Part shown: in pieces, positions 1 through 64,000 of the stretch
How the letters are laid out: the number at the start of each line of letters is the position of its first letter
How positions within the stretch are numbered: the stretch's first letter is position 1
NCBI GenBank assembly: GCA_035998445.1
Contig: DASYHQ010000008.1
Coordinates: forward strand, 186,001 to 250,000
Origin: Tepidisphaeraceae bacterium
GTDB taxonomy: Bacteria > Planctomycetota > Phycisphaerae > Tepidisphaerales > Tepidisphaeraceae
Reading direction: 5' to 3'
Length of the DNA: 64,000 bases
The notes under the pieces: generated by a model
Databases searched by the model: none
Told to the model about the DNA's origin: nothing
The model's input: only the letters and a program-made list of their open reading frames with translations
Translations under genes and position numbers: made by a program

Positions 1-445
1 TCAGGACGATCAGCGTCGCCGCGATGATCGTCAGCGAGTACATCCCGAAGCCGGCGGCCAGCCCAACGGCGGCGACGGACCACATGGCGGCGGCGGTCGT
101 CAGGCCGCGCACCGAACCCTTCGTCTGCAGAATCGTGCCGGCGCCCAGGAAGCCGATGCCCGTCATCACCGCGTACCCGATGCGGATCAGATCGACGTTG
201 ACATGCACACCCGCCCCGGCGCCGCCCCAGTCGGTGCGCGTCATCTGGATCGACACGACCATCACCAGCGCGCTGGCCATGCAGACGAGGATGTGCGTGC
301 GGAACCCCGCCTCGCGGCCACGGATCTCCCGCTCGGCCCCCACCAGCCCACCGGCAGTGGCGGCCAACAGCAGGCGAAAGATCGCTTCGGCGGTCCAGCC
401 GATATCGGACAGGAACTGGTGCAGGTACTGATCGAATGGGTTCAT
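1..445 (-). CDS. MgtC/SapB-family membrane protein (C-terminus outside window)
   Basis: Reading the minus strand from the ATG at 445 gives MNPFDQYLHQFL..., followed by the glycine-rich helix GGLVGAEREIRGREAGFRTH and then GIGFLGAGTILQ. Both are hallmarks of the MgtC/SapB family: the AERE...G.RTH segment and the GxGFLGAG repeat. At least four hydrophobic helices are visible in the 148 codons present, so this is an inner-membrane protein. MgtC proteins are linked to growth at low Mg2+ and to control of the F-type ATP synthase, but many homologues are uncharacterised. The frame is open to the first base of the window, so the C-terminal part, a soluble domain in some members, is not seen. Confidence 0.88.
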   Translation of the reverse strand, partial: MNPFDQYLHQFLSDIGWTAEAIFRLLLAATAGGLVGAEREIRGREAGFRTHILVCMASALVMVVSIQMTRTDWGGAGAGVHVNVDLIRIGYAVMTGIGFLGAGTILQTKGSVRGLTTAAAMWSVAAVGLAAGFGMYSLTIIAATLIVL

Positions 446-591
446 TGAGGGCGTTACCGCAGGTTGGAACGGCGGATCTTAACGAGTTCTTAACAATTGG
501 AGAAGAGGAAGGAATGTCTGGAGTTGAGCGGCCGAACTTCGGGGCGCTCCGGTCGCTCTCCTGCATGCTTCGGGAGAGGGAAAAGAGGCCG

Positions 592-2262
592 CTACTCAAT
601 CGGTTCTGGAATCGGCGTCTCCATCGGCCGGCGCCACAGCAGGTGAAGGCGCCAGTGGTCGTCGAGGCGCTCGGGGTAATCCAAGCGATAGTGCGCGCCG
701 CGGCTCTCGGTGCGCGTGTAGGCGGCGGTGGTGACGAGGAAGCAGACCGTCAGCATGTTCTGCAACTCCCAACCCGCGACGGCGGCGGGTTGGCCGAGCG
801 TCGTGGGGTTGAAGGTCTTGTCCATCACGTAGCGGCTCCAGAACGCGATGATCTCGCGCGTCTCGGTCAGGCGGTCGCCGTCGCGCTCAATGCCGACGTT
901 GCGCCACATCACGCTGCGCAGGGAGCTCTTCACGTCGACGATGTCCAGCTCGGTCTTGTTGCTCTTGTCAATCTTGTATTCAAGGTGATGCGGGAACTTC
1001 ACGGCGTTTGCCGTCGCCTCGCGGGCGGCGTCCTCACCGGCGCGGGCGCCGAAGGTCAGACCTTCCAACAGCGAATTGCTTGCCAATCGATTGGCCCCGT
1101 GCAGGCCGCTGCAACTGGCTTCGCCGACGGCGTACAAACCGTTGAGGCTCGTGCGGCCCATCTCGTCGGCGTCCACACCGCCGATCATGTAGTGCGTCGC
1201 GGGGTGCGTGGGGATGAGGTCCTTGGCGGAGTCCAGTTCGAAGTCGGTCAGCAGCTTCTGCAACTGCGGGAAGCGCTCGCGGAACTTTGTTTGTTCCAGG
1301 TGTCGCGCGTCGAGGAAGACGTGCGTGAAGTGCGTGCGACGGATCTGTTCGACGATCGCCCGGCTGACCACGTCGCGCGGCGCGAGCTCGCCGTCCTTGT
1401 GGTAGTCGAACATGAAGCGGTAACCGTTGCGATCGACGAGGTACGCGCCCTCGCCGCGCACGGCTTCGGTGATCAATGCACGGCTGGCACCGGCGATGTA
1501 GAGCGTGGTGGGATGGAACTGCACCATCTCCATGTCCTGCAGTTTCGCCCCGGCGCGGTACGCCATCGCGTGACCGTCAGCGGTGGCGATCTTCGGATTC
1601 GTGCTTTCGCGATACAGCTGGCCCGCCCCGCCACTGGCCAAGATCGTCCGCTGGGCCCAGATGAGCGTTTCTTTGCCATCGATCAGCGCCAGTGCCCCTA
1701 CGCAACGGCCATCGTCGGTGACGAGGTCGATCGCGAAGGTGTTCTCGCTGATGCGGATGTTGTCGCTGGATCGCACCTTGCGGATGAGCGTCTGAGCCAT
1801 CTCCTTGCCCGTCGCGTCACCGTAGGCGTGCAGGATGCGCGCGTAGCTGTGGCCCCCTTCGAGGCCATAGGCCAAGTCGTACGCATTGCCGGCCTGCTTA
1901 TCGAAGTTCGCGCCCCACTGAAGCAGTTCGAGGACGCGCTTGGGCCCCTCTTCGACGGTGATGCGGACTGCCTCTTCATCGCACAATCCGACGCCAACGA
2001 TCTCGGTGTCCTTGATGTGCGCTTCCACCGAATCCAACGGTTGCAACACCGCCGCCACGCCCCCTTGGGCGTACCATGTATTGGATTCATCGACGGAGTC
2101 CTTGGTGAGGATCAGCACGTCGGCCCCCGCGTCCGCCGCCGCGATCGCCGCACGCAGCCCCGCGACACCGCCACCAATGACCAGCACGTCCGTCACCTGC
2201 TGCGGCAGGCGGGACGCTTTGAACGGGACCAAATAACGGCGTTGGGTGAGGGCTTCGAACAT
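592..2262 (-). CDS. nadB: L-aspartate oxidase
   Basis: This 556-residue flavoprotein oxidises L-aspartate to iminoaspartate, the first step of de novo NAD synthesis in the cytosol. The N-terminus has the FAD Rossmann motif VIGGGVAGLRAAIAAADAG at about residues 28-46, followed by SNTWYAQGG. Near residues 350-400 come THPATHYMIGGV and GLYAVGEASCSGLHGANRL, the succinate dehydrogenase/NadB flavin- and substrate-binding signatures. The C-terminal helical domain carries the RxVMWRNVGIERD segment. Length and domain order are normal. nadA and nadC are not adjacent. The Asp-oxidase start at 2262 is about 55 bp from the divergent DUF433 gene, so the two probably share a promoter region. Confidence 0.96.
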   Translation of the reverse strand: MFEALTQRRYLVPFKASRLPQQVTDVLVIGGGVAGLRAAIAAADAGADVLILTKDSVDESNTWYAQGGVAAVLQPLDSVEAHIKDTEIVGVGLCDEEAVRITVEEGPKRVLELLQWGANFDKQAGNAYDLAYGLEGGHSYARILHAYGDATGKEMAQTLIRKVRSSDNIRISENTFAIDLVTDDGRCVGALALIDGKETLIWAQRTILASGGAGQLYRESTNPKIATADGHAMAYRAGAKLQDMEMVQFHPTTLYIAGASRALITEAVRGEGAYLVDRNGYRFMFDYHKDGELAPRDVVSRAIVEQIRRTHFTHVFLDARHLEQTKFRERFPQLQKLLTDFELDSAKDLIPTHPATHYMIGGVDADEMGRTSLNGLYAVGEASCSGLHGANRLASNSLLEGLTFGARAGEDAAREATANAVKFPHHLEYKIDKSNKTELDIVDVKSSLRSVMWRNVGIERDGDRLTETREIIAFWSRYVMDKTFNPTTLGQPAAVAGWELQNMLTVCFLVTTAAYTRTESRGAHYRLDYPERLDDHWRLHLLWRRPMETPIPEPIE

Positions 2263-2304
2263 AAGTTATCGCGAAGAATACTAAGCGAAACGCAGACAGC
2301 GCGG

Positions 2305-2310
2305 TACAAT
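2305..2310 (+). promoter_or_regulatory. -10-like hexamer 6 nt before the DUF433 start
   Basis: TACAAT is followed by 6 nt and then the ATG at 2317. No Shine-Dalgarno sequence lies between, so a transcript starting from this box would be leaderless or nearly so. The same arrangement recurs before several other genes in the window. Confidence 0.5.
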
Positions 2311-2316
2311 CAGTCA

Positions 2317-2544
2317 ATGGACTGGACGCAGTACATCGATCGAGATCCGCAGGTGATGTTAGGTAAACCGGTCTTCCGTGGCACGCGCATCACGGTCGAA
2401 TTCGTCCTGGACCGACTGTCCCAAGGCGCCACTGCGGACGACCTGCTGTCCAACTATGAGGGGCTGCGACCCGAACACATCCCCGCGGCTCTCGCGTACG
2501 CTGCCGCCACCATACGCAATGACGAACTGGTCGCGGCGCGATGA
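2317..2544 (+). CDS. DUF433 family antitoxin
   Basis: This 75-residue protein begins MDWTQYIDRDPQVMLGKPVFRGTRITVEFVLDRL. It carries the DUF433 pattern (I..dP.v..GkPvi.GTRi.V..il..L..G.s..dll..Y..l..e.i.aal.YA), a helix-turn-helix-like fold common in antitoxins paired with PIN-like toxins. The start at 2317 is chosen because the homology begins exactly there; the frame is open far upstream only because it runs antisense to nadB. Its stop overlaps the toxin start by 4 nt (ATGA), the usual translational coupling in these modules. It probably neutralises the downstream protein and represses the operon, by analogy with related pairs. Confidence 0.9.
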   Translation: MDWTQYIDRDPQVMLGKPVFRGTRITVEFVLDRLSQGATADDLLSNYEGLRPEHIPAALAYAAATIRNDELVAAR

Positions 2545-2894
2545 GGATCCTCGCTGACGCGCACATCGGCTGGCTGATCGTCCGGCATCTTGAGACGCTC
2601 GGTCACGACGTGTTGCGTGCCGCGACATTCCCGCCAAGCACGTCGGATGCGGAGATCCTGAAACGAGCGGTAGATGAAGGCCGCGTAATTCTGACCAGCG
2701 ACAAAGACTTCGGCGAACTCGTGTTCAGGCTCGGCCTGCGTGCGGTGGGCGTAGTGTTACTGCGAATTGACGTGCCGACGGAAGCCGAACGCCTCTCCGT
2801 TGTCGAATCGTTCTGGCCTGATATCGAGCAGGCGGTGGTCGGGCACTTCGTCACAGTGACGGCTCGGCGCGTTCGTCGGATACCCCTCCCGTAA
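2541..2894 (+). CDS. DUF5615 PIN-like toxin
   Basis: The 117-residue product MRILADAHIGWLIVRHLETLGHDVLRA... has the DUF5615 (Mut7-C/PIN-like) layout. An acidic residue sits in the first strand (LADAHI), a second acidic cluster follows at SDAEIL, and then comes VILTSDKDFGEL with the conserved DKDF. These acidic residues correspond to the metal-binding site of PIN nucleases, so RNA cleavage is the likely activity. The canonical first-strand pattern is LlDenl; here it is LADAHI, a mild deviation. It overlaps the DUF433 gene by 4 nt and forms a type II toxin-antitoxin pair with it. It runs convergently into nuoC with a gap of 5 nt. Confidence 0.88.
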   Translation: MRILADAHIGWLIVRHLETLGHDVLRAATFPPSTSDAEILKRAVDEGRVILTSDKDFGELVFRLGLRAVGVVLLRIDVPTEAERLSVVESFWPDIEQAVVGHFVTVTARRVRRIPLP

Positions 2895-2899
2895 CGTCA

Positions 2900-3478
2900 C
2901 TACGCCCCTTCGCGCGTGATGATCTTGTAGTTCTCGCGTTCACCGTTACCGCGTAGCGGGTAGTCCTTGCGCAGCGGGTAGTTGCCGTAGCCGTTCCAAG
3001 TGAGCAGGCGGCGCAAATCGGGGTGGCCGGTGAAGATGATGCCGAACATGTCGTAGGCCTCGCGCTCCATCCATTCGGCGCCGGGCCAGATGCCGGTGAC
3101 GCTGGGGACCTTCAGGCCGGGGTCACCGTCGGCCTCGGCGTCCTCGTCGCGCAGGGGCGTGCCGCCGACCGTATCCTGCGTGGGGTTCAGGAAGACCTTC
3201 AGCCACAGGCGGTCGTTGCGCGACAGGCTGCTCAGACCGTAGTTGACGGCAAAGCGATCCTTGGCGCCGGGGTAGTTCAGGTAGTCGACGCCGTTCAGCT
3301 CCGCCAGCATCTCGAACCGCAACGCCGGGTCGTCGCGCAGGTAACGGCAGACGTCGAGCAAATGCTCGCACGGCACGACGATTGTCACCATGTCGCGGAA
3401 CTCGCCGACCTTCAGCCCGATGTCGGGAAACTTGGCTTTCAGCGGGGCCAGGGCAGGATGGTTGATCGTACGGGGCAT
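2900..3478 (-). CDS. nuoC: NADH-quinone oxidoreductase subunit C (30 kDa)
   Basis: This 192-residue subunit belongs to the peripheral arm of respiratory complex I. The family signature is present as ...AEWMEREAYDMFGIIFTGHPDLRRLLTWNGYGNYPLRKDYPLRG, matching the complex I 30 kDa pattern E.E..DmFGi.f.gHPdLrRiL..d.....PLrKd.pl.G. The start at 3478 is supported by AAAGGA five nt upstream. An acidic stretch (DEDAEADGDPG, about residues 113-123) is inserted before the conserved core. No other nuo gene lies next to it in the window, so either the complex I genes are dispersed or this is an isolated copy. Confidence 0.93.
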   Translation of the reverse strand: MPRTINHPALAPLKAKFPDIGLKVGEFRDMVTIVVPCEHLLDVCRYLRDDPALRFEMLAELNGVDYLNYPGAKDRFAVNYGLSSLSRNDRLWLKVFLNPTQDTVGGTPLRDEDAEADGDPGLKVPSVTGIWPGAEWMEREAYDMFGIIFTGHPDLRRLLTWNGYGNYPLRKDYPLRGNGERENYKIITREGA

Positions 3479-3742
3479 CGGCTTCCTTTAAACGGCGTCT
3501 ACGAACGCGGGCAATTGTTGAGCGGCCCGGCCAAGCCGTCAAGCGATGGAGCCCGGGTTAAGTGGGGCAGCCAATCGACCGAAATATGGATTAGCAGCCT
3601 TCGACGCCCCTCATTTTGAGTGCGTACCGCACGCCTTACCGCGCTTGCGCACCCCTCGTAAGAACCGGCCACTAAAGTGGCCAGTCAGGTTGCGCGGGCT
3701 TTCAGGCTGGATACCTGATCGGGGAGTTCGGAGAACGACGCC

Positions 3743-3916
3743 ATGCGACGTATCAAGGACACGCTCAGGTCGATCGTACGCGACGAATCCGGCACGGAGA
3801 TCATCGAGTACGCGCTGATCCTGGGCATCATCAGCGTCGCGTCGATCTCGATGATCACGGTCTTCGGTGAAAAGGTCCTGGCAAAATGGACCTCCATCGA
3901 CAGCCACAGCTTCTAA
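3743..3916 (+). CDS. Flp/Fap-type pilin (type IVb), orphan
   Basis: This 57-codon frame encodes MRRIKDTLRSIVRDESGTEIIEYALILGIISVASI..., ending ...SIDSHSF. The segment DESGTEIIEYALILGII is the Flp pilin signature: a short basic leader, a Gly at the prepilin peptidase site, Glu at +5 relative to it, and a hydrophobic assembly helix. Flp pilins build tight-adherence (Tad) pili. No tad or cpa assembly genes are nearby, so the secretion machinery must be encoded elsewhere or this is a solitary pilin. An upstream GGAG lies about 9 nt from the ATG. A short palindrome (GCCACT-AA-AGTGGC) sits 60 bp upstream. Confidence 0.85.
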   Translation: MRRIKDTLRSIVRDESGTEIIEYALILGIISVASISMITVFGEKVLAKWTSIDSHSF

Positions 3917-3970
3917 AACCCCGACCCCACCACGGCGGCCTTCCCGCTTCAGCGGGGAGGTTCCTCCGCC

Positions 3971-5515
<1,545 letters not shown>

Positions 5516-5638
5516 AAATATCCTTCAACTAGTCGACCCGGAAGTTTTACCGAAACGCCGCCGGAATGCCACGGGCGGCGCGCCTCGTTTGGCGACGGTT
5601 ATCGCCGGTCAGACGCAGACGCGCGTGGGGAGCAAAGG

Positions 5639-5644
5639 TACAAT
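5639..5644 (+). promoter_or_regulatory. -10-like hexamer 7 nt before the GH43-like start
   Basis: TACAAT followed by 7 nt and the ATG at 5652, with no Shine-Dalgarno sequence in between. This is a candidate leaderless promoter. Confidence 0.5.
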
Positions 5645-5651
5645 CGCAGCG

Positions 5652-6530
5652 ATGATCACCCACCGCGTGTCCGCCGGACCGTTTACGCACATCTATGATC
5701 CCAGCATTGGCGAGGCGGAGCCGTGGTACATCAACGACCACTGTTTTGTGCACGGCCACGACGGGCTGTGGCACATGTTCGGCATCACGCACGCCGAGCC
5801 GGCGAATTCCGCGGAGGAAAAGTCGCTGGCGCACGCGACGGCGGCATCGCTGGCGGGTGGTCCGTGGACGAAGCAACCGTTCGCGCTGACGGCCGACCCG
5901 GCCGCGGGGGAAACGCACCTCTGGGCGCCCCACGTGCTGCGGCACGGCGGCATGTACTACATGTATTACTGCGCCGGTGGCAACAACGACGAGCAATACC
6001 GCATTCACCTCGCGACCTCGCCAGACCTGCGCCAATGGCAGCGCGTGGCTGACAACCCGGTGGTGACGGCCGGCTTCCACGGGCGCGATCCGTGCGTCAT
6101 CCGCGTGCGCGACCAGTGGGTGATGTACTACACCGCCACCAGCGAGCCGGCCGGTGGGTGGCACATCGTGGCGGCGCAGGTCAGCGACGACCTGGTGCAC
6201 TGGCGTGAGCCGCGCACGGTCTTCACCTGTCGCTTCAAAGGCAAATGGGGCGGCGGCACCGAGTCGCCGTTCGTGGTGGAAAAGGACGGCGCGTTCTACC
6301 TGTTCATCGGTCCACGCAGCATCAGCGACGACTACGACTACGGCCGCGACTACGACCGCACTCAGGTCTTCGCCTCGCGCGACCCGTTCCACTTCGACAT
6401 CAACGAGATGGTTGGCGAGATTCCCGCCCACGCCGCCGAGGTTGCACAGGACTTGGACGGCCAGTGGTACGTCTCGCGCTGCGGCTGGGGCCGCGGTGGA
6501 CTTTACCTGGCGCCCCTGATGTGGGGTTGA
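5652..6530 (+). CDS. GH43/GH32-type five-bladed beta-propeller glycosidase-like protein
   Basis: The 292-residue product has repeated blades of the form YDPSIGEAEPWYI, GLWHMFGIT, HLWAPHVLRHGGMYYMYYCAG, GRDPCVIRVRDQWVMYYTA and GGTESPFVVEKDGAFYLFIGP. This is the pattern of GH43/GH32/GH62-clan proteins, where the catalytic acids come from successive blades (D in the first blade, D in GRDP, E in TESP). Substrates in this clan are arabinans, xylans or fructans; which one applies cannot be read here. There is no signal peptide, so the protein appears cytosolic. The start at 5652 is chosen because upstream codons lack similarity and overlap the zwf promoter region. Hydrolase versus phosphorylase (GH130-like) activity is unresolved. 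Confidence 0.82.
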   Translation: MITHRVSAGPFTHIYDPSIGEAEPWYINDHCFVHGHDGLWHMFGITHAEPANSAEEKSLAHATAASLAGGPWTKQPFALTADPAAGETHLWAPHVLRHGGMYYMYYCAGGNNDEQYRIHLATSPDLRQWQRVADNPVVTAGFHGRDPCVIRVRDQWVMYYTATSEPAGGWHIVAAQVSDDLVHWREPRTVFTCRFKGKWGGGTESPFVVEKDGAFYLFIGPRSISDDYDYGRDYDRTQVFASRDPFHFDINEMVGEIPAHAAEVAQDLDGQWYVSRCGWGRGGLYLAPLMWG

Positions 6531-6601
6531 CACGCGATTTTCAACCGCCGTTTTGGCGCGTGACCGCTGCACGTGCGGAGCGAGGATGAGAGGCGGAGGC
6601 G

Positions 6602-6636
6602 GGCGGCCGAGACGTCGCGATGATGTCTCGGCCGCC
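6602..6636. terminator. Hairpin between convergent genes, possible bidirectional terminator
   Basis: GGCGGCCGAGAC at 6602-6613 pairs perfectly with GTCTCGGCCGCC at 6625-6636 across an 11-nt loop. It lies between two convergent genes. There is no clear T-run on either side, so termination is only a guess. Confidence 0.4.
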
Positions 6637-6671
6637 GGCTAATCTGGACGTCTCACGCAACCTTATCGATC

Positions 6672-6980
6672 TTATCGATGTACGACGCCCCGGCCGACCG
6701 AGTGCGTGACCGAGCCGCCGTCCGCGTCCTGCGTCGGCACCAGCATGCCCTGGGGCGACTCCGAGCCGCCCATGAGCGGCGTATTCATCGACTGCGGGTT
6801 CTGACCCAGCGACGGACCCTGCCCGCCCATGCCCTGACCGGAGTAGCCACCTTGTCCACCGCCGCCGGTCATCGATCCGCCACCCTGCTGGCCACCACCG
6901 GTCATGGTAACCCCGCGGTAGAACTCGTAAATCGCGTAGCCAATGAGCCCGTAAACCGCCAACTTGATCAAACGAAGCAT
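6672..6980 (-). CDS. Small glycine-rich membrane-anchored protein
   Basis: This 102-residue protein starts MLRLIKLAVYGLIGYAIYEFYRGV, a single hydrophobic helix with a short basic N-terminus. A low-complexity Gly/Gln/Met tail (MTGGGQQGGGSMTGGGGQGG...) follows, and then a short charged end. AGGAG six nt before the ATG gives strong support for the start at 6980. The layout suggests a membrane anchor with a flexible periplasmic or cytosolic tail. I do not recognise the family. It is transcribed towards the GH43-like gene and away from the M29 aminopeptidase, and no partner is evident. Confidence 0.75.
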   Translation of the reverse strand: MLRLIKLAVYGLIGYAIYEFYRGVTMTGGGQQGGGSMTGGGGQGGYSGQGMGGQGPSLGQNPQSMNTPLMGGSESPQGMLVPTQDADGGSVTHSVGRGVVHR

Positions 6981-7117
6981 AAAGTTCTCCTATTTTGAAA
7001 CGACAACCGAATGTAAGCCGCCGGTGCCATCGCGCCAGCCTGCAAAATATGAACGGAAAATTCGGCGACGCGTCCGGTTAGCGTCCCGGCAGGGTTGGCC
7101 ACCGGGAACGCCATCCC

Positions 7118-7123
7118 TACAAT
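7118..7123 (+). promoter_or_regulatory. -10-like hexamer 8 nt before the M29 peptidase start
   Basis: TACAAT, then 8 nt, then the ATG at 7132. No Shine-Dalgarno sequence is visible. Candidate leaderless promoter. Confidence 0.5.
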
Positions 7124-7131
7124 CGCGGCCT

Positions 7132-8256
7132 ATGCGTGACCCCCGCTTGGAACGACTTGCCGATGTGCTGGTGAACTACTCGACGGCCGTGAAGAAGGAC
7201 CAGGTTGTCCGCATCAGTGGCCCCCCGATCGCCCAGCCGCTGATCGTCGAGCTCTACCGCAAGGTGCTGGCCGCCGGTGGTCACCCGGCCGTGCGCATGG
7301 TGCCCGAAGAGCTCAACGAGATCTTCCTGAAGAACGCCACGGACGAACAGTTGAAGTGGTGCAACCCGATCAGCCAATACGAGTACGAGCGCATCGACTG
7401 CAGCATCGGCATCTGGGCTGAGGAAAACACCAAGGCCCTCAGCAACTGCGATCCGAAAAAGATCGGCGCCACACAGGCGGCCCGCAAGCCGCTCATGGAC
7501 ATCTTCATGAAGCGCGCCGCCGAGGGATCGCTGAAGTGGGTCGGCACGCAGTACCCGTCGCAGGCGCCCGCCCAGGACGCCGAGATGAGCCTGGCCGAGT
7601 ACGAGGACTTCGTCTTCAACGCCGGCCTGCTGAACCACCCCGACCCGGTCGCGGCGTGGAAGAAGGTCAGCGAGCGCCAACAGCGCCTCGTGGATTTCCT
7701 GCAGGGCAAGAAGGAGTACCGCGTTGTGTCCGCCAACGGCACCGACGTGCGCATGAGCCTTGAAGGCAAAACCTGGGTGAACTGCGACGGCCACGAGAAC
7801 TTCCCCGATGGTGAGGTGTTCAGCGGCCCCGTGATCGACAGCGTCGAGGGACAGATGAACTTCAGCTTCCCGGCCGTCCATCACGGCCGCGAGTGCGATG
7901 GGGTAAAGCTGACGTTCCGCAACGGCAAGGTCGTCGACGCCAGCGCGGCCAAGGGCGAGGACTTCCTCATCTCCATGCTCGACATGGACGCCGGCAGCCG
8001 CCACATCGGTGAGAACGCCATCGGCACCAACTACGACATCCAGCAGTACACGCGCAACACCCTGTTTGACGAAAAGATCGGCGGCACCGTCCACTTCGCG
8101 CTCGGCGCCGGCTACCCCGAAAGCGGCAACAACAACCAGTCCGGCCTGCACTGGGACATGGTCGTCGACCTTCGCCAAGGTGGCTTCGTGGAAGTGGACG
8201 GCGTGAAGATCATCGTGGACGGAAAGTTCACCAAAGAGGGCATGCCGGGGCTATAA
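7132..8256 (+). CDS. Aminopeptidase, peptidase family M29
   Basis: This 374-residue metallo-aminopeptidase resembles AmpS/aminopeptidase T, two-metal cytosolic exopeptidases with broad specificity. Typical segments are MRDPRLERLADVLVNYS at the N-terminus, NFPDGEVFSGPVIDSVEGQ (metal-ligand Glu region), and the C-terminal GTVHFALGAGYPESGNNNQSGLHWDMVVDL, which carries the His and Asp ligands. The frame is open 56 codons further upstream, but the family begins at MRDPRLE, so 7132 is the start. The stop codon TAA lies inside a TATAAT that probably serves the following antitoxin gene. Confidence 0.94.
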   Translation: MRDPRLERLADVLVNYSTAVKKDQVVRISGPPIAQPLIVELYRKVLAAGGHPAVRMVPEELNEIFLKNATDEQLKWCNPISQYEYERIDCSIGIWAEENTKALSNCDPKKIGATQAARKPLMDIFMKRAAEGSLKWVGTQYPSQAPAQDAEMSLAEYEDFVFNAGLLNHPDPVAAWKKVSERQQRLVDFLQGKKEYRVVSANGTDVRMSLEGKTWVNCDGHENFPDGEVFSGPVIDSVEGQMNFSFPAVHHGRECDGVKLTFRNGKVVDASAAKGEDFLISMLDMDAGSRHIGENAIGTNYDIQQYTRNTLFDEKIGGTVHFALGAGYPESGNNNQSGLHWDMVVDLRQGGFVEVDGVKIIVDGKFTKEGMPGL

Positions 8257-8274
8257 TAGCGATTGACTAAGGAG
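8252..8274 (+). promoter_or_regulatory. -10 box and ribosome binding site of the PIN toxin-antitoxin module
   Basis: TATAAT at 8252-8257 overlaps the stop codon of the M29 gene. AAGGAG at 8269-8274 sits 8 nt before the ATG at 8283. I cannot point to a convincing -35. Confidence 0.5.
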
Positions 8275-8282
8275 CGGCCGCG

Positions 8283-8564
8283 ATGACCAAACGACTTGAA
8301 CAAGCGATCAACGGGATGTCTCCTGACGCGATCAGGGAGTTGGAAGATTTCGCAGAGTTCCTTCAGTCGCGCCGGCCGAATCCCGAACAAGCGGTCCCCG
8401 ATCGCCGACTGTCTCTCAGCTGGGCTGGTGGGTTGGCGCATCTGCGCGATCAGTACGCCTCCGGTGTCGAACTCGCACATGCAATTCGCGATGAGTGGGC
8501 GGATTCCGTTGCGCCCCACGCTACGAGAACCGATGGAGATAAAACGCATCTCGACGGAGACTAA
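8283..8564 (+). CDS. Putative antitoxin of a PIN-domain toxin-antitoxin pair
   Basis: This 93-residue protein opens MTKRLEQAINGMSPDAIRELEDFAEFLQSRRP, the helical N-terminus seen in DUF2281-like antitoxins (L..ai..Lp.e...evldFveFL..r). The middle (LSLSWAGGLAHLRDQYASGVELAHAIRDEWAD) resembles the toxin-wrapping segment of VapB-type proteins. A strong AAGGAG lies 8 nt upstream. Its stop codon abuts the toxin ATG with no spacer, which argues for coupled translation. The assignment rests mainly on context and on these two segments; no classical DNA-binding domain is obvious. Confidence 0.8.
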   Translation: MTKRLEQAINGMSPDAIRELEDFAEFLQSRRPNPEQAVPDRRLSLSWAGGLAHLRDQYASGVELAHAIRDEWADSVAPHATRTDGDKTHLDGD

Positions 8565-8990
8565 ATGTATCTGGTCGACACCAACGTTTGGATCGAATCC
8601 CTGCTTTTACAAGCGAACGCCAACGAGGCCGATCAGTTCTTTCGATCCATCTCTCCGCGCGAGCTACTGATCACGGATTTCTCGACGCACAGCATCATCC
8701 TGAAGCTGCACAGACTGAACATGCACGCCAAAGCCGTCGAGTTTGCCGACGATCTGCTGCTGGCTCCGCAGGTGACGGTCATCACCATCCTGCCGTCCCA
8801 CTTACCCAGCGTGCTGAAGTGCATGCTGTCGACGGGTTTGGACTACGACGATGCTTATCAGTACGTCGCTGCGGAGGCGAATAACGCGACGATCGTGACG
8901 TTTGATGCCGACTTTACAAAGACTCCGCGAGGTGGCAAGTCGCCGGGACAAGCCGTGGCCGAAAGACGGACCACACCGGGGAGCCCCTAA
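8565..8990 (+). CDS. PIN-domain toxin (VapC-like ribonuclease)
   Basis: The 141-residue product begins MYLVDTNVWIESLL, the first PIN strand with its catalytic Asp. An acidic residue follows in the middle helices, then GLDYDDAYQYVAAEANNATIVTFDADFTKTPRG, which supplies the second and third acidic positions (DYDDAYQY and TFDADF). PIN toxins cleave tRNA or rRNA with Mg2+. It starts immediately after the antitoxin stop. The last 20 or so residues (GKSPGQAVAERRTTPGSP) run past the usual PIN end. Its stop overlaps the next gene by one base, so the GNAT gene could be in the same transcript. Confidence 0.92.
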   Translation: MYLVDTNVWIESLLLQANANEADQFFRSISPRELLITDFSTHSIILKLHRLNMHAKAVEFADDLLLAPQVTVITILPSHLPSVLKCMLSTGLDYDDAYQYVAAEANNATIVTFDADFTKTPRGGKSPGQAVAERRTTPGSP

Positions 8991-9484
8991 TGGACGGCCT
9001 CGACATCCGCCCTGCCATCGCGTCCGATCTGCTGTCGATCAACGAGATCTACAACCACTACGTCGGCTCCTCCACCGCAACGTACCAGACGCGCCCGATG
9101 TCGCTACAAGAGCGGGCGGCGTGGTTTGCCAAGTACGACGGGCTGCACCCGGTGATCGTCGCCGAGCGCGATGGGCGGATCGTCGGCTGGGCGTCGCTGG
9201 GCGAGTTCCACAAGCGCGAGGCGTTTCGCAATACGGTCGAGAGTTCGATCTACGTCCGCCACGACCAGCGCCGTCTGGGCATCGGTAAGGCCCTATTGGC
9301 CGAACTGATTCAGCAGGCCCGCGTGATCGGCCACCACACGATCATCGCCTCCATCGACAGCGAACAGTCCGCCAGCATCGTCCTCCACGAACACGCCGGC
9401 TTCGCCCGCGTCGGCCGCCTGCATCAGGTGGGGTACAAGTTCGGCCGCTGGCTGGACGTGATTTACATGCAGATGATGTTGTGA
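8990..9484 (+). CDS. GNAT N-acetyltransferase (phosphinothricin acetyltransferase-like)
   Basis: This 164-residue acyl-CoA transferase begins MDGLDIRPAIASDLLSINEIYNHYVGSSTATYQTRPMS. That is the start of the Pat/Bar/MnaT subgroup (I..at..D...I..IYN.yV..s.atfe). The acetyl-CoA loop is VRHDQRRLGIGKALL, with the RxxGxGxxL pattern. The C-terminus includes IASIDSEQSASIVLHEHAGFARVGRL..VGYKFGRWLDVIYMQ, also characteristic. Homologues acetylate phosphinothricin, methionine sulfone/sulfoximine or unknown amines. The ATG overlaps the stop of the PIN gene (TAATG), so it may ride on the toxin-antitoxin transcript by chance. Confidence 0.93.
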   Translation: MDGLDIRPAIASDLLSINEIYNHYVGSSTATYQTRPMSLQERAAWFAKYDGLHPVIVAERDGRIVGWASLGEFHKREAFRNTVESSIYVRHDQRRLGIGKALLAELIQQARVIGHHTIIASIDSEQSASIVLHEHAGFARVGRLHQVGYKFGRWLDVIYMQMML

Positions 9485-9565
9485 GGCGGAAAGGAATGAC
9501 CAATGACCAAGCCCGAATGACCAGTAAATGACCAAGCTCCAATGTCCAAACCCTCCCCCGCGATC

Positions 9566-9648
9566 GTCATCCTGAGGTACTCCGAAGGATCTCCCCCCCG
9601 TATTTGCAGGCAGGAATGAAGAGATCCTTCGGAGTACCTCAGGATGAC
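9566..9648. repeat. Palindromic repeat family A, copy 1
   Basis: The 28-nt arms at 9566-9593 and 9621-9648 are perfect inverted copies, starting GTCATCCTGAGGTACTCC and ending in GGATCTC. The loop contains CCCCCGTAT. Three further copies lie at 41405, 59685 and 63475. It fills the gap between the GNAT and M19 genes. Confidence 0.95.
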
Positions 9649-9748
9649 GAATCTGGAGCATTGGGCATTTGGCATTGAGCATTCATTGGTCATTCGGGCT
9701 TGCTCATCGTTCATTTCCACATCGACTCAACGGTAACGCTCAGCGACA

Positions 9749-10786
9749 ATGGCTCCCATGCTCATCGTCGACGCCCACCTCGATCTCTCCTACAACGCCC
9801 TGCTCGGCCGCGACGTGCTGGCTCCCGCCGCGCATCAGCCGCCCGATGAGGGTGGCATTCCCACGGTGGGCCTGCCCGATCTGGCCAAGGGCGGCGTGAA
9901 GCTGATCTGCGCCACGATCTTCTGCATGCCCAGCCTCGACGGCAAACCGGGCTACGGGTCGGCCGAGGACGCGTACCGCGAGGGCGTGCGGCACCTGGAT
10001 TGGTACGAGGAGGCCCGCGAGGCCGGCCACTTCTCATTCATCCGCACGCCGGCGCAGTTACAGCAAGTCGTCAACGATCACGATCACGAGTTGGACGCCA
10101 CCCAGCCCGCCATCCTGCTGTTGGAAGGCGCCGACCCGCTGCGCGACCCCGCTGACCTGCCCGGCTTTTTCGATTCGGGCGTGCGCATCGTCGGCCTGGC
10201 GTGGCGCGAAACCCGCTACGCCGGCGGCACCGGCACGCCCGGACCGCTGAAGCCCGAGGCGTATCCGCTGATAAAGGCGATGGACGAATTGGGCATGATC
10301 CACGACGCCTCGCACCTGGCCGAGGAATCGTTCTGGCAGCTGATGAAGGCGTCCGCCGGCCCGGTGATGGCGTCCCACAGCAACTGCCGCAGCATCGTGC
10401 CGACCGACCGCCAGCTGTCCGACGACATGATCCGCGCCATCATCGAGCGCGGCGGTGTGATCGGCATCAACTTCTTCGACAAGTTCCTCTTACCCCCCGC
10501 CGACTACGGCCACCGCCGCGCGACCCTGAACGACGTCGTCGCCCACGTCCGCCACATCTGCGACCTCGCCGGCGACACCACCCATGTCGCCATCGGCACC
10601 GACATGGACGGCGGGCTGGGTCGTAATGAGATTCCCGAGGAAATCGCCACCAGCGCTGATCTGCCCAAGCTCGCGGACGTGCTGGCCGCCAGTGGTTTCG
10701 CGGTGCAGGATATCCAGAACATTATGGGGGAGAACTGGCTTCGCTATTTCCAGCAGAACCTGCCAGGTTTGGACGACCTGACATGA
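9749..10786 (+). CDS. Membrane dipeptidase-like peptidase, family M19
   Basis: This 345-residue protein has the M19 renal-dipeptidase layout. DAHLDLSYNALLGRD carries the HxD zinc ligands (H-x-D after strand 1), LLLEGADPL contains the bridging Glu, and GLAWRETRYAGG, ASHSNCRSI and AIGTDMDGGLG complete the amidohydrolase-fold signature. The family cleaves dipeptides, D-amino-acid dipeptides and some beta-lactams. No signal peptide is present. Start choice is open: ATG 9749 (MAPMLIVDAH) or ATG 9758 (MLIVDAH). The shorter one fits better if GACAAT just before it is a -10 element. The 3' end overlaps the convergent zinc-ribbon gene by 65 bp. Confidence 0.93.
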   Translation: MAPMLIVDAHLDLSYNALLGRDVLAPAAHQPPDEGGIPTVGLPDLAKGGVKLICATIFCMPSLDGKPGYGSAEDAYREGVRHLDWYEEAREAGHFSFIRTPAQLQQVVNDHDHELDATQPAILLLEGADPLRDPADLPGFFDSGVRIVGLAWRETRYAGGTGTPGPLKPEAYPLIKAMDELGMIHDASHLAEESFWQLMKASAGPVMASHSNCRSIVPTDRQLSDDMIRAIIERGGVIGINFFDKFLLPPADYGHRRATLNDVVAHVRHICDLAGDTTHVAIGTDMDGGLGRNEIPEEIATSADLPKLADVLAASGFAVQDIQNIMGENWLRYFQQNLPGLDDLT

Positions 10787-11723
10787 ACGCAAGCTGCAGG
10801 AGCGCGATCAGCGAAAACCAACCGGCGGCGTCGGAACGGACCAAGGTGACCACAGCGGCCGACAGCCGTTCCAATACCATCGACGCCACGGAGGCTGCCG
10901 GTTTGGGGTTGGCCGGGACCTGAGACCAGCGTTGCAAGTCGCCGGCCGGGGCAAAGCCGGACCCTACGATGGGAAAGTGGGCCATCGGGTCATACGGGCT
11001 CGCAAAGTTGATCCATCCCCACGCACCGAGTATCTGCGAGATATCGTGAGCCCGGAATACCATGCTTCCCAACAGCAGGACCAGGACGATCGCGCACGAC
11101 GTGACCGCGGCGGTCTGCCGACAGGCCCGCGCGACGCTGATGGCGTAAACGTAGAACAGCAGCGATCCCACGAGGAGAACGTAGGGGGTCAGCAGCGGGA
11201 TGATGTAAGCGAACTGACCGTACGATGGGCCGATTCCCGCGACCTTCAAAAGCGTCCCTACGACGCCTGCGAGGACAATGACGCGTAGCAGACGCCGGAC
11301 AGCGTTCGCGTAGCGTGGCTGGTTCAGACCGACCGCGCTGCGCGTACTGGCATACACACCGCTTGCCGCCAAGATGCAAGCCGCCACGCGTAAGGCCGAC
11401 CGAAGCACGAGCGTCGCCGGGCCCTCCGGCAGCATGCGGGCAATACCCTCGATTACGATTGCCACGATGATCAACCACGGCCCCCATCGCAGGTCCGACC
11501 GCCTTCGTTCATCGTTCTGCCCACCCACCGCGAGCATGCCCGCGTACTCATCGGCCGCCTTCGCCGCCGACATGGCGACCACAGTCCCGCATTCGGGACA
11601 GCGGCCGTCCAGCGTCTGACCGCGCAGGCAATAGCCGCACCCGATACAGGCCGCATCGCTGTCGGGCAGGTCGGCGAATCGCTTGGAGCCCGATCGACTT
11701 GTCATTCCACCCGCGTCCGTCAT
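10722..11723 (-). CDS. Zinc-ribbon multi-pass membrane protein (paralogue 2 of tandem pair)
   Basis: The 333-residue product begins with a short cytosolic zinc ribbon, ...DAACIGCGYCLRGQTLDGRCPECG, at about residues 22-46. Then come RRSDLRWGPW and about six hydrophobic segments through the rest of the chain. This ribbon-plus-membrane arrangement is common in planctomycete genomes and has no established function. The gene overlaps its upstream neighbour by 4 nt (ATGA) and shares its layout: the ribbon, DERRRSDLRWGPWLII versus DARRTSDLRAGPWLML, and similar helix spacing. The two are tandem duplicates in one operon. The last 65 bp overlap the convergent M19 gene. Confidence 0.85.
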   Translation of the reverse strand: MTDAGGMTSRSGSKRFADLPDSDAACIGCGYCLRGQTLDGRCPECGTVVAMSAAKAADEYAGMLAVGGQNDERRRSDLRWGPWLIIVAIVIEGIARMLPEGPATLVLRSALRVAACILAASGVYASTRSAVGLNQPRYANAVRRLLRVIVLAGVVGTLLKVAGIGPSYGQFAYIIPLLTPYVLLVGSLLFYVYAISVARACRQTAAVTSCAIVLVLLLGSMVFRAHDISQILGAWGWINFASPYDPMAHFPIVGSGFAPAGDLQRWSQVPANPKPAASVASMVLERLSAAVVTLVRSDAAGWFSLIALLQLAFMSGRPNLAGSAGNSEASSPP

Positions 11724-12661
11724 TGGTCACCCATTGTGCGTTCCACGTCGTCGGCCGCATCCATTCGGCGTCCCGGCATCAACGCCAGGTGAACCAAAAC
11801 CAACAGCGACCAACAGCTCGCCAACAAGATCACTCCGCGTCTGAGGTCGGCTGCGAAGCCGCCTGGCATGTTGACAAGGTCGCTAGCCAGCGTGGCGGTG
11901 AGCAAAACGCCGGAGATCGGTAGTGCGTTGATGATCTCGCTGACACGTCCGCCGACACCCATAAGTACTTCGATGCCAGTTTCCATTGATACCAGCGTCC
12001 AGACAATCGATGCCAGCACGAAGACGGCGAAGGCCTCGACGGCCGTCACACGGCGACCGGCGCGCCAGGCGATTTGACCGGCGTACAAAAACAGGAGCGC
12101 GCTCGCCCAGATCGAGCAGTAGAACGCGAGGTTGAAATAGGTGTCAAGCCATCCGGTCGGACGGCGGAAGCCCTGCATCAGGTGCAAGGGCACCAGCACG
12201 AAAGGGATCGCGATGACCGTCGCGATTCGCACGAGTAAGCGCGTCAGTCGAACGTCCAATGGCTCGCCGCCATGGCGCGACGGGCGGGTGGCGACCAACA
12301 GACCAGTCGTCCCCAAGCCAAAGCCCGCGACCCAGAGGCAAATTCGCGGCGTGTCCATCGACTTCAGGTCCGGCAGCAACAGGATGACCAGCGAGCACCC
12401 CCACGCCGCTAGCATCAGCCACGGCCCGGCCCGCAGGTCGGACGTCCGTCGGGCGTCGCCCTGCCCGGTTGTCGCCACCACGCCCGCCAACCGGTCCGCG
12501 ACCCGTATTGCCGACTCGGCGACGGTCGTGCCACACTCGGGACAGCGGCCTTCCTTCGGCTGGGTTCGCAGGCAGTAACCGCACCCTTCGCAGCGCACAT
12601 CGCTTTCGGGAAGGTCTCCAAAACGGCTGAATGTTAATCTGGGATAATTCTGGTCAATCAT
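11720..12661 (-). CDS. Zinc-ribbon multi-pass membrane protein (paralogue 1 of tandem pair)
   Basis: This 313-residue protein carries the N-terminal ribbon DVRCEGCGYCLRTQPKEGRCPECGTTVAES (about residues 21-50). About six membrane helices follow, including AAWGCSLVILLLPDL and VIAIPFVLVPLHLM, and the protein ends in a short charged tail. The four Cys are arranged CxxCxxC...CxxC; the first three form CEGCGYC, typical of planctomycete ribbons. It is the promoter-proximal member of the pair and lies divergent from the B12-fold gene across about 240 bp. Function unknown; the ribbon may mediate protein contacts at the membrane. Confidence 0.86.
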   Translation of the reverse strand: MIDQNYPRLTFSRFGDLPESDVRCEGCGYCLRTQPKEGRCPECGTTVAESAIRVADRLAGVVATTGQGDARRTSDLRAGPWLMLAAWGCSLVILLLPDLKSMDTPRICLWVAGFGLGTTGLLVATRPSRHGGEPLDVRLTRLLVRIATVIAIPFVLVPLHLMQGFRRPTGWLDTYFNLAFYCSIWASALLFLYAGQIAWRAGRRVTAVEAFAVFVLASIVWTLVSMETGIEVLMGVGGRVSEIINALPISGVLLTATLASDLVNMPGGFAADLRRGVILLASCWSLLVLVHLALMPGRRMDAADDVERTMGDQ

Positions 12662-12903
12662 GCGCCCCGCCGGTAAGTGACGCTCAAATCATCGCTTGCA
12701 GACAGAACAACTGCAACAACCTTCCCATATGTTAAAATAGGTAAAGTAATCATCCGGGCTCTCCGATATAACACCTGTTGCATGTTACCCAGATTAACAT
12801 GGCCTAGTAAGTCCAGAACGGCCGCAGGGACGCAGCCGGTGAAGTGATGGTGATGGGTGCGGTTGGATAACCGCCTTGTCCGCTGATCTTTCGGAGAGTG
12901 TCC

Positions 12904-13674
12904 ATGAGCCTTACCTACGACCTGTCGGCCGCCAAGCTTTCGCAGCACTATGTCGAACCGTTGCTGGCTGGCGACCGCATCGCTTGCCGACAACTGATGG
13001 ACAAGGCGATCGAGGCGGGCGTTCAGCCGGAAGATCTGCTGAACCAGCTCGTCTGGCCGACCATGGAACTGCTGCAGTCGCTGTACCGCGAGGACCGCAT
13101 CAGCATCGCCACGCTGAACATGGCCACCCGCCTGAACCGCTCGCTGACCGATCAGCTCTGCGGCCGCCTGGAGCGCAAGGCCAGTAACGGAAAGCGCGTC
13201 CTGATCTTCTGCGGCGACGACGAGCCCGAGGAACTTGGTGGCCAGATTTGCGCCGAGATGTTCGAGGCCGACGGTTGGACCGTCCGCTTCGCCGGCGGTG
13301 GCGTGCCGCACGACGAGGTCCTGAAGCTCATCGGAGACATCCGCCCTGACCTGCTCGTAAACTTCAGCACCCTGCCAAGCGGTGTGCCGGGCGTGCGGAA
13401 ACTGATCGACTACCTGCGCGACGTGAACAGCTGTCCCGACATGCAGGTGATGTGCTGCGGCGGCATCTACAAACGGGCCGAGGGCCTGAGCGAAGAGATC
13501 GGCGCCGATCTGTTTGCCCCCGACGCCGCCAGCGCCGTCACCATTGCCAACGATCATCCGACCCGCCGCGCGACCGCCGACCAGCAGACCGTTGGCCGCA
13601 CCCGCCGGGTGCGCAAGGCTGCCGAGGTTCGCAAGGAAGAATCCGATGCCCGGATGACCGCGAACGTCGCCTGA
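12904..13674 (+). CDS. B12-binding-fold protein with degenerate cobalamin motif
   Basis: This 256-residue protein has a helical cap (about residues 15-85: LLAGDRIACRQLMDKAIEAG...LYREDRISIATLNMATRL) followed by a Rossmann-like B12 domain. The cobalamin pattern D-x-H-x-x-G...S-x-L...GG is only partly kept. The first element reads EPEELG (residues 107-112), with Glu109 where the axial His belongs. STL and CGGIYKRAEGLSEEIGADLFAPDA are retained. The cap also lacks the usual E-H pair. It may therefore bind no cobalamin, or bind it base-on, and may act as a regulatory or scaffold domain. The C-terminal 40 residues are basic. ATG 12904 has GGAG 7 nt upstream; a GTG at 12898 is the alternative. Confidence 0.9.
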   Translation: MSLTYDLSAAKLSQHYVEPLLAGDRIACRQLMDKAIEAGVQPEDLLNQLVWPTMELLQSLYREDRISIATLNMATRLNRSLTDQLCGRLERKASNGKRVLIFCGDDEPEELGGQICAEMFEADGWTVRFAGGGVPHDEVLKLIGDIRPDLLVNFSTLPSGVPGVRKLIDYLRDVNSCPDMQVMCCGGIYKRAEGLSEEIGADLFAPDAASAVTIANDHPTRRATADQQTVGRTRRVRKAAEVRKEESDARMTANVA

Positions 13675-13898
13675 AAACGAAGCAATGCGACCGGCATGGA
13701 CGCCGCGATTGCAGTAACCGCTACCGATCATCCGCGGGGGTCGTTCCCCCAACCGGTGCTCGCGGCGAGGGATCGCGAGCCGCTGCCCACAGCGGCCTGC
13801 GAATGAAGCGTGAACGGATTCACGGCCAGATACATCGCCTGACGCATGACGCGTCGGACGCCGTCGCGGATGTCGACGCGGACAGCATGGACGCATTC

Positions 13899-13934
13899 AG
13901 CCGGCCTTCTCAGGATGAGGGGCCGGCTTTTTTA
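13899..13934 (+). terminator. Intrinsic terminator downstream of the B12-fold gene
   Basis: AGCCGGCC at 13899-13906 pairs with GGCCGGCT at 13921-13928, and TTTTTT follows. It lies 225 bp after the stop codon at 13674, with no gene in between, so the transcript has a long 3' untranslated region or carries something unrecognised. Confidence 0.85.
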
Positions 13935-13963
13935 TTGCCCCGCGTCGGCTACTGCGCCCCCTC

Positions 13964-14110
13964 TTCTGTAGGACAGGCATTCCTGCCTGTCTCTCCCCCC
14001 GTCTTGCTCTCTCCCCCCGTATTCTCTCTGTCTTTCTTCTGTGGCACAGGCATTCCTGCCTGTGTCTCTTGTGACTTTTTCTCTTCCAGTGGGGCGGACG
14101 TTTTTGTCTG
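13964..14110. repeat. Repeat family C, composite copy
   Basis: Three related short palindromic units follow one another: GTAGGACAGGCATTCCTGCC, GTGGCACAGGCATTCCTGCC and a variant around GGCGGACGTTTTTGTCTGCC. The same triplet order recurs at 18096-18235. Single ends of the family bound the 29851-30316 element. Confidence 0.85.
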
Positions 14111-14230
14111 CCTCGCAGCACTCGCTGCGATTTCATATGAAGAAGAGAACGGGGCCACCAAACGCCTTGGTGTCGTCCCGAGCGGAGCGCGAAGGTTGTC
14201 GGACAAAATCCCTGCGTTGATAAGGGACAT

Positions 14231-14332
14231 GTCATCCCGATGGGAGGCTTGCCGACCTGAGGGATCTCCCAGTGCCGCGAACCGTCTGTGGCTCGAGATC
14301 CCTCAGGTCGCTACCGCTCCCATCGGGATGAC
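14231..14332. repeat. Palindromic repeat family B, copy 1
   Basis: Inverted arms begin GTCATCCCGATGGGAG and include GACCTGAGGGATCTC, mirrored at 14295-14332. A half copy (GTCGTCCCGAGCGGAG, 14173 onward) precedes it, joined by a linker around GGACAAAATCCCTG. Both half copy and linker recur at copies 2 and 4. The gap 13935-14434 holds only repeats (families C, B, E). Confidence 0.92.
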
Positions 14333-14371
14333 ACCTTGGGCAATGGATCGCCATTCGTATGACGAGCCCTC

Positions 14372-14399
14372 ACCCTGACCCTCTCCCGGAGGGAGAGGG
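14372..14399. repeat. Short REP-like palindrome, family E
   Basis: CCCTCTCCCGGAGGGAGAGGG is a near-perfect hairpin 36 bp from the 3' end of the large minus-strand gene. Related hairpins lie at 27709, 27949, 57059, 61265, 61388 and 63374. Confidence 0.8.
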
Positions 14400-14434
14400 A
14401 ACCAAGTCGCCGAGCCCCGTGAATCCGCGTCTTC

Positions 14435-17902
<3,468 letters not shown>

Positions 17903-18095
17903 GGCAAATCTCCTTGCGAGCCATCGACTTTTCATCGCTCCGCACGGGCGCGGTTCCGTGGGAATGGACCCGTCCGGGAGCCTAACCGCGTGCGTGTTGC
18001 GAGGCAACGTAATGATGACGCTTCGAATGACGAAAGGGGCGAACACGCCAGCCACTAAAGTGGCGAGCCTTCGGGTTCATCCCAGCGCCCCCACC

Positions 18096-18235
18096 TCTTC
18101 TGTAGGACAGGCATTCCTGCCTGTCTCTCCCCCGTCTTCATCTCCCCCCGTATTCTGTGGCACAGGTATTCTTGCCTGTGTCTCTTCTGCCTTTCACTTC
18201 TACCAGCGGGACGAACATTCTTGTCTGCCTCTCTT
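18096..18235. repeat. Repeat family C, second composite copy
   Basis: The same ordered triplet as at 13964: GTAGGACAGGCATTCCTGCC, then GTGGCACAGGTATTCTTGCC, then GGACGAACATTCTTGTCTGCC. It lies just upstream of the divergent PEP-carboxykinase-like gene and runs straight into the long repeat at 18255. Confidence 0.85.
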
Positions 18236-18254
18236 CCTTTGCGTTGCGCATCCA

Positions 18255-18545
18255 TCAACAGCATTCAAGAGACGCGAAGGCGCGAAGCCACGAAGGATAC
18301 GCGAAGAAAAACGTAACCCGATGTCCCGGCGGCGGTTTGGGTAAGCGAAAACGCGAAATCGTGCACCATTATGCACCATTTTGCGCCATCGCCTGAGTGA
18401 GACCGGGACCAACTCGGTCCCGCACACCAGCCATTCACTTGTCAAAGAACACACTATCCATCTCTACGCTCGCGCTGCGCAATTAAGCTCGATCCGGCGC
18501 AACGCCCTTCGCGCCTCCTTCGCGCCTCCTTCGCGCCTTCGCGTC
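18255..18545. repeat. Long non-coding repeat, copy 1 (about 290 bp)
   Basis: The block starts with GAGACGCGAAGGCGCGAAG. It contains GGTTTGGGTAAGCGAAAACG, three GCACCAT-type direct motifs (18361-18385) and CACTATCCATCTCTACGC, and ends with CTTCGCGCCTTCGCGTCTC. The same series in the same order is found at 29916-30193. No open frame is shared between the two copies, so it is non-coding DNA or an RNA. Confidence 0.85.
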
Positions 18546-18645
18546 TCTGCCTCCCCCCGCCCACCACAAAGAATCCCCCCAACATTGCCCGCAGCGGCAA
18601 CACCGTCCGCCCCGCGTGATATGATGAACAGGCGAGGTCCCCATC

Positions 18646-21600
18646 ATGAGCCAACTGTCCCAACATCCCGCGTTGCTGCAGATCGAGGACACGCTGGACC
18701 TCATCGGCCAGCGGTACCGCGTTCACCGCATGGCCCGTGGTGCGGTGCTGTTCGGCGCGACCGTGGTCCTGGCGACCGTGGCGCTGGCGTTCTTCGCCCA
18801 CGCGACCGAGCCCGGCTCGCGGCTGGCGTACGTGGCGCTGCCGGTCTGGTTGATCGTCGTGATCGGCGCAGCCGTCGCGTGGGTCCTGCGGCCACTGCTG
18901 ATCCGGCCGCGCTCGCTGGAGGTGGCCCGGCTCGTCGAGTCGCGCGTGCCGGACCTGCACAACGGTCTGACGAACGGCCTGCTGCTGACCCAGCGGGACG
19001 ACCTAGCGGACAACCCGTGGCTGCCGTCGGTGTTGGACGAGATCGTTCAGAGCACCCGCGGCGCCTCGCCGGAGTCGGCCGTGACGTTCGCCGACGTGAA
19101 ACGGCTGGCGATCACGCTGTCGTACGCCGTCGTGCCCGCATTGCTGCTGGTGGCGATCTTCTCGGGTTCATTCGCGCACGGCTTTGCGCAGATGTGGTCA
19201 CCGGCGGCGTTCGTGCCAATCGAGGGGGATGCGAAAATCATCTCCGTGCTGCCGGGCGACACGACGCTCGTGCAGGGCCAGCCATTAGAGATCGTCGTGC
19301 TCGCCGAGGCCGCCGCCGACGCGCCGGCGCACGTCATCTTCGATTCCGGCGTGCCACGGGCCGAGGTGATCGGGTCGCCGGCCGAGGATGGCATCGTGCG
19401 CTACACGTATCGCGTCGACCATGTCGATTCGACGCTGAAGTACCGAATCGAGATCGCCCGCACGCAGAGCGCATGGTACGTGGCGAATGTGGTGCAACAG
19501 GTAAAGCTGACGAACCTGTCGCTGCGCATCGCCCCGCCGAGTTATACGAAGCCAGAGCCGGAATCGATCGTGATGACGATTAAGCCGGAAGACCTCGGCA
19601 AGGCGCCGGTGGAGGTGCTGCAGGGCAGTTCGGTCGACCTGTCGATCGGCATCGACGTGCCCGTGGCCGGCGGCATATTGCAGGTGGACGGCGCGTCGCC
19701 GATCGCCATGAGCCGGTCGGACGATGGCCGGCAGTTCAACGGGTCGACCGTGCTGCTGCACGATGCCCAACTGGCGGCGTTGCTGACGGAGACGGGTGGG
19801 CAGATTGTCGCCCGCCTGCCCGACCCGGCGTTGCCGATCACGGTGAAGCCCGACGCCGCGCCGACGATCGAGGTGAAGTGGCCAACCACCGAGACTGCGG
19901 TCGCGCCGGACGCGGAAGTGAAGGTCGTCGCCAAGGCGAGCGACGACGTCGGCCTGTCGACCGTGCGCGTGCTGATGGCGACCTCCGCCGGCGGCCCACT
20001 CACGAGCGTGTTCGAAAAGACGGTCAGCGACTCGGCCGCGGTGTTCGATTTGGCGCAGGCGATCGACATCAAGCCCGAGTACCGCAAGCACGGCTCGTCG
20101 GTGCGCCTGCAGATTGAAGCGGTCGACAACCGCAACCTGATCGGCCTCATCGACAACGGCGGCCCGCAGACGACGCAGTCGCCGATCTACGAGATCAAGT
20201 TCCGCGACCCCGCCCAGATCGCCGCCGACGAAAAGGAAGCCAGCGACAAGCTGCGCGAGATTCTGACAGAACTGCTGCGCCAGCAGAACGCGTTGCACAC
20301 CACGACCACCATCCTGAAGCCCGAGGACATCGCCGGCATGGCGAAGGTGGGCACGGGTCAGGCGCAGCTGGCGGTTACCATGCAGCAGACGGCCGACACC
20401 TTTAAGTTCAACCCGGACGATACGGTTGTTCAGAAGACGCTGATCGTGCTCGCGACGGGCCCGGCGAAGGACGCGATCGACCTCACGGCGGCGTTTCCGA
20501 CCGAACCGGTGATGAAGGAGCGCGCCCGCCTCAGCCTGGACCTGCAAACGCGCCAGCGGCGGATCATCAGCACGCTGGAAAGCTTGCTGGCCCTGCTGAA
20601 CAAGTCGCCCGAGCCCACCACGGCCCCGGCAGCCAAGGAAGGGGGCGATCTGCCGAACAAGGTCGATGCGCTGAAGAAGCTGAACGAGGATCTGAAAGAG
20701 TTCATGAAGGAACAGCAGCGCATCCTCGATCAGACCACCAACCTGGCAAAGAAGCCGGTCGATAACTTCGACGAGAAGGACAAGAAGCTGCTCGACGAGC
20801 TGCTAATGAGCCAGGAAAAGCTGGACGCCTTCATGCAGCAGAAGGTCAGCGATTTTTCCAAGCTGGCCGAGCAGGACATGAGCAACGCCACGCTGCTGAA
20901 GGAACTGATGGAGGTCTACAGCGAGGTGACGATGGCCAAGGACGGCTTAAAGAAGCAGGCCATGGAGATCGCCGTGGCCGCGGAGGATGCGGGGCTGGAA
21001 CTGGCCAGCGAGATCACGAGCAACCTTGAGAAATGGCTGTTGGAAAATCCCGATCGCGTGAAGTGGACGCAGGAAGAGCTGCTGGACAAGCAGGACGTGC
21101 CGATGGCCGAGCTGCCGACCGAGTTGGAAGACATGATCGGCGAGCTGATGGAAGAGCAGGAGGATCTGTTCGAGGACGTGGAGGACATGAACGCGAACAT
21201 GACCGACAGCCTCGACAAGGGCGCCGGCTGGGACGCCGCCGACGGGCCGATCGCCAACATGAGCGCCAAGGGCGTTACCGGCAACACGCTGCCGAACAAC
21301 AACGAAATGGGTGGTCGTGCCGGTGAGGGGCGCAGCGGCAAGTCGCAGGGCGAGTTCGTCGAGGATAACGCGACCGGCAAGGGTGGCCGTAATACGCCAA
21401 CGCGGCTCGACCCCACGGCGTTCCAGCAAGGTCAGATCAACGACACCAGTAAGGACCCCGTCGGTGGCGCCACGGGTGGGGGCAAGATGAGCGGCCAAGG
21501 TGGCGAAGGTTTAGAGGGCCCGGTGCCGCCGGGTGTGTCGGCGGAGATGAAGCGGCTGGCGCAGAAGCAGGCCCAGATCCGCAACGCCGCCGAGCGGCTC

Positions 21601-21909
21601 AACCTGCAGTACCAGCTTGGCCGGTACGACAACTTCAAGCTCACGCAGGCGACCGCCCTAATGCGGCGGGTTGAGTCCGACCTGAATGCCAACCGCTACG
21701 ACACCGCATTGCGCCGCCGCGACGTGCTGCTGGATTCGATCGACACTTCACACTTGCTGCTATCCGGCGAGATCAGCGTCCAACACGACACCAGCCCGGT
21801 CGCCACCCGCAAGTCGCAGGAACAACTCAACAACGCCATGAACGGCGACCTGCCGGCGGCGTGGAGCGATGCGCTGAAGACGTATTACAAGAAGCTGGGG
21901 GCGGAGTGA
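18646..21909 (+). CDS. Large membrane-anchored DUF4175-like protein
   Basis: This 1087-residue protein has three N-terminal membrane helices (about residues 33-52, 60-80 and 145-170, including VLFGATVVLATVALAFFAHA). A long extracytoplasmic part follows with Ig-like strands (SVLPGDTTLVQGQPLEIVVLAEAA; PPSYTKPEPESI). Next comes an extended coiled coil (about 520-850: DEKEASDKLREILTELLRQQ, KLNEDLKEFMKEQQRILDQ, acidic EEQEDLFEDVEDMN), then a Gly/Asn-rich linker and a helical C-terminus. This matches the DUF4175 type found beside MoxR/DUF58/BatA clusters in planctomycetes; that cluster is not in the window. The role is unknown, perhaps structural at the envelope. ATG 18646 is preceded by a weak GAGG. 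Confidence 0.88.
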   Translation: MSQLSQHPALLQIEDTLDLIGQRYRVHRMARGAVLFGATVVLATVALAFFAHATEPGSRLAYVALPVWLIVVIGAAVAWVLRPLLIRPRSLEVARLVESRVPDLHNGLTNGLLLTQRDDLADNPWLPSVLDEIVQSTRGASPESAVTFADVKRLAITLSYAVVPALLLVAIFSGSFAHGFAQMWSPAAFVPIEGDAKIISVLPGDTTLVQGQPLEIVVLAEAAADAPAHVIFDSGVPRAEVIGSPAEDGIVRYTYRVDHVDSTLKYRIEIARTQSAWYVANVVQQVKLTNLSLRIAPPSYTKPEPESIVMTIKPEDLGKAPVEVLQGSSVDLSIGIDVPVAGGILQVDGASPIAMSRSDDGRQFNGSTVLLHDAQLAALLTETGGQIVARLPDPALPITVKPDAAPTIEVKWPTTETAVAPDAEVKVVAKASDDVGLSTVRVLMATSAGGPLTSVFEKTVSDSAAVFDLAQAIDIKPEYRKHGSSVRLQIEAVDNRNLIGLIDNGGPQTTQSPIYEIKFRDPAQIAADEKEASDKLREILTELLRQQNALHTTTTILKPEDIAGMAKVGTGQAQLAVTMQQTADTFKFNPDDTVVQKTLIVLATGPAKDAIDLTAAFPTEPVMKERARLSLDLQTRQRRIISTLESLLALLNKSPEPTTAPAAKEGGDLPNKVDALKKLNEDLKEFMKEQQRILDQTTNLAKKPVDNFDEKDKKLLDELLMSQEKLDAFMQQKVSDFSKLAEQDMSNATLLKELMEVYSEVTMAKDGLKKQAMEIAVAAEDAGLELASEITSNLEKWLLENPDRVKWTQEELLDKQDVPMAELPTELEDMIGELMEEQEDLFEDVEDMNANMTDSLDKGAGWDAADGPIANMSAKGVTGNTLPNNNEMGGRAGEGRSGKSQGEFVEDNATGKGGRNTPTRLDPTAFQQGQINDTSKDPVGGATGGGKMSGQGGEGLEGPVPPGVSAEMKRLAQKQAQIRNAAERLNLQYQLGRYDNFKLTQATALMRRVESDLNANRYDTALRRRDVLLDSIDTSHLLLSGEISVQHDTSPVATRKSQEQLNNAMNGDLPAAWSDALKTYYKKLGAE

Positions 21910-22017
21910 GGTGCGAGCCTCTGCGGCTGTAGCGGCGACGACGCGATCAGGCCAAGTGGTCATCCCGGGCGGAGTCTGTAGGCTCGCGGCCAAACCCCTG
22001 TCGCCTCGCGCGCACTT

Positions 22018-22119
22018 GTCATCCCGATGGGAGGCTTGCCGACCTGAGGGATCTCGACCCACGGACGGTTCTCGGCCCTGGTAGATCCCTCAGGTCGCCA
22101 AGGCTCCCATCGGGATGAC
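22018..22119. repeat. Palindromic repeat family B, copy 2
   Basis: Arms start GTCATCCCGATGGGAGGC and are mirrored to GGGATGAC at 22119. A half copy (GTCATCCCGGGCGGAG, 21958 onward) and a linker with CCCCTGTCGCCT lead into it, as at copies 1 and 4. Confidence 0.92.
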
Positions 22120-22187
22120 ACGTTGCGTGATTGCGGCGGGCCTCTTCAGGAAGGGGCCGTTGCGCCACGTTCGGGCGCGTCACCTCA

Positions 22188-22463
22188 CTACGAGGTCGAC
22201 TCGTCGCCACCATCGCCGTCATCTAATCCCTCAGCCCGCGTCATCTTCAGCTCCCCATCCGCCCCCTTGCTCAGCAATTCGATCTGTTGCTCGGCCCGTT
22301 CCAACACGCCGCGGCAGTGTTGCAGGAGGAAGCGGCCGCGCTCGTACTTGATCAGGGAGTCTTCGAGGCCGATCTCGCCGGCCTCGATGTCGCTCACGAT
22401 CTGGTTCAGCTCGCGCTCGGCTTCTTCGTAGGTGCGGGGGACGGGTTGCTTCTTGGTGGCCAT
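22188..22463 (-). CDS. xseB: Exodeoxyribonuclease VII small subunit
   Basis: This 91-residue protein reads ...RTYEEAERELNQIVSDIEAGEIGLEDSLIKYERGRFLLQHCRGVLERAEQQIELL. It is the XseB signature (f.eal.eLe.iv..lE.g.l.LeeslalyerG..L...C...L..ae..v..l). The small subunit packs against XseA in exonuclease VII, which degrades single-stranded DNA from both ends. xseA is not adjacent. The C-terminal tail (GLDDGDGGDESTS) is acidic. No Shine-Dalgarno sequence precedes the ATG; instead a palindrome containing TATAAT ends 4 nt upstream. Confidence 0.95.
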   Translation of the reverse strand: MATKKQPVPRTYEEAERELNQIVSDIEAGEIGLEDSLIKYERGRFLLQHCRGVLERAEQQIELLSKGADGELKMTRAEGLDDGDGGDESTS

Positions 22464-22466
22464 CGG

Positions 22467-22484
22467 AAAGGATTATAATCCTTT
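22467..22484. promoter_or_regulatory. Perfect 18-bp palindrome containing TATAAT, upstream of xseB
   Basis: AAAGGATTATAATCCTTT is identical on both strands. It holds a TATAAT in each direction; the minus-strand one ends 8 nt before the xseB ATG. It lies in the 80-bp divergent gap shared with the hybrid histidine kinase. It could be an operator overlapping a bidirectional -10 element. Confidence 0.6.
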
Positions 22485-22544
22485 TCGAATTTCCGGGCGA
22501 CCGCCCAAGCATGGGGCGCGGGCGTTGGGTAAACTACTCGGGAC

Positions 22545-25463
22545 ATGCCAGCGGTGACCGACGCACGCAACCAGACCTCAGATGCCGCGCCCGCTACGGT
22601 GGACGCCGCGGGCGCCGCGCTGCCGTCGCGGCCAAGCGGGCGGTGGCGCACGTACGTGATCGCCGTCACCGCCGTCATCGCTGCCGCCTTCGTGCGGCAG
22701 GCGTTTACGCCGATCCTCGGGCAACGCGCCCCCTACTGGACCTTCCACATCGCGCTGGTCGTCTCGGCCTGGTTCGGTGGGTTGCTTCCGGGCCTGCTGG
22801 CGACGGCGCTGGGCGCGGTGGCAGCGGTGTACCTCTTCGTGAACCCCGCGCACGAACTGGGCGTGCAGACCGCGCAGGACGCGATCAGCCTCGGCATCTA
22901 CTGCTTCATCGGGGTCGTCGTCTCCTTGCTCACCGAGAGCCTGCACCGCGCCCAACTGCGGGCCGAACGCGCCTCGGTGCGCGCCCAGCAGCGCGACACC
23001 GCCGTGCGCGACATCATGGAACACACGACCGACGCGATCGCGGTCTTCGACCGCGACTGGCGGTTCGTCACCGCCAACGAGCGCGCGATGGTCATGCTGC
23101 GCCGCTCGGCCGAGGCGCTAGCGGCGGGCACGTTCTGGACGCTGTTCCCGCAGACGGTCGGGTCGGAGCTGCAACAGCGGCTGACGCGCGCGATGGAGAC
23201 GCAGGCGCCCGACCGGTTCGAGACCTACTTTGCCGGGCTCGACCTGTGGGCCGAGGTGCAGGTGTCGCCGGCGCCAGAGGGCCTGACGCTGTTCTTCAAC
23301 GACACCACCGCCGCCCATGCCACGGCGCGCCAGCGCGCCGTGATGGCGGCCATCAACGAGGCCGCGCGCTCACCCGGCAATGGCGAGGAAACCGCCTGGG
23401 CGATCGTGTCGGCGGTCGGTCGGTTGCTGGGCGTGGCCCGCTGCACGGTGGCGGACGTGGACGTGGAGAACGGCGTCGTCCACGTCTTTCGCGACTACCT
23501 CGACGGGGTCGACAGCATCGCCGGCATGCACCGCCTGGACGACTACGGCGCGTTCCTGGAGCGCGAGACGCGCCAGGGCCGCACCGTCGCGGTCAACGAC
23601 GTCTCGGCCGACCCGCGTATCGACGTCATGCAGCGCGCGGTCTACGCTAGGATGCAGATCGGCGCGTTCGTCGCGGTGCCGCTCATGCGCGACGGTCGCG
23701 CGGTCGGGCAGTTCAACGTCCACAGTGTCGCCCCCCGCGCCTGGCCACCGGAAGACGTGAACATGCTCGAACAGGCCGCAGCCCGCACGTGGTCAGCCGT
23801 CGAGGCGGCCCGCGCCGCGCAGTCGCTGCGGCGCAGCGAACAGCGCCTGCGCCTGGCGCTGGAGGCCGGCCAACTGGGCGTGTGGGACTGGGACCTGATC
23901 ACCAACCGCGTCAGCTGGTCCGACCGCATCTACGGGTTCCACGGCTTAGACAAGGACGAGGTCGGCATCCGGCTCGACCCCGACCTGCCCCTCATCCACC
24001 CCGACGACCGACCGCTGGTGCTGGCGGCCCGGCGGCACACGCTGGAGACCGGCGAGCCCTACCAGATCGAGTTCCGCGCCATTCAGCCCGACGGCAGCGC
24101 CCGCTGGCTCTTTACCAACGGGTCCCTGATCCGCAACGACGCGCTCCAGCCCGTGCGCATGCTCGGCGCCACGATCGACATCTCCGAGCGCAAGCGACAG
24201 GACGAGCAACGCGAGCAGCTGCTGGAATCGGAGCGCAACGCCCGCGCCGAGGCCGAGCGCGCCGGCCGCATGAAGGACGAGTTCCTCGCCACGCTCAGCC
24301 ACGAGCTGCGCACGCCGTTGAACGCCATTCTGGGTTGGTCACAGCTCATCCGCGCTGGCCGCATGCCGAACGACGAGTTGCAGCACGGCCTGGAGACCAT
24401 CGAGCGCAACGCGCGGGCGCAGGCACAGCTGATCGACGATTTGCTCGACATGTCGCGCATCATCAGTGGCAAGGTGCGGCTCGACGTGCAGCCGTTGGAC
24501 TTGGTCGACGTGGCCACCGCCGCCGTAGCTACCGTGCGCCCGACCGCCGAGGCGAAGGAGATCACGCTGGCGGCACAGATCGGCGAGCGGCACTGCCCGA
24601 TCAGTGGCGACGTGAACCGGTTGCAGCAGGTGTTGTGGAACCTGCTGAGCAACGCCATCAAGTTCACGCCGCGCGGCGGGCGCGTCACGCTGGCGGTGCG
24701 GTGCCCCGGTGGCGCGCAGACGGTGGAGATCGTCGTCACCGATACGGGTCAGGGCATCACGCCCGACTTCCTGCCGCACGTGTTCGACCGCTTCCGTCAG
24801 GCCGACGCCAGCACCACCCGCCGTCATGGAGGCTTGGGCATCGGGCTGGCGATCGTGAAACACTTGGTCGAAATGCACGGCGGCACGGTGACCGCGACCA
24901 GCGACGGGGCCGGTCATGGCGCGGTGTTCACGATATCGCTGCCACTGATCGCCGGCCTGCCCACGACGCTGCCGGCCGAGTCGCCGTCACGATCGATCGC
25001 GTTCGGTGAACCGGCCCACGAGCCCACGTTGGCGGGCGTGCGGGTGCTGGTGGTGGACGACGAGGCCGACGCGCGCGACCTGGCTAGCCACGTGTTGACC
25101 GGCCGCGGCGCCAGCGTCGCGGTCGCCAGCAGCGCCGCCGAGGCGCTGGACGGGCTGGTGAGCGGCTGGCCGTTCGACGTGCTCGTGAGCGACATTGGCC
25201 TGCCCGGCGAGGACGGCTACGCGCTGATCCGCCAGGTGCGTTCGCTCGACGGCGCGGTCGGTGGCAAGGTGCCGGCGATCGCGCTGACCGCCTACGCCCG
25301 GGCCGAGGATCGCACGCGGGCCATCCTGGCCGGTTACCAGGTTCACCTGACCAAGCCGATCGAACCGTCCGAACTTCTGGCCAACGTCGCCAGCCTCGCG
25401 GGTCGCACCGGGTCGGCAAGTCCGGCGGCACCGACGTCTCCCGCGACCGTCGGCACGGTGTAA
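22545..25463 (+). CDS. Membrane-bound hybrid sensor histidine kinase
   Basis: This 972-residue protein has the following order. A membrane domain comes first (about residues 35-125, three to four helices, DUF4118/KdpD-like: AFVRQAFTPILG...PYWTFHIALVVSAWFGGLLPGL). Then a PAS domain (about 148-250), a GAF domain (about 265-415), a PAS fold (about 430-550: AGQLGVWDWDLITNRVSWSDRIYGFHG), HisKA with SHELRTPLN (phospho-acceptor His586), and an HATPase with NLLSNAIKFTP, DTGQGI and GLGIGLAIVKHLVEMHGG. A C-terminal receiver domain has VVDDEADA, acceptor Asp883 and Lys in LTKPIE. The attached receiver implies a phosphorelay. No separate response regulator is nearby. TAAACT lies 9 nt before the ATG. Confidence 0.96.
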   Translation: MPAVTDARNQTSDAAPATVDAAGAALPSRPSGRWRTYVIAVTAVIAAAFVRQAFTPILGQRAPYWTFHIALVVSAWFGGLLPGLLATALGAVAAVYLFVNPAHELGVQTAQDAISLGIYCFIGVVVSLLTESLHRAQLRAERASVRAQQRDTAVRDIMEHTTDAIAVFDRDWRFVTANERAMVMLRRSAEALAAGTFWTLFPQTVGSELQQRLTRAMETQAPDRFETYFAGLDLWAEVQVSPAPEGLTLFFNDTTAAHATARQRAVMAAINEAARSPGNGEETAWAIVSAVGRLLGVARCTVADVDVENGVVHVFRDYLDGVDSIAGMHRLDDYGAFLERETRQGRTVAVNDVSADPRIDVMQRAVYARMQIGAFVAVPLMRDGRAVGQFNVHSVAPRAWPPEDVNMLEQAAARTWSAVEAARAAQSLRRSEQRLRLALEAGQLGVWDWDLITNRVSWSDRIYGFHGLDKDEVGIRLDPDLPLIHPDDRPLVLAARRHTLETGEPYQIEFRAIQPDGSARWLFTNGSLIRNDALQPVRMLGATIDISERKRQDEQREQLLESERNARAEAERAGRMKDEFLATLSHELRTPLNAILGWSQLIRAGRMPNDELQHGLETIERNARAQAQLIDDLLDMSRIISGKVRLDVQPLDLVDVATAAVATVRPTAEAKEITLAAQIGERHCPISGDVNRLQQVLWNLLSNAIKFTPRGGRVTLAVRCPGGAQTVEIVVTDTGQGITPDFLPHVFDRFRQADASTTRRHGGLGIGLAIVKHLVEMHGGTVTATSDGAGHGAVFTISLPLIAGLPTTLPAESPSRSIAFGEPAHEPTLAGVRVLVVDDEADARDLASHVLTGRGASVAVASSAAEALDGLVSGWPFDVLVSDIGLPGEDGYALIRQVRSLDGAVGGKVPAIALTAYARAEDRTRAILAGYQVHLTKPIEPSELLANVASLAGRTGSASPAAPTSPATVGTV

Positions 25464-25520
25464 TGCCATTGACCGGGTGCCCGCCCGCCACATAGCATCG
25501 GTTCTCAAGGAACGCATCAC

Positions 25521-25841
25521 ATGTGGTTTTTTGGCATTGTCATCGTCGTCGGCCTGCTGGCGCTCTTCTGGTTTGCGCGCAAGGCGTTCATCAGCTGGTA
25601 CGGCGAGGAACAGGGCGCCACGAGCGGGTTCTCGATGGGCGATCTGCGCGACATGCGCAAACGCGGGCAGATCAGCGAGGCCGAGTTCGAGCGCGCCAAG
25701 GCCATGGTGATCGATTCCGCCAAGCGCGCCGCGGCCGCCCCACCCCCCAAGGCGCCGTTGAAGGACTTCCAAGCCAAGGGCATCAACTTCACCGGCGGCT
25801 TCCCGATCGAGCCGCGCGACGACCGCCATCGACGCGAGTAA
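25521..25841 (+). CDS. Small single-pass membrane protein with SHOCT-like motif
   Basis: The 106-residue protein begins with a membrane helix, MWFFGIVIVVGLLALFWFARKAF. A short cytosolic region follows, with DLRDMRKRGQISEAEFERAKAMVI at about residues 37-60, matching the SHOCT pattern (l..L..lrd.G.ItdeEFe..K..lL). SHOCT segments are thought to mediate oligomerisation or nucleic-acid contacts; function here is unknown. The tail is proline-rich and then basic. The gene starts 58 bp after the histidine kinase in the same direction, so co-transcription is plausible. Confidence 0.82.
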   Translation: MWFFGIVIVVGLLALFWFARKAFISWYGEEQGATSGFSMGDLRDMRKRGQISEAEFERAKAMVIDSAKRAAAAPPPKAPLKDFQAKGINFTGGFPIEPRDDRHRRE

Positions 25842-26201
25842 CCCTGCAATCATGGCATTATCGGCCGCTGCTGCCGTTGGGCTCGGTTCGCTTCACGCCC
25901 GGTAACCACGGGCGTTTATAGGGACCTCCCCACGTCGATTTCGCGTTTTCATTTTGCGCATTGGCAATGCTAAGATGCGGTAACGAAACGGGGAACGAAC
26001 GCATCAAGTAGGACCCCCCAATCGTTCGATAGACAGACGAGAGAGGCATGGAAATGCCAAGGGCTCGGCGCCGCGGTCGCGCCGCCCTGCGAGCAAGTCG
26101 GGTGGCGCGGTCAACGCGGCCACCCGCGTGTTTCTCGGATAAGCTCACCCGGCACGCGCCAAAGCGCGAACGGGTGGATCACAGCAGGAAGGTGAGAGTC
26201 A
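25842..26201 (+). other. Gap upstream of clpX: possible promoter and long leader
   Basis: No gene is recognisable in this 360-bp stretch. TAAGAT at 25971-25976, in an AT-richer patch, is a possible -10 for clpX, the same hexamer as at the rRNA promoter; no convincing -35 is seen. That would leave a leader of about 225 nt containing a GC-rich hairpin-prone section (26060-26110). GGAAGGTG seven nt before the clpX ATG is a good ribosome binding site. Confidence 0.4.
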
Positions 26202-27611
<1,410 letters not shown>

Positions 27612-27639
27612 GCCGAACGTATTGCGACAGATAGAACCA

Positions 27640-27674
27640 GGGCCGGCGAATCGCTTCGATTCGCCGGCCCTTTT
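27640..27674 (+). terminator. Intrinsic terminator of clpX
   Basis: GGGCCGGCGAATCG (27640-27653) pairs perfectly with CGATTCGCCGGCCC (27657-27670) over a 3-nt loop, followed by TTTT. Confidence 0.9.
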
Positions 27675-27705
27675 CGTTTGCGCTGCCACGGAAGCCGTCC
27701 TCTTA

Positions 27706-27990
27706 TCCCCTCTCCCGGTACTCCGGGGGAGGGTTAGGGAGGGGGGCCGGGTGCCTTGCCTCATTATTAGAGCGGTTCAACTTCGGGTGTAGCGTATGGC
27801 CGCAACCCTGTCATCCCGAGCGGGAGCGGTAGCGACTCGAGGGATCGCCACGGTCGAGCGCCCTCCCTTACTTGAGATCCCTCAGGTCGCTACCGCTCCC
27901 TTCGGGATGACACGCTACACCTGAGGTAGAGCCGCTCTAGACCGGAAGCCCCCACCCCAGCCCTCCCCCGGAGTACCGGGAGAGGGGGTG
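27706..27990. repeat. Nested palindromic repeat island (E-B-E)
   Basis: A family B element (27810-27911, GTCATCCCGAGCGGGAGCGG and its mirror) sits inside a second inverted pair (27768 and 27939: TAGAGCGG...GTGTAGCGT and its near mirror). That in turn is flanked by two REP-like family E hairpins in opposite orientation (CTCTCCCGGTACTCCGGGGG at 27711 and its mirror at about 27964). The whole 285-bp gap folds back on itself. Confidence 0.9.
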
Positions 27991-28007
27991 AAGACAGTCC
28001 TCAGGCG

Positions 28008-28562
28008 TCACGTGTGTACCAACCCCGCTGGGTCGAACCCCTCCCCCGCCGGTAGTTCGCCCATCTCGATCGACGCAAATCCCACGTTCACCGCGAACGT
28101 GGGCAGGTTCAACGCCGCACACAGGTCGCCATGCCGGTTGGCGGCGTAGGCGTAGCCGTTGCCCTCGGTCCCGGGTTTGGACAGCAGCGTGGTCAGCCTG
28201 CGGATGGCCGTCGGCCGGCTGAACATGTCGGCGACACGTTCGGGGTCGCCCGGTGGCGCGGTGGCGCCGTCGGTCAGGTCCTCGTGCGGCTCAGAGACGT
28301 ACGCGTCGACCTGCTGCCCCTTGTCGAACAACACGTACAGCAACACCCGCGTCGCGTACGTCATCACCAGCAACACCGGACATTCGAAGTGCTGGGATAG
28401 CTCCGCGGCCAGTGGTTCCTGGCTGGCCAGGTCCTCGTGATACACGACCGTCGCGTTTCGATACGTCGGCGCGACGTACGCGACCGTGCCGAGCCGCTTC
28501 AGGTAGGCGACCACATCGGCCTGGCTTGGCCCGACGAGCGTGAGGTTGGCGTAAGAATGCAT
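28008..28562 (-). CDS. Conserved protein of unknown function
   Basis: This 184-residue cytosolic protein reads MHSYANLTLVGPSQADVVAYLKRLGTVAYVAPTYRNATVVYHEDLASQEPLAAELSQHFECPVLLVMTYATRVLLYVLFDKGQQVDAY. I recall similar uncharacterised proteins starting 'YANLTL.G...v...L', but know no function. The first half alternates strands and helices like a small alpha/beta domain; the second half has helices around PERVADMFSRP and GYAYAANRHGDLCAALNLP. The start at 28562 is preferred over an in-frame ATG 27 bp upstream because homology begins there and TAGGAT lies 7 nt before it. Divergent from the MscS gene. Confidence 0.8.
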   Translation of the reverse strand: MHSYANLTLVGPSQADVVAYLKRLGTVAYVAPTYRNATVVYHEDLASQEPLAAELSQHFECPVLLVMTYATRVLLYVLFDKGQQVDAYVSEPHEDLTDGATAPPGDPERVADMFSRPTAIRRLTTLLSKPGTEGNGYAYAANRHGDLCAALNLPTFAVNVGFASIEMGELPAGEGFDPAGLVHT

Positions 28563-28691
28563 GAACGTGATCCTACGCGCCCCCTTCACGTCCTGCGACC
28601 GCGTTTTCCGATGATATCCAATGTTGCGGCCGCGCGGTCGTCCGTGGCCGTTCCGGGGCTGTCAGGCCTTTGTCCGACAAAGAGGTTTGCG

Positions 28692-29828
28692 ATGCTGCGA
28701 TTCTCCTGGGCGATCGTCTTCTGCTGGGTTTTATGGACGGGGGTTGCGCAGGCGCAGCTGACGCCGGAGATGGTGCGCATCCAGACCGAGACGGTCGCGT
28801 CCGACCCACCTGCGACCCAGCCGACAGTCAACGTCATCGTCAACACCGAGGGCGCGCCGTCCACGCAGCCTGCCGAACCCGACAATCTGTTCGAGTCGCT
28901 GTCCGCCACGCGCATCGCGCAGATCGCTCAGGGCAAGCTGAAAATCACGCTGGATGACGTGAAGCAGCCGCAGTTCTGGCTGGAGACGATCCGCGACCTA
29001 GTCAAAGCGATCTTGATCTTCGTCCCGCGCGTGATCGCCTGCTTCATCTTCCTGTTCGTCTTCTACCTCATCTACCGCGGCATCCGCCGGCTGGCGACGC
29101 GGAAGATGAAGGACGACAACGTCGACACCAGCATTCGCGACATGATCGGCGGCCTGCTGAAGTGGACGATCATGGGCTTCGGCGTCGTGATCGCCTGCAA
29201 CCAGCTCGGCATCCCGATCGTCGCGATGCTGACCGGCGTGTCGATCATCGGCCTGGCCGTCGGCTTCGCCGCCCAGGAGACGCTGGCGAACTTTATCGCT
29301 GGCATCGTGATCTTCCTCGATAAACCCTTCAAGGTGGGCGACTGGATCGAGGTGGACGAGCAGGAAGGCTCCGTCACGCGCGTCACGTTCCGCAGCACGC
29401 GCTTCACGAATTTAGACGGCGACGTCGTCGTGCTGCCGAACACGGCCGTGCTGGCGCACCGCATTATCAATAAGTCGACCAACCCCGTCACCCGCGTGAA
29501 CGTGCCGATCGGCATCGCCTATGGCGAATCGATCGACCGCGCCCGCGAGGCGCTGCTTGCCACGCTGGACGGCGACCCGCGCGTTCAGCCCCGCCCCGCC
29601 GCCGAGGTCGTGGTACGCGCCTGCGCCGACAGCAGCATCAACCTGATGCTGCACTTCTGGATCCGCGAGGAACGTTACGAGGACGCGATGGTCTGGGAGT
29701 ACTTGGAAAAGTGCAAAAAAGCGTTAGACGCCGCGGGGATTTCCATCCCGTTCCCGCACATGCAACTGCTGCTGGAGAAGACGCCGGCGCTGGAAATGCT
29801 GTCCGGAGCGAACGCGAAGCGGGGCTAG
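28692..29828 (+). CDS. Small-conductance mechanosensitive channel (MscS family)
   Basis: This 378-residue channel has a cleavable signal peptide (MLRFSWAIVFCWVLWTGVAQAQ) and a periplasmic linker of about 85 residues. The membrane helices include DLVKAILIFVPRVIACFIFLFVFYLIYRGI and VSIIGLAVGFAAQETLANFIAGIVIFLDKPFKVGDWIEV, the TM3 pore helix and start of the beta domain of MscS. The cytosolic beta and C-terminal domains follow (VLPNTAVLAHRIINKS; PFPHMQLLL). It releases solutes during hypo-osmotic shock. The ATG at 28692 has AGAGG 6 nt upstream; the frame stays open well upstream but without similarity. Confidence 0.95.
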   Translation: MLRFSWAIVFCWVLWTGVAQAQLTPEMVRIQTETVASDPPATQPTVNVIVNTEGAPSTQPAEPDNLFESLSATRIAQIAQGKLKITLDDVKQPQFWLETIRDLVKAILIFVPRVIACFIFLFVFYLIYRGIRRLATRKMKDDNVDTSIRDMIGGLLKWTIMGFGVVIACNQLGIPIVAMLTGVSIIGLAVGFAAQETLANFIAGIVIFLDKPFKVGDWIEVDEQEGSVTRVTFRSTRFTNLDGDVVVLPNTAVLAHRIINKSTNPVTRVNVPIGIAYGESIDRAREALLATLDGDPRVQPRPAAEVVVRACADSSINLMLHFWIREERYEDAMVWEYLEKCKKALDAAGISIPFPHMQLLLEKTPALEMLSGANAKRG

Positions 29829-29850
29829 GGGCCAAGGCGAGTTCCCCCGA

Positions 29851-30316
29851 CTTCTGTAGGACAGGCATTCCTGCCTGTCTCTCTGCGGGATCGTTGCGCC
29901 TCGTTTAATTCAAAAGAGACGCGAAGGCGCGAAGGTACGAAGCCGTCGCAAAGGATATCCTGCAACCCGAAGCCGCGCCGGTGGTTTGGGTAAGGCAAAA
30001 CGCGAAATCGCGCACCATTCTGCACCATTTTGCACCATCGGCCGTCCCGTCCAATGAGCTGGCCGCCGCTATTCGGTTGTCAAAGAGCACGCTATCCATC
30101 TCTACGCCCGCGCTGCGCGATTCAGGCGTGATTGGCGCAACAACCACGGCCTTTCTTCGTGTCCGTCTTCGCGCCTTCGCGCCTTCGCGTCTCTTTTCTG
30201 CTGATGGAGGCGCGACGCAAAGAGAGACAGACAAGAATGCCTGTGCCACAGAAGACCGAATACGGGGGGAGATTAAGACGGGGGACAGACAGGCAGGAAT
30301 GCCTGTCCTACAGAAG
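29851..30316. repeat. 466-bp composite element with perfect 30-bp terminal inverted repeats
   Basis: The left end (29851-29880, CTTCTGTAGGACAGGCATTC...) and right end (30287-30316) are perfect inverted copies of a family C unit. Inside lies the second copy of the long repeat seen at 18255. It is itself bounded by GAGACGCGAAGGCGCGAAG (29916) and its mirror (30175-30193). No open frame in it looks like a protein. The right end stops 6 bp before the stop codon of the DegT-type gene. Confidence 0.9.
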
Positions 30317-30322
30317 AGCGCT

Positions 30323-31423
30323 CTATCCCACAATCTCCCGCAACGTCGTCGCGGCGTAGCGCACCTGCTCTTCCGGCAACTCCGGGTAGACCGGCAGCGC
30401 CAGCACCTCGGCGGTCGCGCGCTCGGTCTCCGGCAGGTCGCCTTCGGAATAGCCCAGATACTGAAAGCACTGCTGCATGTGCAGGCCCAGCGGGTAGTAA
30501 ATGCCTGAGCCGATGCCCTTGTCGGCCAGCTTCTTCTTCACCGCGTCGCGGTTGGGCACGCGCACGACGTACTGGTTGTAGATGCTCTCGTTCCCCTCAT
30601 CGATCGCCGGCGTGACCACTTTCGACCCGGCCAAAATCTCGTTGTAGATCGCGGCGTTGCGCCGGCGGGCGGCGTGCCAGCCGTCGAGGTACTTCAGCTT
30701 CACGTCCAGCACCGCCGCTTGAATCGCCGCCAGGCGGAACATGCCGCCGATCATCTCGTGGAAGTACGTGTGACCACTGCCGTGCACGCGCATCTTCCGG
30801 CAGGTGTCGGCGAAGGCGTCGTCGTTCGTGCAGATCGCCCCGGCGTCGCCGAACGCGCCGAGGTTCTTCGTCGGGTAAAAGCTGAGGCAACCCGCGTAAG
30901 CCTCAGAACAGGCGGCCTTGCCGTGCCGCTTGGCACCGATCGCCTGGGCGGCGTCCTCGATCGTCTTCAAGCCGTACTTGCACGCGATCTCGTTCACACG
31001 GTCGATCTTGGCCACCTGGCCGAACAGATCGACGGGCATGATCGCCTTCGTGTGCTTGTTGACCTTCTTATTGATCAGATCGGTATTGATGTTGAAGCTG
31101 CCGGGCTCGATGTCGACGAAGACCGGCTTAGCCCCCACCCGCGCGATGCTGCCGGCGGTCGCGAAGAACGTGAAGCTCGGGCAGATCACCTCATCGCCCG
31201 GGCCAACGCCCATCGCCATCAGGGCGCACAGCAGCGCGTCGGTGCCGCTGCTGACGCCAATGGCATGCTTCGTGCCGCAGTAGGCGGCCAAGTGCTTTTC
31301 GAACTTCTCGACGTGCGGCCCGAGGATCAGCGCCTGGGCGTCGCAGACTTCGTCGATGGCCGCGCGAATCTCCTCGCGCAACGGGCCGTACTGGGCGGTC
31401 AGGTCTAACAGCTTAACGTTCAT
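30323..31423 (-). CDS. DegT/DnrJ/EryC1/StrS-family sugar aminotransferase
   Basis: This 366-residue PLP enzyme transfers an amino group to a keto-sugar nucleotide, a step in surface polysaccharide or LPS sugar synthesis. Signatures are LGPHVEKFEKHLAAYCGTKHAIGVSSGTDALLCAL, GDEVICPSFTFFATAGSI, IEDAAQAIGAKRHGKAACS, and CLSFYPTKNLGAFGDAGAI with the PLP Lys at position 186. The closest functional group by pattern is the WbpE/VioA type (GDP- or UDP-sugar aminotransferases). It stands alone on this strand. The start at 31423 directly follows GCCCTAA-TCT-TTAGGGC, a palindrome that includes a -10-like TAATCT. Confidence 0.94.
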   Translation of the reverse strand: MNVKLLDLTAQYGPLREEIRAAIDEVCDAQALILGPHVEKFEKHLAAYCGTKHAIGVSSGTDALLCALMAMGVGPGDEVICPSFTFFATAGSIARVGAKPVFVDIEPGSFNINTDLINKKVNKHTKAIMPVDLFGQVAKIDRVNEIACKYGLKTIEDAAQAIGAKRHGKAACSEAYAGCLSFYPTKNLGAFGDAGAICTNDDAFADTCRKMRVHGSGHTYFHEMIGGMFRLAAIQAAVLDVKLKYLDGWHAARRRNAAIYNEILAGSKVVTPAIDEGNESIYNQYVVRVPNRDAVKKKLADKGIGSGIYYPLGLHMQQCFQYLGYSEGDLPETERATAEVLALPVYPELPEEQVRYAATTLREIVG

Positions 31424-31440
31424 GCCCTAAAGATTAGGGC
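31424..31440. promoter_or_regulatory. Palindrome abutting the DegT-type start codon
   Basis: GCCCTAA and TTAGGGC are perfect inverted 7-mers around TCT, immediately upstream of the ATG at 31423. TAATCT within it lies 7 nt before the ATG. It may be an operator on a leaderless promoter. Confidence 0.45.
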
Positions 31441-31696
31441 GCGGGGGAAGTGGGAGCAATGACCGGCGCGCAATCCCTCATCCCCGCTTCCTTCAGCTTA
31501 ATCGCTTCGGTAAGCACGTCCCCCGACATGCGCACCGCTTATGACGCGCGTAGGGTCCCATCCAAATCGCGTTATCCGTCAAAGACCGACGCGTCTGCCA
31601 AAGCGTTTGCACGACTGATTTTGAGTTCGATTCCGTCCGAAATCACATCAGGCGTGCTGTCGTTTGGCCGCCGGTTGGCAAGGACGGATTCGGAAC

Positions 31697-33058
31697 ATGA
31701 AGAACAACGTCGTCGGTCATCGTGCCACGGTCGAAGCGCTGGAACAGCGTACCCTGTTCGCTGCCGCTCCCATGTTCGGCGCCGCGGTGATCGAGACCGA
31801 CACCGGCCCGGAACTGCACGTCACCGGCACCGCCAAGGCCGACAAGATCACGATTACCCAGACCGCCGATGGGTTGAAGGTGTCCAACGGCGCCAAGTTC
31901 AATCAGACCTTCGCCGGCCAGTTCAAGGCCATCCAGGTGATGGCGGGCAAGGGGAACGATGTCGTGAAGATCGACTCGTCCGTCCACGTCAACGCGAAGA
32001 TCTTCGGTGGCGCGGGCAACGACAACCTCACCGGTGGCTCGGGCAACGACAAACTCTACGGCGAGGCCGGCAACGACACGCTCAACGGTGGCAACGGTGA
32101 CGACGTCCTCGTGAGCATCGGCGGTGGCAAGGACACGCTGATCGGTGGCGCCGGTCGGGACAGCTTCTGGACCGATGCGCGCGAGACGATCCGCGACGCG
32201 TCGGCCGACGAACTGGCCAACGCCGTTCGCCGGGTCACCAGCTTCGCGCCGGTCGGCGTGCAGCAGGGCGACAAAGTGAAACTGACCAAGGTCAGCACCG
32301 AGCTTACCGGCCAAAACCTGACCGACCCCACCGTCACGACGGGCGTCACCGGTTATGCGAACTTCGCCGCCAAGCCCTTGTTCGCCAGCACCGGCCCCAG
32401 CGCCGACGACGTGGCGCAGGGCTACCTCGGCGACTGCTACTACCTGGCGACCCTCGCCTCCATCGCCGATACCGATCCTGCGGCTATCCGCGATCGCGTC
32501 GTCGAACTGGGTGACGGCACCTACGCCGTGCAGTTCGACCGCAAGGGTGTGAACGTCTTCGTCCGCGTCGATGGCGACCTGCCCATGGCCAACAACGCGC
32601 TGGCCTACGCCGACCTTGGCCGTGAACGCTCGACGTGGGTCGCGATCATGGAAAAGGCCTTCGCCTACTTCCGCACGAACGTCGCCAGCTACGGTTCCAT
32701 TGAGGGCGGCTGGATGGACGAGGCGTCGACCGCGCTCGGCATCGCGAGCCAATCGATTTTCAACGCGTCGTCCGTCGGCACCCTCATGAACGCGCTAACC
32801 GACGCCCTGGCATCGGGCAAGGCCGTCACCTTCGCGACGTTGCCGACGTGGAAGGACATCGAGTTCGTCCCCGCCCACGCCTACCAGGTCGTGTGCGTCA
32901 CGCTCGCCCCCACCGGCGACGCCACGAGCGTCACCCTCCGCAACCCCTGGGCGATTGACGGTTACGTCTCCCGGGACGGCGTGCAGGACGGCTACGTGAC
33001 CCTGTCGCCGTTGCAGGTGTACAAGTCATTCTGGGCGACGACGTTCGCTGAGGTGTAG
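31697..33058 (+). CDS. Secreted calpain-family cysteine protease with RTX repeats
   Basis: This 453-residue protein has an N-terminal LEQRTLFAA motif, the planctomycete LEPR-type leader associated with exported proteins. Then come RTX calcium-binding repeats (GGAGNDNLTGGSGNDKLYGEAGNDTLNGGNGDD, about 112-145) and a calpain-like C2 domain. The catalytic triad is visible: Cys247 in QGYLGDCYYLATLASIA, His394 in PAHAYQV and Asn416 in LRNPWAIDG. Calpains are Ca-dependent thiol proteases; the RTX block offers a calcium-folding switch outside the cell. The start at 31697 is chosen over an upstream in-frame ATG because the leader motif begins there. A 250-bp leader without genes precedes it. Confidence 0.93.
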   Translation: MKNNVVGHRATVEALEQRTLFAAAPMFGAAVIETDTGPELHVTGTAKADKITITQTADGLKVSNGAKFNQTFAGQFKAIQVMAGKGNDVVKIDSSVHVNAKIFGGAGNDNLTGGSGNDKLYGEAGNDTLNGGNGDDVLVSIGGGKDTLIGGAGRDSFWTDARETIRDASADELANAVRRVTSFAPVGVQQGDKVKLTKVSTELTGQNLTDPTVTTGVTGYANFAAKPLFASTGPSADDVAQGYLGDCYYLATLASIADTDPAAIRDRVVELGDGTYAVQFDRKGVNVFVRVDGDLPMANNALAYADLGRERSTWVAIMEKAFAYFRTNVASYGSIEGGWMDEASTALGIASQSIFNASSVGTLMNALTDALASGKAVTFATLPTWKDIEFVPAHAYQVVCVTLAPTGDATSVTLRNPWAIDGYVSRDGVQDGYVTLSPLQVYKSFWATTFAEV

Positions 33059-33206
33059 TGGTCTTAGCCCCTGTCGCTTCGGGAGAAGGCTGGGCACTGT
33101 TGACGGCCCCAATACGACTATCCCAGTTCAAAAAGCGTGTCATCCCGAGGGGAGGCTTGTCGAGGGGAGGGCTATCGGACAAAGCCCTGTCGCCTAGTGC
33201 GCACTT

Positions 33207-33309
33207 GTCACTCCGAAGGGAGCCGAAGGCGACCTGAGGGATCTCGAGCCAAGGACGGTTTATGGCCTTGGGAGATCCCTCAGGTCGCCAAGGCTCCCAT
33301 CGGGATGAC
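33207..33309. repeat. Palindromic repeat family B, copy 4, with half copies
   Basis: Arms begin GTCACTCCGAAGGGAGCC and end GGGATGAC at 33309, with GACCTGAGGGATCTC and its mirror inside. A half copy (GTCATCCCGAGGGGAGGC at 33139) and the linker AAAGCCCTGTCGCCT come first, and a partial inverted half (GGCTCCGCTCGGGATG) lies at about 33351. The 406-bp gap 33059-33464 holds only this and the promoter of the next gene. Confidence 0.9.
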
Positions 33310-33450
33310 GCGTCCCTGACCAACCAAGGATTTTTGCCCACTAGCTTTCAGGCTCCGCTCGGGATGGATAGTTCGCGCCCGTCCACCTTCCACCCTCCGC
33401 CTCCCGCGTTCCCGATCTGCGTCCATTACCCCTTTCCCGCCCCTCTCCGT

Positions 33451-33456
33451 TATAAT
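33451..33456 (+). promoter_or_regulatory. -10 hexamer TATAAT 8 nt before the glycosyltransferase start
   Basis: A consensus TATAAT is separated from the ATG at 33465 by 8 nt with no Shine-Dalgarno sequence. This is the clearest leaderless candidate in the window. Confidence 0.55.
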
Positions 33457-33464
33457 CGCGTCCG

Positions 33465-34562
33465 ATGTACGAACCGAAACGAATCCTGGTGGTTCAACCC
33501 AGTTGGGTAGGCGATGCGGTGATGGCCACGCCGACGCTGCGCGCGTTGCGCGAGCGGTTTCCCGATGCGCACATCGCGTACCTGATGAAGCGGTACGTAA
33601 AAGAGATGTACACCGGCATGCCGTGGGTCGATCAGATCGTCACCTATCGCACGGGCAAGACGAAGAAGCAGGCCGGCCGTGGCAAGTTCTTCGACATCGC
33701 CGCTCGGTTGCGCGCCGGGAAGTTTGATTTGGCGGTGCTGCTGCCCAACTCGTTCAAGAGCGCGCTGGTCTGCAAGATGGCGGGCATCGACCGCATTGTG
33801 GGTTACGAGCGCGATGGGCGGGGCTTTTTGCTGTCGGACAAACTCCTGCCGGTGAAGGACAAGGGCAAGTTCGTGCCGTCGCCCATCATTCGGTATTACA
33901 TGGGGTTAGCCCACTATTTGGGCGCGACCGGCAAGAACCTGAAGATGGAGTTGTTTGTCACGGATTCCGAGCGCCGCGAGGCCGACGACGTCTTCGCGCG
34001 CAGCGGCCTCGAGGCCGACCTGGACCGCCCGGGCTCTCGCGGTCAGGCGCCGCTCATCCTGCTGAATCCTGGCGCCCAGTACGGCGCCGCCAAGTTGTGG
34101 AAGCAGGAGTACTTCGCAGACCTGGCCGACCGGTTCATCGATGACTTGGGCGCCACGGTGCTGATCAGCGCCAGCCCCAAGGAACGGCCGATCGTCGAGG
34201 CGATCAAACAGCACATGCGGCGCGTGCCGGTGGACCTGAGCAACAAGGGGATGACGCTCGGGTCGCTGAAGGAGATCGTTCGACGCTGCGACCTGATGGT
34301 GACCAACGACACCGGCCCGCGGCACATCGCCGCCGCCATGGACATACCGGTTGTTACCGTCTTTGGCCCCACGCACCCGGAGTGGACGGAGATCTACTAC
34401 GCCAAGGAACGCCAGGTGGCCGTGAAGGTCTTCTGCGGCCCGTGCCAGCGAAAGATATGCCCGCTGGACCACCGCTGCATGACGCGCGTGACACCCTCGA
34501 TGGTCTACGACACGTCGATGGCGTTGCTCCGTGGCGGCGCCGGGGCGGGCGTGACGGTGTGA
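33465..34562 (+). CDS. Glycosyltransferase family 9 (ADP-heptose:LPS heptosyltransferase type)
   Basis: This 365-residue cytosolic GT-B enzyme begins ILVVQPSWVGDAVMATPTLRALRERFPDAHIAYL, the GT9 N-terminal pattern (kiLivr...iGD.il.tP.l..Lk...P.a.I..l). The C-terminal donor-binding half has ILLNPGAQYGAAKLWKQEYFADLADRF, DLMVTNDTGPRHIAAAMDIPVVTVFGPTHPEWTEIYY and CGPCQRKICPLDHRCM, matching WaaF/RfaF-like heptosyltransferases. The role is addition of heptose to lipid A core or a similar surface glycan. No other LPS gene is adjacent. Confidence 0.93.
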   Translation: MYEPKRILVVQPSWVGDAVMATPTLRALRERFPDAHIAYLMKRYVKEMYTGMPWVDQIVTYRTGKTKKQAGRGKFFDIAARLRAGKFDLAVLLPNSFKSALVCKMAGIDRIVGYERDGRGFLLSDKLLPVKDKGKFVPSPIIRYYMGLAHYLGATGKNLKMELFVTDSERREADDVFARSGLEADLDRPGSRGQAPLILLNPGAQYGAAKLWKQEYFADLADRFIDDLGATVLISASPKERPIVEAIKQHMRRVPVDLSNKGMTLGSLKEIVRRCDLMVTNDTGPRHIAAAMDIPVVTVFGPTHPEWTEIYYAKERQVAVKVFCGPCQRKICPLDHRCMTRVTPSMVYDTSMALLRGGAGAGVTV

Positions 34563-34603
34563 TGGAATCTATCTGCCCAGATTGGCCCGCGCGCCCGGCG
34601 TTC

Positions 34604-35158
34604 CTACCGAATCCCCTTCAATCGCTGATACAACCGCCACTCGTTCATCGCCATATATCCCCCGAAAACCACGGCAAACGCCGACACCAGCGGCAGTCCG
34701 TACGCGCGGTACGTGCTAAGCAGAAACGCCAGGTTTCCCAGCGTCGCCAGTACCGTGAAGACCATCACCGCCAGCACCGCAATCGGGTTGCGGATGAACG
34801 CGATCACCATGCCTTCCAGGATCAACGCCACCGCGAACGCGGTGACGGCCAAGTCGCGCTGGAAGAAGATGCTATCGACGTAGCGCATCGGGTTGCCCTG
34901 CGCATCGGTGACGGCACCAGGATCGCCACCGGTCAGAAAAATCAACAGGCCAGGGTTGAGGAACAGCAAGATCGCGGCGATGCCAAAGCTGATCCAGGCC
35001 TCGGCTCCGGCGGTGGTGGGAACGTCGCGGCGGTGGAAGTCGGCAACCGGTTCCACCCGACGCGGGTTGTCGGCCGGCACGGGCGCGCCCGCCGGTGGAG
35101 CCTGGTCGACCGGTGGGCGTTGATCGCCCGATAGTTTCGGAAGCTTCGACATGTCCAT
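34604..35158 (-). CDS. Hypothetical four-helix membrane protein
   Basis: The 184-residue protein has a proline-rich cytosolic N-terminus of about 45 residues (LSGDQRPPVDQAPPAGAPVPADNPRRVEP). Four hydrophobic segments follow: EAWISFGIAAILLFLNPGLLIFL, LAVTAFAVALILEGMVIAFI, PIAVLAVMVFTVLATLGNLAFLL and GLPLVSAFAVVFGGYMAM. I do not recognise a family. The start may be M1 or M3 (MDMSK). It lies tail-to-tail with the glycosyltransferase (41 bp) and head-to-head with pheS. Confidence 0.82.
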   Translation of the reverse strand: MDMSKLPKLSGDQRPPVDQAPPAGAPVPADNPRRVEPVADFHRRDVPTTAGAEAWISFGIAAILLFLNPGLLIFLTGGDPGAVTDAQGNPMRYVDSIFFQRDLAVTAFAVALILEGMVIAFIRNPIAVLAVMVFTVLATLGNLAFLLSTYRAYGLPLVSAFAVVFGGYMAMNEWRLYQRLKGIR

Positions 35159-35272
35159 GATTGGCCTCGCGCGCTTGATTCGCTGGGGTTCCCCGTGAAA
35201 ATGCCATGGTAGGGTCGGCCGGGCATTCGCGAAAGAGCCGGCCGACTCCGCTTTTCCCGCGCCAGGAGCGAT

Positions 35273-36310
35273 ATGTCCGACGTGCTTGCCGAGATCGACT
35301 CAGTCTTCACCACCGCTCATGCCGAGTTGGCCACCGTTGCCAACGCCGAGCAGCTCGAGACGTTTCGCATCAAATACCTGGGCACGAAGGGGAAGGTAAA
35401 GGACCTGATGTCCCTGCTGGGCAAGGCCGCGCCGGACCAGAAACGGGCGGTGGGCCAGCGGGTAAACGCGGGCAAGGAATCCCTGACGGCCGCGTTCGAA
35501 GAGGCCAAGGCCAAGCAGTCGGCCGGGCCGGCGACGCGGGTGGGAATCGACGTTACCGAGCCCGGAATTAAGCCCGAAATCGGGCATCGCCACGTGCTGA
35601 TGAAGACGGTGGACGAGCTCGTGGAGCTGTTCGCCCGCATGGGTTTCACCGTCGCCAGCGGGCCTGAGGTGGAGGACGAATTCCATAACTTCATCGCGCT
35701 GAACATCCCAGCCAATCACCCCGCTCGCGACCCGCTGGACAACTACTACATCCAGCCCTTCGGTACCGCGGAAGCTGCAAAAAATGCGGGTGTTTCCGCC
35801 GATCCGACCGCGGCCCTGCTGCGCACGCAGACGAGCACGGTGCAGATCCGCGTGATGGAAAACCAAGCTCCACCGATTCGGGTCGTCATTCCTGGCCGGG
35901 TCTATCGACCGGACACCCACGACGACACGCACTTGTCGATGTTCCACCAGCTGGAAGCGCTCGTGATCGACGAAAATGTGACGATGATCGACCTGAAGAG
36001 CACGATTCTCCAGTTCGTTCGCGCCTATTTCGGCCAGGACACCAAGCTCCGCCTGCGGCCCAGCTTTTTCCCATTCACCGAACCGTCGGCTGAGGTCGAC
36101 GTGTGGTTCGAAGATAAGCAGCGCTGGATCGAGCTCGGCGGCTGCGGGATGGTGCATCCCAACGTGCTGAAGGCCGTCAATATCGACCCCGAAAAGTACA
36201 GCGGCTGGGCCTTCGGCTTTGGCATCGAACGCATCGCGATGCGCAAGTACGGCATCACGAACATCCGCCAGTTCGTCGAGAACGACCTGCGTTTCCTGCG
36301 GCAGTTTTAA
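35273..36310 (+). CDS. pheS: Phenylalanine-tRNA ligase alpha subunit
   Basis: This 345-residue catalytic subunit charges tRNA-Phe. The N-terminal coiled coil is residues 1-90 (RIKYLGTKGKVKDLMSLLG). Class II motif 2 is SFFPFTEPSAEVDVWFE, and motif 3 is GWAFGFGIERIAMRKYGI near the C-terminus, which ends NDLRFLRQF as usual. AGGAG 4 nt before the ATG. pheT, which normally follows, is absent: about 1 kb of rRNA leader comes next, so the two subunits are encoded separately here. Confidence 0.97.
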   Translation: MSDVLAEIDSVFTTAHAELATVANAEQLETFRIKYLGTKGKVKDLMSLLGKAAPDQKRAVGQRVNAGKESLTAAFEEAKAKQSAGPATRVGIDVTEPGIKPEIGHRHVLMKTVDELVELFARMGFTVASGPEVEDEFHNFIALNIPANHPARDPLDNYYIQPFGTAEAAKNAGVSADPTAALLRTQTSTVQIRVMENQAPPIRVVIPGRVYRPDTHDDTHLSMFHQLEALVIDENVTMIDLKSTILQFVRAYFGQDTKLRLRPSFFPFTEPSAEVDVWFEDKQRWIELGGCGMVHPNVLKAVNIDPEKYSGWAFGFGIERIAMRKYGITNIRQFVENDLRFLRQF

Positions 36311-36662
36311 AGATCGAGCAGATACGAAACCGCAAGCGGTGAACGAGACCTACCGCTTGCAGTTTCACAGTCCCGCTGCGCTCAAATAGTTCGTGCAGGC
36401 GCGCGAACCGTTTTCAACGTGCCGCGTAATATCTCTCGGCCCGCAAGTATGGGACGCGAGAGAGTGGCTTGGCTAAGACCCGATAAACCGCCCGTCCCGT
36501 TCAATAACTTGCGACCGTAAAATTCTTCGCGAAGCGCTGTTGCAATCCATCGGACGGCCGTTATTATCCCGCCTCACCAATCGGAAACGAGTTGGTGACG
36601 CGACGCGAGCGAATCGGAAACGAAACGCGAACGACGCGAAGAAAAAAAGTTTGTCGCAGGCC

Positions 36663-36690
36663 TTGACGCGACGAGAAAAGAAAGTAAGAT
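36663..36690 (+). promoter_or_regulatory. Probable rRNA promoter
   Basis: TTGACG (36663-36668) and TAAGAT (36685-36690) are spaced by 16 nt within an A-rich stretch. This is the best sigma70-type match in the 1-kb region upstream of the 23S gene and would give a leader of about 660 nt. Confidence 0.65.
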
Positions 36691-36988
36691 TCACCTCCCA
36701 ATCGCGACTGACGCGAACGGACGTGAAGACGACAGCAAGAGGCAACAGCAGTTTGAGCAACCGCAAGACTGTAACTCTCCGCAGTATCTCGAAGTGACCC
36801 CCTGACACAATCAGAGGTCACCAAGAGGTGGCTGAACCGACGGCAGGCGATAAAGCTGCCACGGGTGCCTGTCGCTGTCGAACTTGAGTAAGCATGCCGT
36901 TGCGACGGTGTCCTTATCCGTGTTCGACGGAGTAAATCGACTGAGTGAACCGATTGAGAAATCGATCGTATTACTAAGCCGAGTTAAA

Positions 36989-37000
36989 TGATCTTTGACA
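36989..37000 (+). promoter_or_regulatory. boxA-like antitermination element
   Basis: TGATCTTTGACA resembles boxA elements of rRNA leaders and 16S-23S spacers. It is followed directly by AGTGAATACGAGGTTCG (37001-37017), which is complementary to CGAACCTCGTAATTCACT downstream of the 23S gene (40369-40386) apart from one bulge. Confidence 0.6.
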
Positions 37001-37341
37001 AGTGAATACGAGGTTCGAGTTGATTTCTTCAGAATCAACTAGAACTCCGCGACGTCCGGCCCCATTTTGATGGTCTTTCCGATGCCGGACGTCGTCGAGC
37101 ACCTTTTTGGCGATTAGGGTGTGAAATACACACCCGCAAATGAGTCACTTCGCAAGTGACTGTTTGGATGACCATAGTCGATTGTTTGTTCCGTTACTGG
37201 CACGCCCGCCAGTGTTAGGACCGAGAGTTAGTTCCTCTCCGGTGCGACCTGTTCCTCTCTTCGTGCACGTTTGACGGAGCTTGGACTGGAAGCTGAAGGG
37301 CTGGTATCCGAGTAATTCGGAGCGGTTTCAATCTTAACGTG

Positions 37342-37359
37342 ACGGTGATCGATAAATTT

Positions 37360-37367
<8 letters not shown>
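37342..37367 (+). other. 5' arm of the 23S rRNA processing stem
   Basis: ACGGTGATCGATAAA...GGTCAAGT (26 nt) pairs with 40220-40245 with only two mismatched positions in the middle. The pair brackets the mature 23S ends, as expected for an RNase III stem. Confidence 0.85.
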
Positions 37368-40219
<2,852 letters not shown>

Positions 40220-40229
<10 letters not shown>

Positions 40230-40245
40230 TTTTATCGATCACCGT
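40220..40245 (+). other. 3' arm of the 23S rRNA processing stem
   Basis: ACTTGACCATTTTTATCGAT...ACCGT is complementary to 37342-37367. A second, outer complementary arm lies at 40369-40386. Confidence 0.85.
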
Positions 40246-40428
40246 TCGACGTGATCCTGTTCCGTAACACGAACAGGAACCCACTCGAATGGCTCGATGG
40301 TCATCAATCTCAAAAAGCGTGTTCGACAAGCGGAGCACGTCATTTCTGAGCAATCAGGATGAAACGTTCGAACCTCGTAATTCACTAATAAAGTGGCTTG
40401 GCCAGCCTTAAACGGTTGGCCAAGTCTT

Positions 40429-40539
40429 CGTTGGTGGCTATATCCTCAGGGTCACACCCGTTCCCATTCCGAACACGGTCGTTAAGCCTGCGGAGCCGAT
40501 GATACTGCTTCAGCGGGAAAGTAGGTCACTGCCAGCGTT
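40429..40539 (+). rRNA. rrf: 5S ribosomal RNA
   Basis: The sequence has the conserved 5S core: GGTGGCTATATCCTCAGGGTCACACCCGTTCCCATTCCGAACACGGTCGTTAAGCCTGCGGAGCCGATGATACTGC...CGGGAAAGTAGGTCACTGCC. The 5' and 3' ends (GTTGGTGGC / CACTGCCAGC) pair through a helix I with G-U pairs. It lies 200 bp after the 23S gene and just before a strong terminator. The ends are accurate to a few bases. Confidence 0.95.
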
Positions 40540-40544
40540 TATTC

Positions 40545-40583
40545 AAAAGCCCCCGGCACTCAAAAGGTGTCGGGGGCTTTTTT
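40545..40583 (+). terminator. Terminator of the 23S-5S unit
   Basis: GCCCCCGGCAC and GTGTCGGGGGC form a strong stem (one G-U pair) with a 7-nt loop, followed by TTTTTTT. It comes directly after the 5S gene. Confidence 0.93.
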
Positions 40584-40709
40584 GCGTACATTGGTTTTAT
40601 AGTCTGGCGCCGCCCCCCCACTACTCGCGGACCCTCCCTCCACAAGCCGTCTTGTTCTATTTTTGTCGTAGAGCCTTTTCCTTTATTCGTGGCGGGCGCA
40701 GGACACGTT

Positions 40710-40809
40710 GTCATCCCGATGGCAGCCTTGGCGACCTGAGGGATCTCGACGTGACAATCGTTTATCCGCACACCGATCCCTCAGGTCGCTACCGCTCCGT
40801 TCGGGATGA
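40710..40809. repeat. Palindromic repeat family B, copy 5
   Basis: Arms start GTCATCCCGATGGCAGCC and end TCGGGATGAT, with GACCTGAGGGATC and its mirror inside. It fills most of the gap between the rRNA terminator and yjbQ. Confidence 0.9.
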
Positions 40810-40910
40810 TAATGCCTTGACCGCTACGATTGAAGTGAGAGTGCTCTAAAGCGGCGAGTCCGGTGGAGCGGGCGTGCTCTTTGCACGGTCCTTGCCTGGG
40901 CTATTTGTTC

Positions 40911-41324
40911 CTAATTCATGTGCTGGAAGAAGCGCACGATCACTTCCCTCGTGCGCGGGCCGTCGAATTCGCACAGGTAGATCCCCTGCCATTGGCCGAG
41001 CACGAGCTGGCCGCGTTCGACCAGGACCTGCACGCTGTTGCCGACCAGCGCTGTCTTCACGTGGCTGTCGCTGTTCCCTTCATTATGTCGGTAGTACGGC
41101 TCCTGCTTGGGAATCAGCGTCTCAAGCTTCTTCAGTAGGTCGTGTTGAACGTCTGGGTCGGCGTTCTCCTGGATGGTGATGCCGGCCGTCGTGTGGGGGA
41201 CGTAGACGAAGGCGATGCCATCGCCCTGCTGCTGCCGCACAATTTCGGCGACGCGGTCGGTGATGTCGACCATCTGGCTGCGCTGTTGGGTGCGGACGCG
41301 TTCGGTTGTGCTGTGAGATGCCAT
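40911..41324 (-). CDS. YjbQ/UPF0047 family protein (secondary thiamine-phosphate synthase type)
   Basis: The 137-residue protein contains DITDRVAEIVRQQQGDGIAFVYVPHTTAGITIQENADPDVQHDLLKKLETLIP, then HNEGNSDSHVKTALVGNSVQVLVERGQLVLGQWQGIYLCEFDGPRTREV. Both are hallmarks of UPF0047/YjbQ, including the HTTA and N..ds..Hi motifs with conserved metal-type His residues. Family members show weak thiamine-phosphate synthase activity; the true role is unclear. AAGGAG precedes the ATG by 5 nt. It is monocistronic on the minus strand, flanked by repeats of family B and family A. Confidence 0.95.
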   Translation of the reverse strand: MASHSTTERVRTQQRSQMVDITDRVAEIVRQQQGDGIAFVYVPHTTAGITIQENADPDVQHDLLKKLETLIPKQEPYYRHNEGNSDSHVKTALVGNSVQVLVERGQLVLGQWQGIYLCEFDGPRTREVIVRFFQHMN

Positions 41325-41404
41325 AGGGGACTCCTTGGCACATCCTACGACCGGTTGGCGATTGGGTCAGCTTGGAAGTTGGGGATGAACCCCGCGCGAT
41401 GTCC

Positions 41405-41485
41405 GCATCCTGAGGTACTCCGAAGGATCTCCCCCCATATTCGTACGTAGGACGGAAGAGATCCTTCGGAGCACCTCAGGATGAC
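41405..41485. repeat. Palindromic repeat family A, copy 2
   Basis: Arms GCATCCTGAGGTACTCCGAA... and the mirror with GGAGCACCTCAGGATGAC carry one mismatch. The rest of the gap to 41682 shows no gene or repeat that I can recognise. Confidence 0.93.
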
Positions 41486-41682
41486 GATTCAGAGTTGGGA
41501 CGCGTGCGTTGATATATGCGCAACTCGCCCAAGCCGCCCGGAGGTCTTTGGCGCACGAGGTTTGAAGAGGCCTACCAAGACAAGCGACCCCGGGAGTTGG
41601 TTTGCTCCCGCGGCCGTGCTGGTTCCGCCAAGCCGCAAGTGGGTGCTCGCGGTGCTTGTAATGATGAAGTGATCCGTCGCGT

Positions 41683-42123
41683 CTAGGGCAGCGTGATCGT
41701 CTGGCCGGCCTTCAGCGAAGTGGGAGATAGTCCCGGATTGGCGCTGGCGATGCGGGTCCAGTGCTTGCCGTCGCCGTAGGTGTTGCGGGCGATGGCGTAG
41801 AGGGTGTCGCCGCTCTTCACCTGGTACTGGTTGCCGGCGGCCGGCTTGGCGGCGGGCGTTGCGGGGGTAAGGGTCGTCGGCGTGATGGAAGCGGCGGTGG
41901 CGTAGGTCGGGGTGGCGCTAACGGGCTTGGCGTAGACGATCGCGTCGCTCGGCGCCGGGTCGGCGGCAACGCCGCTGGCGACCGCGGGCTTGGCGGCGTG
42001 GCGGACGGGCTTCACGTCCAGCACACTCGGGTTCACCTCGGCGGTCTTCGCCTTGCCGTTTTCGCAGCCGATTAAACTCCCGATCATCACGGCCGCGAGC
42101 AAGGCGAACATCGACTTCAACAT
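41683..42123 (-). CDS. LysM-domain lipoprotein
   Basis: This 146-residue protein begins MLKSMFALLAAVMIGSLIGCENGK, a lipoprotein signal with lipobox SLIGC. A proline/alanine/threonine-rich linker of about 75 residues follows, then a single C-terminal LysM domain (YQVKSGDTLYAIARNTYGDGKHWTRIASANPGLSPTSLKAGQTITLP). LysM binds peptidoglycan, so the protein probably tethers a membrane to the cell wall. No catalytic domain is attached. GGAG lies upstream of the ATG at 42123. The LysM domain ends at the last residue, as in many planctomycete LysM proteins. Confidence 0.93.
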   Translation of the reverse strand: MLKSMFALLAAVMIGSLIGCENGKAKTAEVNPSVLDVKPVRHAAKPAVASGVAADPAPSDAIVYAKPVSATPTYATAASITPTTLTPATPAAKPAAGNQYQVKSGDTLYAIARNTYGDGKHWTRIASANPGLSPTSLKAGQTITLP

Positions 42124-42239
42124 GGCGTCTCCGATTCCTGCAGTTGTGAATGCCGCCCGTTCGTCATCTTGACGGTGGCGGTGATGCAGGACTTATCGGA
42201 GCAGATTCAACATGAACGTGAGAAATGGCGGCGGCATGG

Positions 42240-42377
42240 CCGTGGCATGGGCGTCTCGCCCGTGCCTGTGGACTCATCAATTGTTTTTATTTGTGGCAGC
42301 CGGCTTCGATCGAACGGGCTGCCGCAAATGGGATCTTCACGCCCATTGCACGCATGGGCGGGACGCCCCTGCCACGG
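42240..42377. repeat. Palindromic repeat family D, copy 1
   Basis: Arms CCGTGGCATGGGCGTCTCGC and the mirror ending GCCACGG have several mismatches in this copy. The inside contains a second hairpin (GTGGCAGCCGG...CGGGCTGCCGC). It lies between the LysM and amine oxidase genes. Confidence 0.88.
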
Positions 42378-42442
42378 TATGGGGAAAGCCCCTCCCCCGC
42401 TGTTGCGCGTGGGAGGGGCTCAAGCGTGACTTGATCGTTACT

Positions 42443-44014
42443 TCACTTCACGCCATCGCGCCGGGCCAACCGTTTGGCGACGCGGACGCCGCTCTCCAGG
42501 GCGCCTTCCATGAAGCCGACGAACTTGTAGCACGTGTGTTCGCCAGCGAAGTGCAGGCGTCCCAGGCCGTTGTAGAGGGTCGGACCGATCCGGCAGATCT
42601 GGCCGGGCGCGGGGAACGTGTAGCCGCCCTTCGTCCAAGTGTCGCCAAGCCAGTCGACGAAGGTCGAGCGGACCAGGCTCTTGGAGAAGCCGGGATACAT
42701 CGCGTCCAACGCCGGGCCATAGGCGGCATCTTTCTCGGTCGCGTAGGCGGCGCGGGCGCTCTCGGCGGCGGGACCACCGCTGTAGGCGGTCAAAGAGATG
42801 CCTTCATCGCCCGGCGAGCCGTCGGTCGATTCCCACGTGCTGCTGACGTCGCCGTCGGTCATGCCTTCGGGCGACAGGTTCACCTGTTCCCAGAACCGGT
42901 TCTTCACCGCTGCCAGGTACTTCACGTTGTTGCCCATTTGCGGGGCCAGCGCCCGCGGTAGGGAAGGTGTGAAGCGGATCTTCCGCCAAATGCTCGGCGG
43001 CACGGTAAGCACCACGTCGTCGCCGATCAGCGTCTTGCCGTTGCTCAGCACCACGCTAACGCCCAGTTCCGTCTGCGTGATGCTCTTGGCGGCCAGGCCC
43101 AGCAGGACGTTCTCGCGACCGATGGCGTCGGCAAGGCACTCAGCCAACTGCTGGTTGCCACCGCGCAGGCGGAAGACTTCGGTATCGGTGAAGTAGCGCA
43201 CTCCCCCACCGGCCGCGATTTGCGTGAGGTTGCCCAGGTAGCTCTGCCGGTCCATCGGCACCGCGTTGTTCCCCTCAAACTCGGCGGCGATCGCCTGCTT
43301 TGTCGTGGGGCTCACCGGCAGGTTGTCCAGCCAGTCGGCGGTCGATCGCAGATCCAGCTCGCGCGCGTTCGCCGACAGCCAAGGCTCTTCGATGTTCACG
43401 CCTTTGGCGTCATCGATCAGCGGTTGGAACGCCGTGTCCATCTCGGCCCAGATCGCGTCGGCCTCGGGCTTCGTCAGGCGCTGGCCGTTCAGCACGATGG
43501 GCGTATCGGCATCGTCGGTGACCACTTCAACGTAGTCCAGCCCAAAGTGCGTCTTGTACGCCCACCAGTGCGGTTGATTCAGCCCGATGTACTCGCCGCC
43601 CCCCTCGGCGGTCTTGCCGGGCAGCAGCTCGCGATAGGAGACGACCCGCCCGCCAAGGCGATCGCGCGCCTCGACCACGACTACGTCGTAGCCCATCGAC
43701 TTCAGCTCATGCGCGCTGGATAGACCGGCGAAGCCGGCGCCAATCACAATGATGCGCTTCTGAACCGGTTTCGACGACGATGCAGACGAAGCAGACGACG
43801 GCGCCTCGAGCGGCACGTCGATCGAAAGGGGCAGGTTGTCGATTCGGGGCAAGTCCGGACGGAGGGGAGACCCTCGCGGCGTCGGCCGATCGCTGCTAGG
43901 CAGCAACCCGGCCGAGGCCGCGACGGTCGCCTTCAGCGCGGCTTCGCGTCCCGGCCCACTGCATAGCTCGGGCCTGTATCGACGTAGAAATTGTCCGTAC
44001 AACGAGAACGGCAT
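42443..44014 (-). CDS. Flavin monoamine oxidase family protein
   Basis: This 523-residue protein has an FAD Rossmann motif, RIIVIGAGFAGLSSAHEL with GxGxxG at 92-97, then EARDRLGGRV. The C-terminal amine-oxidase signature is LHFAGEHTCYKFVGFMEGALESGVRVAKRL. Such enzymes oxidise amines or amino acids; the substrate cannot be read. The first 80 residues (MPFSLYGQFLRRYRP...SSASSASSSKPVQK) lie outside the domain. They include a basic stretch and an ASAGLLPS segment that could be a degenerate export signal, but no twin-arginine motif fits well. AAGG lies 5 nt before the ATG. Confidence 0.93.
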   Translation of the reverse strand: MPFSLYGQFLRRYRPELCSGPGREAALKATVAASAGLLPSSDRPTPRGSPLRPDLPRIDNLPLSIDVPLEAPSSASSASSSKPVQKRIIVIGAGFAGLSSAHELKSMGYDVVVVEARDRLGGRVVSYRELLPGKTAEGGGEYIGLNQPHWWAYKTHFGLDYVEVVTDDADTPIVLNGQRLTKPEADAIWAEMDTAFQPLIDDAKGVNIEEPWLSANARELDLRSTADWLDNLPVSPTTKQAIAAEFEGNNAVPMDRQSYLGNLTQIAAGGGVRYFTDTEVFRLRGGNQQLAECLADAIGRENVLLGLAAKSITQTELGVSVVLSNGKTLIGDDVVLTVPPSIWRKIRFTPSLPRALAPQMGNNVKYLAAVKNRFWEQVNLSPEGMTDGDVSSTWESTDGSPGDEGISLTAYSGGPAAESARAAYATEKDAAYGPALDAMYPGFSKSLVRSTFVDWLGDTWTKGGYTFPAPGQICRIGPTLYNGLGRLHFAGEHTCYKFVGFMEGALESGVRVAKRLARRDGVK

Positions 44015-44128
44015 AAAGCACCTTCCATTGGTTTGCGGGCCGCAGCCCGTGTGTCTGTTGGAGCCATGTCTAATTCAACCCTACACCACGCCCCCTGAAC
44101 CGGTCAACATCGTAACTGGAGGCACAAA

Positions 44129-44147
44129 GTATTCGTAAACCGAATAC
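44129..44147. promoter_or_regulatory. Inverted repeat in the amine oxidase / ThuA-like intergenic gap
   Basis: GTATTCG and CGAATAC are perfect 7-bp arms around TAAAC, followed by AGTATATTACG. The 315-bp divergent gap is otherwise empty. It may be an operator for either neighbour. Confidence 0.4.
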
Positions 44148-44329
44148 CTACAGTATATTACGTTCTCGACACCACCTAGGTTCGCATGCCGCGGTGGCGG
44201 CTATTTCCCAGCCCAACTTGCCCAGTCAGCAGACTGAACAATGTTTAGCGCCTGAGGGCCTTCCCGCGGTCGCTTGCCGGGTGATCGGTGGTTTGAGATA
44301 GTCTCCGCGCATCAACTGGAGCAACCCGC

Positions 44330-45076
44330 ATGGCCATCCGCGTCACCGTCTGGCACGAACACCGTCACGAAAAAATTAACACCGCCGTCGCCGCCGTCTA
44401 CCCGCAGGGCATGCACGAGGCGATCGCCAACTACCTGCGTCGATCAGGCGACCTGGAGGTGCGAACCGCCCTGCTGGATGCAGCCGACAACGGGTTGCCC
44501 GAGGACGTGTTGAACAACACCGACGTGCTGACCTGGTGGGGCCACGGCGCCCACCACGAGGTGTCGGACCTGACCGTCGAGCGCGTCTACCGGCGCGTGC
44601 ATGACGGCATGGGCCTGATCGTGCTGCACTCGGGACACCACTCGAAGATCTTCCGCAAACTGATGGGCACCGGCTGCGACCTGAAGTGGCGCGTCGGCAA
44701 CGACCGTGAGGTGCTGTGGGTGACGCGCCCGGGCCACCCGATCACCGAGGGGATCGAGGAGTGCATCATCCTGGAACAGGAAGAGATGTACGGCGAGTTC
44801 TTCGACGTGCCCGAGCCGCTGGAGACCGTCTTCATCAGCAATTTCTCCGGCGGCGAGGTCTTCCGCAGTGGCCTGACCTACCAGCGCGGCCAGGGCAGCA
44901 TCTTCTACTTCCGCCCGGGTCACGAGACCTACCCCACGTACCACAACCCGCAGGTGATGCGCGTGATCGAGAACGCGATCCGCTGGGCCGTCCCGCGCGA
45001 CCCCGCCCGACCGGTAAAGTTCGGCCATCACCCGCAGGACTGGATGGAAAAGAAGAAGAGCGAAGGCCGCGTTTAG
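44330..45076 (+). CDS. ThuA-like glutamine-amidotransferase-fold protein (trehalose utilisation type)
   Basis: This 248-residue cytosolic protein reads [38 protein letters not shown], then [15 protein letters not shown] and [22 protein letters not shown]. The next part is [18 protein letters not shown], then [52 protein letters not shown]. This is the ThuA pattern. ThuA proteins take part in conversion of trehalose or related disaccharides to 3-keto derivatives, usually with Gfo/Idh-type dehydrogenases, none of which is adjacent. A TGGAG ribosome binding site lies 8 nt before the ATG. Confidence 0.92.
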
Positions 45077-45158
45077 AAGAACGGCTGACGCGAACGACCG
45101 CCGCACGCGAGCAGCGGTCGGTTCACTTATTCATCTCAAGCGCCACGCCGCGGCTTTA

Positions 45159-45297
45159 CCGTGGCATGGGCGTCTCGCCCATGCCTGTGGATTGGAACTA
45201 GAAATCGCATTTGTTCCAGATTGCGCTGATCAAGCCGCAGCAACAAATCTGACCTCACGGCCCTACCCAATGCATGGGCGAGACGCCCATGCCACGG
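45159..45297. repeat. Palindromic repeat family D, copy 2
   Basis: Arms CCGTGGCATGGGCGTCTCGC and the mirror ending GCCACGG (24 bp, nearly perfect) lie between two convergent genes. The interior (TGGATTGGAAC...GCCGCAG...CTCACGGCC) is shared with copies 3 and 5. Confidence 0.92.
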
Positions 45298-45404
45298 CCA
45301 GAGCGGACGACACCGAGTTCGGTAACACATGCTTCGCTTACGTGGCCCGCTCGTCTTCTCCGCGTGCCTCCGCGCCATCCTCTGCGCCTCTGCGGTGAAA
45401 AGCG

Positions 45405-47582
45405 TTACTCCCAGTCGCGCACGGTCATCGCGCCCCGGCAGTTGCCGACCGGCGCGCCGGCGCCCTGGCCCACGGCGTCGCCGAAGTAGCCGGGGATCTC
45501 GGTGCCGTTGGGGAGCTTGCGCGGCAGGTTCATGCCGGTGGCGGTGGGACTGGTGCAGAATAGATGGCCGAGCGGTTGCGGTGGCACGGCGTAGTAGCTC
45601 AGCGGCATGCCGAGCCGGCCGATGGCGGCCCAGGCGTAGTAGTTCGTGTAGGCCATGATGCACGTGGCGTCGCCACTGGCGTCGTTGCCCGGGCGGCCGA
45701 CCTCACCGTCGAGCTTCAGGTCGCTCGTCGCGTGCAGCAGCTCGACGCCGTCCTGACCGTAGGCGTGCCAGTCGACCATCCTCGGCGTCAGCACGCGTTT
45801 GTCGTCGAACTCGGTCTGCTTGCCGTGATGCGGGGCACCCACGCCGTGCGCGATCTCATGGGCGATCGTGTTGGCGATGTCCTGCTCGGCGGTGTAGGGC
45901 AGCTTCACCCCACCGGCCTTGGCGACGGCGGCCTGGCGGGCGTAGAAGCTGCGCGCGCCGGCGACGTCGACCACCGCCATCTCCGATTTCCTCGGCGTCT
46001 TCCGCAGTTCCGCAACGGGACGGTTTTCACCAGCGCTCTTCGGCAGCGCTTCCTCCTTCAGCAGGATCGCGTACTGCTCGCCACCACTGGCGACGCCGCG
46101 GTTCAGGTTCAGGTGGCGCGATTCGGGCAGCTCGCCCTCCTTCAGCTCCACCACCTCGATCCCGCTGGCCGACCTGAAGAGGTCGAATCCCTGCTTGGCC
46201 GGGGCGCCGATCTTGTTCAGCACGGCCAGCTCTTTGCGCATCGGATCGAGCTTGCCGGTGGTGCGCGTCGGCTTGCCGAGCACGATCAATCCGCGATATT
46301 CCTCGTACGCGGTCAGGCCGTCGCCCTTCTTGTCATTGCCGGTTTGCTCGTCCTGATCATCGGTATCTTTGCCGGTAAATTTGGCTAATTTCTTCCATTT
46401 GTCGCCAATTTTTGAGTCCACGGCCCGCTTGGGCAGCAGGATGTCGCCGCGGGCGGTGTCGTCCTTCAAGTGGCCGACGATCACCCGGCCATCCATCAGT
46501 TCGGCCGTCACCAGGATCGTGCCGTAGGCGCCGAAGTCGAAGCACGACAGCGTCGCGTTCGTCTCCTCGTACTCGCCGTCGGGCGACGCCAGCGTTGCGC
46601 CTTCGTCGCTCACCTTCCAGTCGCCAGCGTTCTTCTCGGGCTCGAAGCGCAGGTCGGGCGCTGTGCCGGCGTTCTTCTGCGGCCAGTTGAGGCAGACGCC
46701 CTTCTCGCGCGACACCTCACTCAGGCGATAGGTCATGCGGACGGCCTTCTGCGCCGGCTTGCCACCGTCCTTGCCGACGACTTTGGCCGTGATGGTCGCG
46801 GTGGTGCCGGGCTTGTCCTCGCTCAAGCTGGCGACCGGCAGCCAGTCGGCGTAGTTGGCGATCTCGACCTGCAGTTCGACGTCGACCGCATCGGCCGGCA
46901 CGAGCGTCCAGCGCACGCCGCCGGCGGAGGGGTGCTGCTTCAACCACGCCTCTTCGTCGAAGTTCTGCTGCGACTTCGCGTGGTTCATCGCCTGCGCGTG
47001 CGACCAGTTGCCACTGATCACCCGGCCACCCTCGGGCAGGGTCAGCACGAGTTCCGCCGGCGCGGGCGTGGGAACGCTCACGCCGTAGTCGTAGGATGCC
47101 GGGCCCCACTTGCGGTCGGTCGTGCTCCACTTTTCGGTGCCGCCGTACTGAGTGGGAACGCCTTTGGTGTCGATGATGCTGATGTCGTAGGTGCCGTCCT
47201 CGAGGTTCATCGAGACGTGTACGCCGACCGCGCTGGTGCCCGAACCTTCGTCGTATCGCGTCGCGATGGAATTTCCGGGCGCGGTCTCGCGGGTGCGCTT
47301 CGAGATGCTCGAGTTTACCGGCCCCTTGCCGTGCAGGTTGAAGACCATCGCCGGCTCGCCGTCCTCGCGTTCCAGCAGGATCTTCCCGCTGCTTTCGAGG
47401 TTGTAGACCGACCGGTTCGTCGTCCGCCCGCCTTCCTCCCAGGTGTAGGGCCCACTGGCGGTGTAGGTGTAGCGCAGTTCCCACTGCTTCACGCCACCAA
47501 AACGCTGGAACAGCGTTTGGGCGTGGGACGGGGTGGTACAGATAAGGACAATCAGCGTGATGAGTAAAATCGCATTGCGCAT
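45405..47582 (-). CDS. Secreted zinc metalloprotease-like protein (HExxHxxGxxHH)
   Basis: This 725-residue protein has a Sec signal peptide, MRNAILLITLIVLICTTPSHAQ. A long N-terminal region of beta character follows (WELRYTYTASGPYTWEEGGRT; LTLPEGGRVISGNWSHAQAM). A possible calcium-binding segment is EDDQDEQTGNDKKGDGLTAYEEYRG (about 395-420, EF/thrombospondin-like). A metzincin-type motif, TIAHEIAHGVGAPHH, lies near residues 572-586. Two of the three zinc His are in HEIAH and the third is in APHH. The start is placed at 47582 because the signal peptide begins there, with TACGGT 8 nt upstream. Substrate unknown. Confidence 0.87.
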   Translation of the reverse strand: MRNAILLITLIVLICTTPSHAQTLFQRFGGVKQWELRYTYTASGPYTWEEGGRTTNRSVYNLESSGKILLEREDGEPAMVFNLHGKGPVNSSISKRTRETAPGNSIATRYDEGSGTSAVGVHVSMNLEDGTYDISIIDTKGVPTQYGGTEKWSTTDRKWGPASYDYGVSVPTPAPAELVLTLPEGGRVISGNWSHAQAMNHAKSQQNFDEEAWLKQHPSAGGVRWTLVPADAVDVELQVEIANYADWLPVASLSEDKPGTTATITAKVVGKDGGKPAQKAVRMTYRLSEVSREKGVCLNWPQKNAGTAPDLRFEPEKNAGDWKVSDEGATLASPDGEYEETNATLSCFDFGAYGTILVTAELMDGRVIVGHLKDDTARGDILLPKRAVDSKIGDKWKKLAKFTGKDTDDQDEQTGNDKKGDGLTAYEEYRGLIVLGKPTRTTGKLDPMRKELAVLNKIGAPAKQGFDLFRSASGIEVVELKEGELPESRHLNLNRGVASGGEQYAILLKEEALPKSAGENRPVAELRKTPRKSEMAVVDVAGARSFYARQAAVAKAGGVKLPYTAEQDIANTIAHEIAHGVGAPHHGKQTEFDDKRVLTPRMVDWHAYGQDGVELLHATSDLKLDGEVGRPGNDASGDATCIMAYTNYYAWAAIGRLGMPLSYYAVPPQPLGHLFCTSPTATGMNLPRKLPNGTEIPGYFGDAVGQGAGAPVGNCRGAMTVRDWE

Positions 47583-47749
47583 AAGTTTGAACCGTACAGA
47601 AGCGACGGCACAGCGAGCCAATTCATTACGTGAAATTGAAGTCGGATTTAATCGACAGCGCGCGTGACCGCCTTCACCGTGGCTTGGGCGTCTGCCCCAC
47701 GCGTCAAGTTAGGCAGTGCCTGACAGATCGAACTTCTAAAGAGAAGATT

Positions 47750-47850
47750 GTCATCCCGAAGGGAGCGGTAGCGACCTGAGGGATCTCAAATGGCTGACGA
47801 CGCCCGGCTTGGGAAATCCCGAGAGTCGCCATCGCTCCTCTCGGGATGAC
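47750..47850. repeat. Palindromic repeat family B, copy 6, with outer inverted flanks
   Basis: Arms start GTCATCCCGAAGGGAGCGG and end TCGGGATGAC. Outside them GGCAGTGCCTGACAGATC (47712 onward) is roughly mirrored at about 47873-47896, giving a nested palindrome as at 27706-27990. The gap 47622-47915 also holds a single family D end (CCGTGGCTTGGGCGTC, 47677). Confidence 0.88.
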
Positions 47851-47915
47851 ACCTGCGCCAGGGTCACCAAATCTGATCTGGTCCGTCAGACAGTGCCCAG
47901 CGCCACCCGCTGTCA

Positions 47916-49535
47916 TCAGCCCCGCGGTGGCAGTGAGAGCGTCTTCACCTTCACAATGTTCGGCCGGGCGCGCAGGCGGTTGACCAACGACGCGGGGGCC
48001 TCGCTGTCGGTCTTCAGGACCATTAGGGCGGTCGCGGTGCCGTCCTTGGCGAAGTCGCGGCTGATGACCATGTCAGCGATGTTCACGCCGGCCTCGCCAA
48101 AGCTGGTCCCGACGACGCCGATCACGCCCGGCTCGTCCTTGTTGATGATCAGCACCATCTGGCCCTCGGGGATCATGTCCATTGAATAGCCGTCGATGCG
48201 TAAGACACGCGGCAGGCCATCTTGATATACGGTTCCCAATATTCGATGGCTGTCGCCACCCGGGCATTCCGCCCGCACGCCGACGATGTCACCGACCAGT
48301 CCGCTCGGGGGCGCCGCCTCGGCGATCGTCACCAGCTCGATGCCGCGGCTCTTGGCGAGATGTTCGACGTTGATAATGTTCACACCGCCGTTGGTGAGGT
48401 GCGGCTTGAGCAGCTCCACCGTCGCCAGGCGCAGCAGCGTCGTCATCAGCTTCTGCGCCCGCGGCCCGCTGGCGCGCAGCGTGATCGTCTTGTAGCCACT
48501 GTCGCACAACCCGGCCAGCAACGTTCCGATCCGGCTGGCCAGCTTGGCAAAGCCCGCCTCGTCCGGTGGCAAATCAAGCTTGATGCCACCCGCGTTCACG
48601 GCCCCGCGGATCTCACCACTGTTCAGGTAAGCGACGATCGCCTTGCACGCTTCCACCGACACCGCCGTCTGCGCCTCGTCGGTGCTGGCGCCCAGGTGCG
48701 GCGTGAGCACGGCATTCTCCAGCGCGAACAGCGGGTGCTCCTTCATCGGTGGCTCGGTCTGGAAGACGTCGATCGCGGCACCGGCGATCCGCTTTTCCTT
48801 CAAGGCCTCGGCCAGCGCGATCTCGTCGACCACTTCACCGCGCGCGTCGTTCACCACCAGCAGGTTCTTGCGGGCCACGTTGAACAGGCGTTCGCGGTTG
48901 AGCAGGTGGCGCGTCGCGTCGCCGCCGGGCACGTGGAAGGTGATGATGTCGATCTGGCGAAGGAACTCGTCGAAGTCGCGGACGATCTGCACCTTACCGT
49001 CGAGCGCGGTCGGGGCGCTGAAGAACGGGTCGAACCCGATCACGTTCATCTCAAACGCCAGCGCTCGCGTGGCGACCGTCTGCCCGATACGGCCCAAGCC
49101 GACGATGCCGAGCGTCTTGCCGGCCAATTGTGTGCCCTGGTAATCGTTGCGCTTCCACCCGCCACCCCGCACGTGGGCATGGGCCTGCGGGATCTTGCGG
49201 GCCAGGGACATCATCAGCGCCAGCGCATGTTCCGCGGTAGACAGGGTAGAAGCGGCCGCCGTGTTCAGCACGAGCACACCCTTGGCGGTGGCGGCGTCCA
49301 AATCGATGTTGTCGACGCCCACGCCCGCCCGCGCGATGGCCTTCAGGTTGCCGGGGTTCTCCAGCACCTTGGCGGTCACCTTAGCGCCGCTGCGGACGAT
49401 CAGCGCGTCGTACTCGCCGACGGCCGCGGCCAGTTCCGGCTCCTTCAGGCCCACCTTCACGTCGTAGGCGATGCCGCAGGTCTTCAGGTAGTCCAATCCC
49501 TCTTCAGCCAGCTTGTCAGCAACGAGAATCTTCAT
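47916..49535 (-). CDS. serA: D-3-phosphoglycerate dehydrogenase
   Basis: This 539-residue enzyme catalyses the first step of serine synthesis. The substrate domain is MKILVADKLAEEGLDYL. The NAD domain has GKTLGIVGLGRIGQTVATRALAFEMNVIGFDP, then ARGEVVDEIALAEAL. The catalytic His is in the segment APxxHLGASTDEAQ, here LTPHLGASTDEAQTAVS. The intervening (ASB) domain covers about residues 320-455, and a C-terminal ACT domain starts around 465 (MVLIINKDEPGVIGVVGTSFGEAGVNIADMVISR). The ACT domain gives serine feedback in this long form. AAGGA lies upstream of the ATG at 49535. No serC or serB is nearby. Confidence 0.97.
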   Translation of the reverse strand: MKILVADKLAEEGLDYLKTCGIAYDVKVGLKEPELAAAVGEYDALIVRSGAKVTAKVLENPGNLKAIARAGVGVDNIDLDAATAKGVLVLNTAAASTLSTAEHALALMMSLARKIPQAHAHVRGGGWKRNDYQGTQLAGKTLGIVGLGRIGQTVATRALAFEMNVIGFDPFFSAPTALDGKVQIVRDFDEFLRQIDIITFHVPGGDATRHLLNRERLFNVARKNLLVVNDARGEVVDEIALAEALKEKRIAGAAIDVFQTEPPMKEHPLFALENAVLTPHLGASTDEAQTAVSVEACKAIVAYLNSGEIRGAVNAGGIKLDLPPDEAGFAKLASRIGTLLAGLCDSGYKTITLRASGPRAQKLMTTLLRLATVELLKPHLTNGGVNIINVEHLAKSRGIELVTIAEAAPPSGLVGDIVGVRAECPGGDSHRILGTVYQDGLPRVLRIDGYSMDMIPEGQMVLIINKDEPGVIGVVGTSFGEAGVNIADMVISRDFAKDGTATALMVLKTDSEAPASLVNRLRARPNIVKVKTLSLPPRG

Positions 49536-49687
49536 GGGGCGCGGGTCCTTCGGTTATGGGAGACCGATCGTAAGGGAAGCGCTTGGCTGCCAGCAAGGGC
49601 AAGGCCCCTATAGGGGATGATGGGGTGCTTTGAAAATAGCGCTGAGAGGAGCATCTCAAAGGGTAACAAAGAACGCGGCCGCTCTGA

Positions 49688-49826
49688 CCGTGGCATGGGC
49701 GTCTCGCCCATGCATGTGGACTGGAAGGTGACATAGCGTTGTTTGGCTATCGCGCCGACTGAGCCGTTGAAACCAATCTGGTCTTCCGGCCTCACGACAC
49801 GCATGGGCGAGACGCCCATGCCACGG
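49688..49826. repeat. Palindromic repeat family D, copy 3
   Basis: Arms CCGTGGCATGGGCGTCTCGC and the mirror ending GCCACGG are essentially perfect. The interior resembles copies 2 and 5 (TGGACTGGAA...GAGCCGTTGAA...GGCCTCAC). It separates serA from prmC. Confidence 0.93.
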
Positions 49827-49844
49827 AAAGGCACCCCCTCCTCC

Positions 49845-50738
49845 CTATCCCTTCCGCACCGCCGTCACCGCGCGGTCTTTGCCGCCATAGTCTTTGAGCA
49901 GTCGGACACCCTCAAACTCGTCATGCGCCGCCACCAGTTCCTTGGCCGCCTCGCCCTGGTCGAAGGCAATCTCAAGGTAAATCTGCCCGCCGGGTGCCAG
50001 CCGATAGCCGGCGTGTTCCATAATGCGGCGATGGACGTCCAAGCCGTCCGCCCCGCCATCCAAGGCCAGGCGTGGCTCATAGTCGCGCACGTTGCGGTCC
50101 AGCGTCGCGATCTGGGCCGTCGGAATGTAAGGCGGGTTGGCCACGATCACGTTGAACGCTCCCGCGTCGACCGCGTCCTTCAACGGCTCATACAAGTCAC
50201 CCTGAAGGACCGCCACGCGGTCGGACAGGCCCAGTTTCTCGACGTTCTGCTGTGCGATCTTCACCGCCGCCGGGCTGATGTCGATCGCCGTCACGATCGC
50301 GGTCTTGATGCGCTGCGCGATCGCGCACGCCACGCAACCGCTGCCCGTGCACAGGTCCAGCACGCGCGGCGACTCCATGCCCGGCGTGTTCCTCGCCGCC
50401 TGCAGCACGTTCTCGACGAGCGTCTCCGTATCCGGCCGCGGGATGAGCACGCCCGGCCCCACCGCAAATTCGAGGCTGAAGAAGTGCCCCTTGCCCGTCA
50501 GGTATGCGATCGGCTCCTGCTCGCCCGCCCGCTTCACGAGGTCGCGAAACGTACCCAACTCGCGCTCGGGCACGGGCCGTTCGTAGTCGGTGTACAGCTT
50601 GATCCGCGGCACGTTCAACACGTGCGCCAGCAGCAGCTCGGCGCTGAGCCGCGGCGCGTCAACCTCTTTGCGCGTGAAGAACCCGCTGGTCCACTCCAGC
50701 AGCCGCCGCACGGTCCATCGCTCTGCATCTGCTGGCAT
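49845..50738 (-). CDS. prmC: Peptide chain release factor N5-glutamine methyltransferase
   Basis: This 297-residue SAM-dependent enzyme methylates the Gln of the GGQ motif in release factors RF1/RF2. The N-terminal helical domain is WTVRRLLEWTSGFFTRKEVDAPRLSAELLLAHVL. The SAM site is VLDLCTGSGCVACAIA, and the catalytic NPPY is at residues 201-204 in VIVANPPYIPT. IPRPDTETLVE and the C-terminal YLEIAFDQGEA are also typical. prfA, its common partner, is not next to it. TACAAT lies 10 nt before the ATG with no Shine-Dalgarno sequence. Confidence 0.96.
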   Translation of the reverse strand: MPADAERWTVRRLLEWTSGFFTRKEVDAPRLSAELLLAHVLNVPRIKLYTDYERPVPERELGTFRDLVKRAGEQEPIAYLTGKGHFFSLEFAVGPGVLIPRPDTETLVENVLQAARNTPGMESPRVLDLCTGSGCVACAIAQRIKTAIVTAIDISPAAVKIAQQNVEKLGLSDRVAVLQGDLYEPLKDAVDAGAFNVIVANPPYIPTAQIATLDRNVRDYEPRLALDGGADGLDVHRRIMEHAGYRLAPGGQIYLEIAFDQGEAAKELVAAHDEFEGVRLLKDYGGKDRAVTAVRKG

Positions 50739-50851
50739 AAGGGTGGGGATTGTAGGATTGCACTACGGTGCTCACAACCGTCGTGGCGTATCGACGGTTG
50801 GCGTTCAGCGTCCTACCCTTTCGGATGAAGGGCATTGGCCGATCAACGCAA

Positions 50852-50879
50852 CAGGGGCAGGCACGGATGCCTGCCCCTG
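50852..50879. terminator. Strong hairpin between the PEP-CTERM gene and prmC
   Basis: CAGGGGCAGGCA and TGCCTGCCCCTG are perfect 12-bp arms around CGGA. They lie about 60 bp after the PEP-CTERM stop codon on the minus strand, without a T-run. It may be a terminator or a relative of the family C hairpins (CAGGCA...TGCCTG). Confidence 0.45.
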
Positions 50880-50937
50880 CGACGTTAAACCTCTCACATG
50901 CCGCGCCGGCCCATGCGCCGGCGCGTCGACCGCGTGC

Positions 50938-53517
50938 TTAGTAGCGGCGCCGCCGAACCAGCAGGCCCGTGCCCACCAAGCCCAGCAATGCCAGCGTCGT
51001 CGGTTCGGGGACGGCGGCGGCGTTGAAGTCGGAGTTGTGGTCGATGACGGCCCACGCGTAGTTGCGGTCCGCATCGAAGCCCCAAGCGCCCAGTTTCGGC
51101 GACAGCAGTTCGTTGCCCAGCAGGTAGCTGCTGTACGACCCCACGTGACGCATCGAGGCCAGGTAGGTGTCGATTTCGGTCGTCTCGGTGCCGGTCCCGA
51201 CCTTCAGCGTGCCGGCCTCGAGGTCCAGTTCCTTGATGTTACTGTTGCCCAGCACCGCGTTGATCCACTCGCCCCCACCTTCGGCATTGGCGTCGGCCCG
51301 GAACCAGCGCAGTTCACCGGCGGCGCCAACCGTGGGGTCGTAACCGACCTGCAACACGTGCAGGATGCCGGGCAGCGTGTTGCCCTGCTCGTCGGTCTTC
51401 GTGCCCAAGCCGGTGATGCTGACGATGTCACCCACCACGCCCTGGGCGGCGTCGGCGGCGGTGCCTTGGCGGAACTGCACGCGGAGGTTCACTTCCCGGT
51501 TCAGCGTCGCCGAATCGAGCAGCGCCGCCGTCGTCTGGCGGGTGGAGGTGGCGAGGATCGCCTGATCGCGAAGGTTGATGCCGGAGGTCAACAGCTTCGA
51601 CCGATCGTCGTTCAGCGGGCCGGCGATCTTGTGCTCCAGTTCCCAGGTGCGGGTGTGCTGCGCACCCGCACCCCAAACGTTGCCGTGCTCCTGCGAATAG
51701 GCAGCGTCGGTCAGGTCGCCGTTGTACTGATCGTACCACTCGGCCTGCAGGGTCGCCTGATAGATGCGACCGAAACCGTCGGGGCTCTCGGTGGGGACCA
51801 GGGGGCTGAGCGAGACGTCCCACTCGATCTTCTCGCCCGGCGCCAGGGTGAGGGGTCGACCGAAGCCGAAGGGGGAACCCGGCATCGGGCCAACGCGGAA
51901 CGCCTCGCGTTGGCTGCCACCCAGGTAGATGCCACCGACGGCGTGAGCGCGGTCGCCGGCCGAGGTGCCGTTGCGCAGCTCGAACGTATCGCCGGCGACG
52001 AGTTTGGTGCCGGCGGGCGTGCCACCGACGGCGGCGCGGGCGACGCTCTTCGTGGTCCAGTCGTAGCTATGGCTTGCCTGCACCGCTTCGCCGCTAAGGC
52101 CTTCGCCGGCAATGCCACCGTTCGGGGCGTCCGTGAGATTGACCGTGCCGCTGTTGCCAGTGGCGGTGAACTGCTGCTCAACCGTGATGTTCGTGTGCGT
52201 CTCCGTGTCGAACTTCCGGCCGACCGATCCGTTAACGAACGTCTGACCCACGAAGCTGCCGCCGTAGGTGTAGATGATCGCGTTGCGGCCGGCGACCTCG
52301 TTGTTGGCCAGCACGTTGTACTTGACGGCCACCTGAAGGTCCGTCTGCTTCACCTCGCCGGCGAGGTTTTCGACCGACTCGATGTTCGAGCCGAGCTGGA
52401 ACGTGTTGGTCTTGGCGCCGATCGTCGTATTGTCGACGTTGATCGTGCCGGTGAACGCCACGTTCGCCTGCACGGCCGAACCGTTGAAGGTGACGGCATC
52501 GGTCAGCTTGGCGTTCACGCCCGATTGAGTGACATCGAACGCGTTGAGCTTGAGGCGGGTGTGGGCGTCGTCGGAGTAGTTGCTGGTGATGACCTCCGCG
52601 GTGTTCACGTCGAGCGTGCCAACCTGGTCCTTCATCACGCGCCCAACCTGCAGGATGGCGGTAGACGGCGACAACAGGCGGTCGGCCAAGGCCGTGCCAC
52701 TGGCGGTGAACGAGACGCCCGACAGGTCGACGTCCGCCCCACCGATGCGCTCGACGGAGATCAGTGGGCTCTGGCGGTGACCGTTGACGTTGTTATATCC
52801 ACCGAAGTCGGCGGTGCGGACGTTCGACGGATTGTTGATGTGCGCGTTCGTCGTCGGCAGCGTGACGGTGGTGCTGTAGCTGCCCAACTGGCTGCGCTGC
52901 ACGGCGATCGCGTGCGATTGGTTGGCATCGTTGAAGGTGAAGTCGCTTGCGTTGGTCAGGGTAAAGCCATCAACGCTAGCGTACCCACCGCCGTTCACGG
53001 TCACGTTCGTGCCCAGACCGCCCGTCAGCGGGCCGCCGTTCAGCGTCAGCGAGCCAATCGACTGGTTGGCCATATGGCGGCCAACGTTGTACGTGCCCGA
53101 CCCGGTCAGCGGGCGGTTGTTGACGAGGCTATAGGCAACGTCGTGGTTCTGAACCGCGCCACCCTGGGGCGTCAGCGCCACGCCCACCGTGTAGGTGCTG
53201 CCGGCAGTACCGCTCAACGCGGGGGTGTTGACGATCAGGTTGCCGCTGGAGTTGGCAAGGATCACCGCGTTGACCGACGGGTTGCCGCTGGTCACCGTGA
53301 TGCCCTGCGCGAAGTCGATCGGCAGCGCGGGGTTCGCCGTGGCGTCGAAGCTGGTCGCGGCGCCGGCGTTGTTGACCACGAAGATCGGGTTGGGGTCATG
53401 CCCCACGACAACGCGCGCATCGGCCGGGGCCGTCACGGTCACCTGACCCATCGCTACGTTTACCGACGCACACGCCGACACGATCGCAAGCGACCGAAGC
53501 AATTTCACGTTTTTCAA
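50938..53517 (-). CDS. Large secreted PEP-CTERM-anchored protein
   Basis: This 859-residue exported protein has a signal peptide (KNVKLLRSLAIVSACASVNVAMGQ) and ends with a PEP-CTERM signal: VPEPTTLALLGLVGTGLL, then RRRRY. Such proteins are processed by an exosortase and handed to the cell surface. The body is a long series of beta-rich, Asn/Thr/Gly-rich segments without recognised catalytic motifs (TGNSGTVNLTDAPNGG; TLAPGEKIEWDVSLSPL), suggesting a surface or matrix protein. No ATG fits the signal peptide. The TTG at 53517, 7 nt after GGGGA, is the best start; an ATG at 53598 would add 27 unlikely residues. No exosortase gene is in the window. Confidence 0.88.
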   Translation of the reverse strand: MKNVKLLRSLAIVSACASVNVAMGQVTVTAPADARVVVGHDPNPIFVVNNAGAATSFDATANPALPIDFAQGITVTSGNPSVNAVILANSSGNLIVNTPALSGTAGSTYTVGVALTPQGGAVQNHDVAYSLVNNRPLTGSGTYNVGRHMANQSIGSLTLNGGPLTGGLGTNVTVNGGGYASVDGFTLTNASDFTFNDANQSHAIAVQRSQLGSYSTTVTLPTTNAHINNPSNVRTADFGGYNNVNGHRQSPLISVERIGGADVDLSGVSFTASGTALADRLLSPSTAILQVGRVMKDQVGTLDVNTAEVITSNYSDDAHTRLKLNAFDVTQSGVNAKLTDAVTFNGSAVQANVAFTGTINVDNTTIGAKTNTFQLGSNIESVENLAGEVKQTDLQVAVKYNVLANNEVAGRNAIIYTYGGSFVGQTFVNGSVGRKFDTETHTNITVEQQFTATGNSGTVNLTDAPNGGIAGEGLSGEAVQASHSYDWTTKSVARAAVGGTPAGTKLVAGDTFELRNGTSAGDRAHAVGGIYLGGSQREAFRVGPMPGSPFGFGRPLTLAPGEKIEWDVSLSPLVPTESPDGFGRIYQATLQAEWYDQYNGDLTDAAYSQEHGNVWGAGAQHTRTWELEHKIAGPLNDDRSKLLTSGINLRDQAILATSTRQTTAALLDSATLNREVNLRVQFRQGTAADAAQGVVGDIVSITGLGTKTDEQGNTLPGILHVLQVGYDPTVGAAGELRWFRADANAEGGGEWINAVLGNSNIKELDLEAGTLKVGTGTETTEIDTYLASMRHVGSYSSYLLGNELLSPKLGAWGFDADRNYAWAVIDHNSDFNAAAVPEPTTLALLGLVGTGLLVRRRRY

Positions 53518-53598
53518 GAGCAGATCCCCGGTTCGATGTTCTGAACCCGTCAACCAACTGCCCCCTCCGGGCGGACTGGTCTCAGGTCTCCCACGCAA

Positions 53599-53846
53599 CC
53601 TCTAAAATGCCCTCGCGCCACCATATTGTCAAGTTTTTGAAATATTTTAGTGCGGCTGAAGATTTCGCAAACTACGGAAACACTCTGGTCAACGTCGATG
53701 GACGTCTTGGAGATCGCACTCGCTTCCCTTAGCCGCGCCGTCTGGGGGTTTGATCACTTGCCACAACCCCCGGTCGGTCTTACCCTTGTCGCTCGCTGCG
53801 GTTGCAGGACCGCGCCACACGCCATGCATCAAAAGGAATCCGTCTC
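53599..53846. other. Divergent gap, PEP-CTERM gene / sucD
   Basis: AT-rich patch at 53625-53655 (TTGTCAAGTTTTTGAAATATTTTAG), with a TTGACA on the minus strand. It probably holds the promoters of both neighbours. No repeat family is present here. AAAAGGA precedes the sucD start. Confidence 0.4.
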
Positions 53847-54752
53847 ATGAGCATCCTCGTCAACAGCGACACCAAGGTCATCACCCAGGGCATCACCGGC
53901 ACCGCGGGCGCGTTCCACACCAAGGGCTGCCTCGAGTACGGCACGAAGATGGTCGGCGGCACGACCCCCGGCAAGGGTGGGACCAAGGATGCCAATGGTC
54001 TGCCGGTGTTCGACACCGTCCGCCAGGCGGTGGATGCGACGGGCGCCAGCGCCACGATGATCTTCGTCCCCCCGCCGTTCGCGGCCGACGCGATCATGGA
54101 AGCTGCCGACGCGGGCATCAAGACGATCGTCGCGATCACCGAGGGCATTCCGGTGCTGGACATGGTGAAGGTGAAGGCCTTCCTCGCCGGCTACCCCGAC
54201 GCGGTCCTGATCGGGCCCAACTGCCCCGGCGTCATCACGCCCGGCCAGTGCAAGATCGGCATTATGCCCGGCTACATCCACACGCCCGCCGACAAGAGCA
54301 AGAGCGGCAAGAAGATCGGCATCATCAGCCGCAGCGGCACGCTGACCTACGAGGCCGTCTGGCAGACCTCGTCGCGCGGCATCGGCCAAACCACCTGCGT
54401 CGGCATCGGTGGCGACCCCGTGCGCGGCCTGGGCTTCATCGACTGCCTGAAGCTCTTCAACGCCGACAGGGACACCGACGGCATCGTGCTGATCGGTGAG
54501 ATCGGCGGCGCCGACGAGACGAACGCCGCCACCTACATTAAGCAGAACGTGAAGAAGCCCGTCGTCGCCTTCATCGCCGGCCGCACCGCCCCCCCCGGCC
54601 GCCGCATGGGCCACGCCGGCGCGATCATCAGTGGCGGTGAAGACACGGCCGAATCGAAGATCGCCGCGCTGACCGCCGCCGGTTGCAGCGTGGCGGAGAG
54701 CCCCGCGACCATCGGTGAACAAATGGCGGCGGCGCTGGGCGTGAAGGGGTAG
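53847..54752 (+). CDS. sucD: Succinyl-CoA synthetase (ADP-forming) alpha subunit
   Basis: This 301-residue TCA-cycle subunit binds CoA and carries the phosphohistidine. The CoA site region is [44 protein letters not shown]. The ligase signature is [22 protein letters not shown]. The active-site His256 lies in [13 protein letters not shown]. Length is standard. The beta subunit gene sucC, normally just upstream, is missing: upstream is a divergent PEP-CTERM gene. The start at 53847 is chosen over in-frame codons upstream because it matches the family and has AAAGGA before it. Confidence 0.97.
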
Positions 54753-54753
54753 T

Positions 54754-55116
54754 GTGGAGAGCGAGCAAGGCCACAAGCCGCTTCCGCTCGACTACGCTGG
54801 CCCGAGGCCATCGCCGCAAGATGACCAGCCGCCACGCCTAAGCAAGCTGGTGGCGACGGCCTTCGCGTGTAGCGTGACGGCCTGCCCGTGCATTTCGACG
54901 CCGTTTGCCGCCATGGTCGTGGGCGACGACATCGGACCGCTTAGCACGATCACCATTGGGGTCGCCCTGCTCTCGCTGTGCCTTGGCATCCTCGCGTACG
55001 CGCGACTGTTGCACGCCCCTGAGACTGTGACCGGAAATGGCCTCGCAGCGACAAGCATCTGCATCAGCGGTTGCTGGCTCCTGTTGTATGCGGGGTTGCT
55101 CTGGTTCTACCGGTAA
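54754..55116 (+). CDS. Small membrane protein of unknown function
   Basis: This 120-residue frame starts with GTG two bases after the sucD stop, so it may be co-translated. A hydrophilic proline-rich N-terminus ([25 protein letters not shown]) leads into three hydrophobic segments: [42 protein letters not shown] and [21 protein letters not shown] do not recognise a family. Five Cys lie in or near the helices. The layout resembles short DUF4190-like membrane proteins. Confidence 0.7.
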
Positions 55117-55131
55117 GCGAAAGGGCTTTTC

Positions 55132-55210
55132 GGGTGCCACGGTACGGTACGCCGTGCCGTGTCTTCCCTGCTGACCGAAGCACGGCTTGGCGCACCAAAC
55201 CGTGGCACCC
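55132..55210. repeat. Palindromic repeat family F, copy 1
   Basis: GGGTGCCACGGT and its mirror ACCGTGGCACCC bound a 79-bp hairpin with a second internal stem (GGTACGCCGTGCCGTG...CACGGC). Its core CCGTGGCA is shared with family D. Confidence 0.85.
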
Positions 55211-55264
55211 GCCCCGCGTTAATTGCACGGCATGGGTGGGCCGTGCGCACCTGCCGATAGCCAC

Positions 55265-55543
55265 ATGCTCAAAAGTCGACGTTTATCGGGGTGGTGGTGG
55301 GCTTGGTTCCTCGCATGCGGGTGGGGTGCGGCATCAGATGGGGCCCTCATCGGCGTCCTACCGTTGTTTTGCGTCGCGATCGCCCACGGCATCGTTTGGA
55401 TCCGGCAGCGACGTGCGTCGGTGACGACGCGTCGGCTTGCCGCAGGATGCTGCCCGCGTTGCGGCTACGATGTCCGCGCCAATCCCGCCAAGTGCTCCGA
55501 GTGCGGCCAAGAGATTGCATCGGGTGACGGAATGAGTTCGTAA
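55265..55543 (+). CDS. Small membrane protein with C-terminal zinc ribbon
   Basis: The 92-residue product MLKSRRLSGWWWAWFLACGWGAASDGALIGVLPLFCVAIAHGIVWI has two hydrophobic segments. It ends with the ribbon CCPRCGYDVRANPAKCSECGQE (CPxCGYD...CxECG), a pattern repeated in many short planctomycete proteins, always next to membrane helices. The same ribbon type occurs N-terminally in the two proteins at 10.7-12.7 kb. Function unknown. The start could be 55223 instead, adding 14 residues that overlap repeat-rich DNA. Confidence 0.78.
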   Translation: MLKSRRLSGWWWAWFLACGWGAASDGALIGVLPLFCVAIAHGIVWIRQRRASVTTRRLAAGCCPRCGYDVRANPAKCSECGQEIASGDGMSS

Positions 55544-55580
55544 GGTGAGATGAAGCCCGCCGACCCGCTCGAGTGTTGCC

Positions 55581-55668
55581 GGGTGCCACGGGTCGGCGTA
55601 CTCGCAGACCTGTGTCTTGCTTATCCCCCACAGACACAGGTCTCGGAGTACCGCGACCCGTGGCACCC
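55581..55668. repeat. Palindromic repeat family F, copy 2
   Basis: GGGTGCCACGGGTCGGCGTA and the near-perfect mirror ending GTGGCACCC, with an inner GACCTGTGTCT/AGACACAGGTC stem. Almost the whole 88 bp pairs. Confidence 0.92.
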
Positions 55669-55726
55669 GCCCTCCCTCGTCATCCTGACGGGTTGGCAAG
55701 AAACGCGGCCGGGGTCGGCCTTCACG

Positions 55727-55922
55727 TGGCATGGGCATCTTGCCCATGGCGTCGGTACTCCGACGCGTCGGATGGTACGCCATCCGAATCAGCAATCGCG
55801 CCAGCGAAGGAGCGCCTGGAGTCGTTGGAAGAGAAGATCGCTTGCGCTCTTTACTTCGGACCGAGTACGGCCCGACACCGCGGGCTACCGCGGCTCCACG
55901 GGCAGGATGCCCGTGCCACGGT
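55727..55922. repeat. Degenerate family D-like pair
   Basis: CGTGGCATGGGCATCTTGCC at 55727 and its mirror CGGGCAGGATGCCCGTGCCA at 55900-55919 bound about 195 bp. The interior differs from the other family D copies. Confidence 0.65.
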
Positions 55923-55931
55923 GGGACGCCC

Positions 55932-56012
55932 GGGTGCCACGATCTGGTACTCCAGGTCGTGCTTGGCCGATCGCCCCCCCTGCACGACCCGGCGTACCGG
56001 ATCGTGGCACCC
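55932..56012. repeat. Palindromic repeat family F, copy 3
   Basis: GGGTGCCACGATCTGGTAC and the mirror ending ATCGTGGCACCC. It ends 20 bp before the start codon of the COG4551-like gene, so it must lie in that gene's promoter or leader. Confidence 0.88.
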
Positions 56013-56032
56013 AAACGTGGAGACGTTGCCCC

Positions 56033-56380
56033 TTGCCCAACCTCCTCTTCATCTGCAGCCGCAACCGCCTGCGCAGCCCGACGGCGGAGGCGGTGTTCGG
56101 CGCGATCGATGGGATCGAAACCCAGTCCGCCGGGCTGGCGGCGGATGCGGAGTGCATTGTGTCGGCGGACATGCTGGCGTGGGCCGACGTGATCTTCGTC
56201 ATGGAACCGGCCCACGGGCGTAAGCTGTCGCGGCGGTTCGGCCCGCACCTGCGCGGCAAGCGCGTCGTCTGCCTGCACGTGCGCGACGTCTACACCTACA
56301 TGGACCCGCGGCTCATCGACCTGCTCTGGACGATCGTGCCGCGATCGGTGCCGGCGCTGCGCGGGGCGAAGCCGCAATGA
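56033..56380 (+). CDS. COG4551 family, predicted low-molecular-weight protein tyrosine phosphatase-like
   Basis: This 115-residue protein, LPNLLFICSRNRLRSPTAEAVF (initiator TTG at 56033), contains the C-x5-R-S loop (Cys8, Arg14) of low-molecular-weight tyrosine phosphatases. The general-acid-like Asp lies near DVYTYMDPRLIDLL. The rest (SAGLAADAECIVSADMLAWADVIFVMEPAHGRKLSRRF) matches COG4551. Substrate unknown; the group is shorter than classical LMW-PTPs. No ATG fits: upstream codons are family F and D repeats, so TTG is the best start, with GGAG about 10 nt before it. Confidence 0.85.
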   Translation: MPNLLFICSRNRLRSPTAEAVFGAIDGIETQSAGLAADAECIVSADMLAWADVIFVMEPAHGRKLSRRFGPHLRGKRVVCLHVRDVYTYMDPRLIDLLWTIVPRSVPALRGAKPQ

Positions 56381-56427
56381 CGCCGCGCCTGTTGGCCGCC
56401 GGGCCGCGGCGGTTTACCATGGGCGAC

Positions 56428-56667
56428 ATGCCCTTCACCGACGAAGAACTGAAAAAGGCCCTCAAGGCCTTCAAGAAGCGCCTGAAGCTCACCCGCCTCG
56501 ACGACGAATCGAAGCTCGGCCACAGCCCGCTGACCGGCGGTGGCGCCAAGGTGGTCGCCATCCAACCCCCCAGCGGCTTCGGCCGCGAGATCTGGGAAGA
56601 ACTCGCCACCCAAGGCTACCTGAAACACGACGGCGGCGGGTTTTATGAACTGATGCCCGGCAAGTAA
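56428..56667 (+). CDS. Small conserved hypothetical protein
   Basis: The 79-residue protein MPFTDEELKKALKAFKKRLKLTRLDDESKLGHSPLTGGGAKVVAIQPPSGFGREIWEELATQGYLKHDGGGFYEL resembles a family of small uncharacterised bacterial proteins sharing a KRLKLT.LDDES..G.SPLTgG segment. It looks soluble, with a helical basic start and a winged-helix-like end. An ATG at 56377 overlaps the upstream stop (ATGA) and would add 17 residues. I prefer 56428 because conservation begins there and TACCAT lies 7 nt before it. Either way it follows the COG4551 gene closely. Confidence 0.8.
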   Translation: MPFTDEELKKALKAFKKRLKLTRLDDESKLGHSPLTGGGAKVVAIQPPSGFGREIWEELATQGYLKHDGGGFYELMPGK

Positions 56668-56869
56668 CCGAGACTATTTGCGCCAGGACGTTCCGTGCGA
56701 TTCTGCTGGACCGGCCCGCTCGGCCATTCGCCTACTTGATGCACGCATCACATAGTCGTCACCGGTCGCGGTACGTTGAGACCGGCGTCTTCGCCAAAAC
56801 GAGCAAAAAAGTTTTGCGAGTATGCCGGCCTGCCGGCCTGTGGCACCCGGTGCGACGCGTCCACTCTTC

Positions 56870-57007
56870 CCGTAGCGTGGGCGTCCCGCCCATGTCCGGT
56901 TAGCAGGACAGGAAATGGGATTGGTTGCAGCGCCCGTTAACAAGTCTGACGCAACAACAGCGTCTTCCGCTTCGACCACAATCATGGGCGAGACGCCCAT
57001 GCTACGG
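56870..57007. repeat. Palindromic repeat family D, copy 4
   Basis: Arms CCGTAGCGTGGGCGTCCCGC and the mirror ending GCTACGG carry compensating changes (CGTAGC / GCTACG), so the hairpin is kept although the sequence has drifted. Confidence 0.9.
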
Positions 57008-57058
57008 GCGGATGCCGAGGCGGCGCGGTTCTTTGAGTTAGAAGGGCTCGCCTCTGGC

Positions 57059-57095
57059 CCCTCTCCCGGTACTCCGGGGGAGGCTGGGAGGGGGC
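57059..57095. repeat. REP-like palindrome, family E
   Basis: CCTCTCCCGGTACTCCGGGG followed by GAGGCTGGGAGGGGG. It lies between the family D copies at 56870 and 57190. Confidence 0.8.
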
Positions 57096-57189
57096 AACTA
57101 GGAACTGCTGGTGCCGAATACCTGCCACACCACCTTCGTGTCCACACGGGAGACGAAACCGAACGGCTAGCCTGCCGGGTTCGCGCTTC

Positions 57190-57328
57190 CCGTGGCATGG
57201 GCGTCTCGCCCATGCGTATGGATTGGAACACGAGATTCGATTTGTTAGGTAACGCGCGGGCAGAGCCGCTGAAGTGAATTTTGGCCTCTGGCCTCATTAC
57301 GTGCATGGGCGAGACGCCCATGCCACGG
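57190..57328. repeat. Palindromic repeat family D, copy 5
   Basis: Arms CCGTGGCATGGGCGTCTCGC and the mirror ending GCCACGG are nearly perfect. The interior matches copies 2 and 3. The 773-bp gap 56668-57440 contains only repeats. Confidence 0.92.
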
Positions 57329-57440
57329 TTGGATACGACCCTGCCTACCAGCATCTACTCGGGATGCCGCATAGGTCGTGACTCATTCGGTTACAGACAC
57401 CACGCAGAATCAGGAATGCCCCTAACGGCCGCGCGGTTCC

Positions 57441-59558
57441 TCAACGCGCCGAACCCGTGGCCTGCTGGCGATGCTTGTACATCGCTTCGCCCACCTGCCT
57501 CGCGACCTCGACGGTTTCCGTGTACGGGTTGTCGGCGACGTCGACGAGGCCGCATTGGTAGTTCTCGCCGTCGCTCGGGCGGCCGGTGACGGATTCGTCG
57601 CCGTACTGGAACCAGTGGACGCCGACGATCTGCGGGTTTTCCAAGGCGCTTTCGACGTAGTCTTTGTACTTGCGGGCGCGGTCGGCCTGGCTGTCGGCCG
57701 ACACAAGGCCGGTGCCGAACAGGCCGCGATCGGTGGCGCAGAAGTGGAACTCGCCGATGAGGGTGGGGCCGTCCAAACCGTCCGGCAGCCGGTGGGCGCG
57801 CACGCTGTGGGCGTAGACGTTATAGCTGCTGACGTCGCAGTACTTCACCATCTGCGCAGCGATGTTCACCGCGCCGCCGACGGACCGGCAACCGAAGTAG
57901 AGCTTGTCGGGATCGATCCCCTTCACCGCCTGCCGCACCGTGCGGAAGTACGTTTCAGCGATGCGGGTGGTGAACTCGGCCAGATCGCCACGCGCGCCCT
58001 CGGGTGCGATAAACTTCGCGTCGGCAGGCTTGGCCAAGTCGTCCCACGACGCGTACGTGCTGCCCCAGGCAGCATTCAGCGCAGCGATGTCGGGGTACTT
58101 GGCCTTCAGCGTCTTCAGCAATTCCTGCTTGGCGGCGCGGTCGGGGGTTTGCTTGAGCGCGTCCTCGGCCAGCGTCGTCTCGCCGCCCCAGGGCATTTCG
58201 TTGTCGACGAAATAACCGATGCAGAACGGGTCGCCCTTCGTGTTGGCCAAGAACTGCTTGGCACCCGCTTCGACCGCGGGCGCGAACTTGGGATCGAACA
58301 CGTCGGGGAAACCCGAATGCTTGGCCCGCAGCTTCGGCGCATCGTAGAACATGACGGCGGTGTACGGCGTGCGCTTCAGCTTCATGATGCGCCAGTCAGA
58401 CCAGTTGGCGATCGTGTTCATGCCCCAGGCACGCAGGCGCTTGTGGACGACGTCGGCCTCGATGTTCTTCCAGTCGTCGCCGTACTTCAGTTGAAGGTTG
58501 CGGGCCGTGTGGTTGAACGTGTCAGCCGTGCTCTTGCCGTCGACTTCCTTGAAGCCGTAGAAGGCCTTTCCCTCGCCATCAACCGGCGGCAGGTCGGCGA
58601 ACCAATTGTCGCGATCCGTAATCGGCGTAACGGCGCCACTGGCCCGCACGACGCATGGCCCGACGCTGAAGAACAGCCGACCTTCGGGGTCGACGAGCCA
58701 CCACTTGCCGTCGAGCTTTTCGGTACGGAAGCTGCCGGTCGCGTTGAGTTGAGGACCGTTGGCCCACCCGCCGAACTGGTTCCATTCCATCGGGCCCTTG
58801 TCGGCAGCGAGTTGCTTCGCCTCGGCATCGCGGGCAACGTGTAGGTCTTCGACCGAACCTATCTTCCCCGGCCATTCCTTGTGACGGAACTGCCCGAAGG
58901 TGTCGAGGATGGGAAAGAACTCGGCCGGCGTCATCTTCAGCCAGGTGGGCTCAACATACCGGCCCGCCGCGAACACGTTGCTGATGACGTACTTGGCCGC
59001 GGGGGCGCTACCGCTGGAGACGAAGGGCTTGATCGTTACCACGTGTTTCGTATCGAGCCCTTTCGTGCCGGGATACAGGCCTTGCGGGAACGCGATCATG
59101 CCCGACAGCTTGATGTCCGGGTTACCACCACTTCGACTTAAGGGCACGACGATCGTGCTGCGCTGGTCGGGCTGGATGCCGGCGCGGTGGCCGATGTCCG
59201 ATTCGGTGCCGTCGGGGCTTTTCGAGTCGATGCGCATGCCGAGGTCGAGGTCGCGCGAGTCGATGTTGTGGACGTCGAAGCTGACGTACTCGTACTTCGA
59301 CAGATCCCACTCGCCGTTGGGCGGGTCGATATGAAAACCCGGATACCACCCACCCGCGGCGGAGGTGATCTCCACGCCCGGCCCGCTGCGCGTTTCGACC
59401 AGCCGGCCGGTGGTGCCGTTGTTCCCGGGATTGGCGACGTTGAAGCTCGCATCAAATGTGACAAGCTGCATCCGCTCGGCCTGTTCCTGACCGAACACGC
59501 CGGCAGTGATAGCGACACAGCAAACTAACGATGCCAACGCGGGCGTGAATCGAATCAT
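57441..59558 (-). CDS. Secreted agarase-like glycoside hydrolase (GH-A clan, GH50-type)
   Basis: This 705-residue protein has a signal peptide (MIRFTPALASLVCCVAITAGVFGQ). An N-terminal carbohydrate-binding-like jelly roll follows (about 30-190: DLSKYEYVSFDVHNIDSRDLDLGMRI). The TIM-barrel domain has WWLVDPEGRLFFSVGPCVVR, RLRAWGMNTIANWSDW, FCIGYFVDNEMPWGGE (acid/base Glu) and GPTLIGEFHFCATDRG (nucleophile Glu). NE...GEFHF with LVDPEG is the beta-agarase/GH50 pattern as I know it; GH42-like beta-galactosidase activity is the alternative. Secretion fits a polysaccharide-degrading planctomycete. No other carbohydrate genes are adjacent except the distant GH43-like gene. Confidence 0.88.
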   Translation of the reverse strand: MIRFTPALASLVCCVAITAGVFGQEQAERMQLVTFDASFNVANPGNNGTTGRLVETRSGPGVEITSAAGGWYPGFHIDPPNGEWDLSKYEYVSFDVHNIDSRDLDLGMRIDSKSPDGTESDIGHRAGIQPDQRSTIVVPLSRSGGNPDIKLSGMIAFPQGLYPGTKGLDTKHVVTIKPFVSSGSAPAAKYVISNVFAAGRYVEPTWLKMTPAEFFPILDTFGQFRHKEWPGKIGSVEDLHVARDAEAKQLAADKGPMEWNQFGGWANGPQLNATGSFRTEKLDGKWWLVDPEGRLFFSVGPCVVRASGAVTPITDRDNWFADLPPVDGEGKAFYGFKEVDGKSTADTFNHTARNLQLKYGDDWKNIEADVVHKRLRAWGMNTIANWSDWRIMKLKRTPYTAVMFYDAPKLRAKHSGFPDVFDPKFAPAVEAGAKQFLANTKGDPFCIGYFVDNEMPWGGETTLAEDALKQTPDRAAKQELLKTLKAKYPDIAALNAAWGSTYASWDDLAKPADAKFIAPEGARGDLAEFTTRIAETYFRTVRQAVKGIDPDKLYFGCRSVGGAVNIAAQMVKYCDVSSYNVYAHSVRAHRLPDGLDGPTLIGEFHFCATDRGLFGTGLVSADSQADRARKYKDYVESALENPQIVGVHWFQYGDESVTGRPSDGENYQCGLVDVADNPYTETVEVARQVGEAMYKHRQQATGSAR

Positions 59559-59684
59559 CTTGTGCGAGTCTCCGGAAGACGAACTGAATGATCTGGTACG
59601 AGTACTACCCGGTGCTAGAGGGTACGTTGCGGTTGGAACTGAATCGGGCCTTTGACGGAGGTATTTCCGTCGGTACCCCGGACC

Positions 59685-59765
59685 GTCATCCTGAGGTACT
59701 CCGAAGGATCTCCCCCCGTACTCATTCGGGAAGAAAAGAGATCCTTCGGAGTACCTCAGGATGAC
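59685..59765. repeat. Palindromic repeat family A, copy 3
   Basis: 28-nt arms at 59685-59712 and 59738-59765 are perfect inverted copies, with loop CCCCGTACTCATTCGGG. It lies in the 280-bp gap between the agarase-like and TolC-like genes; the rest of the gap is featureless. Confidence 0.95.
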
Positions 59766-59838
59766 GACTTGCGCGCAACACAGTTCCTGTGTCGATTTTC
59801 AATGCAATGGCTCCGCACGGGCGTCGTCATGCCCCTGT

Positions 59839-61332
59839 CTACGGCAACACCGACGCCAGTCGGCCGGCCGCGCGGAGCAGCGCGAGGTAGTTGGACTTCT
59901 CAGCGAACTGTTCGCTGACGAGGTTCAGCTCGGCCGACAGCAGGTTGTCCTGTTGAACGAGGCGGTCAAGGTTCGTTTCCGATCCCAGTTCGTAGCCGCG
60001 TTCGGTAAGGTCGACCGCGCGTTGGGCGGCCGTCACTTGGATCTGCAGGTCGGCGATCTTGGCGCGGTTGCCGGCGAGGTTCTGGTAGGCCTGCGTGACG
60101 TCGTCGATCACCTGCCGTTGGGCACTGCTGAGCGCAAGGCCGCTCTGGCGATAGACGCTCCAGGCACGGCGGATGTCGGCCTCGATCTGCAACGCCGAAA
60201 AGATCGGCAGGCTTGCCGAGATGCCACCGGCCCAGTTTTGGGACGACTTGGGGTCGTTGTAGAGGTAGTAGTTGAAGTTGATCGAGACCGACGGGAAGTA
60301 CTGCCGGATGGCCGCCTGCACGCCGAGCCGAGCCGATTCCACCGCCCGCAGCGCCGCCAGCAGGTCGTGCCGTTGAGCGAGTGCCTCGGTCTGCCACGCG
60401 TCGAGCGCGGCTTCCTCGATGGCGGGCGGATTGAACGCATCGGTGAGCCTGCCGCGGACGGCGGCTACGCCCATCAGTCGGGCCAATGCGCTGCGTGCGT
60501 TGGCGGCATCGGTGCGGGCCTGCGTGAGCGAGACGCGCGTGCTGGCGAGTTGCGCCTGGCTCTGCGCCACATCCAACGGCCGCACGCCGCCCAGGCGCTG
60601 GCGTGCTTCCTGGTCGCGCACCTGTTCGCTGCGTAGGCGCACGCTGCTTTCGAACACCGCCGTCTGCCGTTCGAAGCGCAGCACGTCGTAGTAGGCTTGC
60701 GCGACCTGCAGCAGCACGGTCTCGCGCTGGTTCAGCAGCAGCTGCGCCCGCTGCTCGGCCGTGCGGCGAGAGGCACGCAGGTTGGAGACGTCCGCCAGCG
60801 AACCGCTGACCGAGGCGTTCAACGGCACAGTGAGGCGGTCACTGGTACCACTACCGGTGCTGCCGAAGTTGATCGCGGTGCCGCCACCGGTGTCAATCGT
60901 GCCGTCGCCGTCGAGGTCTTGCCCGGTGCCCACGCCGGGGATGATGAAGCTGCCACCGTCGCCGCTGCCCGTGCGGTGCGTCAGCGTGTATGACGGCGCC
61001 AGCGTGAGCGTCGGCAAGAACGTGCCGGCGGCGCGCATCTTGTCGGCCAAGGCTTGGACGTAGTCCTCACCGCTGGACGCGATCGCCTCGTTGTCGGCAT
61101 TCGCCACCGCTAGCGCTTGTTGAAGCGAGAGCGGTTCGGTGGGCTCGTATGTGGGTCGCGTGGTAGGTTCCGGTCCATCGAGTATGGCGCGATAGCGGGC
61201 GACGTCCTTGGAATGGTCGATACAGCCGGTGGCTAGGGCGAGAGTAAGCAGAGCGGCGCATCGGCTCCCTCTCCCGGTACGCCGGGAGAGGGTTGGGGTG
61301 AGGGTGATTTTGATCGGCGAATGGCGCGGCAT
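59839..61332 (-). CDS. TolC-family outer-membrane efflux lipoprotein
   Basis: This 497-residue outer-membrane channel subunit belongs to a MacAB-type exporter. A lipoprotein signal (SRCAALLTLALATGC, lipid Cys37) is followed by two copies of the outer-membrane efflux repeat: SLQQALAVANADNEAI...LTLAPSYTLTHRTG, and HDLLAALRAVESARLGVQAAIRQYFPSVSINFNYYLYNDP. Long helices such as LLNQRETVLLQVAQAYYDVL are present. Residues about 8-23 (KITLTPTLSRRTGRG) are a translation of a family E REP hairpin, so a repeat sits inside the coding region just before the signal peptide. The start at 61332 is uncertain. It is last in a minus-strand export operon. Confidence 0.92.
   Translation of the reverse strand: MPRHSPIKITLTPTLSRRTGRGSRCAALLTLALATGCIDHSKDVARYRAILDGPEPTTRPTYEPTEPLSLQQALAVANADNEAIASSGEDYVQALADKMRAAGTFLPTLTLAPSYTLTHRTGSGDGGSFIIPGVGTGQDLDGDGTIDTGGGTAINFGSTGSGTSDRLTVPLNASVSGSLADVSNLRASRRTAEQRAQLLLNQRETVLLQVAQAYYDVLRFERQTAVFESSVRLRSEQVRDQEARQRLGGVRPLDVAQSQAQLASTRVSLTQARTDAANARSALARLMGVAAVRGRLTDAFNPPAIEEAALDAWQTEALAQRHDLLAALRAVESARLGVQAAIRQYFPSVSINFNYYLYNDPKSSQNWAGGISASLPIFSALQIEADIRRAWSVYRQSGLALSSAQRQVIDDVTQAYQNLAGNRAKIADLQIQVTAAQRAVDLTERGYELGSETNLDRLVQQDNLLSAELNLVSEQFAEKSNYLALLRAAGRLASVLP
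61265..61310. repeat. REP-like palindrome (family E) inside the TolC-like coding region
   Basis: CCCTCTCCCGGTACGCCGGG then AGAGGGTTGGGGTGAGGGTGA. It is in frame with the lipoprotein N-terminus. A second copy (61388-61426) lies just upstream. Confidence 0.85.
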
Positions 61333-61387
61333 TGTTCGGAAGTCTCTAACAAGAATCTCTACTGCTGAAGCGTAATGGCCAATCGAA

Positions 61388-61426
61388 ATCACCCTCACCT
61401 AGTCTCTCCCGGCGTACCGGGAGAGG
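61388..61426. repeat. REP-like palindrome, family E
   Basis: ATCACCCTCACCTAGTCTCT followed by CCCGGCGTACCGGGAGAGG. It is in opposite orientation to the copy at 61265, so the pair forms a larger inverted unit between the permease and TolC-like genes. Confidence 0.85.
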
Positions 61427-61446
61427 TACCGGAGGCCGCCTTCGCG

Positions 61447-62661
61447 TCATTCGTACCTTAGCGCCTCGATCGGGTCGAGCTTCGCGGCCCGCCTCGCTGG
61501 GTAGTAGCCGAAGAAGATGCCGACGGCCAGCGAGAAGCCCAGGGCCAGCGCGATGCTGTACGGCTGGACGATTAGCTGAAACTGACTCTGCGCCGCGGTG
61601 ATCACGCGCGTGGTGACCAGCGCGATCGCCATGCCCAGCGCGCCGCCGAGGAAGCTCATGACGACCGATTCGATCAAGAACTGCCGCAGGATGTCGCGCG
61701 GTCGGGCGCCGATCGCCTTTCGGATGCCGATCTCGCGCGTGCGCTCGGCGACCGTCACCAGCATAATGTTCATAATGCCGATCCCCCCCACCATGAGCGA
61801 GATGCCCGCGATGCCGCCCAGCAGCATCGACAGCACGTTGGTCACCGTCGTCATCGTGCTGATCATCTCGGCCTGGCTCTGCACCTGAAAGTCGTTCGGG
61901 TCGCCCTCCTGCAACCGGTGCCGCCGGCGAAGGATCTGCGTGGCCTGTGACTGCACGCGGTCGATCACATCTTTATTGGCAGCGCGAACGTCGATCTCGT
62001 GCAAGTGGTCGACGCCGATCAACTGCTTCATGCCGGTGGAGTACGGCACCAGGATCTGGTTGTCGGGGTTGAACCACCCTTGGTCGCCCTTGGGCTCGGT
62101 GATGCCCACCACGCGGTAGTTCACCCCTTTGATGCCGACCGATTGCCCCACCGCCCAGCCGTGGTCTTTGCCGAACAGATTCTCGGCCGTCGTGGGACCG
62201 AGGACGGCGACGCGGGCGTTGGCGTTGACGTCGGCATCGGTCAGCGTGCGGCCGACCGCCATCTTGAAGTCGCGCACGGCGAAGTAGGTGGCGCTGGTGC
62301 CGATCAGGCTCGTGCTGGTGTTCTTGTTGAAGTACTTCACCTGCGCGTTGCCGCGCACCACCGGCGCCACGTGCGTGGCATCGCCAATGGCCAGCAGCGC
62401 CAGTCCATCGTCGACCGTAAGGTTCTGGTAACTACCGCTGACCACGCCACCCGTGCCGCGCTGCGCGGGGCGCACGATCAGCAGGTTGGTGCCGAGCGAC
62501 GACAGCCGCCCTACCACCGTCGCCTGCGCGCCGGCGCCCAAGGCCAATGCCGAGATGACCGACCAGACGGCGATGATGATGCCCAGCATCGCCAAAATCG
62601 ACCGCAGCTTGTTGGCCGCCAGGCTTCGCAGCGCCAGGCGGACCGTCGTCCAGAACATCAT
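61447..62661 (-). CDS. MacB-type ABC transporter permease
   Basis: This 404-residue inner-membrane protein has the MacB/FtsX layout. An N-terminal helix (LRSILAMLGIIIAVWSVISALALGAG) precedes a large periplasmic domain of about 230 residues (LGTNLLIVRPAQRGTGGV...FGKDHGWAVGQSVGIKGVNYRVVGI). Three C-terminal helices are MLLGGIAGISLMVGGIGIMNIMLV, FLIESVVMSFLGGALGMAIALVTTRV and PYSIALALGFSLAVGIFFGYYPARRAAKLDPIEALRYE. The last motif is the family end-signature. Its ATG overlaps the ATPase stop by 4 nt. It couples ATP hydrolysis to periplasmic substrate export through the TolC-like channel. Confidence 0.96.
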   Translation of the reverse strand: MMFWTTVRLALRSLAANKLRSILAMLGIIIAVWSVISALALGAGAQATVVGRLSSLGTNLLIVRPAQRGTGGVVSGSYQNLTVDDGLALLAIGDATHVAPVVRGNAQVKYFNKNTSTSLIGTSATYFAVRDFKMAVGRTLTDADVNANARVAVLGPTTAENLFGKDHGWAVGQSVGIKGVNYRVVGITEPKGDQGWFNPDNQILVPYSTGMKQLIGVDHLHEIDVRAANKDVIDRVQSQATQILRRRHRLQEGDPNDFQVQSQAEMISTMTTVTNVLSMLLGGIAGISLMVGGIGIMNIMLVTVAERTREIGIRKAIGARPRDILRQFLIESVVMSFLGGALGMAIALVTTRVITAAQSQFQLIVQPYSIALALGFSLAVGIFFGYYPARRAAKLDPIEALRYE

Positions 62662-63362
62662 GCCGTCACCCCCACCCCGGGCGCTACCGCGCCGACCAGT
62701 TCGGGTGGCGTAACGATCTTGCCGTCGCGAATGTAGATCTCGCGCGGGCAATGGCGGGCGACGGTCAGGTCATGCGTGACGATGAGGATCGTACGGCCCT
62801 GCGCGTTCAGCTGCTTGAACAGCGACAGCACCTCTTCACCGGTGCGCGTGTCGAGCGCGCCGGTCGGTTCATCGGCCAGGATGATCGCCGGGTCGTTCAC
62901 CAGCGCCCGCGCGATGGCCACGCGCTGCCGTTGACCGCCGCTAAGCTGGTTCGGTTCGTGATGCATGCGGTCGGCCAATCCCACGATCTCCAGCGCCGCT
63001 TCCGCCTTGTCGCGCGCACCCTGCCCGCCGGCGTACTGGATCGGCAGTTCGACGTTCTCCAGCGCCGTCATGCGCGGCAGCAGATTGAACGTTTGGAAAA
63101 CGAACCCGATCTGCCGATTCCGCACGCGCGCCAGTTCGTCTGGCGACAGCTCCGACACGTCCTCCCCCGCCAGCACGTAACGCCCTTCATCCGGCCGATC
63201 CAGACAGCCCAGGATGTTCATCAGCGTGCTCTTGCCCGACCCGCTGGGCCCGCGAATCGCGACCATCTCACCGGCCGCCACGTGCAGCGACACGTCGTCG
63301 AGCGCGTGCACGATCTGCCCGCCGAGCTCGTAGGACTTGATGAGATGTTCGGCTTCAATCAT
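62658..63362 (-). CDS. MacB/LolD-type ABC transporter ATPase
   Basis: This 234-residue ATPase has Walker A GPSGSGKSTLMNILGCLDRP (about residues 37-56), Q-loop VFQTFNLLPRMTALENVELP, signature LSGGQRQRVAIARAL, Walker B IILADEPTGALD and switch His in VTHD. This is the MacB/LolD/FtsE class that powers mechanotransmission rather than direct transport. It overlaps the permease gene by 4 nt, so the ATPase and permease are separate chains here, unlike the fused MacB of E. coli. The adaptor gene lies upstream after a 216-bp gap filled with repeats. Confidence 0.97.
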   Translation of the reverse strand: MIEAEHLIKSYELGGQIVHALDDVSLHVAAGEMVAIRGPSGSGKSTLMNILGCLDRPDEGRYVLAGEDVSELSPDELARVRNRQIGFVFQTFNLLPRMTALENVELPIQYAGGQGARDKAEAALEIVGLADRMHHEPNQLSGGQRQRVAIARALVNDPAIILADEPTGALDTRTGEEVLSLFKQLNAQGRTILIVTHDLTVARHCPREIYIRDGKIVTPPELVGAVAPGVGVTA

Positions 63363-63373
63363 GGGTCTTCCGG

Positions 63374-63414
63374 TCCCCTCTCCCGGTACTCCGGGGGAGG
63401 GTTAGGGTGGGGGC
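63374..63414. repeat. REP-like palindrome, family E
   Basis: CCCCTCTCCCGGTACTCCGG then GGGAGGGTTAGGGTGGGGG. It lies 12 bp before the ATPase start, so the ATPase ribosome binding site must be next to it. Confidence 0.85.
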
Positions 63415-63474
63415 GATTCGTTGTAACGAGGACCGCCACCCACTCACATGCAAGATTCGCGAGCCTCAGGACTC

Positions 63475-63554
63475 GTCATCCTGAGGTACTCCGAAGGATC
63501 TCCCACCGTATTCACCCGGGAAGAAGGAGATCCTTCGGAGTACCTCAGGATGAC
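63475..63554. repeat. Palindromic repeat family A, copy 4
   Basis: 28-nt perfect arms at 63475-63502 and 63527-63554, with pairing continuing three bases outward (CTC/GAG). It lies 25 bp after the adaptor stop, between two genes of what looks like one operon. Confidence 0.95.
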
Positions 63555-63578
63555 GAGCAGCCCGAAACAGTGGCCGTA

Positions 63579-64000
63579 TCACTGCGGCTTACCGCCGCCC
63601 GCATTGCGCCAGATGCTCGGCACCTCGCTCTCGCTCACACGAATCTTCTCGCCGGCGGCCAAGCCACTGGTGATCTCGTAGGTGTCGATACCTTCCACGC
63701 CCACGACTACCTCGCGTTCGCTGCCGTCCTCCATCGTCACGTACGCCTTGCCGCCACGGAGCGCCACCGCGTTGGTGGGCACGGCCACCACGTCATTGCG
63801 GTCTTTCTGAATGATCGTGACGTTGCCCGTCATTGCCGGCTTCAACAGGTCCTTGGCGGCGTCCAGCACCTCGACCTTCGCTTCGAACGTGACGACGTTC
63901 GACTCGTTCACACCCTTCACCGCCACGCGCACGACCTTTCCCTCGAACACGCGGCCCGGGAAGCTGTCGACCGTGATGCGGGCGGGCTGGTCGACGCGCA
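63579..64000 (-). CDS. MacA/HlyD-type periplasmic adaptor (N-terminus outside window)
   Basis: The visible 140 codons are the C-terminal part of a membrane-fusion protein. The beta-barrel domain reads RITVDSFPGRVFEGKVVRVAVKGVNESNVVTFEAKVEVLDAAKDLLKPAMTGNVTIIQKDRNDVVAVPTNAVALRGGKAYVTMEDGSEREVVVGVEGIDTYEITSGLAAGEKI. The pattern LkPgMtg.v.i......vl.VP..Av is typical of RND/MacA adaptors. It bridges the MacB permease and the TolC-like channel. The frame is open to the last base of the window. Upstream of the ATPase, it is probably the first gene of the four-gene export operon. Confidence 0.93.
   Translation of the reverse strand, partial: RVDQPARITVDSFPGRVFEGKVVRVAVKGVNESNVVTFEAKVEVLDAAKDLLKPAMTGNVTIIQKDRNDVVAVPTNAVALRGGKAYVTMEDGSEREVVVGVEGIDTYEITSGLAAGEKIRVSESEVPSIWRNAGGGKPQ

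Follow-up and report, generated by a model that had tools for sequence, protein, structure and literature searches.

A putative long REPIN-like element with nested REP shells and a boxA-bearing core in a member of the Tepidisphaeraceae

The element at positions 29850..30317 of the analysed window (the whole stretch of 64 kb, G000:C8:186001-250000, where G000 is the genome of origin) is probably a long REPIN-like, non-autonomous member of a REP/RAYT system, whose ends, named C, would be moved in trans by a RAYT encoded on contig C64. It is placed with REP/RAYT systems because it pairs with a RAYT that shares its ends.

Both ends match the C motif without mismatches and are in inverted orientation, in agreement with the original prediction. 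The left C REP is located at 29856..29879 on the plus strand and the right one at 30288..30311 on the minus strand. The end sequence is TCTTCT-GTAG-GACAGGCA-TTCC-TGCCTGTC, where GTAG stands immediately 5' of a perfect 8-bp stem with a 4-nt loop. The predicted 466-bp unit with perfect 30-bp inverted ends was recovered as arms of 33 nt (29851-29883 and 30284-30316) with one mismatch, the outer 30 nt being perfect. These arms enclose another inverted repeat, R, and a core of approximately 180 bp. The R arms are 34 nt long (GAGACGCGAAGGCGCGAAG at 29912..29945 on the plus strand, and 30164..30197 on the minus strand) and coincide with the inverted ends of the inner block described earlier. The core, delimited in an alignment of 68 copies (29965..30141, read on the minus strand), consists of a TTGCGC dyad, GTAGAGATGGATAGCGTG, a boxA, a linker of fixed length, 10-bp repeats, and TTGCCTTACCCAAACC. 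The boxA TCTTTGACAACCGAATA (30070..30086, minus strand) is common to the 23S and 16S rRNA leaders. The tandem motifs noted earlier within the block are three direct repeats TGCACCATTN with a period of 10 bp (30011..30039, plus strand). The right arm also retains an older shell, a g REP with a GTGG tag (30226..30249, minus strand, two mismatches to the g motif), whose partner in the left arm is lost. With up to three mismatches, the C motif has five sites in the window and none in 100 dinucleotide shuffles; the window contains 33 inverted-repeat pairs, compared with 0-1 in the shuffles. Folded as single-stranded DNA, the 466 nt yield z = -9.6. The original prediction had not recognised the ends as REPs, and it had missed the nested shells including the right g REP, the boxA, the location between convergent genes, and a third C arm in the window.

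This third, isolated C-g-t arm has no core (13962..14112, plus strand). The core itself is present again at 18255-18545, as had been stated, the shared segments D14 and D18 having 87% and 86% identity. The true start of this second copy is another C end at 18096, and the copy covers 18096..18547: C 18096-18125, g 18157-18180, t 18206-18229, R 18269-18287, the core with boxA TCTTTGACAAGTGAATG (18432..18448, minus strand), and R 18529-18547. Its right g and C ends are missing.

The exact C motif occurs at 149 sites in the genome, compared with none for the reversed control. Copies of the element are dispersed in the genome and comprise at least 67 cores, with C on both sides in 41 cases, on one side in 16, and on neither in 10. 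Most copies are 440-670 bp long, and the 45 elements running from C to C have lengths of 228-772 bp with a median of 595. At 125 C ends, selected with at most one mismatch, pairwise identity drops from 0.95-0.99 inside to the background level of 0.27-0.30 outside the boundary TCTTCT|GTAG, and the window copy has the same sharp boundary. The alignment of the recent duplicates L010 and L023 (95.6% identity over 596 bp) and that of a second pair, L010 and L029 (88% identity), end at the C ends of L010 or a few bases from them. Therefore the amplified unit is the segment from C to C. No target-site duplication was observed, as the flanks match over 3 bp or more in none of the 45 C-C elements. No paralogous empty sites of C elements were found in the one genome that represents the genus. 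Most of the copies are old, as their neutral parts are nearly saturated, and mobility may be low at present. The claim that no open frame is conserved holds: no frame is open in all 68 cores, and a coding element was rejected for this reason; the best frame is open in 41 of 68, in a sequence that offers few opportunities for stop codons. C REPs are uncommon in the class, being present in 4 of the 198 genomes sampled, and genome G136 contains canonical C REPINs of about 100 bp without the core. In one core copy (L259:600-1220) a T-family REPIN is inserted into the linker between the boxA and the 10-bp repeats.

Each arm may carry up to three related REPs, t, g and C, in a fixed order. Among 105 REP-bearing sides, the order outward from the core is t-g-C in 50, gC in 17, tC in 15 and C in 8, and nearly all have C as the outermost REP. 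Per-site divergence increases inward (C 3.4%, g 9.9%, t 17.6%), and the numbers of intact stem pairs out of eight are 7.8, 7.2 and 6.0, respectively. This gradient could arise in two ways: either the shells were acquired one after another, or the outermost pair alone is constrained or homogenised near the cut site. We infer that the g and t shells were earlier ends. The C ends would then enclose relics of two older REP generations, the unrelated inverted repeat R, and the core. When 136 sides were scored with no threshold fixed beforehand, 81 carried a perfect C and 14 a one-off C, about 30 had none, and intermediates were few; ends that are either perfect or absent are not explained by simple decay following insertion.

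Contig C18 of the same genome contains at least five more REPIN families (M, 110 bp; V/v, 88 bp; E, 50 bp; P, 87-190 bp; T, 50 bp) arranged as regular inverted pairs. An exact mismatch scan of the whole contig found 47 of 99 multi-unit clusters to be perfectly palindromic in order. One E REPIN is centred in the palindrome GGACCTATGCACTTGACGA, the empty form of which is seen at L099:1200-1288 (compared with L044, L041, L081 and L277); this is nesting in palindrome centres.

Eight Y1_Tnp matches were found in the genome. One of them, C64:27715-28179, is bracketed exactly by C+ and C-, with arms of 43 bp, and thus the search for a transposase with the same ends, suggested along with the original prediction, identified a RAYT at C64:27.7-28.2 kb. 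It matches NF047646 (REP-associated tyrosine transposase) at 2.5e-21 and Y1_Tnp at 2.8e-8. The NF047646 score is 76.1 bits over model positions 8-144 of 146, the curated cut-off being 80 bits, and the HUH signature is kept in the form HVH. Its open frame is continuous with that of the 3' end of a ThiE-like gene (thiE), and its only candidate start is TTG, without a clear Shine-Dalgarno sequence. A search of PDB sequences with this RAYT gave no match. The closest relative found, 47% identical, comes from another genus (G003) and has three C-type REPs on each side. This gene (G003:C487, L346) seems to occupy the same kind of position at the end of thiE as the C64 gene (L034), and a C-type REPtron at the thiE 3' end in two genera suggests vertical inheritance. 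At least four other Y1 genes of the genome are each bracketed by their own inverted-repeat family, namely M, T and two more. A second RAYT (G000:C58:2061-2363; L035, L351), whose REP ends belong to the M family, resides in frame inside a DinG-like helicase gene, whose frame stays open through the insert and encodes 927 aa.

The C64 RAYT, of the single-strand HUH/Y1 class, most likely recognises the C REP hairpins on single-stranded DNA beside GTAG. We infer that it moves the copies described here, and it would mobilise them in trans with no target duplication. The original prediction had left the choice between a non-autonomous mobile element and a structured RNA. The former reading is supported by the dispersed copies, the duplicates, the sharp ends and the RAYT, which is its likely partner. 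A conventional MITE, with the C ends serving as terminal inverted repeats of an unrelated DDE-type transposase, would also have inverted ends, many copies and no coding capacity. It is highly improbable given the complete lack of target-site duplications among the C-C elements, ends that are GTAG-tagged hairpins, and a RAYT with the same ends in two genera.

The core skeleton, that is, the boxA and the 10-bp direct repeats, has identity of 0.89-0.98 among the 68 copies, compared with 0.45 in the linker. The linker is 39-40 nt long in 62 of 68 cores despite free variation of its sequence. Dead-on-arrival copies would not retain a rigid skeleton and a fixed linker length. The rRNA-type boxA motif TTCTTTGACAAGTGAATA, with up to three mismatches, has three sites in the window compared with zero expected: two belong to the elements and one to the 23S leader (36991..37008, plus strand), 352 bp upstream of the 23S gene (37360-40229). 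The 16S leader of the same genome also contains the motif. The 23S and 5S (40430-40537) genes of the window have no linked 16S gene, and a single 16S gene was found on contig C39. A short boxA pattern searched across the genome contigs produced mostly chance matches. In rRNA leaders, boxA is a site for Nus factors (PMC4807359). The element has the same sequence as that upstream of the 16S and 23S genes of this genome, but in a repeated intergenic unit with no rRNA downstream. The core is predicted to act in transcription; it is probably a separate, older kind of intergenic module that in this lineage became surrounded by REP shells and spread along with them.

BoxA-headed modules without C ends, followed by other short repeats, are repeated in G008 (about 75) and G021 (19), both Phycisphaerae MAGs related to the window genome, and in smaller numbers elsewhere. 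These modules may be homologous to the core beyond the boxA and the layout. In G008, G004, G142 and G160 (L061-L130, L325-L339), a repeated intergenic arrangement of a TATA-like motif or dyad, a boxA and tandem repeats of 7-11 bp was observed, the tandem repeats differing between copies and genomes. In JAGXTA01, identical boxA-led starts of an IS-transposase-like gene occur in several copies, often at contig ends (L132, L153, L157, L165, L191, L203, L210). As far as we found, the boxA-headed intergenic modules of several Phycisphaerae are undescribed in the literature.

Core copies are located mainly in gaps between convergent genes (43 of 60; 17 tandem, none divergent), compared with 13 convergent among 78 core-free gaps of 400-3000 bp (p 4.5e-11), the gene calls being crude and made from ORFs and GC3 bias. 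C elements without the core are in convergent gaps in 6 cases of 15, and M, P and E REPINs are near the baseline. In the window, the 30-kb copy occupies a convergent gap. The 18-kb copy, which is outside the 60-copy sample, lies between divergent ORFs (14435-18055, minus strand, and 18646-21909, plus strand). Core-like modules are in convergent gaps in 4 of 5 cases in G021 versus 1 of 16 in G008, and several G021 copies begin no more than tens of bases from a stop codon.

One explanation is that the element marks a boundary between convergent genes, as a bidirectional 3'-end or transcription-collision element held by selection rather than mobility. We consider this unlikely. It would agree with the location of the core copies as compared with that of core-less C elements and other REPINs, with the G021 modules, and with C ends that are perfect or absent. 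However, tolerance of a large insertion could create the same bias without any function, as a 600-bp insert is least harmful to operons and promoters between convergent genes; moreover, the divergent setting of the 18-kb copy and the G008 modules do not fit, and no intrinsic terminator motif was seen. Alternatively, the copies could be a family of non-coding RNA genes, with a promoter and boxA leader on the minus strand of the core, an antitermination-protected transcript, and arms acting as processing or termination hairpins. A boxA like that of rRNA leaders in nearly every copy, a TATA-like motif and a dyad located 5' of the boxA in the related genomes G021 and G008, and the constant skeleton with a variable linker are consistent with it. 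On the other hand, compensatory changes affect 1 of 20 predicted pairs in the 68 cores and the covariation term is -0.38 kcal/mol, Rfam contains no match to the element, and complementarity of the arms is barely higher within copies than between them. Further, there is no clear -10/-35 in G000, and in convergent gaps the transcript would enter the neighbouring gene in antisense. This makes an RNA gene doubtful, and the structured-RNA half of the original prediction is not supported for the core: as covariation is absent, the constraint on the core looks like one on sequence and spacing, not on RNA folding. Copy-specific co-variation of the arms, tried as a separate candidate, was weak, an arm's own partner being the best one in at most 5 of 68 copies.

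The preferred reading, a long REPIN-like element with a partner RAYT, can be compared with known systems. REPINs are inverted REP doublets that measure about 70-110 bp and have a simple spacer (Bertels and Rainey 2011, PMC3116915). The element likewise has two inverted GTAG-tagged REPs with the tags outward, is dispersed, and is accompanied in the genome by a cognate RAYT with the same REP on its flanks. However, it is about 230-770 bp long, approximately five times longer, and thus is not a canonical REPIN; it also has up to three REP shells per side and a conserved boxA-bearing cargo. A RAYT between inverted REPs is the arrangement of REPtrons, or TnpAREP with group 3 REPs, and GTAG directly before a perfect palindrome makes the C REP similar to REP Sm (PMC8266576, PMC3733652). 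Here, however, the host is a planctomycete, and the window element is a gene-less companion of the REPtron. The "double inverted repeats" of P. putida and P. fluorescens, present in hundreds of copies, combine a REP with an unrelated stem-loop (PMC3733652). They too join REP units to other inverted repeats, whereas the shells of the element are successive versions of one REP that surround a conserved core in a fixed order. Similar mosaics of nested palindromic repeats are formed by BIMEs and by ISs inserted in REPs (PMC1525189), but the nested units of the element are REPINs and a conserved module, with no ISs. The combination of layered REP shells and a boxA cargo is new relative to these systems.

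A tentative extension is that the element is a layered vehicle, to which t, then g, then C, as consecutive generations of a single RAYT/REP lineage, each supplied new outer ends. The REP generations would have left growth rings, and the cargo, a boxA with helically spaced protein sites, would be a selected transcription module between convergent genes that is spread by the RAYT. These observations bear on two open questions, the way in which REPs spread and the reason for which hosts retain RAYTs. One genome offers many large REP-bounded copies, a probable RAYT, three ordered REP generations and a cargo bearing a transcription signal. REPINs would be more than miniature parasites if RAYTs transport regulatory cargo.
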